A stretch of 64,000 nt of DNA from Streptomyces sp. NBC_01476 (lineage in GTDB: Bacteria; Actinomycetota; Actinomycetes; Streptomycetales; Streptomycetaceae), in the NCBI RefSeq assembly GCF_036227265.1, contig NZ_CP109446.1, forward strand, positions 1,401,501 to 1,465,500, read 5' to 3'. Position numbers and translations under genes: made by a program. This document shows, one piece after another, positions 1 through 64,000 of the stretch. The notes beneath the pieces were generated by a model. It did no database searches and was not told the DNA's origin. It was given only the letters and a program-made list of their open reading frames with translations. Numbering within the stretch: position 1 is the stretch's first letter; every line of letters starts with the position of its first letter.

Positions 1-367
1 CGGTGAGCCGGCCGATCTTGAAGGCGGCCTCGTTCGCCTCGGCGCCGGAGTTGGCGAAGAACACCCGGCCGGGCCGGCCGAAGAGCTGCAGCAGCTTCTC
101 GGCCAGCGCCACCGGGGGCTCGGCGATGAAGAGGTTGGAGACGTGCCCGAGGGCGGCGACCTGCCGGGTGACGGCAGCGACGATCGCCGGGTGGGCGGTG
201 CCGAGGGCGTTGACGGCGATACCGGCGAGGAAGTCGTAGTAGACCTTCCCGTCGGCGTCCCAGAACCGGGTGCCCTCGCCGCGGACCAGCGGCAGCCGGG
301 GCAGGCCGTAGTTGTCCATCAGCGCGCCCTGCCAGCGCTGGGACAGTTCCTCGTTGCCGGTGGTCAC
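1..367 (-). CDS. argD: Acetylornithine aminotransferase, N-terminal part (runs off the window)
   Basis: PLP-dependent aminotransferase that makes N-acetylornithine from N-acetylglutamate semialdehyde in arginine synthesis, in the cytoplasm. The first 122 residues are in the window. They show the class-III aminotransferase start ([33 protein letters not shown]) and the [15 protein letters not shown] segment that binds the PLP phosphate. The GTG start (365-367) overlaps the argB stop in a GTGA arrangement, so translation is probably coupled. The lysine that binds PLP lies outside the window. Last visible gene of the argC-J-B-D operon. Confidence 0.93.
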
Positions 368-1320
368 CGGGCTCCCCCTTCGGTCGTCGGCACGCTGTTC
401 CAGGCGTCGGGCGCGCCTGGTGCGCCCGGTGTCCCGGGGTCGGGCACGACCATGGTGCCGATCCCCTCGTCGGTGAAGATCTCCAGCAGGATCGCGTGCT
501 GGACGCGGCCGTCGATGACCCGGGCGGTGTGCACGCCGTTGCGGACCGCGTGCAGGCAGCCCTCCATCTTCGGGACCATGCCGCTGGAGAGCTCGGGCAG
601 CAGCTTCTCCAGCTCGGTGGCGGTGAGCCGGCTGATCACGTCATCGCTGTTGGGCCAGTCCTCGTAGAGGCCCTCGACGTCGGTGAGGACCATCAGCGTC
701 TCGGCGCCGAGGGCGGCGGCCAGCGCCGCGGCGGCGGTGTCGGCGTTGACGTTGTAGACATGGCTGTCGTCGCCGGCCCGGGCGATGGAGGAGACCACCG
801 GGATGCGGCCGTCGTCCAGCAGCGCCTGGATGGCTCCGGTGTCGATCGCGGTGATCTCCCCGACCCGCCCGATGTCCACGCGCTGCCCGTCGATCGTCGG
901 GTAGTGCTTGACCGCGGTGATGGTGTGCGCGTCCTCGCCGGTCATGCCGACCGCGAGGGGGCCGTGCTGGTTGAGCAGGCCGACCAGTTCGCGCTGCACC
1001 TGGCCGGCCAGCACCATCCGTACGACGTCCATCGCCTCGGGGGTGGTGACCCGCAGTCCGGCCTTGAACTCGCTGACCAGACCGTGCAGGTCGAGCTGGG
1101 CGCTGATCTGCGGGCCGCCGCCGTGCACCACGACCGGCTTGAGCCCGGCATGCCGCAGGAAGACCACGTCCTGGGCGAAGGCGGCCTTCAGCTCCTCGTC
1201 CACCATGGCGTTCCCGCCGAACTTGATGACGACGGTCCGGCCGTGGTGGCGGGTCAGCCAGGGCAGCGCCTCGATGAGGATCTGGGCCTTGGGCAGTGCG
1301 GTGTGCTTGCGAGTGCTCAT
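364..1320 (-). CDS. argB: Acetylglutamate kinase
   Basis: Phosphorylates N-acetylglutamate with ATP, the second step of the acetylated arginine pathway. 318 residues, normal for the amino-acid-kinase fold. The phosphate-binding VIKFGGNAM (about residues 31-39, with Lys33) and HGGGPQIS (about 66-73) are intact, as is the [19 protein letters not shown] segment of the nucleotide site. The start overlaps the argJ stop by four bases (ATGA), and the stop overlaps the argD GTG. Its C-terminal tail is rich in Pro, Gly and Ala (about residues 296-318), a short low-complexity extension. Confidence 0.96.
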
Positions 1321-2467
1321 GAGCTGTACGCGCTGTTCTCGTGGACGTAGTCGGCGGTGAGGTCGTTGGTCCAGATGACGGCGGAGGCGTCGCCGGCCGC
1401 GAGGTCGGCGGTGATCACGACCTCCCGGAAGCGCATGTCCACCAGGTCGCGGTCCTCACCGACCGAGCCGTCGCGGCAGACCCACACGCCGTTGATCGCG
1501 ACGTCCAGCCGGTCCGGTTCGTAGACGGCCGCGGTGGTGCCGATCGCGGCCAGCACCCGGCCCCAGTTGGGGTCCTCGCCATGGATGGCGCACTTGAGCA
1601 GGTTGTTGCGGGCGATGCTCCGGCCGACCTCGACCGCGTCCTCCTCGCTCGCCGCGTGCACGACCTCGATCCTGATGTCCTTGCTCGCGCCCTCGGCGTC
1701 GCCGATCAGCTGGCGGGCCAGGTCGCCGCAGACGGTCCGCACCGCGTCGGCGAACTCGTCGTAGTCCGGGGTGACGCCCGCGGCCCCGGAGGCGAGCAGC
1801 AGGACGGTGTCGTTGGTGGACATGCAGCCGTCGGAGTCGATCCGGTCGAAGGTCTGGCGGGTGGCGTCACGGAGCGCCTTGTCCAGGGTGCCGGCGTCGA
1901 GGTCGGCGTCGGTGGTGAGCACGACGAGCATGGTGGCCAGGCCCGGTGCGAGCATGCCGGCGCCCTTGGCCATGCCGCCGACCGTCCAGCCGGCCGCACT
2001 GGCCGCGACGGCCGTCTTGTGGACGGTGTCGGTGGTCTTGATGGCGATGGCCGCCTTCTCGCCGCCGTGCTCGGACAGGGCCGCGGCGGCCTTCTCGATC
2101 CCGGGCAGCAGCTTGTCCATCGGCAGCAGGACGCCGATCAGCCCGGTGGAGGCGATGGCGATCTCGCCGGCGCTGTGGCCCAGCACCTCGGCGGCCTTCT
2201 CGGCGGTGGCGTGCGTGTCCTGGAAGCCCTTCGGACCGGTGCAGGCATTGGCGCCACCGGAGTTGAGGACGACGGCGGTCACCTCGCCGCCCTTGACGAC
2301 CTGCTGCGACCAGAGCACGGGGGCGGCCTTCACGCGGTTGGACGTGAAGACACCGGCCGCGGCGCGGCGCGGTCCGGTGTTGACCACGAGGGCCAGGTCC
2401 GGGTTGCCGCTCGCCTTGATCCCGGCGGCGATGCCCGCGGCCGTGAACCCCTTCGCTGCCGTCACGC

Positions 2468-2471
<4 letters not shown>
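1317..2471 (-). CDS. argJ: Bifunctional glutamate N-acetyltransferase/ornithine acetyltransferase
   Basis: Recycles the acetyl group from N-acetylornithine to glutamate, which makes the arginine pathway cyclic. 384 residues, a typical ArgJ length. It self-cleaves before a nucleophilic threonine, here Thr180 in the [14 protein letters not shown] motif. The start is GTG (MSVTAAKGF, the usual actinobacterial ArgJ start) with AAGGAG just upstream. That GTG overlaps the stop of a 44-codon ORF, not argC directly, so argJ translation may depend on that small ORF. The 3' end overlaps argB by ATGA. Confidence 0.95.
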
Positions 2472-3686
<1,215 letters not shown>

Positions 3687-3717
3687 GCCCGTATCGGAGC
3701 GGCGGGGGCGGCGGTGG

Positions 3718-4863
3718 TCAGGCTTTGGTGGCGCGGAGGATGACGAATTTGGGGTCGGAGGCGACGACCTCGCAGCTGCCGAAGAGACGGCGCAGGCGCA
3801 GGTGGTAGGGCAGGTGGCGGTTGGCCACCACAACCAGGGTGCCGCCGGGGCGCAGGGCGGCGTGGGCGGTGGCGAACATGTGCCGGGCCGCGGTCTCGGT
3901 GGTGGCGCGGTGGGAGTGGAAGGGCGGGTTGTTCAGGATCAGGTCGACGCTCTCCGGCGGGACCGCGGTGAGGGCGTCGGCGACCTGGAACTCGGCCTTG
4001 GTGGCCGGGTCCGCGTTGGCGCGGAACGTCGCCTCGGCGGAGGCGACCGCCTGGTGCGACTCGTCGGTGAAGAGCACCTCGCAGGCCGGGTTGGCCAGCG
4101 CCGCGGCCGTACCGACGACGCCGTTCCCGCAGCCGAGGTCGACCACCCGGTCCTGGCCGCCGCGCTCGGGCAGGTGCTGGAGCAGGAAGCGGGTGCCGAT
4201 GTCGAGGCGGTCGGCACAGAAGACGCCGGCGTGGTTGGTGACGGTACGGCCGGAGACCGCGCCGACACCCTCCGGGAGCGCGTACCGCAGCGGCCACGGG
4301 TTCGGGCCGCGCGCGGTGATCTCCGGGGTCGGCGTGCAGAAGATCAGCCGCGCCTTGCGGACCGCCCGGGAGGTGCGGGTCGGACCGAGGATCCGTTCGA
4401 AGAGCCGCAGCGTCGAGGTGTGGATCTCGGTGACCATGCCGGTGCCGACCACCAGGGTGTCCGGGCGGACGGCGGGCGCCAGCCGGTGCAGCTGGTCCTC
4501 CAGCAGCGCGAGGCTTTTGGGCACCCGGATCAGCAGCAGGTCGATCCGCTCCGGCGGGGTGTCCTGGGTGGACAGCAGCCGCAGCCGCGCCTGCGGGGCG
4601 TTGCGCCGCAGGTTCGCCCGAGTGGCCTGCTGGGCCAGGAAGGAGTCCGAGATCTGGGTGGGCCCCCACGGGGCCAGCGCGGTCGCCAAGGCGCCCCAGC
4701 GGTCGCCCACCACCACGATCTCGCCGTCCCGGGTGAGCCCCTCCTCCGCGAGGTGCCGCAGCAGATAGTCGTCGGCGGCATCCCACGCCCGCAGTTGCTC
4801 CCGCGGTTCGGCCGGGAATCGGGTCAGGTCGAGGTCGCCCCAGGGCGCGTTGAATCGGTACAT
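3718..4863 (-). CDS. RsmC/RlmG-like class I SAM methyltransferase
   Basis: Probable rRNA guanine-N2 methyltransferase. 381 residues in two tandem Rossmann-like halves: a degenerate N-terminal copy (about 1-185) and a catalytic C-terminal copy (about 200-381). The SAM motif VDLGCGNGVVG is at 241-251 and the target-amine motif NNPPFHSH at 311-318, the signature of RsmC/RlmG-type N2-guanine enzymes. It lies upstream of argC on the same strand with a 90-bp gap that holds the arg promoter, so it is a separate unit. Whether the target is 16S or 23S rRNA cannot be told from the sequence. Confidence 0.82.
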   Translation of the reverse strand: MYRFNAPWGDLDLTRFPAEPREQLRAWDAADDYLLRHLAEEGLTRDGEIVVVGDRWGALATALAPWGPTQISDSFLAQQATRANLRRNAPQARLRLLSTQDTPPERIDLLLIRVPKSLALLEDQLHRLAPAVRPDTLVVGTGMVTEIHTSTLRLFERILGPTRTSRAVRKARLIFCTPTPEITARGPNPWPLRYALPEGVGAVSGRTVTNHAGVFCADRLDIGTRFLLQHLPERGGQDRVVDLGCGNGVVGTAAALANPACEVLFTDESHQAVASAEATFRANADPATKAEFQVADALTAVPPESVDLILNNPPFHSHRATTETAARHMFATAHAALRPGGTLVVVANRHLPYHLRLRRLFGSCEVVASDPKFVILRATKA

Positions 4864-5168
4864 CGTGCCTGCAAGCGTAGGGCCTGCGCGGCCGGCGCGG
4901 TGTGGGCCGCCGGGCGGGGGCGCCGGGGGGCGGTGGCGTGGTGCCGTGGGGGTGCGTCGCCGGCCGGCGGTCCGGGGGGTGCGTCGCTGGGCTGCGGACG
5001 TGCGGGCCGGGCGGGGCCGGGCCGGGCCGGGCCGCGGGCATACGGGCGCTGGGCCGGGCTGAGCCGGGCGGGGCCGGGGACATGCGGGTCGGGCCGGGCC
5101 GGACCGCGGGCATACGGAGACGGTCCGGGCGGGGCCGGGTGCTTACGGGGCCGGGCGCCGGCATGCGG
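4864..5168. repeat. GC-rich degenerate tandem repeats, no gene
   Basis: About 300 bp of GGGCCGGGC-type low complexity. A CATACGG/CATGCGG-like core recurs at about 4999, 5039, 5080, 5110, 5142 and 5161, followed each time by GGGCCGGGC runs. All frames are open only because of composition. The spacing is irregular (roughly 20-42 bp), so this is a decayed array, not a clean satellite. Confidence 0.6.
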
Positions 5169-5201
5169 CGGGGCCCGGAGGCATGTCCAGCCTCCGGGCC
5201 C
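5169..5201 (-). terminator. Strong hairpin terminator after the tRNA-like RNA locus
   Basis: A perfect 13-bp stem (GGGGCCCGGAGGC paired with GCCTCCGGGCCCC) closes a 7-nt loop. It lies about 40 nt downstream of the last tRNA-like element on the minus strand. There is no T-run, as is common in Streptomyces. It suggests the locus is a transcribed unit ending here. Confidence 0.7.
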
Positions 5202-5240
5202 CTGAGAATGCCGCTTCCGTGCACACGCCGGCACACTTGA

Positions 5241-5345
5241 GGCCGCGGGTCAGTCTGATGTCGTCGCGTTCTGCCATTGAACTACCGGTGCAGGAAGAGC
5301 ACCGGACCGGATTCGAACCGGCACCTGACGACCTAGCCCACGGCC
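5241..5345 (-). ncRNA. Permuted tRNA-like RNA, copy B
   Basis: Read on the minus strand, the tRNA parts come in the order 3' half then 5' half. A T arm (GCCGG stem, TTCGAAT loop, CCGGT stem; 5306-5322) is followed by the 3' acceptor strand CCGGTGC (5299-5305), a 7-nt linker TCTTCCT, the perfectly complementary 5' acceptor strand GCACCGG (5285-5291), TA, and a D arm with GTTC/GAAC stem and AATGGCA loop (5268-5282). GTCGTC and GACGAC then form the anticodon-stem equivalent. The flanks GGCCGTGGG (5337-5345) and CCCGCGGCC (5241-5249) pair over 9 bp with one G-U. The 5' half resembles bacterial tRNA-Gly. Either a circularly permuted tRNA or a YrlA-type Y RNA; the anticodon cannot be assigned. Confidence 0.72.
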
Positions 5346-5391
5346 GGTCGATCCGGCGATAAGCGGCGACTGCTGAGTCTGGAGCGAGAGT

Positions 5392-5501
5392 CTGAGATTG
5401 ATCGCGGTCTGCCTCTGCCGATTGGGCCACCCCGGCCAGAAATGTGCCGGGGGAGGGATTCGAACCCTCACTGGAACCGCCTCCATCACGACAAGCCTCA
5501 G
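5392..5501 (-). ncRNA. Permuted tRNA-like RNA, copy A
   Basis: Same permuted order as copy B. The T arm has GAGGG/CCCTC stems around TTCGAAT (5453-5469). It is followed by the 3' acceptor CCCCGGC (5446-5452), a 9-nt linker, the perfectly complementary 5' acceptor GCCGGGG (5430-5436), TG, and a D arm with GCC/GGC stem and a loop containing GG. GCGGT (5476-5480) pairs with ACCGC (5404-5408) as the anticodon-stem equivalent. The helix can extend through TGAT/ATCA and CTGAG/CTCAG in the flanks, with an asymmetric internal loop (GGAG against G). No 5' acceptor lies upstream of the T arm, so it is not a normal tRNA gene. A conserved uridine before an anticodon is not clearly placed, which favours a tRNA mimic over a decoding tRNA. 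Confidence 0.72.
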
Positions 5502-5510
5502 CTTCAGCTT

Positions 5511-5547
5511 TGCGCTTCTCGCGCACCCTCCGCGCTCCCGCGGAGGG
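5511..5547 (-). other. Two abutting hairpins leading into RNA copy A
   Basis: On the minus strand a 9-bp stem (CCCTCCGCG/CGCGGAGGG, loop GGAG) is followed without a gap by a 5-bp stem (TGCGC/GCGCA, loop GAGAA). They lie directly upstream of copy A and may be part of the same structured RNA or a processing signal. Confidence 0.5.
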
Positions 5548-5624
5548 CATCCAAGGGGGTACTGCCGCCGTCAGCCGTCATCATCGAACGTCGTCCAGGC
5601 ACGTCGGGGACGTCAAGACGGCGG

Positions 5625-6356
5625 CTACCCGAAGAGGTACCCGAACACCGCGTCGCCGACCCGCCGGTCGGCGACCTCAGCGCCGTTCGCCTCCTCCCGG
5701 GCGAACTTCACCGCCTGCTGCACCTTCTCGACGCGCTCCAGGAGTTCGTTCACCCGGCGGGCAGGCAGCGCGCCGGAGAACTTGACCGTGGTCCAGTAAC
5801 CGACCGGCACGTCCTCGTAGTACACCTCCACCTGCGCGGGGTGCTTCTCGGTCGCCTCCGCCTTCACATGGTTGCGCGGCACCTTCTTGGTGCGGATCGT
5901 CCGCACCGCCTCGGTCTTCCACGCGTCGGTGGAGGCGTCCAGGTTCCACGCTTCGGCCGCGTCCAGCACCGGCAGCTTGCGGACGAAGGTGTTCAGGTCG
6001 GTGAGCTGCTTCTCCAGGAAGAGCAGGTAGGACACGGGTACGTCCCGCAGCAGCGCGGTGCCGTCCACCGTGACATCCGCGCGGGCCTCGCAGTTGGCCC
6101 AGTCCTTGGTGGCGGTCACGTCGAAGAGCCGGGTCAGCGCGGTCGCGGTGGAGCGCAGCACGCTCTCGGCCTGGATCTGCACGCGGGTCGACTCGGGCGG
6201 CAGTTGCTCGCCCTCCTCGTCCTTGGGCTGGTAGGTCCGGGAGATTCCGGAGAGCAACGCGGGCTTCTGCAGGTCGTGATGGGCCTGGGTCAGCTCCTGC
6301 TGCGCCTTGGACTTGACGCCCTTCTCGACCGCGATGATCTGGTTCAGTTTCGCCAC
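5625..6356 (-). CDS. Conserved actinobacterial protein of unknown function beside the RNA locus
   Basis: 243 residues from a GTG start (VAKLNQIIAVEKG). I recall this as a conserved protein of unknown function in actinobacteria (possibly the DUF7873 family; name from memory). No catalytic motif, signal peptide or membrane span is visible. The N-terminal half is charged and helical (KSKAQQELTQAHHDLQK), and a C-terminal helix (RVNELLERVEKVQQAVKFA) looks amphipathic. The upstream extension in the same frame lacks coding character. It ends about 80 bp before the structured-RNA locus on the same strand, so RNA and protein may be one transcript. A role in binding or handling that RNA is only an inference from position. 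Confidence 0.7.
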   Translation of the reverse strand: MAKLNQIIAVEKGVKSKAQQELTQAHHDLQKPALLSGISRTYQPKDEEGEQLPPESTRVQIQAESVLRSTATALTRLFDVTATKDWANCEARADVTVDGTALLRDVPVSYLLFLEKQLTDLNTFVRKLPVLDAAEAWNLDASTDAWKTEAVRTIRTKKVPRNHVKAEATEKHPAQVEVYYEDVPVGYWTTVKFSGALPARRVNELLERVEKVQQAVKFAREEANGAEVADRRVGDAVFGYLFG

Positions 6357-6465
6357 GGCCCGACCGTAACAGCCACCGTTCGCCGGTTCGACCGGATTAT
6401 CCGACCGCACCCCCGCACCCGCCGCCCTCTCCCCCACCGCCCCGCTCACCCGGCCCCCACTGTGG

Positions 6466-6678
6466 TCAGGACCGCTCGAACTCTCCTTGGGCAACCGCGG
6501 CCACGAAGGAGGAGAACGCCTCAGCCGGGAAGACCAGAACCGGGCCGCGCGGGTTCTTGGAGTCGCGAACGGGGACCACGCCGCATGAGGCGGTGAGGTT
6601 GGCGGCGACCTCGATGCAGTTGCCGCCGTTGTTGCTGTAGGAGGACTTGAACCAACGGGGTGACTCGTTCGTGGTCAT
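6466..6678 (-). CDS. DUF397 domain small protein
   Basis: 70 residues with the DUF397 hallmarks WFKSSYSNNGGNCIEVA and VPVRDSKNPRGPVLVFP. Such proteins are encoded next to XRE-type regulators throughout Streptomyces, where they act as partner or antagonist of the DNA-binding protein (the WhiJ/AbaA-like arrangement). The chosen ATG overlaps the XRE stop as TGATG; a GTG one codon upstream is also possible. Same operon as the XRE gene. Confidence 0.9.
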   Translation of the reverse strand: MTTNESPRWFKSSYSNNGGNCIEVAANLTASCGVVPVRDSKNPRGPVLVFPAEAFSSFVAAVAQGEFERS

Positions 6679-7517
6679 CACGGGGTGCCCTTTCGTACCT
6701 CTTCGATCATGGCCACCGATGCGGTCTGCGACAGCGATTCGGCCTGCAGTTGATGGTAGGCGGTCAACAGGGGGAGCACGGTCACACTTTCTCGGTCCAG
6801 ATGCCCCTGAGCCTGTGATTCGGCGTAGGCGACGACGGACCGGTCGGGCAGCGTCAAGAGGTTGACAGGCAGGTCGAACGTACGACGTTCTCCGATCTCG
6901 TACGGTGCCACCTGCAGCAGCGTGTTCGGCATCGCGGCGAACTCGACCAGCCGCGCCAACTGAGCATCCATCACGGCAGCTCCGCCAATCGGCCGACGGA
7001 TGCAGCTCTCATCCATGGTCACGAACAGCATGGGTGGGCGGGCCCGGACCAGCGCAGCCTGCCGGTCAGCCAGGAACGAGACCCGTTCCTCCGCCTGTGC
7101 CGGTGTGATGGCTCCCCGCCGCACCGCCGTGTTGGCCAGCACCCAGGCGTACTCCGGTGTCTGCAACAGGCCGGGAACGATCCCGATCTCAAACATCCGG
7201 ATCTCTGCTGCCCGGCCCTCATGGGCCACGTACTCGGGGAAGCCCTCCAGTAATGAGCCACGCCGCATCTCGCGCCACTCGCGCTCGAACGAGTCCGGTG
7301 AGTCTGCGGTCCCCAGTGCAAGGTCAACTGCACGTGCGAACGGGAGAGTTGGCGGCTTCCGACCAGTTTCAATGGCCGAAATATGCTGACTCGAATATGC
7401 CACGGCTGCGGCCAGTTGCTCCTGGTTCCAGCCGTGGTCCTCTCGCCACCTGCGAACGCGCGCGCCGTAAGCCGCTTGCGGGCTGCTGTCCGGGTGCAGC
7501 TCCTTGCGATTGACCAT
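6678..7517 (-). CDS. XRE-family regulator with DUF5753 domain
   Basis: 279 residues. An N-terminal helix-turn-helix (about 15-70: YGARVRRWREDHGWNQEQLA, HISAIETGRK) is followed by the DUF5753 sensor-like domain (about 90-270), recognised from FEIGIVPGLLQTPEYA, the VSFLADRQAAL stretch and MDESCIRRPIGG. It is cotranscribed with the DUF397 gene and divergent from a HATPase gene. This trio is the usual WhiJ-like developmental or antibiotic control module of streptomycetes. DNA target unknown. Confidence 0.93.
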   Translation of the reverse strand: MVNRKELHPDSSPQAAYGARVRRWREDHGWNQEQLAAAVAYSSQHISAIETGRKPPTLPFARAVDLALGTADSPDSFEREWREMRRGSLLEGFPEYVAHEGRAAEIRMFEIGIVPGLLQTPEYAWVLANTAVRRGAITPAQAEERVSFLADRQAALVRARPPMLFVTMDESCIRRPIGGAAVMDAQLARLVEFAAMPNTLLQVAPYEIGERRTFDLPVNLLTLPDRSVVAYAESQAQGHLDRESVTVLPLLTAYHQLQAESLSQTASVAMIEEVRKGTP

Positions 7518-7656
7518 GTTGCGCCAACCCCTCCTTCATTCCTGATCAGTTGAAGGGTTCCTGACTCTAGGCCACGCTGAGCCGTCTTGGTAGCGGAATC
7601 GCTACGGAGAGACACGGACGTTGCCTCGGCGCGTTGAGCAAGCAGGGAGGTTCGGG

Positions 7657-8157
7657 ATGGGACCCAGCTCCGGGAATCAGAACAGGCTGGAACTGGCCTG
7701 CGAGCCCTCCGCCCCTCGGTACGCCCGAGCGCATGCCAAGGACGTACTCGGGAGGTGGGGAATGCCCCGGGAGCTCGTGGACGACGCTCTGTTGATCGTC
7801 TCCGAACTGGCCACCAACGCCGTCCGCCACGCTGGAGCATCAGCCGTGTCTCACGACCCCCAGCCCGGTCGGCAGGAGGACCGTCTCTGTGCCTTGTCAC
7901 TCCTGGTCCTCTCTGACGGGCTCTACATCTCGTTCTACGACGAGGCCCGGAGCCGGCCGCCTGTCCTGCGACAAGCCCCGGACGATTCGGAGACCGGTCG
8001 GGGCGTCGCCCTCGTCGATGGGCTGACGGACGGCGAATGGGGCTGGCAGCCCTCCGTCGACAGGCCGGGAAAGTACGTCTGGGCGCGACTCACGTTTGTC
8101 CGCCCCGACACCCAAGGTGCCATCAGTCAGCAGCCCCGGCCCTCAGTGGGGGCGTGA
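7657..8157 (+). CDS. HATPase (RsbW-like) ATP-binding regulatory protein
   Basis: 166 residues of the GHKL ATPase fold. The N box is SELATNAVRHA and the G box GRGVALVDGL. There is no histidine phosphoacceptor or sensor domain, so it resembles the stand-alone anti-sigma-like kinases that accompany XRE/DUF397 pairs. The ATG at 7657 is preferred over the upstream TTG because GGGAGG sits 6 nt before it. Its TGA overlaps a following GTG (GTGA), which suggests a coupled downstream gene. Confidence 0.85.
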   Translation: MGPSSGNQNRLELACEPSAPRYARAHAKDVLGRWGMPRELVDDALLIVSELATNAVRHAGASAVSHDPQPGRQEDRLCALSLLVLSDGLYISFYDEARSRPPVLRQAPDDSETGRGVALVDGLTDGEWGWQPSVDRPGKYVWARLTFVRPDTQGAISQQPRPSVGA

Positions 8158-8474
8158 CCACCACTGCCCGGTTCTCCGACGGGATCACCACCATCGCGCG
8201 GGTCGTCTGCGGCGATGCGCCCGGGCCAACGGTCCCTCATCCCCGCTCCGGTCGTGACCTCTTGATGGACCTCGGGGCCGGTGGCACCGAACTGGACTGC
8301 CTGCGCACGGAGCACGGCTGGCGCGGGCGGTACGCCCCCGTTGACGGCTGGATCGACGGCACCGACCTGGAAACCTGGACACCACGGCGCCGGCCCGACT
8401 GGTTCGCTACGGCACGCCCGACGACGGCCTGCGGCTGCCGCGTCTCATGTCCGCCGGACTGTCCGGCATCGTAA
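8154..8474 (+). CDS. Short ORF coupled to the HATPase gene, possibly a disrupted gene start
   Basis: 106 residues from a GTG that overlaps the HATPase stop. I do not recognise it. The first 75 residues (FSDGITTIARVV, GRDLLMDLGAGGTELDCL) read like coding sequence. The Arg/Pro/Cys-rich end looks like an out-of-frame read. It overlaps the start of the next ORF by 28 bp, where the radical-SAM-like frame can be followed upstream without a start to about 8370. A frameshift or deletion joining two former genes is likely around 8370-8450. Confidence 0.35.
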   Translation: MTTTARFSDGITTIARVVCGDAPGPTVPHPRSGRDLLMDLGAGGTELDCLRTEHGWRGRYAPVDGWIDGTDLETWTPRRRPDWFATARPTTACGCRVSCPPDCPAS

Positions 8475-9880
8475 TGTCCGTACAGGCTTTCGAGCGGCGG
8501 GCGTACGCCGACATCATGGGCCGGGACGCCTTCGACAACGCTCTGCGAGTGATCGACCTGGCGGGCGACATCGGGCTGCCGGTCGCGGTCAACCGGGTAA
8601 TCCTCAAGGGTTTCCACCAGGACATCCCCGGCTTCCTGGACTGGATCGACAGGCGCGGACTCCGGGTGCGTCTTTACGACGTGATGTGGATGCCGGGCCA
8701 GGAAGATCAGTGGCTTCGCAACCACATCTCCTGGCAGGAAATCACCAGCCTGCGGGCCGACCGCACCGAGCGGATCACCGTGTGGACGTACGGCCTGCCA
8801 GGACGCGTCAACATGGTGTGGTGGCTGAACGGTGGCGCCTCGATTGAGACGAATCTGAACCACCCCCGCACTCAGCACACCGCGCCCGTCTGCCAGGGCT
8901 GCCGCGTCAAGGACGCCTGCCTGGAAGGCTGGATGGGCTGCGGCATCCGCATCACCGCAGACCTCAAAGCGTCCGGCTGCGTGCTTCGCCCCGACCTCGC
9001 CATGCCTCTCATCGCCCAGGACGGTGGATATGTTGGGGCGTCATCGCTGGACGCGTACGTGTCCGGCAAGCTCAGCCAGGAGAACTTCATGCTGCTCGAC
9101 GGCAAGCGCCTCGTGATCTCCGGTGTGCTCACCGAGGATTCCATCGCCTTCGCCATCGCACGTCAGGCGATGGAACACGGTGCTGACGTCATCCTGACGA
9201 ACGCGCCCGGCCGGCCGTCCTCGATCATGGGTCGTATCGCCAGGCGTCTTCCCAAGGAGCCGGTGGCCCTGCTCTCGGCCGACGTCACCAAGCCGGACGA
9301 GCTGGAACAGCTGGGTGCGGAAACGGCCGCCGTGTGGGACCACGTTGACGGCATGCTGCACGCGATCGCCTTCGCACCCGCTGACGCCCTCGGCGGAAAC
9401 TTCCTCAACACCCCGTGGGAATCGGTCAGCACGGCCATGCACGTCTCGGCGTACAGCCTCAAGGCGATGACGGTCGCGCTTCAACCGCTCCTGGAGAAGG
9501 CCCCGAACGGTGCGTCGGTGATGTCGCTGGACTTCGATGCCCAGGTGGCGTGGCCGGTCTACGACTGGATGGGGCCGACGAAGGCCGCGCTGGAGTCGGT
9601 GACCCGCTATCTGGCCCGTGACCTGGGGCCGCTGGGCATCCGCGTCAACACGATCTCGGCCGGGCCGATCCGCAGCATGGCGGGGAAGTCGATCCCGGGG
9701 TTCGAAGTGCTGGCCGACAACTGGCACGAGCAGGCCCCGCTGGGATGGGACGTCCAGGATTCCGGAGTGGTCGCGGGCACGGCGGTCTACCTGTTCAGCG
9801 AACTGTCCCGAGGAGTGACCGGCAGCACGCTCCACGTGGATGGCGGCTATCACGCGATGGGCGCCCCCGTGAAAGCGTGA
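8447..9880 (+). CDS. Truncated radical SAM domain in frame with a FabI-like enoyl-ACP reductase
   Basis: 477 residues. Residues 1-205 look like the middle and C-terminal half of a MoaA/SPASM-type radical SAM protein, with a terminal cysteine cluster (Cys149, 152, 158, 165, 178). The N-terminal CX3CX2C that would bind the SAM cluster is absent. Residues 215-477 are a full-length FabI-like NAD(P)H enoyl-ACP reductase: GVLTEDSIAFAIA nucleotide loop, HAIAFAP, SAYSLK, and the Y-X6-K pair Tyr372/Lys379. AGGAG lies 6 nt before the internal ATG at 9089, so the reductase could be made alone (263 residues). Either a decayed radical SAM gene running into a second fabI or a true fusion. Confidence 0.6.
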   Translation: MSAGLSGIVMSVQAFERRAYADIMGRDAFDNALRVIDLAGDIGLPVAVNRVILKGFHQDIPGFLDWIDRRGLRVRLYDVMWMPGQEDQWLRNHISWQEITSLRADRTERITVWTYGLPGRVNMVWWLNGGASIETNLNHPRTQHTAPVCQGCRVKDACLEGWMGCGIRITADLKASGCVLRPDLAMPLIAQDGGYVGASSLDAYVSGKLSQENFMLLDGKRLVISGVLTEDSIAFAIARQAMEHGADVILTNAPGRPSSIMGRIARRLPKEPVALLSADVTKPDELEQLGAETAAVWDHVDGMLHAIAFAPADALGGNFLNTPWESVSTAMHVSAYSLKAMTVALQPLLEKAPNGASVMSLDFDAQVAWPVYDWMGPTKAALESVTRYLARDLGPLGIRVNTISAGPIRSMAGKSIPGFEVLADNWHEQAPLGWDVQDSGVVAGTAVYLFSELSRGVTGSTLHVDGGYHAMGAPVKA

Positions 9881-9948
9881 AGCTCACGCGAGCGGCGTCG
9901 GCGAAGACGTGTGCTTCCTGCACGAATGAATCAACTGGAACAAGCGAG

Positions 9949-9986
9949 GCCCGATCGTCACCCGCTCACCGCGGTGACGGTCGGGC
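9949..9986 (+). terminator. Hairpin terminator after the FabI-like gene
   Basis: A 14-bp inverted repeat (GCCCGATCGTCACC against GGTGACGGTCGGGC, one T-G pair) closes a 10-nt loop, followed by TT. It lies 68 bp after the stop codon. Confidence 0.65.
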
Positions 9987-10028
9987 TTGTGCATGTCCGG
10001 CTTGCCGGGAGCGGGCTGTGCTCCGCAG

Positions 10029-10223
10029 GGTCGGGGGAAGGGCCGTGACGCGCCCGATGGTCGGCAGCTCGTCGACCCGGTAGTCCGGCGCCGGCAGCAC
10101 CGGATCACCCGGCCGGATCCGGACCGAAGCTTCGCGCTCCCGCAGATCGCCGCAGGGCCTCAACACCGGCAACCGCACCGTCACCTCCACCGCCCGAGTC
10201 GGCGCCCAGAACACGCGCCACAT
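10029..10223 (-). pseudogene. Possible N-terminal remnant of a tyrosine-type integrase
   Basis: A minus-strand reading from an ATG at 10221-10223 contains VRIRPGDPVLPAPDYRVDELP. This resembles the N-terminus of Streptomyces site-specific integrases (RPGDPVLL-DPDYRVD type). The similarity stops after about 60 residues and no catalytic R-H-R-Y region follows. Low-confidence remnant of a mobile element. The rest of 9987-10372 holds nothing I can assign. Confidence 0.3.
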
Positions 10224-10372
10224 CCCGCCCCTCCCAGGCACTCCGTACGGCTTCAACGCGCCTGGCCAATAGGGAACGAAGGGCGGATGCCGGCTCAGCC
10301 CGAGTATCCGGCGATGGAGCCGCAGGCGCGCCGGTCCGCCATGAATCACGGCAAGCACTCGGAGTCGCTGCG

Positions 10373-10706
10373 CAAGGAGCCGTGCGGCTGCGCCGTGCCG
10401 CGTCAGCTCGCCACTTCCTCCCGGCGCCGGTCGTCGCCGGCTGCCGCGGGGATGGCGTTGTCGATGAGGACGGCGGCGATCGCGGCGGCGGTGGGGAAGG
10501 CGTCGGCGTTGAGGACCCGGGTGCGGGCCGCGGCGCCGTCAAGGAGCCGTGCGGCTGCGCCGTGCCGCGTCAGCTCGCCACTTCCTCCCGGCGCCGGTCG
10601 TCGCCGGCTGCCGCGGGGATGGCGTTGTCGATGAGGACGGCGGCGATCGCGGCGGCGGTGGGGAAGGCGTCGGCGTTGAGGACCCGGGTGCGGGCCGCGG
10701 CGCCGT
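10373..10706. repeat. 167-bp perfect-looking tandem duplication
   Basis: The unit 10373-10539 is repeated at 10540-10706 with no difference I could see. It contains the last codons and stop of the TetR gene, so an extra gene end lies downstream of the real one. A short partial third start (GAGGAGC) follows at the right edge. This looks like a recent slippage or unequal-crossover event. Confidence 0.85.
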
Positions 10707-11181
10707 CGAGGAGCAGCGCCAGTTGCTCGCCGAGCTGTTCAGGGTCGGCGGCGCCGGCTTCGCGGGCGGCGTCCGCGAGCCGCGCGGCGACGGCTTTCTT
10801 GTAGTCGCGCGCGTACTGGGATGCCGGGTGCTGGGGGTCGTGGAGCTCGACGGCGGCGGAGATGTAGGGGCACAAGGGGGTGGTGGGGGGGATGTCGAAC
10901 GCGGCCAGCAGCCGTTCGCGGGGCGTGAGGTCGGTGCGGTCGAACACGCCGGACAGAACGGAGGGGTCGAACCGGCGCAGGTACTCGGCGACGAGTTCGT
11001 CCTTGCCGGCGAAGTGCTGGTAGGCCGTGCGCTTGGACACCCCGGCCACCGCGCAGAGCTGCTCCATGCCGGTGCGGTTGATGCCCTGCTCGCGGAAGAG
11101 CTGCTGGGACGCGCTGAGGATGCGTTCGCGGGCGCCCCGGCCGCGGCGGCGGCCCGTGGGGCCCTTCTCCAACTCCGTCAT
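10570..11181 (-). CDS. TetR/AcrR-family regulator
   Basis: 203 residues. The N-terminal HTH (about 17-60: RERILSASQQLFREQGINRTGMEQL, GVSKRTAYQHFAGKDEL) is typical. The C-terminal ligand domain is Ala-rich and not assignable. It is divergent from an SDR gene across a 144-bp gap that holds two direct repeats. It probably represses the SDR/reductase pair and itself. The 3' end lies inside the 167-bp duplication, which leaves the reading frame intact. Confidence 0.92.
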   Translation of the reverse strand: MTELEKGPTGRRRGRGARERILSASQQLFREQGINRTGMEQLCAVAGVSKRTAYQHFAGKDELVAEYLRRFDPSVLSGVFDRTDLTPRERLLAAFDIPPTTPLCPYISAAVELHDPQHPASQYARDYKKAVAARLADAAREAGAADPEQLGEQLALLLDGAAARTRVLNADAFPTAAAIAAVLIDNAIPAAAGDDRRREEVAS

Positions 11182-11212
11182 AGGGCGATCGTACCGCAGC
11201 TGGGTAACGACC

Positions 11213-11276
11213 GGTGTACATAGCTTGCGGCCCCGGCGCCCGCCCGGTACGGTAAGCACACAGGGTGGTGTACTTA
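11213..11276. promoter_or_regulatory. Direct repeats between divergent TetR and SDR genes
   Basis: GGTGTACATA (11213-11222) and GGTGTACTTA (11267-11276) recur 54 bp apart, each with a TGTAC centre. This is a candidate operator pair for the adjacent TetR protein. Confidence 0.45.
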
Positions 11277-11325
11277 ATGCCATCGCCGCAGGTAAATAGG
11301 GCACTATGAACCCAAGGGAACGACT

Positions 11326-12060
11326 ATGGGAAAGCTCGACGGCAAGGTCGCGGTCATCACCGGCGGCACCACCGGCATGGCGCTGGCCGGCGCGAAGCTG
11401 TTCGTCGACGAGGGAGCGCACGTCTTCATCACCGGCCGCCGCCAGGACGCCCTGGACGAGGCCGTGAAGCAGATCGGCCGCAACGTCACCGGCGTCCAGG
11501 GCGACGCCGCCGACCTGGACGACCTGGACCGCCTGTACGACACCGTCAAGCGGGAGAAGGGAAGCCTCGACGTGCTGTGGGCCAGCGCCGGCGGGGGCGA
11601 GCCCGCTCCGCTCGGCGAGATCACCGAGGCCCAGTTCGACACCTGGTTCGGGCTCAACGCCCGCGGCACCCTGTTCACCGTCCAGAAGGCCCTCCCGCTC
11701 TTCAACGACGGCGGCTCCATCCTCATGACCGGTTCGAACGCCTCCCTCGGCGCCTTCCCCGGCTGGAGCGTCTACGCCGGCAGCAAGGCCGTCCAGCAGG
11801 CATGGGCCCGCATCTGGCTCAACGAGCTCAAGGACCGCCGCATCCGCGTCAACGTCCTGACCCCCGGCCAGGTCGCCACCGCCAAGCAAGAAGAACTCTT
11901 CGACGAGGCCACCAAGCGCCAGTTCGAGTCCCTGATCCCCCGCGGCCAGATGGGGCGCCCCGACGAAATCGCCACCGCCGCCCTCTTCCTCGCCTCCGAC
12001 GACTCCAGCTACGTCAACGGCATGGAACTCGTCGCCGACGGCGGCACCACCGCCGTCTGA
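11326..12060 (+). CDS. Short-chain dehydrogenase/reductase
   Basis: 244 residues, a classical SDR. The cofactor loop is TGGTTGMALA (about 12-21), with SAGGG as the NNAG-like motif. The catalytic serine lies in LMTGSNAS, the Tyr-Lys pair in YAGSK, and the C-terminus ends ADGGTTAV. Arg residues after strand 2 (TGRR) suggest NADP(H). AAGGGA precedes the ATG. First gene of a two-gene unit with the next reductase and divergent from the TetR gene. Substrate unknown. Confidence 0.92.
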   Translation: MGKLDGKVAVITGGTTGMALAGAKLFVDEGAHVFITGRRQDALDEAVKQIGRNVTGVQGDAADLDDLDRLYDTVKREKGSLDVLWASAGGGEPAPLGEITEAQFDTWFGLNARGTLFTVQKALPLFNDGGSILMTGSNASLGAFPGWSVYAGSKAVQQAWARIWLNELKDRRIRVNVLTPGQVATAKQEELFDEATKRQFESLIPRGQMGRPDEIATAALFLASDDSSYVNGMELVADGGTTAV

Positions 12061-12091
12061 ACCGGACAGCCACTACCAGGAAGGGCATCTC

Positions 12092-12715
12092 ATGAGCGAC
12101 ATCAGCATCATCGGCACCGGGAACATGGCCCGCACCATCGGCGCACGGGCGCTGGCGGGCGGTAACACCGTCGAGTTCACGGGCCGTGATCAGTCCAAGG
12201 CCGCTGACCTGGCCAAGGCTCTCGGCGACGGCGCCACGACAGGAGAATGGGGCACCGCCCCGGCCGGGGACATCGTCATCGTGGCTCTGCTGTACGACGG
12301 CGTCGTGCCGGTCGTCACCCAGTACGGAGACGCTCTGGCGGGCAAGGTCATCGTCGACATCAGCAATCCCTTCAATTCCACGTTCGACGGCCTGGCCCAC
12401 CGCGAGGAGACCTCCATCGCGCAGGAGGTCGCCAAGGCGGCCCCGGCCGCCGCCGGCGTGGTGAAGGCGTTCAACACCGTCTTCCGCCAGGTCCTGGAGA
12501 AGGGCCGGCCCGACATCTTCATCGCCGGCGACAGCGATCAGGCCAAGGCGCGTGTGGAAGCGTTCATCAAGAGCCTCGGGCTGCGCCCGCTCGACGTCGG
12601 CGGCCTGAAAATGGCGCACTGGCTGGAAGGAGCGGGCCTGCTGACGGTGGGCCTCGCCAACCACGGGGTGGGGAACCTGGACTTCTCCCTCAGCATCACC
12701 GAACTTCCCGCCTGA
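12092..12715 (+). CDS. NADPH:F420 reductase-like dinucleotide-binding protein
   Basis: 207 residues with an N-terminal Rossmann fold (ISIIGTGNMARTIGARALAGG), VDISNPFN and VKAFNTVF, the signature of F420H2:NADP+ oxidoreductase-like and related proteins. AGGAAGGG precedes the ATG. It lies 31 bp after the SDR gene, so it is probably cotranscribed. The last 20 bp overlap the end of the convergent glycosidase-like gene. It could use F420 or only NADP(H). Confidence 0.8.
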   Translation: MSDISIIGTGNMARTIGARALAGGNTVEFTGRDQSKAADLAKALGDGATTGEWGTAPAGDIVIVALLYDGVVPVVTQYGDALAGKVIVDISNPFNSTFDGLAHREETSIAQEVAKAAPAAAGVVKAFNTVFRQVLEKGRPDIFIAGDSDQAKARVEAFIKSLGLRPLDVGGLKMAHWLEGAGLLTVGLANHGVGNLDFSLSITELPA

Positions 12716-13967
12716 ACTTGTAACGCTCGGCGACAAGGCTCATCGCGCCCAAGGGGTCGGCGGCCACCTGGGTTGCCGAGAAGTAGATGTTCCCGCGGAC
12801 CTCCGGGTGGCCGGCGCACAGGTCGAGGTGGCGGGTCAGCTCGGCCGGGTCCTGCCAGGCGGGCGGCTGGCCTGCGACGCCGACCTTGTACAGGGCCTCG
12901 CCGATGTAGAGGCGGACCCGGGTGCCGGTGACGACGTCGGACCACCACGGGACGAGCGTCGCGTAGTCGGCCGCGGCGAAGCCGATGTTCCAGTAGACCT
13001 GAGGTGCGATGTAGTCAATCCACTCCTCGCGCACCCAGCGGCGGGTGTCCGCGTGCAGGTCGTCGTACGTCTGGACGCCGGCCGTGGTGGCGGAGCCGAG
13101 CGGGTCGGTCGCGGCATTGCGCCAGACTCCGAACGGGCTGATGCCGAACCGGGTGCGCGGCCGGATCCGCTTGATCCGGGCGGCCGTCTCGTGGACCAGC
13201 AGATCGGTGTTGTTACGGCGCCACGCGTCGCGGTCCGGGAATCCGGCACCGTAGCGCGCGTACGCGTCGTCGTCCTGGAAGGTCTGTCCGGCGACCGGGT
13301 ACGGGTAGAAGTAGTCGTCCCAGTGCACCGCGTCGAGCGGGTAGCGGCGGACCGCGTCCAGCATCGCGTCCTCGACGAAGCGGCGGACCTCGGGCAGGCC
13401 CGGGTTGTAGTAGAGCTTGCCGCCGAACGGGACCGCCCACTCGGGGTGCCGGCGCACCGGGTGGCCGGCCGCGAGGGTGCCGGGGTCCTCGGTCATCGCC
13501 ACCCGGTAGGGGTTGAACCAGGCGTGCAGCTCCAGACCCCGCCGGTGCGCCTCGTGGACCGCGGTGCCCAGCGGGTCCCAGCCCGGGTCGCGGCCCTGAG
13601 TGCCCGTCAGATACCGCGACCACGGCTCATACGGCGACGGCCAGAACGCGTCGGCGGTCGGCCGGACCTGGAACATCACGGCGTTGAGGCGCCGTTCGAC
13701 CGCGAGGTCCAGCAAGTCGAGCAGTTCCCGGCGCTGTTGGGCGGCGGGCAGGCCGGGCTCCGAGGGCCAGTCGGTGTTGGTGACCGAGGCGATCCACATC
13801 CCGCGCAGCTCGCGGTGGCGAGAGCCCTGGCCGGCCGGCCCCGGGGCTCCCTGGGTTCCCGGCGCGGCCGCCACCGCCGAGCCCGGCAGTCCCGCCGCCC
13901 CGGCCAGCGCACCGGCCGCCGCCACGGTGAAGCCCCGGGTGAAGCCCCTGCGCGTGAGCCGTCCCAT
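12696..13967 (-). CDS. Tat-exported GHL10/DUF187 glycoside-hydrolase-like protein
   Basis: 423 residues. The N-terminus MGRLTRRGFTRGF is a twin-arginine signal followed by an Ala-rich hydrophobic stretch and an AVAAAP cleavage region. The mature part is a GHL10 (DUF187) TIM-barrel: ELRGMWIASV, VMFQVRPTADAFW, HAWFNPYR, LDAVHWDDYFYPYP and the IAPQVYW segment with conserved acidic residues. Relatives act on cell-wall or exopolysaccharide glycans. AGGAGG lies 5 nt before the ATG. The 3' end overlaps the reductase gene tail-to-tail by 20 bp. The 287 bp upstream are GC-rich with no motif I can defend. Confidence 0.9.
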   Translation of the reverse strand: MGRLTRRGFTRGFTVAAAGALAGAAGLPGSAVAAAPGTQGAPGPAGQGSRHRELRGMWIASVTNTDWPSEPGLPAAQQRRELLDLLDLAVERRLNAVMFQVRPTADAFWPSPYEPWSRYLTGTQGRDPGWDPLGTAVHEAHRRGLELHAWFNPYRVAMTEDPGTLAAGHPVRRHPEWAVPFGGKLYYNPGLPEVRRFVEDAMLDAVRRYPLDAVHWDDYFYPYPVAGQTFQDDDAYARYGAGFPDRDAWRRNNTDLLVHETAARIKRIRPRTRFGISPFGVWRNAATDPLGSATTAGVQTYDDLHADTRRWVREEWIDYIAPQVYWNIGFAAADYATLVPWWSDVVTGTRVRLYIGEALYKVGVAGQPPAWQDPAELTRHLDLCAGHPEVRGNIYFSATQVAADPLGAMSLVAERYKFRREVR

Positions 13968-14254
13968 CGCATCCTCCTGATCGCCCGTCACGACCTGCCG
14001 ATGATGGGTGATCCCGGTCACCTCCCACAACCCTTCCGCCCGTCGTGTCTCGTGACCACCAGGCTCCCCCGCCGCCCCGTGGTGCACTCCCCTGGGCGCC
14101 GGTACGGGGCGCGGACCGCACCCCGGCCCGGGCGAGCAGTCCCCGTCACCGCGCCCGGCCCCGCGCCCGGCCCCCAAGCCGGGCCCGTACCGGGCGCGGG
14201 TAACGTCTCTCGGGTAGCGACAGAAAAGTGCCGGAGAGGGCGAGGGGCTGACGA

Positions 14255-15112
14255 GTGAGTGACATCCAGCGCGTCGGAGTGGTGGGCGCGGGCCAGATGG
14301 GTTCGGGCATCGCCGAGGTGTGCGCGAAGGCCGGGCTCGACGTCCGGGTCGCCGAGACCACCGGCGAGGCGCTGGAGCTGGGCCGTACCCGGTTGACCGG
14401 CTCACTCGGCAAGGCCGCGGAACGCGGCAAGATCACCGCCGAGGAGCGCGACGCCGCGCTGGACCGGCTGAGCTTCACCACCGACCTGGGCGAGTTCGCC
14501 GACCGCGACCTGGTGATCGAGGCCGTGGTGGAGAACGAGCGGGTGAAGACCGACATCTTCAAGGTGCTCGACCAGGTGGTGACCCGCCGCGACGCGATTC
14601 TGGCGTCCAACACCTCCTCCATCCCGCTGGTGCGGCTCGCGGTCGCCACCTCCCGCCCGGACCACGTGCTCGGCATCCACTTCTTCAACCCGGCGCCGGT
14701 GCAGCGCCTGGTCGAGCTGATCCCGGCGCTCACCACCGCGAGCGACACCGTGAAGCGGGCCGAGCACCTGGTCACCGAGGTACTGGGCAAGCACGCGATC
14801 CGCGCCCAGGACCGCTCCGGCTTCGTCGTCAACGCGCTGCTGGTGCCGTATCTGCTCTCCGCGATCCGGATGTACGAGTCGGGCATGGCGACCCGCGAGG
14901 ACATCGACAACGGCATGGAGATGGGCTGCGCGCACCCGATGGGACCGCTGAAGCTCTCCGATCTGATCGGCCTGGACACGGTGGCCGCCATCGCCGACTC
15001 GATGTACGGCGAGTACAAGGAGGCGCTGTACGCGGCGCCGCCGATCCTGCAGCGGATGGTGGACGCCGGGCGGCTGGGCCGTAAGACGGGCGCCGGCTTC
15101 TACACGTACTGA
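14255..15112 (+). CDS. 3-hydroxybutyryl-CoA dehydrogenase
   Basis: 285 residues. Oxidises (S)-3-hydroxyacyl-CoA or reduces acetoacetyl-CoA with NAD(P). The Rossmann motif GVVGAGQMGSGIAEV is at the N-terminus. The catalytic histidine lies in GIHFFNPAPV, followed by GFVVNALLVPYL and the C-terminal helical domain ending GRKTGAGFYTY. A full-length stand-alone enzyme (Hbd/PaaH type), not part of a multifunctional FadB. GTG start with only a weak GAGGGG upstream. It has no operon partner: the next gene converges on it. Confidence 0.93.
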   Translation: MSDIQRVGVVGAGQMGSGIAEVCAKAGLDVRVAETTGEALELGRTRLTGSLGKAAERGKITAEERDAALDRLSFTTDLGEFADRDLVIEAVVENERVKTDIFKVLDQVVTRRDAILASNTSSIPLVRLAVATSRPDHVLGIHFFNPAPVQRLVELIPALTTASDTVKRAEHLVTEVLGKHAIRAQDRSGFVVNALLVPYLLSAIRMYESGMATREDIDNGMEMGCAHPMGPLKLSDLIGLDTVAAIADSMYGEYKEALYAAPPILQRMVDAGRLGRKTGAGFYTY

Positions 15113-15174
15113 CGCGTCCTGACGAGCACTGACGCGTACCCGGCCGGCCCGGCCGGCCACGGGAGCACGCCGGG

Positions 15175-16257
15175 TCACTTCCCGCCGTGCTCCTCGTACG
15201 CCTTGACGACCTCCTCGGTGGGGCCGTCCATCAGCAGCTCGCCGCGTTCGATCCACAGCACGCGGTCGCAGGTGTCGCGGATCGACTTGTTGTTGTGGCT
15301 GACCAGGAAGACGGTGCCGGCTTCCTTGCGCAGTTCGCGGATACGGTCCTCCGAGCGCTTCTGGAAGGCGCGGTCGCCGGTGGCCAGGGCCTCGTCGATC
15401 ATCAGCACGTCGTGGTTCTTGGCGGCGGCGATGGAGAAGCGCAGCCGGGCGGCCATGCCGGAGGAGTAGGTGCGCATCGGCAGCGAGATGAAGTCGCCCT
15501 TCTCGTTGATGCCGGAGAAGTCGACGATGCCCTTGTAGCGTGTGCGCACCTCCTCCTGGGTCATGCCCATCGCAAGACCGCCGAGGATGACGTTGGTGCC
15601 GCCGGTGAGGTCGTTCATCAGCGCCGCGTTGACGCCGAGCAGGGACGGCTGGCCCTCGGTGTAGACCTTGCCGCGGTCGGCGGGCAGCAGGCCGGCGATG
15701 GCCTTGAGCAAGGTGGACTTGCCGGAGCCGTTGGAACCGATGATGCCGATCGCCTCGCCGCGGTAGGCCGTGAAGGTGACGCCGCGTACCGCGTGGACGG
15801 TGTGCACGTTGGGCGCGCCCCTGCGCAGGACCAGTCGGCGCAGGGCCGCGGCGGCGTTGCCCCGGCCGGCGCCGGCGCCGTAGATCCGGTAGACCACGTG
15901 CAGGTTCTCCACGACCACGGTGGGCACGCGCGTCTCGGGGAGGGCCGGCTGCGGCAGGGCGGCGGGCTCGGACTCAGGCTCAGGCTCAGGCTTCTCCAGC
16001 CGGTCCGCGGGGGACGGCTGCCCGTTCCCGGCCTGGGCGAGGCCCTGTTCCGCGGTCTGCCCGGCGGTCGTTCCGGCGGTGGCTTCGGTAGTCCGTTCAG
16101 CGGTCTTCCCTGCGCCCCGCGCGTCCGTCGGATCCGCGGGCGGCTGAGGGCCCCGTTCAGCGCTCCGCTGCGGGCCGTGCCCGGCCGGGGCCCGGCCGGG
16201 GCCCTGTCCCGTGGCGGGGCGCTCGGCCGCCGCCTGCTCAGCTGTTCGGTCAGCCAC
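15175..16257 (-). CDS. ABC exporter ATPase of the Wzt/TagH type
   Basis: 360 residues. The first ~115 are a disordered Ala/Gly/Pro/Glu-rich extension; the ATPase follows. Walker A is GSNGSGKST, the signature YSSGMAARL, Walker B VLMIDEALA, and the switch His is in VSHN. The LPMRTYSSGM and TGGTNVILG features belong to polysaccharide or teichoic-acid exporters. The start overlaps the 3' end of the permease gene by 8 bp, so the two were an exporter pair. With the permease shortened, export function is doubtful. Confidence 0.88.
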   Translation of the reverse strand: MADRTAEQAAAERPATGQGPGRAPAGHGPQRSAERGPQPPADPTDARGAGKTAERTTEATAGTTAGQTAEQGLAQAGNGQPSPADRLEKPEPEPESEPAALPQPALPETRVPTVVVENLHVVYRIYGAGAGRGNAAAALRRLVLRRGAPNVHTVHAVRGVTFTAYRGEAIGIIGSNGSGKSTLLKAIAGLLPADRGKVYTEGQPSLLGVNAALMNDLTGGTNVILGGLAMGMTQEEVRTRYKGIVDFSGINEKGDFISLPMRTYSSGMAARLRFSIAAAKNHDVLMIDEALATGDRAFQKRSEDRIRELRKEAGTVFLVSHNNKSIRDTCDRVLWIERGELLMDGPTEEVVKAYEEHGGK

Positions 16258-16765
16258 GTCCGTACTCCTCCTCGGACGACCAGAAGAACGCGTACCCAGC
16301 CGCTGTCGCCACAGTCGCCCAGATCAGCGCCAGCGGCCACCCGTGCGGCGGGAGCTGCCCGCGGGTGACGGAGTCGATGAGCGCGTACCGGACCAGGCTC
16401 ACGTAGACGTACACCGGATTCGCGTCCAGCAGCCGCAGCACGAGGTGCGGTGCGCCCGAACTGATCCGGGAGAGGTCGTAGAAGATCCCGGAGACGTACC
16501 CCCAGGTGCGCAGCAGGAAGGGGAGCAGCTGGGAGAAGTCGGTGGTTCTGGCGCCGAGCCTGGCCAGCGCGAGGGCGAGCCCGCAGTTGAAGGCGGTCTG
16601 CAGGGCGAGTGCGGGCACCGCGAGCAGCCAGCGTGCGGTGACCGGTACGCCGGAGGCGACCAGGATGACCGCGAGCACGCCGAGCGAGAGCAGCAACTGC
16701 TGGAGCCGGCCGAGCACGGCCGCGAGCGGCAGCACGGCCCGGGGGAAGTGCAGCGCTCTGACCAC
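16250..16765 (-). pseudogene. ABC-2 type permease lacking its N-terminus
   Basis: 171 residues from a GTG. It covers only the C-terminal two thirds of a Wzm/TagG-type permease: ALHFPRAVLPLA coupling region and about four hydrophobic spans. The family is usually 250-300 residues with six spans. The missing ~110 N-terminal residues are not found in any upstream frame before the TetR promoter at 16803. The 5' part was probably deleted when the TetR region was joined here. An alternative start inside the fragment cannot restore the missing spans. Confidence 0.7.
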
Positions 16766-16802
16766 GGAACGGAACCGTATCGACGTGTCCGACGGTAGGG
16801 CA

Positions 16803-16854
16803 GATGAACGTCGGAACGCAACCGTTCCGTCGCCACGGTGCCGGTACGTTCATC
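16803..16854. promoter_or_regulatory. Nested inverted repeats upstream of a TetR gene
   Basis: A perfect palindrome with CGGAACG and CGTTCCG arms around CAAC (16812-16829) lies between outer arms GATGAACGT (16803-16811) and ACGTTCATC (16846-16854), also perfect. This is probably the operator region of the adjacent TetR gene. Confidence 0.65.
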
Positions 16855-16870
16855 GGCTACGCTCATCGGT

Positions 16871-17488
16871 ATGACCGCAGACCCCTCGCCCTCCGACTCC
16901 CCCGTCCGCCGGGCGCCCGCGGGCGCGGCCGTGCTCCGGGAGGACGTCACCGAGGCGATCCGGGCCGCCGTCTTCGCCGAACTGGCCGCGGTCGGCTACG
17001 GGCGGATGTCGATGGAGGGGATCGCCCGGCGGGCGGGCGTGGGCAAGGCCGCGGTGTACCGGCGGTGGCGCTCGAAGCTGCCGCTGGTGCTGGACCTGGT
17101 GCCGGCGGTGGCCGCGCAGGGCCTGCCGGTGCCGGACACCGGGAGCCTGCTGGGGGACGTACGGGAGCTGCTGGATGTGAGCGAGCGGGCGCTGCGGCAT
17201 CCGGTGGCGGCGCAGATCATCCCCGACCTGCTCGCGGAGGCGGCCCGCAGTCCCGAACTGGGGCAGGCGCTGAGCGTGGCGCTGCGCGAGGCGCAGGGGG
17301 CGGTCACCGCGACGGTGTTGCGGCAGGCCGCGGACCGCGGGGAGATCCCTTCGGATACGGACCCGGGCCTCGCGCTCGACCTCCTGGCGGGACCGCTCTA
17401 CTGGCGCGTCACCGTCATGCGCGAGCCCTACGGGCCGGCCCACCGTGACGCACTCGCCACGGCGGTAGTGGCCGCGCTCTCGCGGTAG
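16871..17488 (+). CDS. TetR/AcrR-family regulator
   Basis: 205 residues. The HTH lies in the N-terminal third (VTEAIRAAVFAELAAVGYGRMSM, GVGKAAVYRRWRSKLPL). The C-terminal part (DVSERALRHPVAAQIIPDLL, DLLAGPLYWRVTV) is of the common Streptomyces TetR_C type. The ATG at 16871 is preferred to the upstream in-frame GTG at 16838, which lies inside the operator palindromes. It is divergent from the truncated permease and is probably autoregulated through the nested repeats. Confidence 0.92.
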   Translation: MTADPSPSDSPVRRAPAGAAVLREDVTEAIRAAVFAELAAVGYGRMSMEGIARRAGVGKAAVYRRWRSKLPLVLDLVPAVAAQGLPVPDTGSLLGDVRELLDVSERALRHPVAAQIIPDLLAEAARSPELGQALSVALREAQGAVTATVLRQAADRGEIPSDTDPGLALDLLAGPLYWRVTVMREPYGPAHRDALATAVVAALSR

Positions 17489-17628
17489 CCCTTCTCCCGG
17501 GCTGCGGCCCTTTCCGCCGCTGGGCGCCCACCCGTGCGTCGCGGCACGTCCGGGCCCCGTTCCCGGGCTGCGCCCGGGGGTGCCCCTTGCGGTCCGTGGG
17601 CGACCACCCGTCCGTGTGGGCTGGTCGC

Positions 17629-17782
17629 GCAGTTCCCCGCGCCCCTTGGTGGTGCGGCCTCTCCGCGAAGTTCGGCACCCACCAGGGGCGCGGGGAACTG
17701 CGCGGGCAACCAGTACGGGCCGCTGGATGACCGCGTACCGCAAGGGGCTGCCCCTCCAGGGGCGCGGGGAACTGCGCGGGCA
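17629..17782. repeat. Streptomyces-type GCGCGGGGAACTGCGC intergenic repeats
   Basis: Three copies of the common streptomycete repeat lie between the TetR gene and pheT. One is inverted (CGCAGTTCCCCGCGCCCC, about 17627-17644) and two are direct (GGGGCGCGGGGAACTGCGCG, about 17686-17705 and 17760-17779). The inverted and direct copies could form long stem-loops that end pheT transcription. The rest of 17489-17854 shows no gene. Confidence 0.8.
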
Positions 17783-17854
17783 ACCCGCCACCGGCGCGAG
17801 GTCAGGAACGCACCGCATCCCCGGTGGTGGGCCCCGCCGGCCGCGGGGCCGGGG

Positions 17855-20353
17855 TCAGGCGCCCCGCAACACCGCCCCGGTGCGCTCCGCCGCCGCGGCA
17901 ACCGCCGCGTCCCGGGCCGCGGAGGCTTCCTCCGCCGTCAGGGTGCGGTCAGGCGCGCGGAACCGCAGCGCGTACGCGAGGGACTTGCGGCCCTCGCCGA
18001 TCTGCGGCCCGGTGAAGATGTCGAACAACCGCAGGGATTCGAGCAGTTCGCCCGCCCCCTCGCGCAGCGCCCGCTCCACGTCGGCGGCCGGTACGGACGC
18101 GTCCACCACCAGCGCCACGTCCTGGGTGGCGACCGGGAAGGTGGAGATGCGCGGCCCGGTGGCGACGCCACCCCCCGCTCGTTCCACCAGGTCCAGGTCC
18201 AGCTCCATCGCGCAGCTCCGCTCGGGCAGCCCGAGCGCCTTGGTGACCCGCGGGTGCAACTCACCGGCGTGGCCCACGAGTTCGTCGCCGGCGAAGAGCG
18301 CGGCGCACCGCCCGGGGTGGAAGGGCGCGTACTGCTCCTGCCGCACGGTCAGCTCGACGCGCGCCTCCCTGGCCACGGTCCGGGCCGCCTCGATGGCGTC
18401 CGCCCAGATCGCCGGGGAGCCCTTGCCCCACCAGCCGTCAGGTTCGCGCGAACCGGCGAGCACGACGGCGGCCCGTCGCGGCTGGTCGGGCAGCGCGGCC
18501 TCCAGCTGGGCGATCTCCTCCTCGGTGGGCCGGCGGTCCACCGGCAGCCGGGGCGGGACCACGGCTTCCGCCTTGGGGTGGAAGACCAGGCCGGTCTCGA
18601 AGAGCGCCAGGTCGTGGGCGCCGCGGCCGAGATTCCGGCGCAGGGTGGCCAGCAGTCCGGGCAGCAGGGTGGTGCGCAGCGCGGGCTCGCTGTCGTACAG
18701 CGGATTGGCGAGCCGGACGGTACGGCGCCGGGAGTCGTCCTGGTCGAGGCCGAACTGGTCGAAGACCTCACCGCTGAGGAACGGATAGCTGGGCGCCTCG
18801 ACGTAACCGGCCCCGGCCAGTGCGCGGCCGACCCGGCGGCGCAGCCGCTGGGACTCGGTCAGCCCGCGGCCGGCCGGCGGCCGGGGCAGGGTGGACGGCA
18901 GGTTCTCGTAGCCTTCGAGCCGGATGACCTCTTCGGCCAGGTCGTTGGGGAAGGCCAGGTCGGGGCGCCAGCTCGGCACGGTGACGATCAGCTCGTCGGA
19001 GCCGTAGACATCGCAGCCGATCTGCTGCAGCCGCCGTACGACGGTCTCCCGGCCGTACGTGGTGCCCGCCACCCGGTCGGGGTGGTCGGCGGGCATCGCG
19101 ATGGTGCGCGGTGCGGACGGCGTGACCACCTCGGTGACACCGGGGTCCGCGCTGCCGCCGGCCAGCAGCACCAGCAGGTCGACGGCCCGCTGGGCGGCGG
19201 CCGAGGTCGCCTCCGGGTCGGTGCCGCGCTCGAACCGGCGGGACGCCTCGGAGGCGAGCTTGTGGCGGCGGGCGGTGCGGGCGACGGAGACCGGCGCGAA
19301 GTGCGCGGCCTCGATGACGATCTCGGTGGTGCCGCGGTCCTCGTCGGCGTCGGCGATCTCGGTGTGGGCGCCGCCCATCACGCCGGCCAGGCCGATAACG
19401 CCACTGTCGTCGGTGATGACCAGGTCCTCGGCGTCCAGCACCCGCTCGGCGCCGTCCAGGGTGGTGAGCTTCTCGCCGGAGTCGGCGCGGCGCACCCCGA
19501 TCGGCCCGCTCAGCCGGGTCCGGTCGTAGGCGTGCAGCGGCTGGCCGATCTCCATCATCACGTAGTTGGTGATGTCGACGGCGAGCGAGATCGGGCGCAT
19601 GCCGACCTTCTGCAGCCGGCGCTGGAGCCAGATCGGGGACTTCGCGTCAGGGTTGACGCCGGTCACCGTGCGGGCGGTGAAGCGGTCGCAGCCCATCGGG
19701 TCGGCGACCTTGACCGGATACCCGTTGGCGTTGGGGCCCGGCACGTCGATCAGCGCCGGGTCGCTCAGCGACAGCCCGTAGGCGATCGCGGTCTCGCGGG
19801 CGACCCCGCGCAGCGACAGGCAGTAGCCGCGGTCCGGGGTGACCGCGATGTCGAGCACCTCGTCGACGAGTTCCAGCAGGCCGATCGCGTCGGTGCCGGC
19901 TTCGTGCTCCGGCGGGAGGACGATGATGCCGTCGTGGTCGTCGCCCATGCCCAGCTCGCGGGCGGAGCAGATCATGCCGTGCGAGGTGCGGCCGTAGGTC
20001 TTGCGGGCCGAGATCTCGAAGCCGCCGGGCAGCACTCCGCCGGGCAGGACCACCACGACCTTGTCGCCGACCGAGAAGTTGCGGGCGCCGCAGACGATCT
20101 CCTGCGGGGCGCCGTCGGCTGCCCCGGCGGCGCCGACGTCGACGGTGCAGAAACGGATCGGCTTCTTGAAGCCCTCCAGCTCCTCGATGGTCAGCACCTC
20201 GCCGACCACCAGCGGGCCCTTGAGGCCGGCGCCGAGCTGCTCGACGGTCTCGACCTCCAGGCCGGCGGAAATGAGCTTGGCCTGGACGTCGCGGCCGGTC
20301 GCACCGGCGGGCAGGTCGACGTACTCCCGCAGCCAAGAAAGCGGGACCCGCAT
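17855..20353 (-). CDS. pheT: Phenylalanyl-tRNA synthetase beta subunit
   Basis: 832 residues, standard for bacterial PheT. It carries the N-terminal tRNA-binding EMAP-like domain (about 40-150), B3/B4 editing region, B5 domain, and the C-terminal anticodon-binding FDX domain ([13 protein letters not shown], about 730-830). Together with PheS it forms the alpha2-beta2 enzyme that charges tRNA-Phe. The ATG overlaps the pheS stop (TGATG), so the subunits are translationally coupled. Confidence 0.97.
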
Positions 20354-21474
20354 CAGATCTCCATCCCGAACGGAAGGGTGAAGCGCACGTCACCCTCGAC
20401 GATGTCTCGCATGTCCTCGACGTTGTGGCGGAACATCATCATCCGCTCGATGCCGAAGCCGAAGGCGAAACCGCTGTACTTCTGGGGGTCCACACCGCAG
20501 GCGATCAGCACCTTGGGGTTGACCACCCCGCAGCCGCCCAGCTCGATCCAGCCCTCGGAGGAGCAGGTGCGGCAGGGGCGGTCGGGGTTGCCGACGGAGT
20601 CACCGCGGCAGACGTAGCAGAGCATGTCCATCTCGGCGGACGGCTCGGTGAACGGGAAGTGGTTCGGCCGCAGCCGCGTGGTCATGCCCTCGCCGAAGAG
20701 CGAGACCACCATGTGGTCCAGGGTGCCCTTGAGGTCGGCCATGGTCAGACCCTCGTCCACCGCGAGCAGCTCGACCTGCGCGAACACCGGGGTGTGGGTG
20801 GCGTCCAGCTCGTCGGAGCGGTAGACCCGGCCGGGGGCGATGACGTACACCGGCAGCTCGCGCTGGAGCAGCGCGCGGACCTGCACCGGCGAGGTGTGGG
20901 TGCGCAGCACGACCCCGGACTCGGCCTGCTGGTCGGCGCCTTCGACGAAGAAGGTGTCCTGGGTCTCGCGGGCCGGGTGGTCGGGCGGGAAGTTCAGCGC
21001 GTCGAAGTTGAACCACTCGGCCTCGACCTCGGGGCCTTCGGCGACCTCGTAGCCCATGGCCACGAAGATGTCCTCGATCCGGTCCGAGAGCGTGGTCAAG
21101 GGGTGGCGGGCGCCGGCCGGCCTGCGGTCGTACGGCAGCGTGACGTCGACGGCCTCCTCGACCAGCACCCGGGCGTCCCGCTCGGCCTCCAGCTCGGTCT
21201 GCCGGGCGGCCAGCGCCTGGTTGACCGCGCCGCGGGCCTGGCCGACCCGCTTGCCCGCCTCGGCCTTGGCCTGCGGCGGCAGCGCGCCGATCTCCCGGTT
21301 GGCCAGCGCCAGCGGTGAGGTCCCGCCGGCGTGCGCGGTCTTGACGTGCGCGAGCTCGTCCAGATCGGCGGCGGCCGCGATGGCGGCGACCGCCTCGTCC
21401 CGCATCCGCTCGATCTGCTCCGGCTGCAACGCCTCGACCTCGACAGGGTCGTACGACTTGTTCGGTGCCGACAT
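20353..21474 (-). CDS. pheS: Phenylalanyl-tRNA synthetase alpha subunit
   Basis: 373 residues from [13 protein letters not shown]. The N-terminal coiled-coil (about 15-105) precedes the class II catalytic core: motif 2 around [18 protein letters not shown], and motif 3 in [23 protein letters not shown] precedes the ATG. The longer in-frame extension upstream is not conserved. No T-box or Phe-rich leader peptide is visible in the 180 bp upstream; only a TAGACT -10-like box (21542-21547) is seen. Confidence 0.96.
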
Positions 21475-21660
21475 CTCTTCCCGTTCCGAAAATTGGGTGC
21501 TGTGCGCGGCGGTGACCGGGCCGGACACATGCCAAAGCACGAGTCTACTGGCCTGGCAGGGACCGCTCTGAACGCCTGTGGACAACTTGCTGCGCCCGTC
21601 CGGACGGCTCCTGCGCGGTTCCGGTGGCGGCTGGGCGGGGACGCGTGCTCGGCGCGCCGC

Positions 21661-22824
21661 TCAGGCCAGGAACGCGGGGGTCCCGACGGGCAGAATAAAT
21701 CGGAACTCGGCACCGCCACCCGGGGCGCGGCCGACCGCGATGGTGCCGCCGTGGGCTTCGACGATGCCCTTGACGATGTAGAGGCCCAGGCCCGTGCCGC
21801 CGCGCTTGCTGCCCCGCCAGAAGCGGGTGAAGACGCGGCTCATCGACTCCTCGGGGATGCCGGGCCCTTCGTCGCTCACGGTGACTGCCGTGCCCTCCGT
21901 CGTGCGGTCGCCGCCGGTCGCCGGGGCGGGTGCCACCTCGATGGTGACAGTTCCGTCGCCGTGCCGCACCGCGTTTTCCAGCAGGTTGCCGAGGATCTGG
22001 TCCACCTTGTCCGGGTCGGCCCACAGCGCCGGCAGGGGTCCGCCGACCCGCAGGTGGAAGCGGTCAGGGAGCTGGCCGGCGGCGACATGGGCGTCCACGT
22101 GCCGCTGCACGGCGGCGGCGATGTCCACCGGCTGGCGGTGTATCTCCAGCCGCCCCGAGTCGATCCGGGAGATGTCCAGCAGTTCGGCGATCAGCCGGGT
22201 GACGCGGTTGGCGTCGGCGTCCACCGTCTCCAGCATGACCTTCTTCTGGTCCTCGGTGAAGCGCTCCCATTTGGCCAGCAGGGTGGCGGTGAATCCTTTC
22301 ACCGAGGTGAGCGGGGAACGCAGTTCATGGGCCACGGTGGCGATGAGCTCGGCGTGGCTGCGCTCGGTTCGGCGCCGGGCCTCGGTTCCGCGCAGTGTGA
22401 CCACCAGCCGCCGCACCGGGCCGCCGGGGTGGTCGCGTACGAAGCGGGCGACGACCAGCACCTCGCGTCCGCCGGGCAGCAGCAGATTGCGTTCCGGCTG
22501 GCCGGTCCTGATGACCAGGCCCGCGTACGGGTCGGTGAGCTGCCACCAGCGGCGGCCTTCGAGGTCCTCAAGCGGCAGTGCCTGCTCGACCGGCAGGCCG
22601 AGCACGTCGGCCGGGCGCAGCCGGGTGATCCGGGCCGCCGCGGCGTTGAAGCAGATCACCCGGTGCTGTTCGTCGGCGACCACCAGGCCGTCGGGCAGGT
22701 CGTCGGGGTCGATGCCGAGGGCGCCGGGCGGTTCGCTCCAGCCGGGGTACGGCGGCTGCGCTGCATCGGGGCGGGACTCACCGGGCCGGCCTGTCAGCAT
22801 GCCGTTCTGTGGCATGACATCCAT
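21661..22824 (-). CDS. PAS-domain sensor histidine kinase
   Basis: 387 residues, no transmembrane span, so cytoplasmic. A PAS-like domain (about 40-145: LPDGLVVADEQHRVICFNAAAARIT) is followed by HisKA with the phosphoacceptor His166 in ATVAHELRSPLTSVKG, then HATPase (N box LLENAVRHG, DEGPGIP, GTGLGLYIVKG). No response regulator is adjacent, so it is an orphan. The region between the rRNA methyltransferase and pheS is its usual kind of neighbourhood in streptomycetes. Signal unknown. Confidence 0.9.
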   Translation of the reverse strand: MDVMPQNGMLTGRPGESRPDAAQPPYPGWSEPPGALGIDPDDLPDGLVVADEQHRVICFNAAAARITRLRPADVLGLPVEQALPLEDLEGRRWWQLTDPYAGLVIRTGQPERNLLLPGGREVLVVARFVRDHPGGPVRRLVVTLRGTEARRRTERSHAELIATVAHELRSPLTSVKGFTATLLAKWERFTEDQKKVMLETVDADANRVTRLIAELLDISRIDSGRLEIHRQPVDIAAAVQRHVDAHVAAGQLPDRFHLRVGGPLPALWADPDKVDQILGNLLENAVRHGDGTVTIEVAPAPATGGDRTTEGTAVTVSDEGPGIPEESMSRVFTRFWRGSKRGGTGLGLYIVKGIVEAHGGTIAVGRAPGGGAEFRFILPVGTPAFLA

Positions 22825-22865
22825 CCGCGCCACCCCCCTCTCAGGGCCCCCGGGCCGCCACCCTA

Positions 22866-23726
22866 CTAGCTGGAGGTGACGCTGCGGCACCCTCCGGGAG
22901 CGCGCTGGGCGCGCGCGGAGGCATAGAGGCACACAGCGGCGGCCGTGGCGAGGTTGAGGCTCTCCGCGCGCCCGTGGATGGGAACCCGCACCACCTCGTC
23001 GGCGAGTGCCCTGGTCTCCTCGGGCAGGCCCCACGCCTCGTTGCCGAACACCCAGGCGGTGGGCCCGCTCATGGCGCCGGCGTCGAGTTCGGCGTCCAGG
23101 TCCCGGCTGCCGTCGCCGCCGTCCGCGGCCAGCACCCGTACGCCCGCGGCGCGCAGCCCGGCCACCGCCTCGGCCACCGGGACGCCGACCGCGACCGGCA
23201 GGTGGAAGAGGCTGCCGGCCGAGGCACGTACCGCCTTGGGGTTGTAGAGGTCAACCGACGCGTCGGTGAGCACCACCGCGTCGGCGCCGGCCGCGTCGGC
23301 GCAGCGCAGGACGGTGCCGGCGTTGCCGGGGTCGCGGACGTGCGCCAGCACGGCGACCAGCCGCGGGCGGGCGGCGAGCACCGCGGCGAACGGCGAGTCC
23401 AGGAAGCGGCACACCCCGACCAAGCCCTGCGGGGTGACGGTGTCGGAGAGTTCCGCGATGACCTCGGGGGTGGCGGTGAGGACCGGCGCGCCCGCCGCGC
23501 GGGCCGCGGCCACCAGTTCGGCGTGCCGTTCGGCGGCCTCGGGGGTGGCGTAGAGCTCGATGAGGGTCCGGCCCGCCTCGCCGCCGGGATGCGCGACGGC
23601 TTCGCGGACCGCCTGCGGTCCCTCGGCGAGGAACCGCCGCTCCTTGCCGCGGAAGCTGCGCTTGCCCAGCCGGTGCGCGGCGGTCACCCGGGCGGAGCGC
23701 AGAGAGGTCAGCTCGGGCGTGGGCAT
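22866..23726 (-). CDS. SpoU/TrmH-family RNA 2'-O-methyltransferase
   Basis: 286 residues from MPTPELTSLRSARV. The N-terminal substrate domain (about 1-100: LGKRSFRGKERRFLAEGPQAVREA) is followed by the SPOUT knot with LAHVRDPGNAGTVLRCADAAGADAV, VFGNEAWGLPEE and VRVPIHGRAESLNLATAAAVCLY, the three SpoU motifs. It probably methylates a ribose in 23S rRNA. It lies downstream of the rplT terminator on the same strand. Confidence 0.92.
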   Translation of the reverse strand: MPTPELTSLRSARVTAAHRLGKRSFRGKERRFLAEGPQAVREAVAHPGGEAGRTLIELYATPEAAERHAELVAAARAAGAPVLTATPEVIAELSDTVTPQGLVGVCRFLDSPFAAVLAARPRLVAVLAHVRDPGNAGTVLRCADAAGADAVVLTDASVDLYNPKAVRASAGSLFHLPVAVGVPVAEAVAGLRAAGVRVLAADGGDGSRDLDAELDAGAMSGPTAWVFGNEAWGLPEETRALADEVVRVPIHGRAESLNLATAAAVCLYASARAQRAPGGCRSVTSS

Positions 23727-23765
23727 GACGCAGGACTCGCTTCTCGGTCGGAGGGGGACAAGCCA

Positions 23766-23799
23766 CGGGCCCGCAGGGGACAACCCACCCGCGGGCCCG
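23766..23799 (-). terminator. Terminator after infC-rpmI-rplT
   Basis: Perfect 9-bp inverted repeat CGGGCCCGC/GCGGGCCCG with a 16-nt loop, 31 bp after the rplT stop and before the rRNA methyltransferase gene. Confidence 0.6.
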
Positions 23800-23829
23800 G
23801 AAACCGCACTTACGCGCTCAGGCGCGATG

Positions 23830-24213
23830 TCACGCGGCCTTCGGCGCGTTCACGTCGGACGGCAGCGCCTTCTGGGCCACCTCGACGAGCGTCGCGAACG
23901 CGTTGGCGTCGTTGACGGCCAGCTCCGCGAGGATCTTCCGGTCGACCTCGACGTTCGCGGCCTTGAGACCCTGGATGAAGCGGTTGTAGGTGATGCCGTT
24001 GGCGCGGGCGGCCGCGTTGATCCGCTGGATCCACAGCTGGCGGAAGTCGCCCTTGCGCTTCTTGCGGTCGTTGTAGTTGTAGACCAGGGAGTGGGTGACC
24101 TGCTCCTTGGCCTTGCGGTACAGGCGCGAACGCTGACCGCGGTAACCGCTGGCCTGCTCCAGGATCGCCCGGCGCTTCTTCTGGGCGTTGACTGCCCGCT
24201 TGACGCGTGCCAC
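23830..24213 (-). CDS. rplT: 50S ribosomal protein L20
   Basis: 127 residues. Binds 23S rRNA early in 50S assembly. Conserved stretches [51 protein letters not shown] and [19 protein letters not shown] are all present. Last gene of infC-rpmI-rplT. Confidence 0.98.
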
Positions 24214-24311
24214 TTGATGACTCCTTCTAGGGGACCGCGGTGCTACTCACGCGGCCCGAAAGCGAATGGGGGTCCCGGATCGGACCGCGCGCCCCGGCCG
24301 GGGCGCGCAGG

Positions 24312-24506
24312 TCACTTGCCGAGAAGCTTCTTGATCTTCTTGGCGTCCGCCGGGGCCACCTCGACGGTGCCGGTGAGGGCGCGCGTCTTGCTGGACGGCT
24401 TGTGCTCAAGCAGGTGGCGCTTGCCGGCGCGCTCGCGCAGCACCTTGCCGGAGCCGGTGATCTTGAAGCGCTTGCTAGCACCGCTGTGCGTCTTGTTCTT
24501 CGGCAT
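24312..24506 (-). CDS. rpmI: 50S ribosomal protein L35
   Basis: 64 residues, full length: [20 protein letters not shown] at the start and KIKKLLGK at the end, strongly basic. Between infC and rplT, with about 100-bp gaps on each side. Confidence 0.98.
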
Positions 24507-24610
24507 GGCGCCGTGGTCTCCTCGTCGCTGGCCCTCCCGTACGCCGTCGGGCGCACGGAGAGCGTCAGTTCTGCATGTCCGTCCTGAAGCCAGGCGGCTC
24601 CGGGAAGTTC

Positions 24611-25294
24611 TCAGCCGGCGTCGTGTGTCGCCGGTACCTCTTCGTCGACTTCATCGACTTCATCGACCGTGTCCACACCGTCGGCGTCGTCGGCGTCGTC
24701 CGCGGAGAACTCGCCGCCGTCACCCTGGCGGCCCGCCTTACGGGCGGCCTGAGCCTCGCGGGCTTCGGCCATCGCCTCGGTCTTCTTCTTGTGCGGACCG
24801 AGGACCATGATCATGTTGCGGCCGTCCTGCTTGGGATTCGACTCGATGAAGCCGAGGTCCTGGACGTCCTCCGCGAGCCGCTGCAGCAGCCGGTAACCCA
24901 GCTCCGGCCGGGACTGCTCGCGTCCGCGGAACATGATCGTGATCTTGACCTTGTCACCCTGCTTGAGGAACCGGACGACGTGACCCTTCTTGGTGTCATA
25001 GTCGTGCGGGTCGATCTTCGGCCGGAGCTTCATCTCCTTGATGACCGTGTGCGCCTGGTTCTTCCGCGCTTCACGGGCCTTCATGGCCGACTCGTACTTG
25101 AACTTCCCGTAGTCCATGAGCTTGCACACGGGCGGACGGGCGTTCGCCGCGACCTCGACCAGGTCGAGGTCGTACTCCTGCGCAAGCTCCAGGGCCTTGG
25201 CAAGCGGCACGATGCCGACCTGCTCGCCACTGGGACCGACAAGTCGCACCTCGGGAACGCGAATCCGGTCGTTGATGCGGGGCTCGGCGCTGAT
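24611..25294 (-). CDS. infC: Translation initiation factor IF-3 with an ATC start
   Basis: 227 residues. The conserved N-terminus ([20 protein letters not shown]) can only begin at ATC (25292-25294), which has AGGAGG 4 nt upstream. The frame runs back to a TGA with no ATG, GTG or TTG between. The first GTG inside (25249) would delete the conserved N-terminal strand. A rare start codon is known for infC in other bacteria (AUU in E. coli), where IF-3 represses its own translation by discriminating against it. The N- and C-domains are complete ([37 protein letters not shown]). An acidic tail (about 190-227) follows the usual end. Operon leader lies upstream. Confidence 0.93.
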
Positions 25295-25374
25295 GGGGCC
25301 TCCTCGGTTGCACGACGCGACTGACTGGCCGACAGCCGCGCTTGAGTCTGTTTTCGTCCGACTCCCGCACCCAA

Positions 25375-25411
25375 GGCGTCAAAAAACGCCCCGTACGGGA
25401 CACAGGCGGGG
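25375..25411 (-). promoter_or_regulatory. Attenuator-like leader upstream of infC
   Basis: On the minus strand CCCCG (25407-25411) can pair with CGGGG (25389-25393), followed by GCGTTTTTT, the form of an intrinsic terminator with a T6 run (25381-25386), rare in this GC-rich DNA. An alternative hairpin GGCGT/ACGCC (25375-25390) encloses the T-run and would compete with it. The T-run lies about 90 nt before the ATC start. A control role for the IF-3 operon is inferred. The rest of 25295-25652 carries no gene. Confidence 0.45.
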
Positions 25412-25652
25412 CTCCTCACAACCGGGAGCACCGCCGCGTTATTCCGCGGGGCGCGTCGGACGGCGCCCGTCCGGCGGGAAGCCGATCGGGTTACCGTCTG
25501 ACCGGGACCCGTCGGCCGTCAGGCCGAGCAGGTGGGAGATCGGAGCCTCCACTTGGTGGCCGGACACATGGGTGTACGGCCGGTCTTCCTGCCACTATAC
25601 CCTCAGCCGCCCGCAGACCGTAATCGGCCGGGCTGGGCATATCGTGTGTCGC

Positions 25653-26024
25653 ATGAGCGACGCACCCTCCTCCGGCCCCGCCACCGGCGCGCCGGGCTTC
25701 GACGACCTGACCCGCGACATCGCCGACGTGCCGGCGGTCGAGGTGATCACCACCGTGGCCGTCCATCTGATGAGCGCCGCGGCGGTGAACCTGGGGCTGG
25801 CCGAAGAGGGCGACCAGCACAAGGACCTCGACGAGGCCCGCAAGCTCATCCAGGCGCTGGCCGGGCTGGTGAGCGCGAGCGCGACCGAGATCAGCTCCTT
25901 CCACGCGGCGCCGCTGCGGGACGGCCTCAAATCGCTGCAGCTGGCCTTCCGCGAGGCGTCGCTGGTGCCGGACGCCCCGGGCCAGGGGCCCGGCGAGAAG
26001 TTCACCGGACCGGTCTACGGCTGA
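25653..26024 (+). CDS. DUF1844 family protein
   Basis: 123 residues. The central block VEVITTVAVHLMSAAAVNLGLAEE and the helix DLDEARKLIQALAGL are the DUF1844 signature. The family has no known function and is often found beside infC in actinobacteria. Divergent from the infC operon, with Pro/Gly-rich ends. No signal peptide. Confidence 0.9.
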   Translation: MSDAPSSGPATGAPGFDDLTRDIADVPAVEVITTVAVHLMSAAAVNLGLAEEGDQHKDLDEARKLIQALAGLVSASATEISSFHAAPLRDGLKSLQLAFREASLVPDAPGQGPGEKFTGPVYG

Positions 26025-26050
26025 CCGTACGGCCCCCGCCGGCCGCGGCC

Positions 26051-26818
26051 TCACTCCTGCTCCGCCGCGGCGGCCGCCGCCCTGGCCTCCTTCGCGGCGC
26101 TGAGCGCCGGGCGTGCCGCCTCGTGCACCACGGCCGCCAGCGCGCCGCCGACCAGTGGCGCCACCAGGAAGAGCCACACCTGAGTCAGCGCCGGACTGCC
26201 GGCGAAGAGGGCGGGCGCCAGGCTGCGGGCCGGGTTCACCGAGGTGCCGGTGAGCGGGATGCCGATCAGATGGACCACGGCGAGCGCGATGCCGATCGGC
26301 AGCCCGCCGAAGCCGTAGACCGCGATCCGGTGCGTGACCGCGAGATAGACGAAGACCAGCAGGAAGGTCAGGATCACCTCGGTCACGAAGGCGCCGAAGA
26401 TGTTGACGCCGATCGCCGACCGGGTGCCGTAGCCGTTGGTGCCGAAAGCGCCGTGCCGCCTGAACCCCGGCACCTGCTCGGCGACCAGCAGGAGCAGAGC
26501 GGCGCCGACGATGGCGCCGACGACCTGGGCGACCCAGTAGCCGACGGCCGTACGGAGGTCCATCCGCTTGGCGATCAGCATGCCGAGCGTGACCGCCGGG
26601 TTGAGGTGGCTGCCGGAGATCGGGCCGATCGCGTACGCCAGGGCCAGCAGGACGAAGCCGAAGGCCAGGGCGATTCCCAGGGAGCCGATGAACTCGCCGG
26701 AGAGCACGGCGGCGCCGACGGCGAAGAAGACCAGTAGCAGGGTGCCGAGGAATTCGCAGACCAACGGCAGCGGGTCCATTCCTTCGAGCTTGCTCAGCGG
26801 ACCTTCGCGGATCTCCAT
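26051..26818 (-). CDS. MIP-family aquaporin/glycerol channel
   Basis: 255 residues, six membrane spans with the two half-helices marked by HLNPAVTLGM and SVNPARSLAP. The second NPA with Arg-Ser is the aquaporin pore pattern. The N-terminus starts after EGMDPLPLVCEFLGTLLLV, and the cytoplasmic C-terminus is Ala/Glu-rich. Selectivity for water or glycerol cannot be settled from these motifs alone. Monocistronic, with its start 100 bp from the SseB gene. Confidence 0.94.
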   Translation of the reverse strand: MEIREGPLSKLEGMDPLPLVCEFLGTLLLVFFAVGAAVLSGEFIGSLGIALAFGFVLLALAYAIGPISGSHLNPAVTLGMLIAKRMDLRTAVGYWVAQVVGAIVGAALLLLVAEQVPGFRRHGAFGTNGYGTRSAIGVNIFGAFVTEVILTFLLVFVYLAVTHRIAVYGFGGLPIGIALAVVHLIGIPLTGTSVNPARSLAPALFAGSPALTQVWLFLVAPLVGGALAAVVHEAARPALSAAKEARAAAAAAEQE

Positions 26819-26918
26819 CGGACCTCCTCAGAGATGATCACTGGGCCGTCCTTGCATTGTCGGCCCCAGGGGTGATCTCTACATCTCGGGAGGAAAAGGG
26901 CGCCCGGGGGGTCTGCCC

Positions 26919-27656
26919 TCAGCGGTGGAAGAGCGGATCCCCCGGCACTGCCGCGTCCGGCGGCAGCAGCGCCAGGTCGAGCCCCTGGACGAGGGCCCCG
27001 CGCAACACCTCGTCGGCGGCGAGGGCGGCGGCCAGTGCCCTGCCGGTGGCGGCGACATCGGCGCCCGGCGCCACCACCAGGCCGAGGGTGCCGTCGCTGC
27101 CCGGCTTTCCGCCGATGAGATGGGCCCGGACGATGCCCGGCTCGGCGGACACCGCGGTGCGCAGCGCCTCCCGCACCGCGGGGCTGTCCAGCGGATCGGG
27201 CCGGCCGGGGCCGAGCGCGGCGGCCCGCAGCGCGGGGCCGGTCAGCTCGTAGACGACCGGTCCCGCGAGGTCGATCAGCAGCGTGTCGGCGCCCTCGTGG
27301 GCCACCGCCCGGAGCGCCTGGGCGAAGGGCACGGCGACCGGGCGGGCGTCGGGGCGCCAGCGGGCCAGGCTCGCGGTGGAGGTGAAGGCCGGCAGTGCAC
27401 GCCGGCCGTCGGGCGCCTGGATGGTGGGGACCGCCATGTCACTGGTCTTCTCCCGGCGCAGCCCGTCCGGGCCGGTCTCCGCCTCGCCGAGCAGCGCCAC
27501 CACGGGCACCAGCAGCCGGGCGGTGTGCAGCGCCGCGACGACGGCCGGTTCGGTGGCGCGGTCCCGGGCGTACTGGGCGAGCGCGGCCGCCAGTGCGGGG
27601 GCGGCGGAGCCGTCGTCGTCGGAGAAGCCGGGGTCCGGGATGCTCTTGAGCGCCAC
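26919..27656 (-). CDS. SseB-family protein
   Basis: 245 residues. The N-terminal SseB-like domain (about 20-120: ALAQYARDRATEPAVVAALHTARLLVPVVA, PAFTSTASLARW) is followed by a second Ala-rich domain (ALAAALAADEVLRGALVQGLDLALLP). Such proteins are common in actinobacteria with no established function. No signal peptide or membrane span. Same strand as the aquaporin gene, probably independent. Confidence 0.85.
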   Translation of the reverse strand: MALKSIPDPGFSDDDGSAAPALAAALAQYARDRATEPAVVAALHTARLLVPVVALLGEAETGPDGLRREKTSDMAVPTIQAPDGRRALPAFTSTASLARWRPDARPVAVPFAQALRAVAHEGADTLLIDLAGPVVYELTGPALRAAALGPGRPDPLDSPAVREALRTAVSAEPGIVRAHLIGGKPGSDGTLGLVVAPGADVAATGRALAAALAADEVLRGALVQGLDLALLPPDAAVPGDPLFHR

Positions 27657-27691
27657 CCCGGAACCCTAGCCGCCGTGCCGCCGCCGGGGTG

Positions 27692-28837
27692 TCACAGGGT
27701 CGCCCGGCGCCCGGTGGCGGCGGCCTCCTCGATCGTGGCGAGCAGCCGGTGCCGGACCAGGGCGTGGTCGAAGCCGGGCACCACCGAGGTGCCCTCGCGC
27801 AGGTCACGGGCGAACTGGGCGTAAAGCTGGGCCACGTTGTGGGCGGGGCCGGTCAGGTCGGCGGGCACGTCGGTGAAGTACGCGGACGGGGTGGCGATCG
27901 GGGTGACGGTGGTGTCGTCGCCCCGGCCGCCGGCCAGGGTGAGGTCGGCGACCTGGAGGTTGCCGACCGGGGAGGTGAGGACGAGGTCGCCCTCGGTGCC
28001 GTTGATCTCCCAGCGGAGGTTGTCGCCGCGGGACAGGCCGCCGCGGTAGTGGAGTGAGGCCGCCGCGCCACCGCTCAGGGTGCCGATGACGCTCACCTGG
28101 TCGGGGGCGGTGACCGGGAGGGTGCTGCCGTCCTCCGCCAGGGTGGTCTCGGTACGGCCGGTGACGAGGTTGGCGCTGACGTCGGTGAACTCCCCCAGCG
28201 TCCAGTGCACCGCGTCGAGCGCGTGCAGGGCGGGGACCGAGAGCGGCGTGACGCCGTTGGCGGCGTCGAACCAGTAGGCGTGGGCACGGTCGGTGACCGG
28301 GCCCCAGGAGATGCCGGAGCCGACCAGGGTGGTGCCCAGCACGCGGCCGATCCAGCCCTGCTCGATGAGGTCCCGGGCGTGCCGGACCTGCGGGGCGAAC
28401 CGGGCCTGCAGGCCGATCGCGGTCCGCACCCCGGCGGCGCCGGCCCGGCGGACCAGTTCGGCCGCCTCCGGCAGGTCCACGCCCAGCGGCCACTCGCTGT
28501 AGACGTTCTTCCCGGCGTCCAGGGCGGCGGTGACCAGTTCCCGGTGGTGGGTGACCTTCACCGCGACCACCACCAGGTCGACGCCGGGGTCGGCGATGAG
28601 GTCGGTGTGGTTGTCGTACGCGGCGGCTGCGCCGGACTGCTCGGCGGCGGCCTGCGCGGAGGCCCGGCGGGAGGTGCTGACGGCCCGCAGTTCGTACCGG
28701 TCCTGCAGCGACTTCAGGGCGGGTACGTGGCTGATGGACGCCCAGCCGCCGGTGCTCGCGCCGATGATGCCGACGCCGATCCGCGGCGGCCGGCTCCGGT
28801 CGGCGGCGGGGTGTCCGGGTGTGCTCTGCTCGGTCAT
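27692..28837 (-). CDS. Gfo/Idh/MocA-family oxidoreductase
   Basis: 381 residues. N-terminal NAD(P) fold (RIGVGIIGASTGGWASISHVPAL), the EWPLGVDLPEA motif in place of the usual EKP, and a C-terminal alpha/beta domain. It probably oxidises a sugar or related polyol. The promoter carries the same TATCT-GAACGTTC motif as the TetR gene just upstream, so it is likely the target of that repressor. Confidence 0.9.
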   Translation of the reverse strand: MTEQSTPGHPAADRSRPPRIGVGIIGASTGGWASISHVPALKSLQDRYELRAVSTSRRASAQAAAEQSGAAAAYDNHTDLIADPGVDLVVVAVKVTHHRELVTAALDAGKNVYSEWPLGVDLPEAAELVRRAGAAGVRTAIGLQARFAPQVRHARDLIEQGWIGRVLGTTLVGSGISWGPVTDRAHAYWFDAANGVTPLSVPALHALDAVHWTLGEFTDVSANLVTGRTETTLAEDGSTLPVTAPDQVSVIGTLSGGAAASLHYRGGLSRGDNLRWEINGTEGDLVLTSPVGNLQVADLTLAGGRGDDTTVTPIATPSAYFTDVPADLTGPAHNVAQLYAQFARDLREGTSVVPGFDHALVRHRLLATIEEAAATGRRATL

Positions 28838-28869
28838 GGCGACAGCCTCTCAGTGGTCTTGGACATCGA

Positions 28870-28884
28870 TATCTTGAACGTTCA
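28870..28884. promoter_or_regulatory. TetR operator half A, before the oxidoreductase gene
   Basis: TATCTTGAACGTTCA with a palindromic GAACGTTC core, 33 bp upstream of the Gfo/Idh start. It matches the site at 29531 in TATCT-GAACGTTC. Confidence 0.6.
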
Positions 28885-28931
28885 TTCCATAATCGGAGCG
28901 GCAGTGGACACCGGCCGCGCAAGTGCCGGTT

Positions 28932-29513
28932 TCAGTCCAGTGCCGCCAGCGCGACCTCGGCCGAGGCCGTCAGCGCCGCACGGTCCGGCTCGATCGCGCC
29001 CATCACGCGCAGCCCCTGCAGGCTCGTCACCAGGAAGCGGGCCAGGTCGGCGGCGCCGCGCCGGCCGGGCAGCTCGCCGGACTCCTGGGCCCTGACGATG
29101 ACCTCGAAGAACGCCGCCTCCAGCGAGCGGGCGGTGTCGCGCAGCCGGTCCCTGACGTCGAGGTCGAGATGCGCCCTTTCGGTGGCGGCGCCGACGATCA
29201 GGCAGGCGTGCCGGCTGCCGTCGCGGACGATCTCGTCCACCGCGCCGACCAGGACCTCGCGGATCAGCTCCCGGGCGGGAGCGCCCTCCTGGAGCAGTTC
29301 GACCAGCGGCCGGGCGAATCGCTCCCGGTACAGGTCGAGCGCGGCCAGGTAGAGGCCCTCCTTGCTGCCGAAGGCGCCGTAGATCGACCCCCGGCCGAGG
29401 CCCGTCGCCTCGACGAGGTCCTGGATGGAGGTCCCCTCGTAGCCGGTACGCCGGAACGCCGCCATCGCCGCTTCGACGGCGGCGGTGGTGTCGAACTCCC
29501 GGGTTCTGGCCAT
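28932..29513 (-). CDS. TetR/AcrR-family regulator of the oxidoreductase gene
   Basis: 193 residues. The HTH lies in the N-terminal part (TTAAVEAAMAAFRRTGYEGTSI, GLGRGSIYGAFGSKEGLYL). The C-terminal domain is of the TetR_C_6-like type. It lies on the same strand as the Gfo/Idh gene, 94 bp upstream of it, and both promoters carry the GAACGTTC site. It likely represses itself and the oxidoreductase. Confidence 0.93.
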   Translation of the reverse strand: MARTREFDTTAAVEAAMAAFRRTGYEGTSIQDLVEATGLGRGSIYGAFGSKEGLYLAALDLYRERFARPLVELLQEGAPARELIREVLVGAVDEIVRDGSRHACLIVGAATERAHLDLDVRDRLRDTARSLEAAFFEVIVRAQESGELPGRRGAADLARFLVTSLQGLRVMGAIEPDRAALTASAEVALAALD

Positions 29514-29530
29514 ACCCAGGAGCGTACGAC

Positions 29531-29554
29531 TATCTGGAACGTTCGGTCAAGATA
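29531..29554. promoter_or_regulatory. TetR operator half B, before the TetR gene
   Basis: TATCT and AGATA ends flank a GAACGTTC core (29537-29544). It overlaps the last codons of the upstream protease gene by 8 bp and lies 18 bp from the TetR start. Confidence 0.6.
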
Positions 29555-30773
29555 GGTCGCCGGCCGGCATCCGTTCCCGCCGGACCGCCGGGCGGCGCGG
29601 GCGGAACCAGAGCAGCGCGGCGGCCACCACCAGCGCCGCGCCGCCGGCGGCGAAGGCCGCGGCCACGCCGTCGCCCAGCACCTTGGCCGGGTCCTCGGGC
29701 TTGGGGGCGGGCACCGGCCCCGGCGCGAAGTAGCGCTGGGGGTAGGACGCGGCGCGCGGCACCACGGGCTCGGGCTTCATCTTCGCGGCGGCGGCCAGCG
29801 CGGCGGCCGGGTCGATCATCCCGGTGCCCAGCGCGTCGCTGCGGCCGCCCTTGGGCTTGAACCGGGTGGTGGACTGCAGCACCTGCTTGACCTGGACCGG
29901 GCTGAGCCGGGGATTCGCCGCGCGGATCAGCGCCGCCGCTCCGGAGACGTACGCGGAGGCCGCGCTGGTCCCCCAGCCGGTGTAGTACGTACGGTCCGGG
30001 TCGGCGATCACCACGTCCACCCCGGGGGCGGAGACGGAGGCGTACCAGCGGCGCGTGGAGAAGGACGCGTGCCGGCCCTCCTGGTCGACGGCGGCGGCCG
30101 CGATCACCCCGGGGTAGGCGGCCGGATAGGAGGAGCGGTCGGCCTCCTCGCCGCCGTTGCCCGCGGAGGCGACCACCACGACGCCCTTGCTCAGCGCGTA
30201 CTGGATCGCGTCGTCCTCCTCGGCCACCGGCGCGGCGGTCGAACTGTCGTCGCCGAGCGAGAGGTTGATGACGTCGGCGCCGTGGTCGACGGCCCAGCGG
30301 ATGCCGTCGGGCAGGGCGTCCCCGCGGGTCTGCCGGGCCTTCTGCCGCTGCGGGTCCTTGTCCTCCAGGATCACCCGGACCGGCAGGATCTTGGCCCGCG
30401 GCGCGATGCCGAGCACCCCGGAGTCGCCGCCCGGGCCGTGCCCGTGGCCGGCGATGATCGCGGCCATCCCGGTGCCGTGCCGCGCCCAGGCCCGGTCACC
30501 GCGCCCGGCGCCGAAGCCGACCTCGTCCTTGCCGGCGAGCACCTGGCCGGTCAGGTCCGGGTGGGTGGCGTCCACTCCGGTGTCCAGGACCGCGACGGTG
30601 ACGCCCGCGCCCTGCGTGGTCTGCCAGGCTGCCTGGGCGTGCAGCGCGTCCAGTGCCCAGTCCGCGTCGCGGATGGAGTCGGCGGCGGCCGGCTGGGCGA
30701 GCAGCGCGAGGGCCGCGGCGGCGCAGCCGAGCGGGGTCAGCAGGCGGGCGGCGGCGCGGACGCTGAGCGTCAT
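29547..30773 (-). CDS. Mycosin-like S8 serine protease, membrane-anchored
   Basis: 408 residues. An N-terminal signal peptide (about 1-31, ending AQPAAAD), a subtilase domain, a Pro-rich linker and one C-terminal membrane span followed by Arg-rich cytoplasmic residues: the mycosin (MycP) layout of type VII secretion. The triad is Asp64 (AVLDTGVD), His99 (RHGTGMA) and Ser270 (GTSAAS), with the oxyanion Asn206 (SAGNGG). The start overlaps the stop of the proline-rich protein gene (ATGA). No EccC, EccD or WXG100 gene is in the window, so secretion linkage is unproven. Confidence 0.9.
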   Translation of the reverse strand: MTLSVRAAARLLTPLGCAAAALALLAQPAAADSIRDADWALDALHAQAAWQTTQGAGVTVAVLDTGVDATHPDLTGQVLAGKDEVGFGAGRGDRAWARHGTGMAAIIAGHGHGPGGDSGVLGIAPRAKILPVRVILEDKDPQRQKARQTRGDALPDGIRWAVDHGADVINLSLGDDSSTAAPVAEEDDAIQYALSKGVVVVASAGNGGEEADRSSYPAAYPGVIAAAAVDQEGRHASFSTRRWYASVSAPGVDVVIADPDRTYYTGWGTSAASAYVSGAAALIRAANPRLSPVQVKQVLQSTTRFKPKGGRSDALGTGMIDPAAALAAAAKMKPEPVVPRAASYPQRYFAPGPVPAPKPEDPAKVLGDGVAAAFAAGGAALVVAAALLWFRPRRPAVRRERMPAGDLS

Positions 30774-32005
30774 CCGTGGGTCTCCCGGGCAGTGGCGGGG
30801 TGGAGTTGCGCGGTGGCCGCGGCGTGCACCCGGTCGTCCACGGCGGAGGCGAGGCCGGTGGCGTCGAAGCCGAGGCCGGCCTGGCCGGTGGCGGTGGTGG
30901 CACCCGCCGCGTCGGCCTTCGCGGCGGGCTGCGGGGTGGGTACCGCGCGGCCGTCGGCGAACCCACTCACCGCGTAGACCACGAACGGCAGGTCGGCGGA
31001 GATCTGCACGTCCCAGCTGCCGCGCTGCCGGTCGCCGAAGTGCGCGGCGGCGGTGCCGGGGAAGGCGACGGGCCTGGGCAGCAGATCGGCGCGCGAGCCC
31101 AGATTCTCGCTGTCCCAGCGCAGATTGAGCGCGCGCATCTGGGCCACCTGCTGCGAGGTGACGACCAGCCCGACGGTGGTGACCGTGGTGGAGGTGCTGT
31201 CCATGTAGGTGGCCCGCAGCAGCTTCGCGCAGCCGACGGGGGCCAGAACGCGCTGGAGCAGCGGGTCGAAGGCGCCCGCGCAGGGGCCGGGAGGCGCCAC
31301 ACCGATGCGGATCCAGGACCGGTTCGCGCCGCCGGGGCCGCCGCCCTGCTCGGTGTACGTGGGCGGGAAGAGCTGGTCGACGGGGGTGTTGCGCCAGACG
31401 TTCCGGGCGGTGGCGAATGCCTGCGGGCTGTCGTCGGCGACCGGCTTGGGCTCGCGTGGCCCGTGGTTGAGCGCGGCGCCGGCCATCGCGCCGCCGATCA
31501 GCCCGAGTCCGAGCACCAGGCAGACCGCGGAGACCAGCCGCCGCCGGCCGGCCCGGGCCGGGCGGTCCTGCGGATACGGCGGGGCGGCCGGCGGCGCGGG
31601 GTACCGCGGAGGCGCGGTGTACGGCGGAACCGGCGCGGCGGCGTACGGTATCGCGCCGTAGAGGGCCGAACTCGGGTCCACGGGCCTGGAGTTGGCCGGC
31701 GGTTCGGCCAACGGCGCTGAGGGCCGCTGCTGTTGCGGCACGGTCGAGGGCCGTGTGCCGGCCGGGGCGGCCACCGGTGGCGGCGGGGCCGCCGGGCGCG
31801 GTGGGGGGTTCTTCGCCGGCGGGGCGGTGCGCGGTGGCACCTGCGGTATCGGCGGCACCACCGGCCTGGGCGGGGCGGCGGGCATCGGCGGGGGCTGCGC
31901 GGGCGGTGCCCCGGTGGGCCGTTGATCCGCGGCCCGCGGCGGGCGCGGGTGGAGGGTGGGGAACGGAGCCGGTGGAGTCTGTCCGTTGTCCACTCCGGTG
32001 CTCAC
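30770..32005 (-). CDS. Proline-rich single-pass membrane protein
   Basis: 411 residues from a GTG. About 150 Pro/Ala-rich cytoplasmic residues, one membrane span (LVSAVCLVLGLGLIGGAMAG, about 160-180), then an extracytoplasmic domain of ~230 residues with two Cys (GPCAGAF, VGCAKLL) that may form a disulfide. I do not recognise a named family. It is translationally coupled to the mycosin-like protease (ATGA overlap), so the two likely form one envelope complex. The Pro-rich part could be a scaffold. Confidence 0.8.
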   Translation of the reverse strand: MSTGVDNGQTPPAPFPTLHPRPPRAADQRPTGAPPAQPPPMPAAPPRPVVPPIPQVPPRTAPPAKNPPPRPAAPPPPVAAPAGTRPSTVPQQQRPSAPLAEPPANSRPVDPSSALYGAIPYAAAPVPPYTAPPRYPAPPAAPPYPQDRPARAGRRRLVSAVCLVLGLGLIGGAMAGAALNHGPREPKPVADDSPQAFATARNVWRNTPVDQLFPPTYTEQGGGPGGANRSWIRIGVAPPGPCAGAFDPLLQRVLAPVGCAKLLRATYMDSTSTTVTTVGLVVTSQQVAQMRALNLRWDSENLGSRADLLPRPVAFPGTAAAHFGDRQRGSWDVQISADLPFVVYAVSGFADGRAVPTPQPAAKADAAGATTATGQAGLGFDATGLASAVDDRVHAAATAQLHPATARETHG

Positions 32006-32094
32006 CCGGCGCCCCCTCGTGCCTTTGTCTGCGCGGCTTGCGCGTCACTCTACGGTGTTGCGGCGTGGTGCGGTTGCGTCGGGGCGAGGTGCGA

Positions 32095-32116
32095 GGGGCT
32101 ACCCTACGGTAGCCCC
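32095..32116. promoter_or_regulatory. Perfect hairpin before the racemase-like gene
   Basis: GGGGCTACC and GGTAGCCCC form a 9-bp stem with a CTAC loop, ending 20 bp before the ATG at 32137. It lies in the divergent promoter gap, so it is either an operator or a 5'-UTR structure. Confidence 0.45.
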
Positions 32117-32136
32117 GGTCTGGCAGGCTGCACCGC

Positions 32137-33342
32137 ATGTCCGAACGCGCTGCCGACCGGACCCGGTACGACCGGGCCACCGCTCATCTCGACGCCCCTT
32201 TGGCGATCGTGGACCTGGAAGCCTTCGACGCCAACGCCGACGACCTGGTGCGCAGGGCCGGCGGAAAGCCGGTCCGGGTCGCCTCCAAGTCCGTGCGGTG
32301 CCGCGCGCTGCTGGAACGGGTGCTGGCCCGGGACGGCTTCGCGGGCATCATGTCCTTCACGCTCGCCGAGTCCCTCTGGCTGGCCAGAACCGGCTTCACC
32401 GACGTCCTGCTGGCCTATCCGTCCGCGGACCGTGGCGGCTTCGCCGAACTGACCGCGGACCCCAAGCTGGCGCAGACCGTGTCGGTGATGATCGACGACG
32501 TCGCCCAACTCGACCTGATCGACGCCGCCCGGGGCGCCGACGGCACCGAGACCGTCCGGGTCTGTCTTGAACTGGACACGTCCCTGCGGAAGTTGGGCGG
32601 CCGGCTGCGGGTGGGCGCACGGCGGTCGCCGCTGCACGCGCCGGAGCGGCTGGCCGCGCTGGCCCGTACCGTCGCCGCCCGGCCGGGTTTCCGGGTGGTG
32701 GGGATCATGGCGTACGAGGGCCATGTCGCCGGTGTCGGTGACGCGGTCGCGGGCCGGCCGGTGCGGTCGCTGGCGATCCGGCTGATGCAGTCCGCGGCCC
32801 GCAAGGAGCTGGCGGCGCGGCGCGCGGAGGCGGTGGACGCGGTGCGGGCCGTGGTGCCCGACCTGGAGTTCGTCAACGGCGGCGGCACCGGCAGCGTGCA
32901 GCACACCGCGGCCGAGGACGCGGTGACCGAGATCGCGGCCGGCTCCGGGCTCTATGTGCCGCGGCTCTTCGACAACTACACGTCCTTCCACGGCCGGCCG
33001 GCCGCGCTCTTCGCCCAGCCGGTGGTGCGCCGCCCGGGTGTCGGCGTGGTCACCGTGCTGGGCGGCGGCTACCCGGCCTCGGGTGCCGCCGGCGCCGACC
33101 GGCTGCCGGTGCCGTATCTGCCGGAAGGGCTGAGCTACGACCCGCAGGAGGGCCCGGGCGAGGTGCAGACGCCGCTGCTCGGGTCGGCCGCCGACGATCT
33201 GCTGATCGGCGACAAGGTGTGGTTCCGGCATGCGAAGGCCGGTGAACTGTGCGAGCGCTTCGCCGAGTTGCAGCTGGTGACGGGTGACGAGGTGACGGCG
33301 GTGGTACCGACGTACCGCGGCGAGGGAAAAACGTTCCTCTGA
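32137..33342 (+). CDS. PLP-dependent alanine racemase-like / amino acid deaminase protein
   Basis: 401 residues of the alanine-racemase N-terminal fold (fold III PLP enzymes). The Schiff-base lysine is probably Lys51 in VRVASKSVRC. Further features are IMAYEGHV and the GGGTGSV phosphate-binding loop. A C-terminal extension (WFRHAKAGELCERFAELQLV) contains HAKAGE, the pattern of D-serine/D-threonine deaminase or aldolase relatives. Often annotated as amino acid deaminase/aldolase. Substrate not predictable. Divergent from the envelope pair. Confidence 0.85.
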   Translation: MSERAADRTRYDRATAHLDAPLAIVDLEAFDANADDLVRRAGGKPVRVASKSVRCRALLERVLARDGFAGIMSFTLAESLWLARTGFTDVLLAYPSADRGGFAELTADPKLAQTVSVMIDDVAQLDLIDAARGADGTETVRVCLELDTSLRKLGGRLRVGARRSPLHAPERLAALARTVAARPGFRVVGIMAYEGHVAGVGDAVAGRPVRSLAIRLMQSAARKELAARRAEAVDAVRAVVPDLEFVNGGGTGSVQHTAAEDAVTEIAAGSGLYVPRLFDNYTSFHGRPAALFAQPVVRRPGVGVVTVLGGGYPASGAAGADRLPVPYLPEGLSYDPQEGPGEVQTPLLGSAADDLLIGDKVWFRHAKAGELCERFAELQLVTGDEVTAVVPTYRGEGKTFL

Positions 33343-33351
33343 GGCCGGTCG

Positions 33352-33386
33352 CCCTGGTGGCGGCTCCGTGGGAGCCGCCACCAGGG
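33352..33386. terminator. Bidirectional terminator
   Basis: Perfect 16-bp stem (CCCTGGTGGCGGCTCC with GGAGCCGCCACCAGGG) and a 3-nt GTG loop, between two convergent genes. No T-run. Confidence 0.8.
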
Positions 33387-33411
33387 GGCGCCGCCCGGGC
33401 GCCTGGCCCGG

Positions 33412-34410
33412 TCAGACGCCGGTGCCGCCCGAGGCGCCGCCGCTGCGGCCGGCCGGGCCGCCGCTGCTGTCCGCGGTGATGCCCTTGGTGATCTGGTCCA
33501 TGACGGAAAGGCCCGGAGCCTTGTCGCCGACGTCGAAGCCGAAGCGGACCACGACCAGCACCGAGCTGTCGCCGGGGGACGGGAAGGCCAGCGACTCGAC
33601 ATAGCCGTCGGTGCCGGACTTGGTTGCCACCTTCCAGCGGACCATGTAGCCCTTCTGCCCGGCGACGGTGACCGCCTTCGAGGCCAGCTCCTGGTGCGAG
33701 GTGGTCGCGCCGTATATCGCGGTGCCGTAGGAGTCGGACGCGTTCGGCGCGATGTCCTCCTTGGCCGCGGCCTCCGCCGTGCGGGAGGTGAGCTTCAGTG
33801 CCGCGGCGGGCTGGGAGAAGACACCACCGCGCACGCAGCTCTGGGTGGGGTCGCCCGGGCACTGGTACTGGCCGGTGACGATGCTGGCCCCCAGGCCCTG
33901 CTCGCCTGGGCTGCCCTGCCAGCCGTCCGGCACGGGCAGCCGGATGCCGTCGTAGACGTCCACCGGCGGCCCGTCGGCGGGCGGTTCGGCGGGATCGCTG
34001 GGGCCACCGGGGTCCGGCGTCCGGTCAGGGTCGGGGCTCTGCTGCTGCCCGCCGGGGGCGCTCGCGCCGGTCGTCGGGCCGCCCTTGGCGTCGTTGTCGT
34101 CGCTGCCGCCGCCGAGTGTCAGCACCCCCGCGATCACCCCGCCGATCACCACCAGCGCGACCACGATGGCGACGACGACGGTGCCGGTCCTGCGCGGCTT
34201 GTCCGCCCCGGGTGAGGTCAGCAGGTCACCGGAGGGATAGCCGGCCGGGTAGCCCGGGTACACCGGGTACGCCTGCGGCGCGGGTGCGGCGGTGGGCGCG
34301 GTCCGGGTGTACTCGGTCCAGGTGGTGCCGTCCCACCAGCGTTCCAGAGCCGGGCCGTTGCCTGTGTGCCCGGGTTCTGGATACCAGCCGGGCGGGGTCG
34401 TCGTCGTCAC
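33412..34410 (-). CDS. DUF2510 membrane protein with Gly/Pro-rich linker
   Basis: 332 residues. The N-terminal DUF2510 motif (PPGWYPEPGHTGNGPALERWWDGTTWTEY in the first 35 residues; a short SH3-like Trp motif) is followed by a Tyr/Pro/Gly-rich linker, one membrane span (TVVVAIVVALVVIGGVIAGVL), a Ser/Pro/Asp linker and an extracytoplasmic domain of ~170 residues with two Cys. No enzyme motif. Typical of actinobacterial envelope-associated proteins of unknown role. Convergent with the racemase-like gene. Confidence 0.85.
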   Translation of the reverse strand: MTTTTPPGWYPEPGHTGNGPALERWWDGTTWTEYTRTAPTAAPAPQAYPVYPGYPAGYPSGDLLTSPGADKPRRTGTVVVAIVVALVVIGGVIAGVLTLGGGSDDNDAKGGPTTGASAPGGQQQSPDPDRTPDPGGPSDPAEPPADGPPVDVYDGIRLPVPDGWQGSPGEQGLGASIVTGQYQCPGDPTQSCVRGGVFSQPAAALKLTSRTAEAAAKEDIAPNASDSYGTAIYGATTSHQELASKAVTVAGQKGYMVRWKVATKSGTDGYVESLAFPSPGDSSVLVVVRFGFDVGDKAPGLSVMDQITKGITADSSGGPAGRSGGASGGTGV

Positions 34411-34541
34411 GCGGTCACCTTATGGCCCCAGCATGAGAATCCCGTAAGCAACCGGGTCACACCACGATTACACCCGGACATACCGCCCACGGGGGTACGA
34501 CAGGGTGGTTGTCGCGGCCCGGCGGCGCCCTCCGGTTCCGG

Positions 34542-35297
34542 TCAGCGCAGGGCCGCCCGCAGCGCCCGCCCGATGACCGCGGGCGCTTCCGCCAGCGAGG
34601 GCCCGTACCAGGTCAGATGCCGTCCGCTGACCAGCGCGGCGGGCAGGCCGGGGAACGCCTCCGGGCCGTCCCGCGCGGTGAAGCGGTACGGCTCGTCGGG
34701 CAGCACCACCAGGTCGGCCGGGGGCAGCCGCGCGAGGTCGACCCTCGGGTAGCGCTCGGGGTCCTGGGCGTGCACATGGTCGACGCCGAGCCGGGCGAGC
34801 AGGTCCCCGGCGAAGGTGTCGCGGCCGAGCGTCATCCAGGGGCGCCGCCAGACCGGGACGACGGCCCGCAGCCGCGGTGCGCGGGGGATCACCTCCCGCC
34901 ACGCGGCGGCCGCCTGGTCCAGCCACCCGGGCCGGACCAGCCCGCACCCTTCGACCAGCACCCGCTCCAGTTCGCTGAACGCCTGCGGCAGCGACCGTAC
35001 TTCGGTGACCATCACCCGCAGACCCGCGGCCCGCAGCGCCGCCAGGTCGGGGGGACGGTTCTCCTCCTCGTTGGCGATCACCAGATCGGGGGACAGCGCG
35101 GCGACCGCGGCCACGTCCGGATTCTTGGTGCCGCCGATCCGTACCACCTCAAGGCCGGCCGGACGGCTGCACCAGTCGGTGGCACCGACGAGCAGGCCGG
35201 GGGCGGTGACGGCGACCGCCTCGGTGAGGGACGGCACCAGCGACACCACCCGGCGGACCGGGCGTCCCGCGGTGCGCGATGGGCTCGTGGGGGTCAC
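34542..35297 (-). CDS. Helical-backbone metal/cobalamin-binding protein (BtuF-like)
   Basis: 251 residues from a GTG (VTPTSPSRTAGRPVRRVVSLVPSLTEA). The fold is the periplasmic-binding type of BtuF/FecB: VSLVPSLTEAV, GATDWCSRP, ALSPDLVIANEEEN and LPDEPYRF motifs. There is no signal peptide or lipobox, so this is the cytoplasmic form seen in actinobacteria. The ORF runs far upstream, but the divergent exonuclease fixes the start region. No permease or ATPase is adjacent. Confidence 0.8.
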   Translation of the reverse strand: MTPTSPSRTAGRPVRRVVSLVPSLTEAVAVTAPGLLVGATDWCSRPAGLEVVRIGGTKNPDVAAVAALSPDLVIANEEENRPPDLAALRAAGLRVMVTEVRSLPQAFSELERVLVEGCGLVRPGWLDQAAAAWREVIPRAPRLRAVVPVWRRPWMTLGRDTFAGDLLARLGVDHVHAQDPERYPRVDLARLPPADLVVLPDEPYRFTARDGPEAFPGLPAALVSGRHLTWYGPSLAEAPAVIGRALRAALR

Positions 35298-35345
35298 CGC
35301 CCCACGGTACGGCGGTCTGTCGGCGGGGCGTGCCATGCTGGCGCC

Positions 35346-36299
35346 GTGACTGACGACAAGCCCGCCAGGCTGCTGCTCCTGGACACCGCGAGCCTGTACT
35401 TCCGCGCCTATTTCGGGGTGCCCGAATCGGTGAAGGCGCCGGACGGCACGCCCGTCAACGCGGTACGCGGTCTGCTCGACTTCATCGCCCGGCTGGTCGG
35501 CGACCACTCCCCCACCGCCCTGGTGGCCTGCATGGACGCGGACTGGCGGCCGCAGTGGCGGGTCGAGCTGATCCCCTCGTACAAGTCCCACCGCGTGGTC
35601 GACGACCCGGACGCCCAGGACGGCGCGGAGGGTTCCGCCGAACAGGTCCCGGACACCCTCTCCCCGCAGGTGCCGGTGATCGAGGCGGTGCTGGACGCGA
35701 TCGGCCTCACCCGGGTCGGCGTCACCGGTTATGAGGCCGACGACGTCATCGGCACCCTCGCCACCCGCTCCGCCGTCCCGGTGGCCATCGTCACCGGCGA
35801 CCGCGACCTCTTCCAGCTGGTGGACGACGCCCGTGACGTACGCGTCCTCTACCCCCGCAAGGGCGTCGGGGACTACGACCTGATCGACGAGGAGGCGATC
35901 CTCACCCGGTACGGCGTCCGCGCCGGCCAGTACGCCGACTTCGCGGCGCTGCGCGGTGACCCGAGCGACGGGCTGCCGGGCGTGAAAGGCATCGGCGAGA
36001 AGACCGCGGCGGAACTGGTGACCCGGTACGGCGACCTGGCGGGGGTACGGGCGGCCGCCGCCGACCCGTTCTCCCGGCTCACCCCGTCCCGCCGCCGCAA
36101 CATCACCGACGCCGGCCCCTACCTCGACGTGGCCCCGAAGGTGGTCCGGGTCGCCACCGACGTCCCGCTGCCGGACTTCGACCCGGCGTTGCCGGCCGGG
36201 GCCACCCACCCGGAGGCGCTCCAGGAACTGGCCGTGCGCTGGGGTCTCGGCGGTTCCCTCACTCGCCTGCTGGACGCCCTGGAGAAGGCGAAGGTCTGA
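35346..36299 (+). CDS. 5'-3' exonuclease (PolA N-terminal/FEN type)
   Basis: 317 residues from a GTG at 35346. Stand-alone version of the 5' nuclease domain of DNA polymerase I: LLLLDTASLYFRAYFGV, VACMDADWRPQWRVELIPSYKSHR, GYEADDVIGTLA, IVTGDRDLFQLVDD and GLPGVKGIGEKTAAELV helix-hairpin-helix. All the acidic metal ligands of the family are present in these segments. Probably processes Okazaki-fragment primers or flaps. Divergent from the BtuF-like gene with a 48-bp gap. Confidence 0.95.
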   Translation: MTDDKPARLLLLDTASLYFRAYFGVPESVKAPDGTPVNAVRGLLDFIARLVGDHSPTALVACMDADWRPQWRVELIPSYKSHRVVDDPDAQDGAEGSAEQVPDTLSPQVPVIEAVLDAIGLTRVGVTGYEADDVIGTLATRSAVPVAIVTGDRDLFQLVDDARDVRVLYPRKGVGDYDLIDEEAILTRYGVRAGQYADFAALRGDPSDGLPGVKGIGEKTAAELVTRYGDLAGVRAAAADPFSRLTPSRRRNITDAGPYLDVAPKVVRVATDVPLPDFDPALPAGATHPEALQELAVRWGLGGSLTRLLDALEKAKV

Positions 36300-36339
36300 G
36301 CGGAACCGCCGAGGGGCGGGCGCGGGTCCGGTCGGGCCG

Positions 36340-37842
36340 TCAGGCCGGGCCGGCCTGGCCGAGTTCGCCGGCCCGGCGGATCCGCGGCAGGTGGAGCACC
36401 AGTCCGGCGGCCAGGCCCAGCCCGGCGAGCACCCACCAGATGTGGTGGAAGGCGTCGAGAGCGGTGGACGGCCCGGGGGCGCCGAGGACGGCGACGAAGA
36501 CGCTGATGCCGAGGACCGCGCCGAGCTGACGGAAGCCGGCGTTGACGGCCGAGCCGACGGCGAACCTGTTCGGCGGCAGCGCCTGGACGGCGGCGCCGGA
36601 CTGGACCGGCAGGGTCATGCCGATGCCGAGGCCCATCAGCAGCGCCCCAGGGAGCCAGTGGACGGTCCAGTGCGGGGTGCTGCCGACGATGCTCGCGTTC
36701 AGCGACAGGCCCGCGGTCCACAGCAGGGCGCCGGCCGTCAGGATGCGCCGGGGGCCGTAGGTGTGGGAGAGCCGGCTGGCGGTGCGGGCCAGCACGGTGA
36801 CCACCAGCGGGCTGGGCGCGGTGGCGAGCGCGGCGCGCAGCACGGAGTAGTGCCAGACCGTCTGCAGGAAGATGATGTTGCCCAGCAGCATGCCGTAGAA
36901 GGCGGCGGCGAAGAGCAGGGTCGCCGCGTTGACCAGCCGGAACTGCCGGACCTTGAAGAGCGCGAGGTCCATCACCGGCTGGGCCGCGGCCCGGGTGCGC
37001 AGCAGGAAGACCGGCAGGAGCGCGGCGGCCAGGACGAAGCCGGCGATCACCCGCGGGTCGGCCCATCCCCACTTCGGCCCCTCGATGATGGCCAGGCTCA
37101 GCGAGGCGGGCATGGCGGCGACCAGGAGCACGCCCAGCGGATCGGGCAGCCCGCTGGCCTGCGGGTCACGGCTCTCGCGCAGCAGCCGCAGGCCGAAGGA
37201 GACGACGACCACCGCGATGGGCACGTTGACCAGGAAGATCCACCGCCAGGACGCGTACTGGGTGAGCAGCGCGCCCAGGGTGGGGCCGAGGGCCGCGGCG
37301 GCGGCGCCCATCGCGCCCCAGGTGCCAATCGCCACCGGCCGGCGGGACGCCGGGAACTCCGGCAGCACCAGGGCGAGCGAGGTGGGGGTGACCAGGGCGG
37401 CGAAGGCGGCCTGCAGGGCCCGCGCGCCGATCAGGATGCCCGAGCTGGGCGCGAGCCCGCACAGGGCGCTGGTCAGCGCGAATCCGCTGATGCCGATGAG
37501 GAAGATCCGCTTGCGCCCGTACCGGTCGGCGAGCCGTCCGGCGGGGATCAGCATCGCGGCGAAGACCAGGCTGTAGGCGTTGAGCACCCACGCCAGGTGG
37601 TCGGTGGTGGTGTGGAAGCTGCGGCTGATCGTCTCGAAGGCGACGTTGACGATCGTGGTGTCGAGGAAGACCACGAAGACGCCGAGGCTGCTGAGCGCGA
37701 GGACCTGCAGTGCGCGCCGTCTGGCCGCGGGGTCCTGGGGGGCCTCCTCCTGTGGAGTCTCTTCCTGGGGGGCTTCTTCCTGCGCCGCCGCGGCCGACGG
37801 CACGGATCCGGTGGCGGAGGTCCGCTCCTCGGGGATGGTCAT
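36340..37842 (-). CDS. MFS multidrug exporter, DHA2 (14-TM) type
   Basis: 500 residues with about 14 hydrophobic spans. The DHA2/QacA signatures are VLNAYSLVFAAMLIPAGRLADRYGRKR (motif A region), VPIAVVVVSFGLRLL and a C-terminal GFRQLGAVLGIS motif. The N-terminal ~35 residues are a Glu/Gln/Pro-rich tail (EEAPQEETPQEEAPQD) that repeats short acidic units. It is divergent from an HxlR gene, whose operator lies in the shared promoter. Probably a proton-driven drug exporter under redox-type HxlR control. Confidence 0.92.
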   Translation of the reverse strand: MTIPEERTSATGSVPSAAAAQEEAPQEETPQEEAPQDPAARRRALQVLALSSLGVFVVFLDTTIVNVAFETISRSFHTTTDHLAWVLNAYSLVFAAMLIPAGRLADRYGRKRIFLIGISGFALTSALCGLAPSSGILIGARALQAAFAALVTPTSLALVLPEFPASRRPVAIGTWGAMGAAAAALGPTLGALLTQYASWRWIFLVNVPIAVVVVSFGLRLLRESRDPQASGLPDPLGVLLVAAMPASLSLAIIEGPKWGWADPRVIAGFVLAAALLPVFLLRTRAAAQPVMDLALFKVRQFRLVNAATLLFAAAFYGMLLGNIIFLQTVWHYSVLRAALATAPSPLVVTVLARTASRLSHTYGPRRILTAGALLWTAGLSLNASIVGSTPHWTVHWLPGALLMGLGIGMTLPVQSGAAVQALPPNRFAVGSAVNAGFRQLGAVLGISVFVAVLGAPGPSTALDAFHHIWWVLAGLGLAAGLVLHLPRIRRAGELGQAGPA

Positions 37843-37895
37843 GGTGCCCCTCGTCCAGAGTGTCGTGGGAGTCTCGTCGACCCGGTGAGTTGTGA

Positions 37896-37936
37896 TTTCC
37901 TACCGACTCGGGACGCTAGCAGGAGTGAGTAGGAAA
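37896..37936. promoter_or_regulatory. Inverted repeat in the HxlR/MFS promoter
   Basis: TTTCCTAC (37896-37903) and GTAGGAAA (37929-37936) are perfectly complementary, 25 bp apart, in the divergent gap. Likely an HxlR site; AT-rich compared with the surrounding DNA. Confidence 0.6.
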
Positions 37937-37966
37937 CAACAACCGACGGCGGTTTACGCTGGAGGC

Positions 37967-38485
37967 ATGGAGACGAAGGCCACGAGGGAAGACGGCGGTG
38001 CCGGCGCGCCGGGCCGGCGGAACGTGATGGCCGAGGCACCGCTGAGGGTGCGGCCCTGCTCGCTCGCGGCCTCGCTGGAGATCCTGGGCGAGCGCTGGTC
38101 GCTGCTGGCCGTGCGGGAGATGGCCTACGGTGTGCACCGGTTCGCGAAGATCGCCGGCTTCACCGGCGCCTCCCGCGACATCCTCACCGACCGGCTGCGC
38201 AAGCTGGAGGAGGCCGGCGTCATCGAGCGCCGGCAGTACAGCGAGCACCCGCCGCGCTACGAGTACCACCTCACCGAGGCGGGCCGGGAGCTCTTCCCGG
38301 TGATGATCAGCCTGCTGCGCTGGGGCGACAAGTGGGCCGTCGACTCCCCCGCGGTGGTCTTCCGGCACATCTGCGGCGAGCAGCTGGCCTTTGAGCTGAC
38401 CTGCACGCACTGCGGCGAGCAGGTCACCCGGCAGTCGCTGACACCGCTCCGGCCGCCGAGGCCCGAAGGACACGGGAGCGTATGA
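37967..38485 (+). CDS. HxlR-family regulator
   Basis: 172 residues from ATG 37967; an in-frame ATG at 38027 (MAEAPLRVRPCSL) is also possible, because GGAGG is only 1 nt from the first ATG. The winged-HTH core is typical: SLAASLEILGERWSLLAVREM, GASRDILTDRLRKLEEAGVI, RYEYHLTEAGRELFPV. The Cys near the HTH (PCSLA) is the redox-sensing residue in many HxlR proteins. A CTHCGEQ pair near the C-terminus may bind metal. It probably controls the divergent MFS exporter. Confidence 0.93.
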   Translation: METKATREDGGAGAPGRRNVMAEAPLRVRPCSLAASLEILGERWSLLAVREMAYGVHRFAKIAGFTGASRDILTDRLRKLEEAGVIERRQYSEHPPRYEYHLTEAGRELFPVMISLLRWGDKWAVDSPAVVFRHICGEQLAFELTCTHCGEQVTRQSLTPLRPPRPEGHGSV

Positions 38486-38519
38486 CAGCGCGGACCGGAG
38501 GACCGGACGGAGGGACCGC

Positions 38520-39176
38520 GTGGACGCGCTGATCCCGCGGCCCCGCCGGGAGGTCGCGCCCGGCGCGGTCCACGTGCCCGGGTGGCTGTCGCCCGCCGGG
38601 CAGCGGGAGCTGGTGACCGCGTGCCGGGCCTGGGCGATGGGCCCGGTGCCGATGCGGCACACCCGCCTGCCGCGCGGCGGCGTGATGTCGGTGCGGACGC
38701 TCGGTGTGGGCTGGCACTGGCGCCCGTACGCCTACGAGCGGACCGCCGGCGATGTCAATGGCGCCCGGGTACCGGAATTCCCCGACTGGCTGGGCGACTT
38801 GGGGCGCCGGGCGGTCACCGCCGCCTACCGGGACCCGGCAGCCGGCGCCGCGTACCGTCCGGACACCGCCCTGGTGAACCTCTACCAGGACGGGGCGACG
38901 ATGGGCATGCACCAGGACAAGGACGAGAAGTCCGCCGCGCCGGTGGTGTCGCTGAGCATCGGCGACACCTGCGTCTTCCGGTTCGGGAACACCGCAACAC
39001 GCGGAAAGCCGTACACCGACGTCGAGTTGGAGTCCGGCGACCTCTTCGTCTTCGGCGGTCCTTCGCGCTTCGCCTTCCACGGGGTGCCCAAGGTGCGGCC
39101 CGGCACGGGCGAGCCGGCCACCGGACTGACCAGTGGCCGGCTCAATGTGACCCTGCGGGTCACCGGTCTGGAATGA
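38520..39176 (+). CDS. AlkB-family 2-oxoglutarate/Fe(II) dioxygenase
   Basis: 218 residues. Repairs alkylated bases by oxidative demethylation. The iron ligands are His131 and Asp133 (MHQDKDE) and His187 (FHGVPK), and 2-oxoglutarate is bound by Arg207/Arg213 (GRLNVTLRV). The aromatic lid WHWRPY is present. GTG start. 34 bp after the HxlR gene, same strand. No SOS or Ada site is evident. Confidence 0.93.
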   Translation: MDALIPRPRREVAPGAVHVPGWLSPAGQRELVTACRAWAMGPVPMRHTRLPRGGVMSVRTLGVGWHWRPYAYERTAGDVNGARVPEFPDWLGDLGRRAVTAAYRDPAAGAAYRPDTALVNLYQDGATMGMHQDKDEKSAAPVVSLSIGDTCVFRFGNTATRGKPYTDVELESGDLFVFGGPSRFAFHGVPKVRPGTGEPATGLTSGRLNVTLRVTGLE

Positions 39177-39190
39177 CAGCGTGCGAGGTG

Positions 39191-39228
39191 CCGGTGGCGG
39201 GCCCCGGCCGGCAAGGGCCCGCCACCGG
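39191..39228. terminator. Bidirectional terminator
   Basis: Perfect 14-bp stem (CCGGTGGCGGGCCC/GGGCCCGCCACCGG) with a 10-nt loop, between convergent alkB-like and sedolisin genes. Confidence 0.75.
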
Positions 39229-39233
39229 ACCGG

Positions 39234-42200
39234 TCAGTCCTTCAGCAGCGTGAAGTTGCTGGTGGTGGTCGCCCCCTTGGTGATCTTCACGGTGGCCGTG
39301 GTCGGCTGGTAGCCGTCCTTGGCCACGATCAGCTGCAGCGGGTTGTTCCGGGTGTCGAGCCACAGCTGATAGGTGCCGTCGGTCCCGGTCTTGAGGGTGT
39401 AGTGCGTCGCCCAGGTGTTGATCTGCACGGTCGCCCCGGCCAGCGGAGCGCCCCCGGACGCCTTCACGGTGCCGGCGATCTTGCCCCATGTCGCGGGCGG
39501 GTTCACCGTGAACGACACCCCGATCGGGGCGAGTTGGTAGGGCGTGTCGGAGCCGAGGCTCAGCGACGCGGTGTACGTGCCCGGCTGGGTGATCTCCGGC
39601 ACGGATGCGTCGAGCGTGACGGTGAAGGTCGCGCTGGCGCCCACCGCCACGGTCACCGTGTCGGTGCTCTCACTGAGCCAGGTCACATCGCTGGATTCGC
39701 CCTGGTCGTAGCCGGGCAGCACCTCCGTGGTCTTGGCCGGGACGGCCGGCTGACCGCCGGCCAGGCCGCCGACCGCGTAGAAGCCGGTGCCGCCGCCACC
39801 GCGGTAGAGCGAGGCGTTGGAGTTCGGCAGTGCCGTCCAGGTGTTGTCGTCGGGCTGGTAGGCCCAGGTCTGGTTGGTCAGTGCCGCGCCCCCGTTGACG
39901 GCGCCGCCCTCGACCAGCAGCAGGCCGTTGGCGGCGGTGTAGGACGCGCCCCAGGCGTCGGTCGGCTGGTCCGCGATCGGCGACCAGGCGTCGGCGGCGG
40001 GGTCGTAGACGTAGGCGTCGGCGAAGCTGCCCGCGTCGGTGGTGCCGCCGGCGCAGTAGAGCTTGCCGGCGATGGCGCCGCACGACTCCCACGACACCGG
40101 CTTCGGGTAAGCCGCCACGCTGGACCAGGAGTTGGTGGCCGGGTCGTACACGGTGACATCGGTCGTACCGCACGCACTGGCGGTGCAGCCGCCCACCGCG
40201 TACAGCTTGCCGTCGAGCACCGCACTGCCGGAACCGGCGTACGGCTTGGGGGTACTCGCCCCGGTGCTCCAGGTGTTGGAGGCGATGTCGTAGATCTCGA
40301 GCTTGGCGTCGGGGTCACCGGAGGCACCCCAGCCGCCGGCCGCGTAGAGCTTGCCGTTGATGATGCCGTGGGCCGGGGCCTCACGGGTGTCGGCGGCGGA
40401 GGCGAGCTTGGTCCAGGCGCCCGCGTCCGTGCTGTACGCGTACAGGTCGCTGGTGTCGGTGCTGCCGGTGAAGCCGAACGCGGAGTAGACGGTGCCCTGG
40501 TAGGTGGCGACCGCGTTGTCACCGGTGGCGACCGGCAGGTCAGGAGCCGCCTGCCAGGCGTCGCCCGCGGCCCCCGGGGAGGCATCGGCGCCGGCCTTCG
40601 CGCCCGGCTTGGCACCGGACTTGCCGCTCTGCGCCTTCAGCGAGAGCCGCGAGTACTGGCCCTTGACGAGGTTGAGCGGGGCGCCGGCCTGCTGGACGAC
40701 GACACCGCCGGAGTTCTCGCCGACCGTGAGGGTGGCGGGGGCGGTGCCGGTGTTCTTCACCGTCACCTTCTGGGTGGCGGTCTTGCCCCAGCCGACGGTC
40801 TTGGCGATGGACGCCGGGGTGACCTTCAACTGGCCTGCGGTGAGCTTGAGGTTACGGTTGACGGTCCCGTCGGGGGGGATGTTGGCGGTGGCGGTGACCG
40901 AGGTGTACTTGGACGCCGAAGCGGTCACCGGGTGCTTGCCGGTGAGGTGCGAGAACGTCCAGTAGAAGCCGTCACCCAGGTTCGGGTCGTCGGGCGTCGC
41001 CGTGGTGGTGGTGTGGTCGTCGGGGGCGTCGGCGCTGGTCACCGTGGCCCCGTTGACGCCCGCCTTGGTGTTGGCGTCGGTGACGTTGCCGACGATCAGG
41101 CCGCCGGGCACCGGGTCGTAGCTGCGCTGGCCGACGAAAACGTTGTCGAGCTCCCACCAGTAGGCCCAGCTGCCGGTGTAGTGGAAGCGCAGCCGCACAT
41201 CGGTCTTGCCGACGTAGTCGGTGAGCGGGATGTCGAAGTGGGCAGGACCGGTCACCGAGGTGGTGGTCTGCTTCCACAGGTTGGTCCAGGTGGTGCCGCC
41301 GTCGGCCGAGACGTCCACGTCCGCGGTGGAGTTGGAGAACTCCCGGTAGTCGGTGTCGAAGCCGAGCACCGGGTTGGTCTGGCCGGTCAGGTCGTAGGAC
41401 GGCGAGAGCAGGGTGCTGTCCTGTTCCAGGCCCTGGCCGATGTGGTCGCTGTCGATGATGGCGAAGCCGCCGTCACCGCCGGTGCGGTTGCCGCGCGACC
41501 CGGAGTCGTCGAAGCTCCAGCCACCGGTGGTGCCGGGGCCGTTGACGACGCTCCAGCCGGCCGGCGGGCCGGTGGTCGAGGTGAACGGCTCGGTCGGGCC
41601 GCTGAGGTGCACGCTGTAGCCGGGTGCCTCGGCGGTGACCGCGTCCACCGGTACGGCGAAGTTCACCGTCCGGTCGGCGGCCGCGATCTGCACGGTCTTG
41701 TCGACGGCCGTGTAGCCGGGGTAGTTGGCCACGACGTGCAGGGTGTAGGAGGTGTTCTCCGGCAGCGTGAGGGAGTAGGCGCCGGTGGCGGGGTCGGTGA
41801 AGACCGGGCCGCCGGGCACGCCCGCCGCGGTGATCTTGGCGTAGAGCGGCCAGCCGTGGCCCGAGCCGTCGGTGACCTTGCCGGAGACGGTCCTGGTCGG
41901 CACCGCGTCGAGGGCGAAGGACTCGGTGACGGTGGCTCCGTCGGCGAGCACCACGGAGGTGGCGGTCCCGTCGGCGTAGCCGTAGGCGCTGGCGGTGAGG
42001 TCGTAACTGCCCGGCGGGATATCGAGCTTGTAGGCGCCGGTGGCGTCGGCCGTGGCGGTGTAGTCACCGGCCTTGACGGTGGCACCGGCCAGCGGGTCGC
42101 CGGTCGCGTGGTCGGTGACGGTGCCGCTGATCACGCCGTGCGGACCGCTGCGGAAGGCGGCCAGGCCGTTGGGAGTGCCAAGGCCGGTGGGGCCGTCGTA

Positions 42201-43436
42201 GCCCGGTCCCGCGGTGCAGAGCGCGGCCGGGGTGCAGGTGCCGTTGTTGCCCTGGGTGACGTCGTTGAAGGCGCTCTTCTGCGCGTACAGGTACGAGTTG
42301 GGGTACGTCCCTGCCGTCGGGGTGCCGGCCGAGGCGTAGATGCCCGCGATCAGCGGGGACGCGGCGCTGGTGCCGCCGTACACCGACCAGCCGCCACCGC
42401 CGAAGGTCTGGTAGACCGAGACGCCGGTCACCGGGTCGGAGACGGCCGAGACGTCGGTGACGGAACGCTTGGCGCAGGCCGTGTCGGTCTGGAAGGCCGG
42501 CTTGGGCTCGTACACCGAGCAGCCCGAACCGGGGCCGCCGAAGGCGTTGTTCCACACCGACTCGGTCCAGCCCCGGGGGGAGCCGGCGTCCGGGGTCAGC
42601 GCGGTGCCGCCCACCGACGTCACGTACTGCGAGGCCGCCGGGTAGCTGACGCCGAAGCCGTCGTCACCGGAGGAGGCGACCACCGCGACGCCCGGGTGGT
42701 TGTAGTACGGGTCCATGGCGGTGAGTTCGGAGGGGTCCTCGCCGCTGCCGGGGACCGAGGAGTAGCCGGTGCCGTAGGAGTTGGAGACGTACTTCGCGCC
42801 GAGCGCGACCGCCTCGTCCACCGCCGCGCCGAGGTCCTCGAAGTTCGGGGTGTCCGCCTCGACCAGCAGGATATGGGCGTTGGGCGCGGCGGCCGAGACC
42901 ATGTCGACGTCAAGGGATATCTCGCCGGCCCAGTCCGGGTCCGGCGTGGGGTAGTCGGTGCCGCCGCGCTGGTCGACCTTGGTGAAGCAGCCGTTGGCCG
43001 TGGTGCAGGCGGGGAGGCCGAACTGCGCGCGGTAGATGGCCAGGTCGGCTTCCGCGGTGGGGTCGTCGAAGGCGTCCACGATGGCCACGGTCTGGCCGGC
43101 GCCGCCGTCGGCGGGCAGTGCGTAGGCGCTCTGCAGGTCGCCGGGGCCGTAGCCGTCCGGGGTGGCGTCGTGCGGCTGCAGGCCGGCCTTGGCCGGGATG
43201 TCGGTACGGCGCAGTGCCAGGCAGGAGAACTGCCCGGCCTTGGCTTCGCCGCACTGCCGTACCACGTCGGAGCGGGGCGAGTTCGCCCCCGGCGCGGTGG
43301 CGTGCTGCTGGGCGGGTGCCGCGAACGCGCTGGCGGCGGCGGGAAGTTGCAGTCCGAGCACGGCCATGGCGGCCGAGGCGAGGGCGGCCACCGCGGTGGC
43401 GGCGCGCCGGCTCGGTCTGGGAACGGGTATGCGCAA
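39234..43436 (-). CDS. Secreted S53 sedolisin-family protease with CarboxypepD and kelch repeats
   Basis: 1400 residues from a TTG start with AGGGAG upstream (MRIPVPRPSRRAATAV); a signal peptide runs to about residue 40. The S53 domain (about 95-490) has Glu172 and Asp176 (GEISLDVDM), Asp259 (SSGDDG) and Ser357 (GGTSAAS). The calcium-site segment AFNDVTQGNNG follows. Next are carboxypeptidase-regulatory beta-sandwich repeats (about 500-680 and 840-960), a laminin-like central domain, a kelch propeller of about five to six repeats (about 1010-1270) and a C-terminal sandwich. No pro-kumamolisin domain is present at the N-terminus, which is unusual for S53 enzymes. Exported protease, perhaps cell-wall associated. 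Confidence 0.88.
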   Translation of the reverse strand: MRIPVPRPSRRAATAVAALASAAMAVLGLQLPAAASAFAAPAQQHATAPGANSPRSDVVRQCGEAKAGQFSCLALRRTDIPAKAGLQPHDATPDGYGPGDLQSAYALPADGGAGQTVAIVDAFDDPTAEADLAIYRAQFGLPACTTANGCFTKVDQRGGTDYPTPDPDWAGEISLDVDMVSAAAPNAHILLVEADTPNFEDLGAAVDEAVALGAKYVSNSYGTGYSSVPGSGEDPSELTAMDPYYNHPGVAVVASSGDDGFGVSYPAASQYVTSVGGTALTPDAGSPRGWTESVWNNAFGGPGSGCSVYEPKPAFQTDTACAKRSVTDVSAVSDPVTGVSVYQTFGGGGWSVYGGTSAASPLIAGIYASAGTPTAGTYPNSYLYAQKSAFNDVTQGNNGTCTPAALCTAGPGYDGPTGLGTPNGLAAFRSGPHGVISGTVTDHATGDPLAGATVKAGDYTATADATGAYKLDIPPGSYDLTASAYGYADGTATSVVLADGATVTESFALDAVPTRTVSGKVTDGSGHGWPLYAKITAAGVPGGPVFTDPATGAYSLTLPENTSYTLHVVANYPGYTAVDKTVQIAAADRTVNFAVPVDAVTAEAPGYSVHLSGPTEPFTSTTGPPAGWSVVNGPGTTGGWSFDDSGSRGNRTGGDGGFAIIDSDHIGQGLEQDSTLLSPSYDLTGQTNPVLGFDTDYREFSNSTADVDVSADGGTTWTNLWKQTTTSVTGPAHFDIPLTDYVGKTDVRLRFHYTGSWAYWWELDNVFVGQRSYDPVPGGLIVGNVTDANTKAGVNGATVTSADAPDDHTTTTATPDDPNLGDGFYWTFSHLTGKHPVTASASKYTSVTATANIPPDGTVNRNLKLTAGQLKVTPASIAKTVGWGKTATQKVTVKNTGTAPATLTVGENSGGVVVQQAGAPLNLVKGQYSRLSLKAQSGKSGAKPGAKAGADASPGAAGDAWQAAPDLPVATGDNAVATYQGTVYSAFGFTGSTDTSDLYAYSTDAGAWTKLASAADTREAPAHGIINGKLYAAGGWGASGDPDAKLEIYDIASNTWSTGASTPKPYAGSGSAVLDGKLYAVGGCTASACGTTDVTVYDPATNSWSSVAAYPKPVSWESCGAIAGKLYCAGGTTDAGSFADAYVYDPAADAWSPIADQPTDAWGASYTAANGLLLVEGGAVNGGAALTNQTWAYQPDDNTWTALPNSNASLYRGGGGTGFYAVGGLAGGQPAVPAKTTEVLPGYDQGESSDVTWLSESTDTVTVAVGASATFTVTLDASVPEITQPGTYTASLSLGSDTPYQLAPIGVSFTVNPPATWGKIAGTVKASGGAPLAGATVQINTWATHYTLKTGTDGTYQLWLDTRNNPLQLIVAKDGYQPTTATVKITKGATTTSNFTLLKD

Positions 43437-43695
43437 GGCGTATCTCCCTGGAGACCTCCGAATGGACCGGGCTCGGGCACGATGGAAATTCCCCCCCGGT
43501 CGCGGTCCGATCGAACCGCTGGCGTATATCTGTGCATCACTCGCCCCACCGGAATCCCGAACACCTTGTCGGATACCTGACATTCGAGGTGCCGCTGCCC
43601 GGCGGCGGTTTCCCGTCATCAGCACAGGGCGGCCCGGCGGCCCGGACCGGCAGCGGTCCCGGGCGTGCCGTGTGACGGAGCGTCAGTAGCCGGAG

Positions 43696-44784
43696 TCAGA
43701 TCTCCGGGGCGACGGGCGGGGCGTCGTCGAGCCAGTTGTGGCGGGCGGCGTGCCAGACCAGTTGGATACGGTTGTCGACGCCCGCGGTCCGCTGCATCGC
43801 CGCGATATGGCGCTGGACGGTCCGCACCGCGACCCCCAGCGAGCGGGCCATGGCCGCGTCCGTGCTGCCACTGACCAGCATCGCGAGAATCCTCAAGTGC
43901 AGGGCGATCCGCGGGTGTTCGGGGTCGGGGCGGGCCACCGGGACACCGGTCGCCCACAGGCTCTCGAAGAGGGTGACCAGCGCGTCCAGCAGGCCGCTGG
44001 GCCGGATCACCAGCAGAACGGGGTCCGGTGGCGGCGCGGCGGCGGCCAGCGGCAGCAGGGCCAGCGCGCGGTCGGCGATCCACATCCGGACCGGTACGTG
44101 TTCGGCGACCCGGATGCGGGTCGCCGGGGTGACCGTGAGGCCGGCGTCGCCCAGCGCCTCGAAGCCGGCCCGCTCCACGACGATCCGGCGGCGCGGGCCC
44201 GGCGAGGTGCCGGGGCCGGGGCCGGGGCCGGCCGAGGGTCCAGCCCCGGTTCCGACCCCGGCTCCGGTTCCAGCCCCGGCTCCGCCTCCGATGTCAGCGG
44301 AGGTGCCGACACCCGCCCACGGCAGGTGGCCGGGCGAGGCGTCCCCCGCCTTGCCGTGCGGCCGGGCGAAGACGGCCAGTTCGGTGTGCGTGTCGGCGTA
44401 CACCGAGGCGATGCGCCGGCGGACCGCGGCCGGCCCCTCCACCACCTGGACGATCTCCTCGGCCCGGTGCCCCTCGTGCACCCGCTGGTACTCGACGCCG
44501 AGCCGGTCGAGCAGTTCCCGGCCCTGCCGCAACTGCTCCTGGGCCCGGGAGACCAGCGGAAGCAGCCCGGATTCCGGCGGCAGCGGATACCAGCGGCCGT
44601 CGTGGCCGAGCCGCACCAGGTCGCGGGCCGCCAGCTCGCCGCAGGCGGCCTCGGCCCGCTCCGGTGACACCGCCAGCTGCCGGGCCAGTTCCTCCGCCGT
44701 GATTCCGCGTGTGCCGATCAGCAACGGATAGGCCCGGTCCGCGTCGGCGCTCAACCCCAGTGCCTCAAACGGACGTTCGGTCAT
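43696..44784 (-). CDS. TrmB/LuxR-type helix-turn-helix regulator
   Basis: 362 residues. The N-terminal winged helix (about 20-60: GITAEELARQLAVSPERAEAACGEL) and the C-terminal LuxR HTH (about 290-350: LRILAMLVSGSTDAAMARSLGVAVRTVQRHIAAM) bracket a sensor region. Between about 163 and 198 lies an odd Gly-Ala-Thr-Pro repeat (GAGAGTGAGVGTGAGPSAGP) that looks like a flexible linker from DNA repeat expansion. Divergent from the sedolisin gene's neighbour only by position; target unknown. Confidence 0.88.
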   Translation of the reverse strand: MTERPFEALGLSADADRAYPLLIGTRGITAEELARQLAVSPERAEAACGELAARDLVRLGHDGRWYPLPPESGLLPLVSRAQEQLRQGRELLDRLGVEYQRVHEGHRAEEIVQVVEGPAAVRRRIASVYADTHTELAVFARPHGKAGDASPGHLPWAGVGTSADIGGGAGAGTGAGVGTGAGPSAGPGPGPGTSPGPRRRIVVERAGFEALGDAGLTVTPATRIRVAEHVPVRMWIADRALALLPLAAAAPPPDPVLLVIRPSGLLDALVTLFESLWATGVPVARPDPEHPRIALHLRILAMLVSGSTDAAMARSLGVAVRTVQRHIAAMQRTAGVDNRIQLVWHAARHNWLDDAPPVAPEI

Positions 44785-44836
44785 GATCGGGAACTCTAGC
44801 CGCCCGGCCGTGTCAAGACCCGGTATTCGCCAACGC

Positions 44837-44874
44837 GGCCGGCGGCCACCGCGCCCGTGCGGTGGCCGCCGGCC
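44837..44874. terminator. Terminator after the MFS gene
   Basis: Perfect 16-bp stem (GGCCGGCGGCCACCGC/GCGGTGGCCGCCGGCC) with a 6-nt loop, 34 bp after the stop of the MFS gene at 44908. Confidence 0.75.
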
Positions 44875-44907
44875 CGGCCCGCCGGCGGCCGGTGTTTCAG
44901 CCCTGTT

Positions 44908-46617
44908 TCACGCCCGCTCCGCCGCCAGCGCGGCCATCTCCTGATCGACCGCCCGCTGGTGGAGTTCGGCGTCCTCGCGGGCCTTCTTCGGACTCCACCG
45001 TCCGGCCATCAGGAAGACGAACGGCACGAAGAGCACCTGGCCGCCGACGCAGATCCACCACCAGGTCCGCCACTGCCCAGGACCGTCGTGTGCGGCCTTC
45101 TGCACCTTGGCGCCGTACCTGGTGAGCACCGCCAGCTGGGGCTGCGCCTTCTGCACCACCGCGAGGTCGGCAGCACCGACCTCCTGGACCGCCTGGGCAC
45201 CCAGCGCGGCCGGCGCCTTGCCGGGCGGGTACTTGCCCAGCTCCGCGAAGAGCTGCGGATGCGCGTTGACGATGGCCAGTGCCGGTGCTGCCTGGCGCTG
45301 CGCCGCGGTCACCTGGGGTCCGTGGTCAACCAGCGGCGTCACCGAGGTGACCAGGACCGGGATGAAGGCGGCCGAGACGGCCACCACGATCCGGATGGTC
45401 CAGCCCCACACCGCCAGGCCGGTGGCCGTCGCGGCCGGATTGTGCTTCTCCACCGTCTCGGTGAAGCTCGCCATCCACGGTCCGTAGGCCACCCCGCTGA
45501 AGACACCGATACCGACGAAGAGCCACGCGAAGGTGTAGTAGCCGGTGGCCGGGTGGGTGGCCAGGCCGGCGAAAACCGCGGTCACCACGATCGAGCCGAC
45601 GGCGCCCACGATCATGAACGGCTTGCGCACCTTGATCCGGTCGGAGAGCAGCCCGACCACCACCAGGGCGATCGCGTTGGCCGCCCAGTACCAGTTCGCC
45701 ACCGCGTTGGCGCGCTGCTCGGTGTAGCCGTAGGTGGTGGCGAAGTAGACCACGAAGTTGCCGACGGCGGCGAAGTACAGGAGCAGGAAGAGCGCGATGG
45801 CCAGCGCGGAGCCGGTCACGTCGAGCCGCATCATCTGCCGCCACTCCCCGCGGCGGGCGGCGGCCGGGTCGATGCCCTTGGCCCGGGCCTCGACGAGCGC
45901 CCGGTCCCGCAGGCTCACCATGATCTGGTCGCGCAGGCCCGGGGAGAGCTCGCGCAGCGCGAAGAGGGCCACCACCAGGACGACGAAGCCGGCGATCCCG
46001 GAGTAGCGCAGTTCGTCCTGCCAGCTGGAGCTGTCCAGGGTGGCGCTGGTCACGGAGGTGACCACCAGGCTGCCGACCACCGGGCCCATCGTCCAGGCGC
46101 CCATCGCGGTGGCCCGGCCGAGCTGCGGTGAGAAGTCCCTGATCAGCGCGGGGGTCGCCACCAGCACGATGCCCTCGATAAAGCTGACCAGGGCGAAGAG
46201 CACCAGGTACGTGGTCTTGCCGCCGGCGTTCGGCAGCCCGAAGAAGACCAGCAGGGCGGCGATCAGCAGGCCGTACACGACCATGTTCGCCCGGCCCCAG
46301 CGGTCGGCGAGCCCGGCGATCAGGGACGAGAAGGCGCCGACCGCGTTGCCGATCACCGAGACCCAGACGAAGTACCGGTAGGTCATGCCGAAGTGGGTGA
46401 TGATCGACGTGGCGACCGCGTACTGGATGTAGAGCATGTAGTAGAGCACGACCGTGGTCAGCACCACGATCGCGAGGTAGGCCATCCGGCGCCCCGTGGC
46501 CGGATACGCGGCCAGGTCGCGGCGGTAGAGCCAGGACAGCGCCGTACGGGCGCGGGGATCTGCCGGGGCCCCCGGCCCGGGTCTGTCGGCGTCGAAGGAC
46601 GTCGGGGTGGCGGACAT
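44908..46617 (-). CDS. MFS transporter with a large C-terminal extracytoplasmic insert
   Basis: 569 residues. About 12 spans, with MFS motif A-like GLADRWGRANM and LSDRIKVRKPF. An Ala/Pro/Gln-rich insert of ~120 residues (about 425-530) precedes the last span, and the cytoplasmic tail is charged (RWSPKKAREDAELHQRA). The family is actinobacterial and lacks a known substrate. GGAGG precedes the ATG. Its promoter region holds a perfect TetR-like palindrome shared with the divergent siderophore-interacting gene. No TetR gene lies beside it. Confidence 0.88.
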   Translation of the reverse strand: MSATPTSFDADRPGPGAPADPRARTALSWLYRRDLAAYPATGRRMAYLAIVVLTTVVLYYMLYIQYAVATSIITHFGMTYRYFVWVSVIGNAVGAFSSLIAGLADRWGRANMVVYGLLIAALLVFFGLPNAGGKTTYLVLFALVSFIEGIVLVATPALIRDFSPQLGRATAMGAWTMGPVVGSLVVTSVTSATLDSSSWQDELRYSGIAGFVVLVVALFALRELSPGLRDQIMVSLRDRALVEARAKGIDPAAARRGEWRQMMRLDVTGSALAIALFLLLYFAAVGNFVVYFATTYGYTEQRANAVANWYWAANAIALVVVGLLSDRIKVRKPFMIVGAVGSIVVTAVFAGLATHPATGYYTFAWLFVGIGVFSGVAYGPWMASFTETVEKHNPAATATGLAVWGWTIRIVVAVSAAFIPVLVTSVTPLVDHGPQVTAAQRQAAPALAIVNAHPQLFAELGKYPPGKAPAALGAQAVQEVGAADLAVVQKAQPQLAVLTRYGAKVQKAAHDGPGQWRTWWWICVGGQVLFVPFVFLMAGRWSPKKAREDAELHQRAVDQEMAALAAERA

Positions 46618-46715
46618 GCGGCCCCTCCTGGAGATGCGGGTAACCGGGTGGGAGTGACCTCGGAGCAGCGCGGTCACCGCAGGACCGGCCCTGGTCCGAG
46701 TTCCGCAGAGGCTAG

Positions 46716-46731
46716 TACCGACCAGTCGGTA
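46716..46731. promoter_or_regulatory. TetR-type palindrome upstream of the MFS gene
   Basis: TACCGAC, CA, GTCGGTA: perfect 7-bp arms around CA, flanked by CTAG on both sides. A classic TetR operator form. Confidence 0.65.
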
Positions 46732-46821
46732 TGCCTAGGGGGTACGCACGATGCCGTCCCGGCGAAACGGCGGCGGAAGAAGGCGAGTTGGACGAGGGCC
46801 TGGCCGAATCCGGGCTATCGG

Positions 46822-46835
46822 TTAGGCTTACCTAA
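46822..46835. promoter_or_regulatory. Iron box (DmdR1/IdeR type)
   Basis: TTAGGCTTACCTAA, with TTAGG and CCTAA arms, lies 28 bp before the siderophore-interacting protein ATG. It matches the streptomycete iron-box core, so iron repression is expected. Confidence 0.75.
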
Positions 46836-46863
46836 GTACGATCAGCGAGAGAGCGGGGAACTC

Positions 46864-47700
46864 ATGGCCGAACGACCGCAGCGCAGGACCCCCACGGCCA
46901 AGCGGGGTACGGTCCTGCGCACCGAGCGGGTCACCCCGCACATGATCCGGGTGGTGCTGGCCGTCGATCCGGCCGCGCAGCTGGACATCGGCGAGTGCAC
47001 CGACCACTACGTCAAGCTGCTCTTCGCGCCGGAGGGCGTGCGCTACGCCGAGCCGCTGGACATCGAAGCGATCCGGCGCGATCTGCCGCGCGAGCAGTGG
47101 CCGCGGACCCGTACGTACACCGTCCGGGCCTGGGACGACGCGTCCCGCGAACTCACCGTCGACTTCGTCCACCACGGCGACGAGGGCCTGGCCGGGCCCT
47201 GGGCGGCCGCCGCCCGCCCCGGCGACACCATCGACTTCTTCGGCCCCGGCGGGGGATACGCGCCCGATCCGGCGGCCGACTGGCATCTGCTCGCCGGTGA
47301 CGAGAGCGCGCTTCCGGCCATCGCGGCGGCGGTCGAGCAACTGCCGCCGGGGGCGTCCGCCAAGGTCTTCGTCGAGGTGTCCGGGCCGGCGGAGGAGCAG
47401 AAGCTGCTCAGCTCCGGTGAGGCGGAGGTCCGCTGGATCCACCGGGCCGGCCGGCCCGTCGGCGACGCGCTCGTCTCAGCCGTCACCGCGCTCGACTTCC
47501 CGCCCGGTGACGTGCACGTCTTCGTCCACGGCGAGGCGGGCTTCGTCAAGACCCTCCGCCGCCACCTCCGCCTCGACCGCGCCATCCCCCGCGAGCGCCT
47601 GTCCATTTCCGGCTACTGGCGGCGCGGCGCCGACGAGGACGGCTGGCAGGCGTCGAAGCGGGAGTGGAACGAGCAGGTGGAGCGCGAACAGGAGTCCTGA
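46864..47700 (+). CDS. Siderophore-interacting FAD protein (ViuB/SIP family)
   Basis: 278 residues. Probably reduces ferric siderophores to release iron. FAD-binding residues RTYTVRAWD (about 78-86) and the FFGPGGGYA loop are followed by the NAD(P)-binding half (LLAGDESALPAIAAAVEQLP) and the C-terminal SIP motif VHGEAGFVKTLRRHLRLD and GYWRRG. The iron box just upstream fits iron starvation control. Divergent from the MFS gene. Confidence 0.95.
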   Translation: MAERPQRRTPTAKRGTVLRTERVTPHMIRVVLAVDPAAQLDIGECTDHYVKLLFAPEGVRYAEPLDIEAIRRDLPREQWPRTRTYTVRAWDDASRELTVDFVHHGDEGLAGPWAAAARPGDTIDFFGPGGGYAPDPAADWHLLAGDESALPAIAAAVEQLPPGASAKVFVEVSGPAEEQKLLSSGEAEVRWIHRAGRPVGDALVSAVTALDFPPGDVHVFVHGEAGFVKTLRRHLRLDRAIPRERLSISGYWRRGADEDGWQASKREWNEQVEREQES

Positions 47701-47851
47701 CCCCCGCCGCCCGAGGCACCGCCGACCGGTAGGCCCGCCAGGTCCGGGCAGGGCGACGCACCCGCCCAGGACGCACCGGCCTTCCCGCTCTGTCGGCGTC
47801 CGCGGGTGCGGGCCTGGTTTCGCTGGGCCCGGAGGGGCGGCAGGACGGCGA

Positions 47852-50065
47852 TCACGGGTCCGCGATGTCGAGGGTGACCTTCGACAGGGGGCAGCTCACG
47901 CACGCCAGGACATAGCCGTCGGCCCGCTGCTGCGGCGTGAGGCAGTTCGGCTCGTTCTGCGTGACTTCTCCGCTGCGGAGTCGCACCATGCAGTCCCCGC
48001 AGTTCCCGACCGTGCAGGAGTACGGCATCGGCAGCCCCGCGGCGAGCCCCGCGTCGAGCAGTGTCTGGCCGGGCTCGACCACCACCGTGCCGACGGCGTG
48101 CCCGTCCTCCTCGACGGTCATCTCCCGCGGCACCGTCACTTCGGCCCCGGTGCCCGCCGCACTGGCGAAGCGCTCCTGGTGCACCAGCCCGGCCGGGACT
48201 CCCAGCCCGGCCAGGACGCCCTGGACCGCGTCCATCAGCGGTTCGGGACCGCAGGTGTAGTAGTGGGCGTCCCTTGCCGGGGCCAGGCCGGTGATCCAGC
48301 GGCGTACGCCGTCCGCCTCGATCCGCCCGTCGCGGCTGGTCAGGACGTGGGTGACCGAGAGCCGGCCGGGGTGGTCCTTCGCCAGCCGGGTCAGCTCCTC
48401 GGCGAAGATGATCTCGTCCGTGCTGCGGCTGCTGTAGAGCAGCGCGATCCGGTCGCGGCCCTGCCGGTCGGCGAGCCGGGTGCGGATCATGCTCATCATC
48501 GGCGTCACGCCACTGCCCGCCGCGACGAGCACGATCTCGTCCGGGGGCTGCGGTTCGGTGTGGAAGGACCCCGACGGGCCACGCACCGCGAGGCGGTCCC
48601 CGGCCCGGAGGCTCCGGTGCACGTAGCCGGAGAACCGGCCGCCCTCGACGTGCTTGACGGTGACCTCCAGCCGGGACGATCCGGGTGCCGACGAGGCCGA
48701 ATAGGCCCGTCGTACCGGGCGTCCGCCGATGTCGGCGACAAGGGTGAAGAACTGGCCGGGCCGGAAGTCGAACGGTCCCGGGTTCCGGCCGGCGTCCTCA
48801 AGTACGAGGGTGACCGCGGTCGGTGTCTGTCTGCGCACCTCGGTGACGCGCACCTCCCGCAGCGGGCTGCCCGTCCCGGCGTCCTTCGGCCCGGCGTCCT
48901 TCGTCCCGCCGCCGTCGGCAGGACGCCGGCGCGGCAAGCCACGGCGCCGCCCTTCCCCGCCGGGCTCGAGATCCTCGTAGCCCTCCTTCCGCAGCCCCGA
49001 GCGGTAGAGACGGTTCGCCGCCAGCCGTAGCAGCCCGCTCACCCCCGGGACCGCCCCGACGAGCTTCAGCAGGAAGGCGGGTGGGCCGCCCTCGGCGTCG
49101 GCCGAACCGGCGGCGAGGTGTTCTCCCGCGATCGCTATCAGATTCGGCGCCGTACTCCGGTCGAGGTGTGCGCCGGGGGTCCACAGCCGGGCGCGGGCCA
49201 CGGCGTCGTTGCCGGTCACCTCGGCGTGCTCGACGTCGATGAGCAGCGCCAGGTGCGGGGGCATCCCGCGCAGCGCCATCGTCTCCAGCAGCGCGGGATC
49301 GTCGGTGATCGCGGCGCGGCCGCGGACGTGCAGCACACCGCTGCGGCCCGGTACGAGCGCGGCGAACGAGAGCCTGTCGTCCTGCAGCAGGTTGTGGAGC
49401 GTGTCGGCGCGTTTGTTGCCCTTCCGGTCCGGGATGACGAGCGTGCGGCTGTCCAGGATCCGTGCCGCCGCCCCCCGGTCCCCGCGGGGACTCGTGTCGC
49501 TCCCACCGGACGCGTCCCACGTGGACAGCGCGAGGAACGGTGCCGCGGCCAGGAACCCGGCGACGCCGGGCCGGCACAGGGGGCCGTCCCCCGCGACCCC
49601 GGTGACCGGCCCGGCCGGGGCGGGCGGCTGCCACAGGCGGGACCGCAGGACGGCCTGGGCGCAGTGCACGTACGCCTGCTGGATGTCGACGGTCGTCTCC
49701 GCGCCCTTCCGCGCGGCCACCGAACCGTTGACCCGCAGGATCTCCCCGACGCCCGGCAGGAGGAAGAAGAACGAGACCGGACCGCGCGGGTCGCCGGCCC
49801 CGGGCAGGGAGAACGAGATCCGGGTGGGCGAGTGGACGTGTGCGAATCCCGGTACGCCGCCGATGAAGGTCGTTCTGCTGGTGCCGTCCGCGTCCCGGTA
49901 GCCGAGGGCCGCGATCGGGCACCGGGCGAGGACGGTCCGGCAGCCCTCGTCGAGGGAACTGATCTGCTTGAGCACGACCGCCGGCGCCGGGCGGCCGACG
50001 GTGGCCTCGACCTCGTCCACCGTCGTCAGCCGGCGCGGTGCGCTCACCTGGTTTTCTCGCTGCAC
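47852..50065 (-). CDS. PNPOx-like flavin domain fused to FNR and 2Fe-2S ferredoxin domains
   Basis: 737 residues. Residues 1-370 contain a flavin split-barrel (pyridoxamine-phosphate-oxidase-like) region: RTTFIGGVPGFAHVHSPTRISFSLPG, RILDSRTLVIPDRKGNKRADTLHNLL. Residues ~405-640 form a ferredoxin:NAD(P)H reductase (RAYSASSAP for FAD, VAAGSGVTPMMSMIRT for NAD(P)). Residues ~650-737 are a plant-type 2Fe-2S domain with Cys684, Cys689, Cys692 and Cys722. Electrons likely flow NAD(P)H, FAD, 2Fe-2S, then the split-barrel flavin. It overlaps or abuts a truncated SIP gene upstream. Substrate unknown. Confidence 0.9.
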   Translation of the reverse strand: MQRENQVSAPRRLTTVDEVEATVGRPAPAVVLKQISSLDEGCRTVLARCPIAALGYRDADGTSRTTFIGGVPGFAHVHSPTRISFSLPGAGDPRGPVSFFFLLPGVGEILRVNGSVAARKGAETTVDIQQAYVHCAQAVLRSRLWQPPAPAGPVTGVAGDGPLCRPGVAGFLAAAPFLALSTWDASGGSDTSPRGDRGAAARILDSRTLVIPDRKGNKRADTLHNLLQDDRLSFAALVPGRSGVLHVRGRAAITDDPALLETMALRGMPPHLALLIDVEHAEVTGNDAVARARLWTPGAHLDRSTAPNLIAIAGEHLAAGSADAEGGPPAFLLKLVGAVPGVSGLLRLAANRLYRSGLRKEGYEDLEPGGEGRRRGLPRRRPADGGGTKDAGPKDAGTGSPLREVRVTEVRRQTPTAVTLVLEDAGRNPGPFDFRPGQFFTLVADIGGRPVRRAYSASSAPGSSRLEVTVKHVEGGRFSGYVHRSLRAGDRLAVRGPSGSFHTEPQPPDEIVLVAAGSGVTPMMSMIRTRLADRQGRDRIALLYSSRSTDEIIFAEELTRLAKDHPGRLSVTHVLTSRDGRIEADGVRRWITGLAPARDAHYYTCGPEPLMDAVQGVLAGLGVPAGLVHQERFASAAGTGAEVTVPREMTVEEDGHAVGTVVVEPGQTLLDAGLAAGLPMPYSCTVGNCGDCMVRLRSGEVTQNEPNCLTPQQRADGYVLACVSCPLSKVTLDIADP

Positions 50066-50076
50066 AAGGATTCCTT

Positions 50077-50292
50077 TCAGCCGGGGGTCGACCGGCCCAG
50101 GCGCCAGTAGCCGAAGAAGGAGATGTCCCGCTGGGGCACGCCACGGTCGTTGACCAGGTGCCGCCGCAACGTCGTAGCCAGCCGGGACCCGCCCGCGACC
50201 CAGGGTGTAGAGGCGGCCGGCAGGACCTCACGGCAGCGCACCTCCGCTGTGATCATCGTGCGTGACTCGGGCAGGTACACCTTGGGGATCAC
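50077..50292 (-). pseudogene. C-terminal fragment of a second siderophore-interacting protein
   Basis: 71 residues (TLRRHLVNDRGVPQRDISFFGYWRLG) that match only the C-terminal end of SIP proteins such as the intact one at 46864. The FAD and NAD(P) parts are missing. It lies 11 bp before the flavin-fusion gene, same strand. Probably a remnant; it may still be transcribed from the promoter at 50341. Confidence 0.75.
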
Positions 50293-50340
50293 GGCCTGCC
50301 CCCGACATTCGGCACGGCCTTGTTTTCGCAGGTCATGGCA

Positions 50341-50356
50341 CTATTGTGAGCAATAG
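50341..50356. promoter_or_regulatory. Palindrome in the TetR/flavin-gene promoter
   Basis: CTATTGTGAGCAATAG: perfect 6-bp arms around TGAG, between the divergent TetR gene and the SIP remnant. Likely operator of the TetR at 50404. Confidence 0.65.
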
Positions 50357-50403
50357 CTCAGCTCTTTGGCTACTCGCTTTCCGCGCCTTGAGGAGGCCCC
50401 CGG

Positions 50404-51024
50404 ATGCCCTCGGCCGACCGCCGTCTTCAGCCACGTCGCAAGCCCCGCCAGGTGCGCGCGGAACTCACGCGGGACCGCGTCCTGACCGCGGCTGCTCACG
50501 TTTTCGCCGAGCACGGCTACGCCGCGGGCACCACCAACCGCATCGCCGAGCGCGCCCGCATCTCCATCGGCTCGCTCTACCAGTACTTCCCGAACAAGGA
50601 CGCCATCCTCGCCGAGCTGCTGGTGCGGCACATCGACCGCGGCAAGTGGACGCAGGCCGACCAACTCGACCTGTCCGCCGGGAGTCTGGCGGCGACGGTC
50701 CGAGCACTGGTCCGCGATGCGATCGACAACCACCGCGACGACCCGCAGCTGCTGCGGATCATGTTCGAGGAGGCGCCGGTCTCGCGGGAACTGCTCGACA
50801 CCATCGCCCGGCACGAGAAGAAGCGGGTCGACCAGGTGCGCGACCTCCTCGCCCGCCACCCCGACGTCCACGTACAAGACCTCGACACCGCGGCCGAGTT
50901 GATCGTGTTCACCGTGGAGACGAACACGCACAAGCTCATGGCCTACCCGCGGACCGCCCCGGTCGGGACGTTCGAGAACGAACTGGTGGCCATGGTCACC
51001 CGCTATCTGCGCGGCGGTCAGTAG
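50404..51024 (+). CDS. TetR/AcrR-family regulator
   Basis: 206 residues. HTH in the N-terminus (TRDRVLTAAAHVFAEHGYAAGTTN, ISIGSLYQYFPNKDAIL), then a C-terminal TetR_C ligand domain. Divergent from the SIP fragment and flavin-fusion gene across the CTATTG palindrome, so it likely controls that flavin operon. An unrelated APC permease follows 247 bp later. Confidence 0.93.
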   Translation: MPSADRRLQPRRKPRQVRAELTRDRVLTAAAHVFAEHGYAAGTTNRIAERARISIGSLYQYFPNKDAILAELLVRHIDRGKWTQADQLDLSAGSLAATVRALVRDAIDNHRDDPQLLRIMFEEAPVSRELLDTIARHEKKRVDQVRDLLARHPDVHVQDLDTAAELIVFTVETNTHKLMAYPRTAPVGTFENELVAMVTRYLRGGQ

Positions 51025-51039
51025 CCGATCACGCGCGGG

Positions 51040-51165
51040 GCCGGATGCCCGGGGCGGGGGCCCGGATGCCCGGGGCCGGGGCCCGGGGGCCGGATGCCTG
51101 GGCCCACGCGGCGCCGGATGCCCGGGCCCGCGGGCCCGCGGGGCCGCGGCGCAGGCGCCGATCGC
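51040..51165. repeat. GGATGCCCGGGCC low-complexity repeats
   Basis: Several degenerate copies of GGATGCCCGGGGC within the first 125 bp after the TetR stop, with runs of GGGCC. Similar in style to the 4864-5168 block. No gene; the rest of 51025-51271 is the permease promoter. Confidence 0.55.
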
Positions 51166-51230
51166 CCGCGTGAGGACTTCGGCCCGTCGCCGACATGGCC
51201 GGGACATCGCGGTGAAACACCGGGTCCCTA

Positions 51231-51252
51231 ATTTCTGTCGCCCGACAGGAAT
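51231..51252. promoter_or_regulatory. Operator copy 1 before the APC permease
   Basis: Arms ATTTCTGTCG and CGACAGGAAT around CC, one mismatch from perfect symmetry, 20 bp before the permease ATG. Same motif as 54541-54562. Confidence 0.75.
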
Positions 51253-51271
51253 TCGTGACAGGGGGACGGCC

Positions 51272-52834
51272 ATGACCGCCACCGCACCTTCCGACGTACG
51301 CCCCGACCCGCCCGAAGGAGCCGGCGGGACCGGCCCGGACACCGCGGGCCTCGCCGGCTTCGGCTACCGGCAGGAACTCCACCGCAGCCTCGGCCGGTAC
51401 GCCTCCTTCGCGGCCGGCTTCTCCTTCATCTCGGTCCTCACCACCGTCTTCCAGTTCTTCGCCTTCGGGTACTCCTTCGGCGGCCCCCGCTTCTTCTGGA
51501 CCTGGCCCGCGGTCCTGATCGGGCAGCTCCTGGTCGCCGCGTGCTTCGCCGAACTCGCCGCCCGCTACCCGATCTCCGGGGCGATCTACCAGTGGTCGAG
51601 CCGGCTCAGCAACAAGGTCTTCGGCTGGTACGCGGGCTGGATCATGGTTCTCGGCCAGATCGTGGTGGTCGCCGCGGCGGCGCTGGCGCTCCAGGTCGTC
51701 CTGCCCGCCGTGTGGTCCGGGTTCCAGTTCGTCGGCGCCGACACCTCACCGGTCTCGTCGGACGGCGCGGCCAACGCGGCGGTGCTCGGCATCGCGCTGC
51801 TGGCGCTGACCACCGCGGTCAATCTGCTCGACAACCGGGTGATGTCGCTGGTCAACCGGATCGGTGTGACCGCCGAGATCGTCGGCGCGGTACTGATCGT
51901 CGTCCTGCTCTTCACGCACGCGGACCGGACGCCCTCGGTCACCGTACACAGCGGTGGCGGGGGTGCCGCGCTGCTGATCGGCTCCTTCGCGGCTGCCTAC
52001 GTCATGATCGGCTTCGACAGCGCGGGCGAGATGAGCGAGGAGACCCGCCACCCGCGCCGGGTCGCGCCCCGGACGATCCTGTCCGCGCTCACCACGGCCG
52101 GCGTGCTGGCCTCCCTGCTCGTACTCGCCGCGCTGCTGGCCGCCCCCAGCCTCACCGACGGCCGCCTGGGCACGGAGGGCCTGTCGTACGTACTCACCAG
52201 CCGGCTCGGTGACGGTCTCGGCCGGGTGCTGCTCTGCGATGTGGCGCTCGCGGTCGCGGTGGCCACCCTCGCCATCCAGACGTCGGCCACCCGGATGCTC
52301 TTCTCGATGGCCCGCGACGACGCTCTTCCCTCCTCCCGCACCCTGTCCCGGGTGTCGCCCCGCACCGGGCAGCCCGCCGCGCCCGCGCTGGTGGTCGGCG
52401 TGCTCTCCGCCGCGCTCCTGCTGCTCAGCTTCTCCTCACCCGAGGCGTGGCTGGCCATCGGCACCACCTGCATCGTGATGCTCTACCTGGCCTACGCCAT
52501 GGTCACCGGCCCGCAGCTGCTGCGCCGCCTGCGCGGCCAACTCCCGCCCGCCGCCGACGAACTGGGCAACCCCGCCTTCTCCCTGGGCCGTTGGGGCCTG
52601 CCCGTCAACACCCTGGCCCTCCTCTACGGCCTCGCCATGACCGCCAACCTCGCCTGGCCCCGCGCGGCGGTCTACGACCCCTCGGGCGGGCACTGGTACT
52701 TCCAGTGGTTCACCCTCCTCTTCCTCGCCGCCGCCCTCACCCTCGGCTTCCTCTGGCGGGCATCAAGGGCGCTGAGGGCGCGACGGCGGCGGTCCGCCGC
52801 GTCCGGGCCGTCTCCGCGTCCTCGTCCTTCCTGA
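51272..52834 (+). CDS. APC-family amino acid/amine permease
   Basis: 520 residues, about 12 spans of the APC superfamily. GFSFISVLTTVFQFFAFGYSFGGPRFFW, AARYPISGAIYQWSSRLSN, VMIGFDSAGEMSEETRHPRRVAPR (a conserved APC segment) and MLFSMARDDALPSSRTLSRVS mark it. The RARRRRSAASGP tail is basic. It shares a 22-bp operator with the carboxylase operon, so it likely imports the nitrogen substrate (urea, guanidine or a related amine). ATG fixed by MTATAPSDV and its upstream operator. Confidence 0.9.
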   Translation: MTATAPSDVRPDPPEGAGGTGPDTAGLAGFGYRQELHRSLGRYASFAAGFSFISVLTTVFQFFAFGYSFGGPRFFWTWPAVLIGQLLVAACFAELAARYPISGAIYQWSSRLSNKVFGWYAGWIMVLGQIVVVAAAALALQVVLPAVWSGFQFVGADTSPVSSDGAANAAVLGIALLALTTAVNLLDNRVMSLVNRIGVTAEIVGAVLIVVLLFTHADRTPSVTVHSGGGGAALLIGSFAAAYVMIGFDSAGEMSEETRHPRRVAPRTILSALTTAGVLASLLVLAALLAAPSLTDGRLGTEGLSYVLTSRLGDGLGRVLLCDVALAVAVATLAIQTSATRMLFSMARDDALPSSRTLSRVSPRTGQPAAPALVVGVLSAALLLLSFSSPEAWLAIGTTCIVMLYLAYAMVTGPQLLRRLRGQLPPAADELGNPAFSLGRWGLPVNTLALLYGLAMTANLAWPRAAVYDPSGGHWYFQWFTLLFLAAALTLGFLWRASRALRARRRRSAASGPSPRPRPS

Positions 52835-52936
52835 TCGGCGCCGAGGCAGAAGGTCGCGGAGCCGGTGCCGCGTGGCCGCCGCGCCGGGGGTGAAAATCGC
52901 TGTCGGGTCGGCGGAGGGCGGTGATAGACAGCCGGA

Positions 52937-53728
52937 GTGGACAAGACTCTGGAGTTCCCCGACCTGCTGCGGCTGATCGGGGAACGGTCGGCCGCCTTCC
53001 GCGCCGCGGTCGCCTCCGCGCCCAGCCTCGACGTGCGGGTGCCGACCTGCCCCGAGTGGACGCTCTTCGATCTGGTGCGGCACCTGGGCGAGGGGCGCCG
53101 CCGGTGGGCCGGCATCGTCGCCGCGGGGCCCGCCGACGCTCCCGCGGCCATGTCCGCGCCGGGGGGAGCCCCGGCTGTTCCGCGGGACCGCGAGGCCCTG
53201 ACGGCCTGGTCGGCCGAGGCCACGGAGCAACTGCTGGGCGCACTGCGGGAGTCCGGCCCGGACCGCGGCTGCTGGACCTGGTGGGGTACGTCGCAGTCGC
53301 CGCAGACCTGCGGTGCCGTCGCCCGGCACCAGCTCCAGGAGGTCGCGGTGCACACCTACGACGCCCAGGTCACCCTGGGCGCCCCGCAGCCGCTGCCGGA
53401 GGAGGTGGCACTCGACGGGGTCGACGAGTTCCTGTCCACCTGCTGCGCGGGGACGAGTGCGTGGCCGCATGAGCCAGCGGTCGTCGACTACCACGCCACC
53501 GAGGGCCGCTCCTGGCGCCTGCGGCTGTCCGCCGACGGCGCCCGGACCGCCCGCCTCCCCGCGCCAGGCACCGCTCCCGCTCCCGACGAGGAGGCGGCCG
53601 ACGCCTCCCTCTGGGGCACGGCCGGTGAGCTGGTGCTGGCCCTGTACGGCCGTGTGCCGGTGGACTCCCAGAAGGCCGAGGGCGACCGACGCCTCTTCGA
53701 CCTGCTCCTGGCCTGGGACCCGGAGTAG
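52937..53728 (+). CDS. Maleylpyruvate-isomerase-type mycothiol-dependent protein
   Basis: 263 residues. The DinB/MDMPI fold: FPDLLRLIGERSAAFRAAV, VPTCPEWTLFDLVRHLGEGRRRW (metal-binding helix with His) and EVAVHTYDAQVTLG (second His), then the MDMPI C-terminal domain. It probably uses mycothiol in detoxification or isomerisation; substrate unknown. GTG start. Between the APC permease and the TetR gene; it has no visible copy of the permease operator. Confidence 0.88.
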   Translation: MDKTLEFPDLLRLIGERSAAFRAAVASAPSLDVRVPTCPEWTLFDLVRHLGEGRRRWAGIVAAGPADAPAAMSAPGGAPAVPRDREALTAWSAEATEQLLGALRESGPDRGCWTWWGTSQSPQTCGAVARHQLQEVAVHTYDAQVTLGAPQPLPEEVALDGVDEFLSTCCAGTSAWPHEPAVVDYHATEGRSWRLRLSADGARTARLPAPGTAPAPDEEAADASLWGTAGELVLALYGRVPVDSQKAEGDRRLFDLLLAWDPE

Positions 53729-53805
53729 GACCTGCCGGCGCCCGGGGGTTCGTCGCGCGGGCCGGCGGCGCCACGGTGGACGCCGGGTACGACAGGCGGC
53801 GCTGG

Positions 53806-54441
53806 TCAGCGCAGCTCACGGAGGGCGGACTCCGGGACCCCGGCGATCCGCAGGGCCGCGTCGGCGGCGGCCGCGGTGAAGTCGGGGGTGGAGCGGCGGA
53901 CCAGGATGAGGCCCTCGATCAGGGCGAAGAGCAGGTCGGTACGGAGCGCGAGGTCGGCGGGTGCGAGGCCCGCGCAGGCGCCGGTCGCCCCGAGCAGCTC
54001 GCCGTAGACGGACTTCAGGGCGGCCCGGGCCTGGTGGAAGCCGGCGAAGCGGGGGGCGGCGACCTCGGGCAGCAGGTAGAGCGCGCCGAGGTTGTAGGGG
54101 CCCGTGCAGAGCAGTTCGGCGTCGGAGCGGCACAGCTCCCACAGCCGGGCCTCGGCCGGCCGTGAGGCGTCGGCGAGCAGCGCGCGGGCGAGCGTCAGGG
54201 AGGGGGTGACCGTGCCCTCCAGCAGCTCGGCAAGCAGGTCCTCCTTGCCGCCGACGTAGTGGTACATCGACGCCTGCCGGATACCCGCCCGTTCGGCCAG
54301 CGCGCGGGTCGTCGTGGCGGTGTAGCCGCGGGTGGTGAAGAGCTCCGCCGCGGCGGTCAGCAGTTCCTCCCGCGCGCTCATCCCGGTGTCCGGCCGCTGC
54401 TGGACCCGCGGCCGCCCGACCCGCTTCCCGTTCACGCTCAC
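53806..54441 (-). CDS. TetR/AcrR regulator of the carboxylase regulon
   Basis: 211 residues from a GTG. HTH: REELLTAAAELFTTRGYTATTTR and GIRQASMYHYVGGKEDLL. The C-terminal domain is of the common TetR type. It is divergent from the UAAP-carboxylase operon, with the perfect palindrome at 54541-54562 between them and a near-identical copy before the APC permease at 51231. It is therefore the likely repressor of uptake and degradation genes, and its ligand is probably the substrate or an intermediate. Confidence 0.92.
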   Translation of the reverse strand: MSVNGKRVGRPRVQQRPDTGMSAREELLTAAAELFTTRGYTATTTRALAERAGIRQASMYHYVGGKEDLLAELLEGTVTPSLTLARALLADASRPAEARLWELCRSDAELLCTGPYNLGALYLLPEVAAPRFAGFHQARAALKSVYGELLGATGACAGLAPADLALRTDLLFALIEGLILVRRSTPDFTAAAADAALRIAGVPESALRELR

Positions 54442-54540
54442 CCGCCGATCGTCGCACAGGCCGCGGGCCGTCCCGCGCCGTGAGCACCCGGTAACGGCGC
54501 CGCAACCCCGGGGCAACGGTCCCGAAGCGCCCTCCGCCTA

Positions 54541-54562
54541 ATTTCTGTCGAGCGACAGAAAT
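54541..54562. promoter_or_regulatory. Operator copy 2 before the carboxylase operon
   Basis: Perfect palindrome: arms ATTTCTGTCG and CGACAGAAAT around AG, in the divergent gap. The other ~270 bp of 54442-54737 show no guanidine-I (ykkC) riboswitch that I can recognise. Confidence 0.8.
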
Positions 54563-54737
54563 CTCCGCACCGGGAGCACCCGGCCACCGGACCGGGAAGC
54601 GCCCACCTCAGAAGCACCCGGCCGGCGCCCACCGGGCCCCCACCGAGACCGCCGCGAAGGGACCGCCGCGGAGCGCCCCCCCCCGCGAAGAGACCGCCCC
54701 ACCGAGAACCGCCGATACGGAACGGAGGTGCCGCACC

Positions 54738-55580
54738 GTGCCGAAAGCGAGGACCGGCGCCAGGACCGGCGCGAAGGCCGAAGCGACGACCGGTACGACA
54801 TCCGGCGCCCGGGACCACGCCCGCGCCCAGGAAGGCTCCCGCGCCGACGCCATGCCGATCGTGCCGCCGCCGGACGGCCTGCTGTGGGCCGAGACGGTCG
54901 CGGGCGGCGGCTACACCCACAAGGCGCTGGCCCGCGGCACCGAGCTGCGCCTGGCCGACCCGACCGGCACCGCCTGCGCCCACCTGCTCCTCTTCGCCGA
55001 CGGCCGCCCCTGGGAACGTCTCAGCACCGCCGACACGACCAAGGTCCAGTGGAACGCCTACCTCGGCGCGGGCAGCCTTCTGCTGTCCGACCAGGGCCGG
55101 GTGCTCGCCTCGCTGATCGCGGACACCAGCGGCCGGCACGACGCCCTGTGCGGTACGTCCACGGCGGTACGCAACCAGGCCCGCTACGGTGACGGCGCAC
55201 CGCACGGCCGCTCCCCCGCCGGCCGCGAACTGTTCAAACTCGCCGCCGCCAAGCACGGGTTGGCGCCCCGCGATCTGCCGCCCTCGCTCTCCTTCTTCCA
55301 GGGCGTACGCGTCGAGCCGGACGGTGCCGTGGAGTTCATCGGCTCGGCCGGGAAGGACACGGCGGTCACGCTCCGCGCCGAGCAGCCGCTGACCGTCCTG
55401 CTGGCGAACGTCCCGCACCCGCTCGACCCCCGGCCGGCGTACACCTGCGGCCCGTTGGTGGTCCGCGCCCGCCGGGCCGCGCCGACCGCGCCGGACGACC
55501 CGCTGTGGGACACCACCCCGGAGGGCCGCCGCGCCTTCCTCAACACCGCCGAGCACCTGGCCGCCAGGGGGATCGCATGA
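54738..55580 (+). CDS. Urea-amidolyase-associated protein 1 (UAAP1; carboxyguanidine deiminase subunit family)
   Basis: 280 residues from a GTG with GGAGG upstream. A disordered Ala/Arg/Thr-rich start (about 1-40) precedes the UAAP domain (GGYTHKALARGTELRLADPTG, ASLIADTSGRHDALCGTST, SLSFFQGV). Relatives, with UAAP2, are reported to form carboxyguanidine deiminase in guanidine-degrading bacteria. The stop overlaps the UAAP2 ATG as ATGA. Confidence 0.9.
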   Translation: MPKARTGARTGAKAEATTGTTSGARDHARAQEGSRADAMPIVPPPDGLLWAETVAGGGYTHKALARGTELRLADPTGTACAHLLLFADGRPWERLSTADTTKVQWNAYLGAGSLLLSDQGRVLASLIADTSGRHDALCGTSTAVRNQARYGDGAPHGRSPAGRELFKLAAAKHGLAPRDLPPSLSFFQGVRVEPDGAVEFIGSAGKDTAVTLRAEQPLTVLLANVPHPLDPRPAYTCGPLVVRARRAAPTAPDDPLWDTTPEGRRAFLNTAEHLAARGIA

Positions 55581-56227
55581 TCAGCACCACCACCGTCGAG
55601 GCCCGCGCCCCCTGGTCGGCGGTGCTCCCGGCCGGCACCTTCCTCACCATCACCGACCTGCACGGCAACCAGGCCGTCGACTTCCTCGTCTACGACGCCC
55701 ACGACACCGCCGTGCGGTACAGCGCGCCGGACACCGTCCAGGCCCAGGGCGGCATCTTCCTCACCACCGGCAGCGTGCTGCTCTCCAACGAGCACACCCC
55801 GCTGATGACCGTGGTCGCCGACACCTGCGGCCGGCACGACACGATCGGCGGTGCCTGCTCCAAGGAGTCCAACACCCTGCGCTACGGCCACCACACCTGG
55901 TCACAGCACGCCTGCGTGGACAACTTCCTGGCCGAGGGCGCGCGTTACGGGCTCGGCAAGCGGGACCTGGTCAGCAACGTCAACTGGTACATGAATGTGC
56001 CGGTGGAGGCGGACGGCACCCTCGGCATCGTGGACGGCATCTCCGCGCCCGGCCTCGAAGTGGTGCTGCGCGCGGAGACCGACGTGCTCGTGCTGGTCTC
56101 CAACTGCCCGCAGATCAACAACCCCTGCAACGGCTTCGACCCGACGCCGGTACGGATGACGGTGACGCCGCCGGGCGAGGCCGCGGCGCTCCTGCCGGAG
56201 CTCCGCGCAGCGGCGGCGCGCGTATGA
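55577..56227 (+). CDS. Urea-amidolyase-associated protein 2 (UAAP2)
   Basis: 216 residues. DLHGNQAVDFLVYDAHDTAVRYSA, TVVADTCGRHDTIGGACSKESNTLRYG and NVNWYMNVPVEADGTL are the family blocks; TCGRHDTIGGAC contains likely metal/catalytic Cys and His. Pairs with UAAP1 as one enzyme. ATGA overlaps at both ends (UAAP1 and the carboxylase) put all four genes in one translationally coupled operon. Confidence 0.92.
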   Translation: MISTTTVEARAPWSAVLPAGTFLTITDLHGNQAVDFLVYDAHDTAVRYSAPDTVQAQGGIFLTTGSVLLSNEHTPLMTVVADTCGRHDTIGGACSKESNTLRYGHHTWSQHACVDNFLAEGARYGLGKRDLVSNVNWYMNVPVEADGTLGIVDGISAPGLEVVLRAETDVLVLVSNCPQINNPCNGFDPTPVRMTVTPPGEAAALLPELRAAAARV

Positions 56228-59200
56228 GCCCGGCCGGCGGGCGCTTCGACACCCTGCTCGTCGCCAACCGCGGTGAGATCGCCGTCCGGATCATCCGTAC
56301 CGCCCGCCGGATGGGCCTGCGCACCGTCGCCGTCTTCTCCGACCCGGACCGGGGCGCCCCGCACGTCCGCCTCGCCGACACCGCGGTCCGGCTCGGCCCG
56401 GCGCCCGCCAGGTCCAGCTATCTCGACACCGCGGCGGTGCTCGCCGCGGCCCGTGAAGGCGGCGCGGGCGCGGTCCACCCGGGCTACGGATTCCTCTCCG
56501 AGGACGCGGAGTTCGCCCGCCGCTGCGAGGCGCAGGGGCTGGTCTTCGTCGGCCCGACGCCCCGCCAGCTGGAGCTCTTCGGCGCCAAGCACACCGCGCG
56601 CGAGGCCGCCGCGGCGGCCGGGGTGCCGATGCTGCCCGGCACCGGTCTGCTGCCGGACCTCGACACCGCGCTGGAGTCCGCGCGGTCGCTGGGCTACCCG
56701 GTGATGCTCAAGGCCACCGGTGGCGGCGGCGGCATCGGGATGCGCGCCTGCCGCTCCCCCGAAGAACTCGCCGCCGCCTGGGAGCCGGTGCGGCGGGTGG
56801 CCGCGGCCGGCTTCTCCGCGGCGGATTCCCCGCCCGCCGAAGGCGGCCGGCCGGGGGCGCTCTTCCTGGAGCGGCTGGTGGAGCGGGCCCGCCATGTCGA
56901 AGTGCAGGTCTTCGGCGACGGCCGCGGCCGGGTACTGACCCTGGGCGACCGGGACTGCTCCCTCCAGCGACGCCATCAAAAGGTCCTCGAAGAAGCCCCG
57001 GCGCCCGGGCTGCCCGGCGCCGTGCGGAAACAACTCGCCGACAGCGCACGGGCGTTGTGCGCCTCGGTGGACTACCGGTCGGCCGGCACGGTGGAGTTCG
57101 TGTACGACGCCGAGCGCGGGGAAGCGTACTTCCTTGAGGTCAACACCCGGCTGCAGGTGGAACATCCGGTCACCGAGGAGACCCGCGGGGTGGACCTCGT
57201 GGAGTGGATGCTGGCGCTGGCGAACGGCGACGACACGCCGATCACCTTGTCGACAAAGCGAGTCGGACACGCCGTAGAGGCCCGGATTTACGCCGAAGAT
57301 CCCCGGCGCGGGTACCGGCCGAGCGCCGGACAGCTCACGCAGGTGGCCTTCCCGGCCGGTGTCCGGGTCGACACCTGGGTCGAGACCGGCACCGAAGTCA
57401 CCGCCTCCTACGACCCGATGCTCGCCAAGGTGATCGCCCACGGTACGGACCGGGCCGACGCGCTGGACAAGCTCGCCGACGCCCTGGCGGCGACCAGGAT
57501 CGACGGCATCGAGACCAACCTCGGCCTGCTGCGCGCCGCCGTCGCCGACCCCCGGCTGCGTGCCGCCACCCACCACACCGCGACCCTGGCCGGCATCCAC
57601 GACACCTCCCGGCGGATCGATGTGGTCCGGCCCGGCACCCTCACCACCGTCCAGGACTGGCCCGGCCGCACCGGGCTGTGGGACGTCGGTGTGCCGCCGT
57701 GCGGACCGATGGACGACCTCTCCTTCCGGCTCGGCAACGCGGCACTGGGCAACGCAGAAGGCGCGCCCGGTCTCGAATGCACCCTGCAGGGACCGGCGTT
57801 GCGCTTCAGCCACCCCACCACGGTGTGTGTCACCGGCGCCCCGGCCCTGGTGACGGTGGACGGCCGTACGGTGCCGCAGTGGACACCGGTGACGGTGCCC
57901 GCGGGGGCCGAACTCGACGTGTCCGCACCGCGGGAGTCGGGCCTGCGCACCTACGTGCTCGTCGCCGGCGGCCTCGACGTCCCCCGTTTCCTGGGCAGCG
58001 CGGCCACCTTCACCCTCGGCGGATTCGGCGGCCACGGCGGCCGTACGCTGCGGGCCGGTGACGTCCTGCACGGCGGCGGTACGGCCACCGGCGCACCGGT
58101 GCCGGCGGCCCGGCGGCCGGCGATCGGCACCGCCTGGGAGCTGGGGGCGGTCGAAGGGCCGCACGCGGCACCGGAGTTCTTCACCGAGCAGGACATCAGG
58201 GACTTCTACGAGGCCGCGTGGAGCGTCCACTTCAACTCGGCCCGCACCGGCGTCCGCCTGGTCGGCCCCAAGCCGCGCTGGGCCCGCGGCGACGGCGGCG
58301 AGGCGGGCCTGCATCCGTCGAACATCCACGACACGCCGTACGCGGTCGGCGCCGTCGACTACACCGGCGACATGCCGGTGCTGCTCGGGCCCGACGGCCC
58401 CTCGCTCGGCGGCTTCGTCTGCCCGGCGACCGTGGTCACCGGTCAGCGCTGGAAGCTGGGGCAGTTGCGGCCGGGCGACACCGTACGGTTCGTGCCGGTC
58501 GGCGACGACGCGGCGGCGGCGCTGCGCGACGCGCCCGCCGCCACGCCGCTGCCCACCCGCCCGGTGATCGCCGACGGCGGGATCCTGGGGCGCGCCGAGG
58601 AGACCGCGGCGCGCCCGGCCGTGACGTACCGGCGCAGCGGTGACGACAATCTGCTGGTCGAGTACGGTCCCATGCAGCTCGATCTCGCGCTGCGGATGCG
58701 GGTGCACGCGCTCGCCGGCCATCTGGCCGCCCGGCGGCTGCCCGGCGTGGTCGACCTCACCCCCGGCATCCGGTCGCTGCAGATCCATGTCGACCCCGCG
58801 GTCCTCCCCACCGGCAAACTGCTCGGCCTCGTCCGCGAGGCGGAGGACCAACTCCCGCCCGCCGACCAGCTGGTGGTGCCCAGCCGCACCGTCCACCTGC
58901 CGCTGTCCTGGGACGACCCCGCCACCCGCGAGGCCATCGCCCGCTACATGGCCGGGGTCCGTGACGACGCGCCGTGGTGCCCCTGGAACATCGAGTTCAT
59001 CCGGCGGATCAACGGGCTCGACTCGGTGGACGACGTCCAGCGCACCGTCTTCGACGCGGAATACCTCGTCCTCGGCCTCGGCGACGTCTATCTCGGCGCG
59101 CCCGTCGCCACCCCGCTCGACCCCCGGCACCGCCTGGTGACCACCAAGTACAACCCGGCCCGCACCTGGACCGCGGAGAACTCCGTCGGCATCGGCGGCG

Positions 59201-59868
59201 CCTATCTCTGCGTCTACGGCATGGAAGGGCCGGGCGGTTACCAGTTCGTCGGGCGCACCGTCCAGGTCTGGTCCTCCCGCCGCCCCCGGCCGTGGCTGCT
59301 CCGGTTCTTCGACCGCATCCGGTGGTATCCGGTCACCGCGGACGAACTCCTCGATCTGCGGGCGGACATGGCCGCTGGACGGCTCGATCTCCACGTCGAG
59401 GAGGGCCACTTCGCCCTCGCCGACCACCAGCGTTTCCTCGCCGCCAACGCCCCCTCCATCGCGGCCTTCCGCGCGCGCCAGTCCGCCGCTTTCGCCGCCG
59501 AGCGCGACGCCTGGGAAGCCGCCGGCGAGTTCACCCGCGCCGAGGCCCCGACGGCGCCCCCGCCGGCCGCCTTCACCGTCCCCCCCGGTGGCCGCACCGT
59601 CGACTCCGACCTGGCGGCAAGCGTCTGGCAGCTCTCGGTCCGTCCCGGCGACACCGTCACCGCCGGCCAGCGTCTCCTCACCCTGGAGGCCATGAAAATG
59701 GAGTCCCCCATCACCTCCCCCGCTCCCGGCCGCGTCGACCGGATCCTCGTGGCCCCCGGCACCCAGGTGCTCCCCGGCACACCACTGCTGACGCTCGCCC
59801 CACTCCAGGGCAGCCCGGCAGCACCGCACGGCCGCGGCACCGAGCAGAGAGGAGCCCCGCAGTCATGA
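56224..59868 (+). CDS. Urea/guanidine carboxylase (biotin-dependent)
   Basis: 1214 residues. Domain order: biotin carboxylase (1-450: FDTLLVANRGEIAVRIIRTARRMG, GGGGGIGM, EVNTRLQVEHPVTEE), the AHS2 then AHS1 carboxyltransferase-like domains (about 465-1010: GPMDDLSFRLGN, GFGGHGGRTL, NPARTWTAENSVGIGGAYL), and a C-terminal biotinyl domain with Lys1158 in LEAMKMESP. Carboxylates urea (to allophanate) or guanidine (to carboxyguanidine). The UAAP1/UAAP2 partners favour guanidine. The ATG overlaps the UAAP2 stop and its TGA overlaps the hydrolase ATG. Confidence 0.95.
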   Translation: MSPAGGRFDTLLVANRGEIAVRIIRTARRMGLRTVAVFSDPDRGAPHVRLADTAVRLGPAPARSSYLDTAAVLAAAREGGAGAVHPGYGFLSEDAEFARRCEAQGLVFVGPTPRQLELFGAKHTAREAAAAAGVPMLPGTGLLPDLDTALESARSLGYPVMLKATGGGGGIGMRACRSPEELAAAWEPVRRVAAAGFSAADSPPAEGGRPGALFLERLVERARHVEVQVFGDGRGRVLTLGDRDCSLQRRHQKVLEEAPAPGLPGAVRKQLADSARALCASVDYRSAGTVEFVYDAERGEAYFLEVNTRLQVEHPVTEETRGVDLVEWMLALANGDDTPITLSTKRVGHAVEARIYAEDPRRGYRPSAGQLTQVAFPAGVRVDTWVETGTEVTASYDPMLAKVIAHGTDRADALDKLADALAATRIDGIETNLGLLRAAVADPRLRAATHHTATLAGIHDTSRRIDVVRPGTLTTVQDWPGRTGLWDVGVPPCGPMDDLSFRLGNAALGNAEGAPGLECTLQGPALRFSHPTTVCVTGAPALVTVDGRTVPQWTPVTVPAGAELDVSAPRESGLRTYVLVAGGLDVPRFLGSAATFTLGGFGGHGGRTLRAGDVLHGGGTATGAPVPAARRPAIGTAWELGAVEGPHAAPEFFTEQDIRDFYEAAWSVHFNSARTGVRLVGPKPRWARGDGGEAGLHPSNIHDTPYAVGAVDYTGDMPVLLGPDGPSLGGFVCPATVVTGQRWKLGQLRPGDTVRFVPVGDDAAAALRDAPAATPLPTRPVIADGGILGRAEETAARPAVTYRRSGDDNLLVEYGPMQLDLALRMRVHALAGHLAARRLPGVVDLTPGIRSLQIHVDPAVLPTGKLLGLVREAEDQLPPADQLVVPSRTVHLPLSWDDPATREAIARYMAGVRDDAPWCPWNIEFIRRINGLDSVDDVQRTVFDAEYLVLGLGDVYLGAPVATPLDPRHRLVTTKYNPARTWTAENSVGIGGAYLCVYGMEGPGGYQFVGRTVQVWSSRRPRPWLLRFFDRIRWYPVTADELLDLRADMAAGRLDLHVEEGHFALADHQRFLAANAPSIAAFRARQSAAFAAERDAWEAAGEFTRAEAPTAPPPAAFTVPPGGRTVDSDLAASVWQLSVRPGDTVTAGQRLLTLEAMKMESPITSPAPGRVDRILVAPGTQVLPGTPLLTLAPLQGSPAAPHGRGTEQRGAPQS

Positions 59869-61496
59869 GCGCCCTCGCACGGGTCACGGCGGCCTACGCG
59901 CGCCTGGCCGAGGTGGACCGCCCCGAGGCGTGGATCACGGTGCGCCCGCAGGCCGCCGCGGAAGCCGACGCCCGGCAGGTGGACGCACGGGTGGCCGGCG
60001 GAGAAGCGCTGCCGCTCGCCGGAACGACCCTCGCGGTCAAGGGCAACATCGATGTGGCGGGGCTGATGACCACCGCGGGCTGCCCCTCCTACGCCTACGC
60101 CCCGCAGGCCGACGCCCCCGCGGTCGCCGCCCTGCGCGCGGCCGGCGCCGTCGTCCTCGGCACGACGAACATGGACCAGTTCGCCACCGGCCTGGTCGGC
60201 ACCCGCAGCCCGTACGGAGCCGTCCGCAACGCCGTCGATCCGACCCGTATCAGCGGCGGTTCCTCGGCCGGCTCGGCCGTCGTCGTCGCCCTCGGCATCG
60301 CCGACCTTGCCCTGGGTACGGACACCGCGGGCTCGGGGCGCGTCCCGGCGGCCCTCAACGGCGTCGTCGGTCTGAAACCGACCCGCGGCCTGGTCTCCAC
60401 CGAAGGCGTCGTCCCGGCGTGCGCGAGCCTGGACTGCGTGACCGTGTTCGCCCGCACCCTCCCCGAGGCCCGGCACGCCCTGTCCCTGCTGGCGAGCCCG
60501 GCGCCGCCACCGCGCCGCCCCGGCCCCTGGCGGGCGGCTGTCGCCCGCCGGGCGGACCTCGGCGAGCTGGACCCCGGCTGGGCCGACGCCTACGACCGGG
60601 CCGTCGCCCGCCTCGCGAGGGCCGGCGCCGTCATCCGCCCGGCCGATCTGACGCCCTTCTCGGCCGCCGCCGCCCTGCTCTACGAGGGCGCGTTCGTCGC
60701 CGAGCGCTACACCGCGGTGGGCGACTTCATCGACAAGCACGCCGGCGCCGCGGACCTCGATCCGACCGTGGCCCGTATCATCACCGCCGCCCGCGAGCTG
60801 CCCGCGCACCGGCTCTTCGCCGACCAGGCGCGCCTGTCCGCGCTGCGTACCCTCGCCATGGCCGAACTCGGCGACGCCGACGCCCTGTTGCTGCCCACCG
60901 TGCCGGGTCACCCGACGCTCGGCGAGGTGGCCGCCGATCCGGTGGGCAGCAACAGCCGGCTGGGCAGATTCACCAACTCCGCCAATCTGCTGGATCTCTG
61001 CGCGGTCGCGGTGCCGGCCGGCGAGGTGGACGGCCGCCCGTTCGGCGTGATGCTGCTCGGCCCCGCGCAGTGCGACGACCGTGTCGCCGAGGTCGCGGGC
61101 CTGCTCGAACCGCCGCTGCGCATCAGCGTGGTGGGCGCCCATCTCACCGGCGGACCGTTGAACCACCAGCTCCGCGGCCTGGGCGCCCGCCTGCTCACCA
61201 CCACCACGACCGCCGCGTCGTACCGCCTGTACGCCCTGCCCACCACGCCCCGGAAACCGGGCCTGGTCCGGGTCGCGGACGGCGGCGCCGCCATCGAGGC
61301 GGAGGTCTGGGAGCTGCCGGCCGCCGCCCTCGGCCGCTTCCTGGCCGCCCTTCCCTGCCCCATGGCCCTCGGCAGCGTCGAACTCGCCGACGGGTCCAGC
61401 ACCCCCGGCTTCCTCTGCGAGCCCCTGGCCCTCCAGGACGCCGAGGACATCACCGCGTACGGCGGCTGGCGGGCCTACTTGGACGCCACCCGGTAG
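59865..61496 (+). CDS. atzF: Allophanate hydrolase
   Basis: 543 residues. Amidase-signature enzyme with the Ser-cisSer-Lys triad: Lys59 (AVKGNIDVAG), Ser133 (GGSSAGS) and Ser157 (TDTAGSG). The C-terminal ~150 residues (from about 390) are the small AtzF second domain (PRKPGLVRVADGGAAIEAEVWELP) that hydrolyses the N-carboxyurea product. Releases two ammonia and CO2 from allophanate. Last gene of the operon; ATG overlaps the carboxylase stop. Confidence 0.95.
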   Translation: MSALARVTAAYARLAEVDRPEAWITVRPQAAAEADARQVDARVAGGEALPLAGTTLAVKGNIDVAGLMTTAGCPSYAYAPQADAPAVAALRAAGAVVLGTTNMDQFATGLVGTRSPYGAVRNAVDPTRISGGSSAGSAVVVALGIADLALGTDTAGSGRVPAALNGVVGLKPTRGLVSTEGVVPACASLDCVTVFARTLPEARHALSLLASPAPPPRRPGPWRAAVARRADLGELDPGWADAYDRAVARLARAGAVIRPADLTPFSAAAALLYEGAFVAERYTAVGDFIDKHAGAADLDPTVARIITAARELPAHRLFADQARLSALRTLAMAELGDADALLLPTVPGHPTLGEVAADPVGSNSRLGRFTNSANLLDLCAVAVPAGEVDGRPFGVMLLGPAQCDDRVAEVAGLLEPPLRISVVGAHLTGGPLNHQLRGLGARLLTTTTTAASYRLYALPTTPRKPGLVRVADGGAAIEAEVWELPAAALGRFLAALPCPMALGSVELADGSSTPGFLCEPLALQDAEDITAYGGWRAYLDATR

Positions 61497-61555
61497 CGGG
61501 ACCGGGTGGCGGCAGGCGGGCGGCAGGCGGGCGGGCGGCACAACCGGACCCGGAT

Positions 61556-61604
61556 CGGACCGCGAGTCCGTTTTTATCGGGATACGATGCGGACCAAAGG
61601 TCCG
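61556..61604. promoter_or_regulatory. GTCCG palindromes upstream of a TetR gene
   Basis: CGGAC/GTCCG (61556-61570) and CGGACC/GGTCCG (61590-61604) are both perfect and both followed by GTTT. Likely operators for the TetR at 61651. Confidence 0.65.
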
Positions 61605-61650
61605 TTTGCCCCCAGGGAACCGGTGCCGCCCGCCGAAGGGAGCCGCCTCA

Positions 61651-62241
61651 ATGCCCGCCCCGCGTCATGAACGCGCCGACGCCGCCCGCAACCGCCGGGC
61701 CGTACTGGCCGCGGCCGAACGGCTGCTGAGCCAGAGCGGCAGACCGCACGTCACCCTCGACCAGGTCGCGGTGGCCGCCGGCGTCGGGAAAGGCACCGTC
61801 TTCCGCCGGTTCGGGTCCCGCACCGGTCTGTTCACCGCGCTGCTGGAGGAACGCGCCGCCGAGATGACCGAGTCGGTCCGGGCCGGTGCTCCCCCGCTCG
61901 GCCCTGGCGCCCCGCCCGCCGAGCGGCTGCGGGCCTTTCTGGAGGCGCTGGCCGAACTGGCAGTACGCAATGTGGCGCTGCTCGCCGCCCATGAACAGGC
62001 CTGCACCACGGGCAAGTTCCACGATCCGACCTATGTCTGCTGGCACTCCCACGTCACCGGGCTGCTGACCTTGACACACCCCGAGGACCCCGGCTTCGAC
62101 GCCGCCGCCACCGCGCACATCCTGCTGGCCGCCTTCGACGGCGACCTCGTACAACTGCTGGCACCCGACGGCGACCCGCGGCGTCTGGCCGCGGCGGTCG
62201 GCGCCCTGGCCGCGGCCGCCACCCGCCCCACGCACGGCTGA
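61651..62241 (+). CDS. TetR/AcrR-family regulator
   Basis: 196 residues. HTH: AARNRRAVLAAAERLLSQSGRPHVTL and GVGKGTVFRRFGSRTGLF. The C-terminal domain has LTHPEDPGFDAAATAHILLAAFDGD. The ATG at 61651 is preferred to the upstream 61606 because the preceding residues (MPPGNRCRPPKGA) are low complexity and GGGAG is well placed. Two palindromic operators precede it, so it is autoregulated. Target other than itself unknown. Confidence 0.92.
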   Translation: MPAPRHERADAARNRRAVLAAAERLLSQSGRPHVTLDQVAVAAGVGKGTVFRRFGSRTGLFTALLEERAAEMTESVRAGAPPLGPGAPPAERLRAFLEALAELAVRNVALLAAHEQACTTGKFHDPTYVCWHSHVTGLLTLTHPEDPGFDAAATAHILLAAFDGDLVQLLAPDGDPRRLAAAVGALAAAATRPTHG

Positions 62242-62285
62242 GTCCTGCCCCCCCTGAACCTCTGAACCCCTGACCCAGTCGGCCT

Positions 62286-62314
62286 GGGCCCGCACCGCCG
62301 CACGGCGCGGGCCC
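62286..62314. terminator. Bidirectional terminator
   Basis: GGGCCCGC/GCGGGCCC, 8 bp, 13-nt loop, between the convergent TetR gene and helicase gene. Confidence 0.6.
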
Positions 62315-62321
62315 GGAAGCC

Positions 62322-64000
62322 TCAGCCCACCGAGGAGTACGCCACCACTCCGCGCAGCAGCGCGTCCACCGCACGGCGCGAGTTCCGCCGCACCGGGCTG
62401 TTCTCCGGCGCCGCGTTGCCGATCTGGCCCAGGACGTCGATCAGTTGCTTGCACCACCGTACGAAGTCACCGGCCGGCATGTCGGCGTCGGAGAGCACCG
62501 AGTCGAGGCCGTGCCCGGACGCCCAACGGTAGGCGGCCCAGGCGAAGCCCAGGTCCGGCTCCCGCTGGCCGACACCCTCGGTCTGGCTGATCCCGCGGTC
62601 CTCCTCCAGGGCGTCGAGCCGGCCCCAGATCCTCACCATCTCCGCCAGCGCGGCTTTCGCGTTGCCGGTGGGCAGCTTCGGCGACACCGCGTCGTCGGAC
62701 TGCCGGGACTCGAAGACAAGTGCCGAGGCGCAGGCGGCCAGTTCGGCCGGGCCGAGACCGTCCCACACCCCGTCGCGCAGGCATTCGCTGGCCAGCAGGT
62801 CGAGTTCGCCGTAGAGCCGGGCGAGCCTGCGGCCCTCCGGGGTGACCTTGTCGCCCTCCAGGTAGCCCAGTTCGGTGAGCACCGAGCAGACCCGGTCGAA
62901 GGTGCGCGCGATGGTGTTGGTGCGGCCTTCGATCCGGCGTTCCAGCTGCCGGGTGTCGCGGCGCAGCCGGTGGTAGCGCTCGGCCCAGCGGGCGTGGTCC
63001 TCACGCTCGTCGCAGCCGTGGCAGGGGTGGGCCCTGATCTCCGAGCGGAGCCGGGCGATCTCGGTGTCGTCGGCCGCGGCCGAGCGCTCCTTGCGGTGCC
63101 GGGAGGGCCCCGACCAGCCGGCCGTGCCGGCCTTACTGCGCATCGCGGAGGCCAGATCCCGGCGGGACTGCGGGCTGCGCGGGTTGAAGGTCTTGGGGAT
63201 GCGCATCCGGTCCAGCGCCTCCACCGGCACCGGGAAGTCTATCTGCGCCAGCCGCTTGACCTGCCGCTCGGCGGTGAGCACCAGCGGCCGGGGACCGTCG
63301 TGGTACTCCTCGCCGTACCGGCCGCCGCTCGCCCGCCCGGCCGGAAGTCCGGGCTCGAGCACCAGCGCCAGGCCCGCGTACTTGCCGGCCGGCACATGGA
63401 TGATGTCGCCGGGCTTGAGCTTCTCCAGCGCCTCGGAGGCCGCCGCCCGGCGCAGCGTCGCGCCCCGCCGGGAGAGTTCGGCCTCGCGGTCCTTCAGCTC
63501 ACGGCGCAGCCGCATGTACGCGTCGAAGTCGCCGAGGTGGCAGGTCATCGAGCCCTTGTAGCCGTCGAGCCCCTCCTCGTTGCGCTGCACCTGCTTGGAG
63601 ATGCCGACAACGCTGCGGTCCGCCTGGAACTGCGCGAAGGACGTCTCCAGCAGTTCGCGGGAGCGGTGCCGTCCGAACTGGCCGACCAGGTTGACCGCCA
63701 TGTTGTACGACGGCTTGAAGGACGACCGCAGCGGATACGTACGGGTGCCGGCCAGTCCCGCGACGGCGCCCGGGTCGAAGCCGCGCTGCCAGAGCACCAC
63801 CGCGTGCCCCTCGACGTCGATGCCGCGGCGGCCGGCGCGGCCGGTGAGCTGGGTGTACTCGCCGGGGGTGATGTCGGCGTGGGTCTCGCCGTTCCACTTG
63901 ACGAGCTTCTCCAGGATCACCGTGCGCGCCGGCATGTTGATGCCGAGCGCCAGCGTCTCGGTGGCGAAGACCGCCTTGACCAGGCCCTGGACGAAGAGTT
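62322..64000 (-). CDS. helY: Ski2-like DEAD/DEAH-box RNA helicase, C-terminal part
   Basis: The 3' ~560 residues, running off the right edge. FVQGLVKAVFATETLALGINMPARTVILEKLVKWNGE is followed by the Ski2-family ITPGEYTQLTGRAGRRGID motif (helicase motif VI), then the winged-helix and helical bundle of HelY/Mtr4-type helicases. The start lies outside the window. Acts on structured RNA, probably in ribosome or RNA decay pathways. Monocistronic as far as seen. Confidence 0.92.
   Translation of the reverse strand, partial: LFVQGLVKAVFATETLALGINMPARTVILEKLVKWNGETHADITPGEYTQLTGRAGRRGIDVEGHAVVLWQRGFDPGAVAGLAGTRTYPLRSSFKPSYNMAVNLVGQFGRHRSRELLETSFAQFQADRSVVGISKQVQRNEEGLDGYKGSMTCHLGDFDAYMRLRRELKDREAELSRRGATLRRAAASEALEKLKPGDIIHVPAGKYAGLALVLEPGLPAGRASGGRYGEEYHDGPRPLVLTAERQVKRLAQIDFPVPVEALDRMRIPKTFNPRSPQSRRDLASAMRSKAGTAGWSGPSRHRKERSAAADDTEIARLRSEIRAHPCHGCDEREDHARWAERYHRLRRDTRQLERRIEGRTNTIARTFDRVCSVLTELGYLEGDKVTPEGRRLARLYGELDLLASECLRDGVWDGLGPAELAACASALVFESRQSDDAVSPKLPTGNAKAALAEMVRIWGRLDALEEDRGISQTEGVGQREPDLGFAWAAYRWASGHGLDSVLSDADMPAGDFVRWCKQLIDVLGQIGNAAPENSPVRRNSRRAVDALLRGVVAYSSVG

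Follow-up and report, generated by a model that had tools for sequence, protein, structure and literature searches.

An RNA with two permuted tRNA-like domains beside DUF7873 genes of bacteria and phages looks like part of an undescribed tRNA-imitating RNA-protein particle

Architecture of the locus

The window, that is, the whole 64-kb stretch of Streptomyces DNA that was analysed, carries on its minus strand an RNA candidate between a gene of the DUF7873 family and a methyltransferase gene (Table 1). Its body consists of two adjacent tRNA-like units, each running in the order T arm, 3′ acceptor strand, linker, 5′ acceptor strand and D arm. The first-pass annotation had described this order, at this place and on this strand, with perfect 7-bp acceptors and linkers of 7–9 nt, and the observation is confirmed by our arm scan, which demands a T stem, at least 6/7 acceptor pairs, T8, and a D arm whose loop contains GG. 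Acceptor pairing is complete (7/7) in both units, the T stems are GAGGG/CCCTC in unit 1 and GCCGG/CCGGT in unit 2, and over both strands of the window the scan returns only these two units; a looser scan, without the T8 and D-arm conditions, adds four further, weaker places. ARAGORN calls no tRNA anywhere in the window, and the D arms are nearly unique in the genome: the exact pattern of unit 2 occurs at this place alone, and that of unit 1 at one other, where ARAGORN likewise sees no tRNA. A consensus scan of this stretch for a promoter or terminator found neither. With Rfam at its own cut-offs nothing is found at the RNA candidate; the sole such match in the window is the Scr1601 sRNA at 25381–25588 (−), with 128.9 bits.

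The flanks of each unit also pair with one another (GCGGTT with GACCGC, and GTCGTC with GACGAC), a feature absent from the first-pass annotation, and each half thereby takes the general shape of a bacterial Y RNA: a stem with a permuted tRNA body at its tip. In the predicted fold, unit 1 sits on a long irregular stem formed by motif A before it and motif B after it, unit 2 sits on a second long stem, two hairpins lie 5′ of everything, and one hairpin lies 3′. The 378 nt fold lower than 100/100 dinucleotide shuffles (z −4.39), and the units folded alone are unremarkable against theirs (z −1.38 for unit 2 and −0.85 for unit 1). Motif A is a run of hexamers of the form ANNYTN, with at least three in a row in 19 of 45 non-redundant two-unit loci against a shuffled mean of 0.03. 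By eye it can be read as alternating Lys/Leu codons, and, also by eye, four loci (L064, L065, L070, and L088) have one repeat that is 1 base longer, after which the pattern continues; since this breaks the frame, we take motif A to be an RNA motif.

Table 1. Features of the RNA candidate and its neighbouring genes (positions are those of the window)
Feature	Position	Strand	Basis or remark
Methyltransferase gene	3718-4863		best NCBIfam match RlmG, below its cut-off
Whole RNA candidate, ~380 nt (378 nt)	5170..5547	-	delimited by conserved hairpins; fold z -4.39; aligned with 22 relatives
3′ hairpin, possible terminator without T run	5170..5202	-	consensus fold
Stem 2, 3′ side	5224..5249	-	consensus fold, flank complementarity
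Unit 2 anticodon-stem equivalent, 5′ strand	5260..5265	-	re-pairing test
Unit 2 D arm	5268..5282	-	alignment
Unit 2 acceptor 5′ strand, GCACCGG	5285..5291	-	arm scan, alignment
Unit 2 linker, 7 nt	5292..5298	-	arm scan
Unit 2 acceptor 3′ strand, CCGGTGC	5299..5305	-	arm scan, alignment
Unit 2 T arm	5306..5322	-	arm scan, alignment
Unit 2 anticodon-stem equivalent, 3′ strand	5327..5332	-	alignment, re-pairing test
Stem 2, 5′ side	5336..5367	-	consensus fold, flank complementarity
Motif B; stem 1, 3′ side	5371..5402	-	fold, flank complementarity
Unit 1 anticodon-stem equivalent, 5′ strand	5404..5409	-	re-pairing test
Unit 1 D arm	5411..5427	-	alignment
Unit 1 acceptor 5′ strand, GCCGGGG	5430..5436	-	arm scan, alignment
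Unit 1 linker, 9 nt	5437..5445	-	arm scan
Unit 1 acceptor 3′ strand, CCCCGGC	5446..5452	-	arm scan, alignment
Unit 1 T arm	5453..5469	-	arm scan, alignment
Unit 1 anticodon-stem equivalent, 3′ strand	5475..5480	-	re-pairing test, 101 units
Motif A, tandem hexamers ANNYTN; stem 1, 5′ side	5486..5511	-	hexamer runs in relatives
Short GCGC hairpin	5511..5525	-	nearly invariant in alignment A1
5′ hairpin	5526..5547	-	covarying pairs in alignment A1
DUF7873 (PF25283) gene, ~243 aa, GTG start inferred from homologues	5625..6356	-	Pfam E 1.2e-120

The Pfam match to PF25283 spans residues 14–254 of the translated stretch, and the start of the gene was set from alignments A2 and A3 (the protein alignment A3 leaves out L046, which has an in-frame stop, L048, and L053). 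Searched against Pfam to E 0.001, the DUF7873 protein of the window gives DUF7873 alone, with no TROVE match; it has no NCBIfam match, two DUF7873 proteins were assigned to no PHROGs or PADLOC family, and no match was found to any sequence with a solved structure. Its structure model is of moderate quality (pLDDT 74.8, pTM 0.52), composed of long helices and long strands, and fold comparison with it gives no confident match, the best VIA-align Z of 6.7 lying in the uninformative range. Upstream of DUF7873, at 6466–7517 (−), the window carries a pair of genes for a DUF397 protein and an HTH/DUF5753 regulator. An IMG/VR contig (L046:4001-4726) has a DUF7873 frame with one in-frame stop, at residue 12.

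Pairing and covariation among relatives

Alignment A1 joins the window to 22 of the 29 other loci fetched from bacterial genomes (L002-L031), and the consensus fold of these 23 sequences has double changes in 40 of its 69 pairs. Both T arms, both acceptors, the outer stems, and the hairpins are retained in it, along with the D arm of unit 2. The units were also aligned separately across a wider range of loci, as non-redundant units with linkers of up to 12 nt (alignments A6 and A7); L058 (first unit), L023, and L031 were removed from the unit 2 alignment, L006, L029, and L084 were shifted from the unit 1 set to the unit 2 set, and the window's unit 1 and L038 were added to A7. In unit 2 (41 sequences), 85.8% of cells are paired, all 22 pairs have double changes, and the covariation score is 0.719, compared with 0.212 when shuffled and at most 0.242 when slid; in unit 1 (35 sequences), the values are 88.7% of cells, 18 of 21 pairs, and 0.499, compared with 0.146 and at most 0.162. 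The pairing figures for the T, acceptor, and D arms are inflated, because the scans that found the loci require pairing there. The first-pass annotation had named arms that fail to covary in relatives as the finding that would speak against its reading; the arms do covary, and the reading is not refuted by this check.

The anticodon-stem equivalent was under no such selection. It has at least five consecutive pairs in 68 of 101 non-redundant units, while 500 re-pairings of its strands between loci average 32.8 such units and never exceed 45, and its pairing in the two alignments reaches only 52% and 60% of cells. Measured against dinucleotide shuffles made within each locus (n = 37 for either unit), the longer flanks are complementary beyond composition, with a mean z of −1.60 for unit 1 and −2.08 for unit 2, and re-pairing of flanks between loci likewise favors pairing; since the loci differ in G+C, we base the claim on the same-locus shuffles.

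Of the 105 units labelled first, 77 have A as discriminator; of the 108 labelled second, 103 have U or G. These labels come from the D-arm pattern and are imperfect; since they misplace some Streptomyces second units, counts of unit order are not used. The unit 1 D arm of several phage and myxobacterial loci has what we take to be a resemblance to the D arm of tRNA-Leu, and in Myxococcota such as L064 a closed hairpin occupies, by eye, the anticodon position of unit 1. Linkers range from 4 to 83 nt across loci. In 39 phage loci, 29 of the 67 units have CCA after the discriminator, a triplet that both units of the window lack there. Its presence does not track the CCA habit of linked tRNA genes, as it is found in 12/22 units where these mostly lack CCA, in 3/5 where they mostly have it, and in 14/40 phage units without linked tRNAs.

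Linkage to DUF7873 in bacteria, plasmids and phages

An RNA candidate of about 330–380 nt lies beside DUF7873 in nearly every bacterial and phage locus examined. DUF7873 itself is present in 23 of 35 genomes of the genus and in 6 of 198 sampled across the phylum, including our own, all six from the same family. Among the 30 fetched loci (L002-L031, with the window as L006), the arm scan finds permuted units downstream in all except L026, in which one unit with a longer linker is visible by eye and matches R1, our covariance model of unit 2, at 32.8 bits. L026 (G017:C2:60196-61134) is a second, divergent DUF7873 in a same-genus genome, at 195 bits, with that single unit. Five loci (L017, L019, L022, L023, and L031) keep unit 2 and lack unit 1. 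L015 and L018 have, by eye, a long self-complementary insertion in the unit 2 linker.

R1, to which some of the 23 DUF7873 genomes contributed sequences, matches at the DUF7873 locus of 23/23 of them, with 65–94 bits, and the 12 same-genus genomes without DUF7873 have no match above 58 bits. Five unlinked R1 matches were fetched, and they prove to be three tandem tRNA-Asn pairs, a tRNA-Gly/tRNA-Ala pair, and a tRNA cluster. The tandem tRNA-Asn genes (L153, L156, and L157) reach 53–58 bits and present the order T, acceptor, acceptor, D at their junction. Tandem tRNA genes are thus a source of false positives for searches for permuted tRNAs, and for this reason R1 scores under 58 bits were left uncounted in the genus.

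In a scan of named genomes we took the best 80 of 494 relatives, from Actinomycetota, Myxococcota, and Acidobacteriota, 18 of which contributed to R1. At E ≤ 0.01, R1 matches beside DUF7873 in 80/80 of these loci, twice in 63 of them, and nowhere else in their 582,309 bases. The arm scan, over the same best 80 of 494, locates a unit no more than 1,100 nt downstream in 79 loci and two units in 32, compared with 4 hits in 1.08 million strand-bases elsewhere in the same loci; a unit is still found in 75 of the 80 if 7/7 acceptor pairs are demanded. In L075 the arm-scan hit looks, by eye, like a neighbouring tRNA, and unit 1 emerges once a longer D loop is allowed. In L066 both units lie just upstream of DUF7873, divergently and on the opposite strand, an arrangement that speaks for the RNA being a separate gene. 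A plasmid collection holds four DUF7873 records, including a Nonomuraea plasmid with both units (L063).

The association extends to phages. IMG/VR contributes 27 DUF7873 loci, counted as phage on the collection's word, and a unit lies downstream in 27/27 both by arm scan and by R1. With 7/7 acceptor pairs, the scan retains a unit in 26 of them and two units in 18, with 44 hits in the 28.9 kb downstream, compared with 2 in 414 kb elsewhere and with a mean of 0.01 in shuffled downstream regions of the same 27 loci. Four of these loci (L032-L035) fall among actinobacterial sequences in the protein tree and may be DNA of the host. Among GenBank phage records, 73 carry a DUF7873 gene, their names including Vibrio, Gordonia, Rhizobium, Klebsiella, Serratia, Arthrobacter, and Pseudanabaena; we picked 13 loci to cover the host names, with no Serratia phage among them, and found permuted units in 12. 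The remaining one, of a Microcoleus phage (L169), has DUF7873 without a permuted unit by arm scan or R1. On inspection by eye, L169 shows a T arm with an acceptor that may pair with upstream sequence in the normal order.

In several phage loci the DUF7873-RNA pair sits amid tRNA genes, and ARAGORN calls one or more tRNAs in 10 of the 27 IMG/VR loci, the call in L037 overlapping a unit and being probably spurious. R1 also matches phage tRNA clusters, up to 40.7 bits, and the linked matches in L037, L048, L052, L061, L062, and L172 score no higher; we therefore rest these six on arm scan and position. Klebsiella phage FBKp24 (L164:2277-2680) has a promoter annotated between DUF7873 and the RNA. 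The tRNA-Sup(TTA) annotated in FBKp24 at 2527–2606 overlaps unit 2, and is probably a misannotation. The locus sets share some members (L030 and L129, on contigs of equal length, may be the same record), so counts from different sets are not additive.

In the DUF7873 tree (114 rows), phage sequences occur on many branches, in places adjoining bacterial ones, and many branches are long or weakly supported. Ten neighbouring proteins, from five of seven listed loci in two phyla, share no common Pfam family.

Affinities of the RNA and the proposed particle

The closest relative we find is the bacterial Y RNA. With relaxed thresholds, YrlA (RF02553) is the best Rfam match for both units of the window, at 33.7 bits (E 1.7e-5) and 24.0 bits (E 0.011), under its cut-off of 69 bits; scores of 36.4 bits in L038 and 21.2 bits in L064 are also below it, and none of 18 loci, including our own genome's TROVE locus (L001), has a YrlA match at cut-off. 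The TROVE-linked RNA of another genome of the genus (L159) fails as well, at 42.2 bits, which makes this cut-off a weak test here; the Rfam YrlA model seems to miss actinobacterial Y RNAs. Among the Rfam tRNA families only tRNA-Sec appears, at 14.9 bits (E 5.6, cut-off 47). In the covariance search that the first-pass annotation had proposed, YrlA comes first with scores far under its cut-off, and no Rfam tRNA reaches its own. The Y-RNA-type tRNA mimic it suggested is supported by the topology, by these sub-cut-off matches, and by R1, which also matches RNAs adjoining TROVE genes of the same genus.

The Ro-like gene that it proposed to look for does exist elsewhere in the genome: a TROVE gene lies about 1.08 Mb away (L001, G000:C1:326097-327417), with its own permuted Y RNA beside it, while the RNA in the window stands beside the DUF7873 and methyltransferase genes and not beside Ro60/TROVE. 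Fifteen of the 35 same-genus genomes have TROVE; DUF7873 accompanies it in 12 of these and is absent from 3, and TROVE is missing from 11 of the 23 genomes that carry DUF7873. From this co-occurrence, and from the separate Y RNA at TROVE, we infer two separate systems side by side. The alternative, that the units are Y RNAs acting in trans for the distant TROVE (Ro60), with DUF7873 as bystander or helper, can draw on the shared topology, the YrlA match, the R1 match to the TROVE-linked RNA (42.9 bits), and the presence of the TROVE gene in the genome; the gene's distance, the Y RNA of its own, and the genomes that have one gene without the other make it improbable.

In the passages of PMC8394870 used here, YrlA is a stem formed by the RNA ends and capped by T, acceptor, and D arms, of which the stem binds Ro60 and the tRNA-like part binds PNPase. 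Our RNA candidate has the same permuted body and a closing stem from both flanks, and it shares with YrlA and Ro60/Rsr a dedicated neighbouring protein gene. It differs in adjoining DUF7873 rather than TROVE, in having two domains in one molecule, in its variable linkers, and, in many phage loci, in its CCA. We judge it to be a tandem tRNA mimic that resembles YrlA and has another, conserved gene as its partner. The cited part of PMC7824862 places TROVE in some jumbo phages too.

The layout also recalls circularly permuted tRNA genes, as known from algae and one archaeon, in which the 3′ half likewise precedes the 5′ half and a linker joins the acceptor strands, and the first-pass annotation had put this forward as a possible identity. 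The full acceptors, T and D arms, and the CCA encoded in many phage units would suit genes that mature into decoding tRNAs. The 7-nt anticodon loop of such genes is missing here, the stems are extended, and a conserved partner gene is present; as no anticodon loop is left, we do not call the units permuted tRNA genes. Beyond the anticodon-stem equivalent, the strands go on into paired, conserved sequence. Unit 1 is missing from five loci that keep unit 2, ARAGORN finds no tRNA, and a 2014 review (PMC3978253), in the passages cited here, counts 34 permuted tRNA genes in six algae and one archaeon, tied to BHB splicing. Genuine permuted tRNA genes are therefore very unlikely. A tmRNA-like molecule, with the linkers excised, the CCA ends charged, and motifs A and B encoding a tag, seems to us somewhat less far-fetched, though still quite unlikely. 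In two-piece tmRNA the acceptor and T arm are encoded ahead of the 5′ acceptor strand, as they are here. The common CCA of phage units, the range of linker lengths, the Lys/Leu reading of motif A, and a weak match of permuted tmRNA (RF04321) to a TROVE-linked RNA of the same genus (23.5 bits, E 0.012, cut-off 47) are in its favor; RF04321 is not among the matches listed to E 10 over 5100–5750 of the window, CCA is absent from 38 of the 67 phage units and from both units of the window, and the RNA offers no convincing tag frame. In Streptomyces, motif B would need AGA codons, which are very rare there. A peptide tag in motifs A and B is also disfavored by the 1-base longer repeat of four loci, seen by eye, through which the pattern persists.

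A cis-acting element in the 3′-UTR, attenuator-like or stabilizing, that controls the DUF7873 message would explain why the RNA is downstream and on the same strand in 79/80 loci (best 80 of 494), often within about 150 nt. It would sit poorly with L066, where the RNA is upstream on the other strand, with distances of several hundred nt in L057, L067, L082, and L167, and with the promoter annotated between gene and RNA in FBKp24, and two full tRNA-like domains with acceptor covariation exceed what such an element needs; we give it only a small chance. Decayed tRNA genes or mere chance can be set aside almost entirely: tandem identical tRNAs do produce the same arm order at their junction, but the window has no ARAGORN tRNA, its D-arm patterns are nearly unique in the genome, and linkage and covariation across phyla already contradict the idea.

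We therefore favor, with a probability of roughly 0.6, the reading that DUF7873 and the adjacent RNA form a two-gene module, whose product would be an RNP displaying two tRNA mimics; this is a judgment from sequence comparison. The RNA is likely to be made as a separate non-coding RNA. The assignment of DUF7873 to the stems and of tRNA enzymes to the caps follows the analogy to Ro60 and YrlA: we think it quite probable that DUF7873 would bind the RNA, presumably at the stems or motifs A and B, as Ro60 does with Y RNA. The caps may be recognized by enzymes that act on the tRNA elbow or acceptor, with RNase P, modification enzymes, and tRNA-cleaving or RNA-degrading nucleases as candidates, and the particle could then hold an enzyme or be a decoy, a step that we hold at somewhat less than even odds. 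In phages the most natural role would be that of a decoy or guard of the tRNA pool during infection, which we offer as speculation. The decoy idea is attractive for phages with tRNA arrays by analogy to YrlA, suggested in the cited part of PMC7790460 to be a competitive inhibitor of a tRNA-cutting enzyme.

Taken at its widest, the proposal would be of a new class of tRNA-mimicking RNP, with a protein distinct from that of Ro60-Y RNA, spread over at least three bacterial phyla (Actinomycetota, Myxococcota, and Acidobacteriota) and over phages of actinobacterial, gammaproteobacterial, alphaproteobacterial, and cyanobacterial hosts. The first of its two different mimics usually has A as discriminator and, depending on the lineage, may have a D arm of the Leu type; the second usually has U or G, and many phage loci encode CCA. 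The two would serve as baits for tRNA enzymes, for example blunting tRNA-cleaving defences during infection. In this full form we regard it as doubtful.

The tRNA-mimic body of bacterial Y RNA is already known as a partner of Ro60. What is new is that a single RNA carries such a body twice and lies, in bacteria and in unrelated phages, beside another protein family that is uncharacterized and widespread, and DUF7873 gains in the binding of a defined RNA its first testable function. The RNA is a covariation-backed family that no Rfam model matches above cut-off, and one may ask why phages should carry tRNA mimics, in some cases amid real tRNA genes. We found no mention of DUF7873 in the literature searched, nor of this system in the titles and opening lines of the abstracts listed on permuted or tRNA-like RNAs in phages and on Ro60/Y RNA in phages, and a term search of two Streptomyces RNA papers found no mention of the RNA candidate; the particle looks like an undescribed one. 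A paper on ArgR mentions SCO1581, solely as the gene next to argC.
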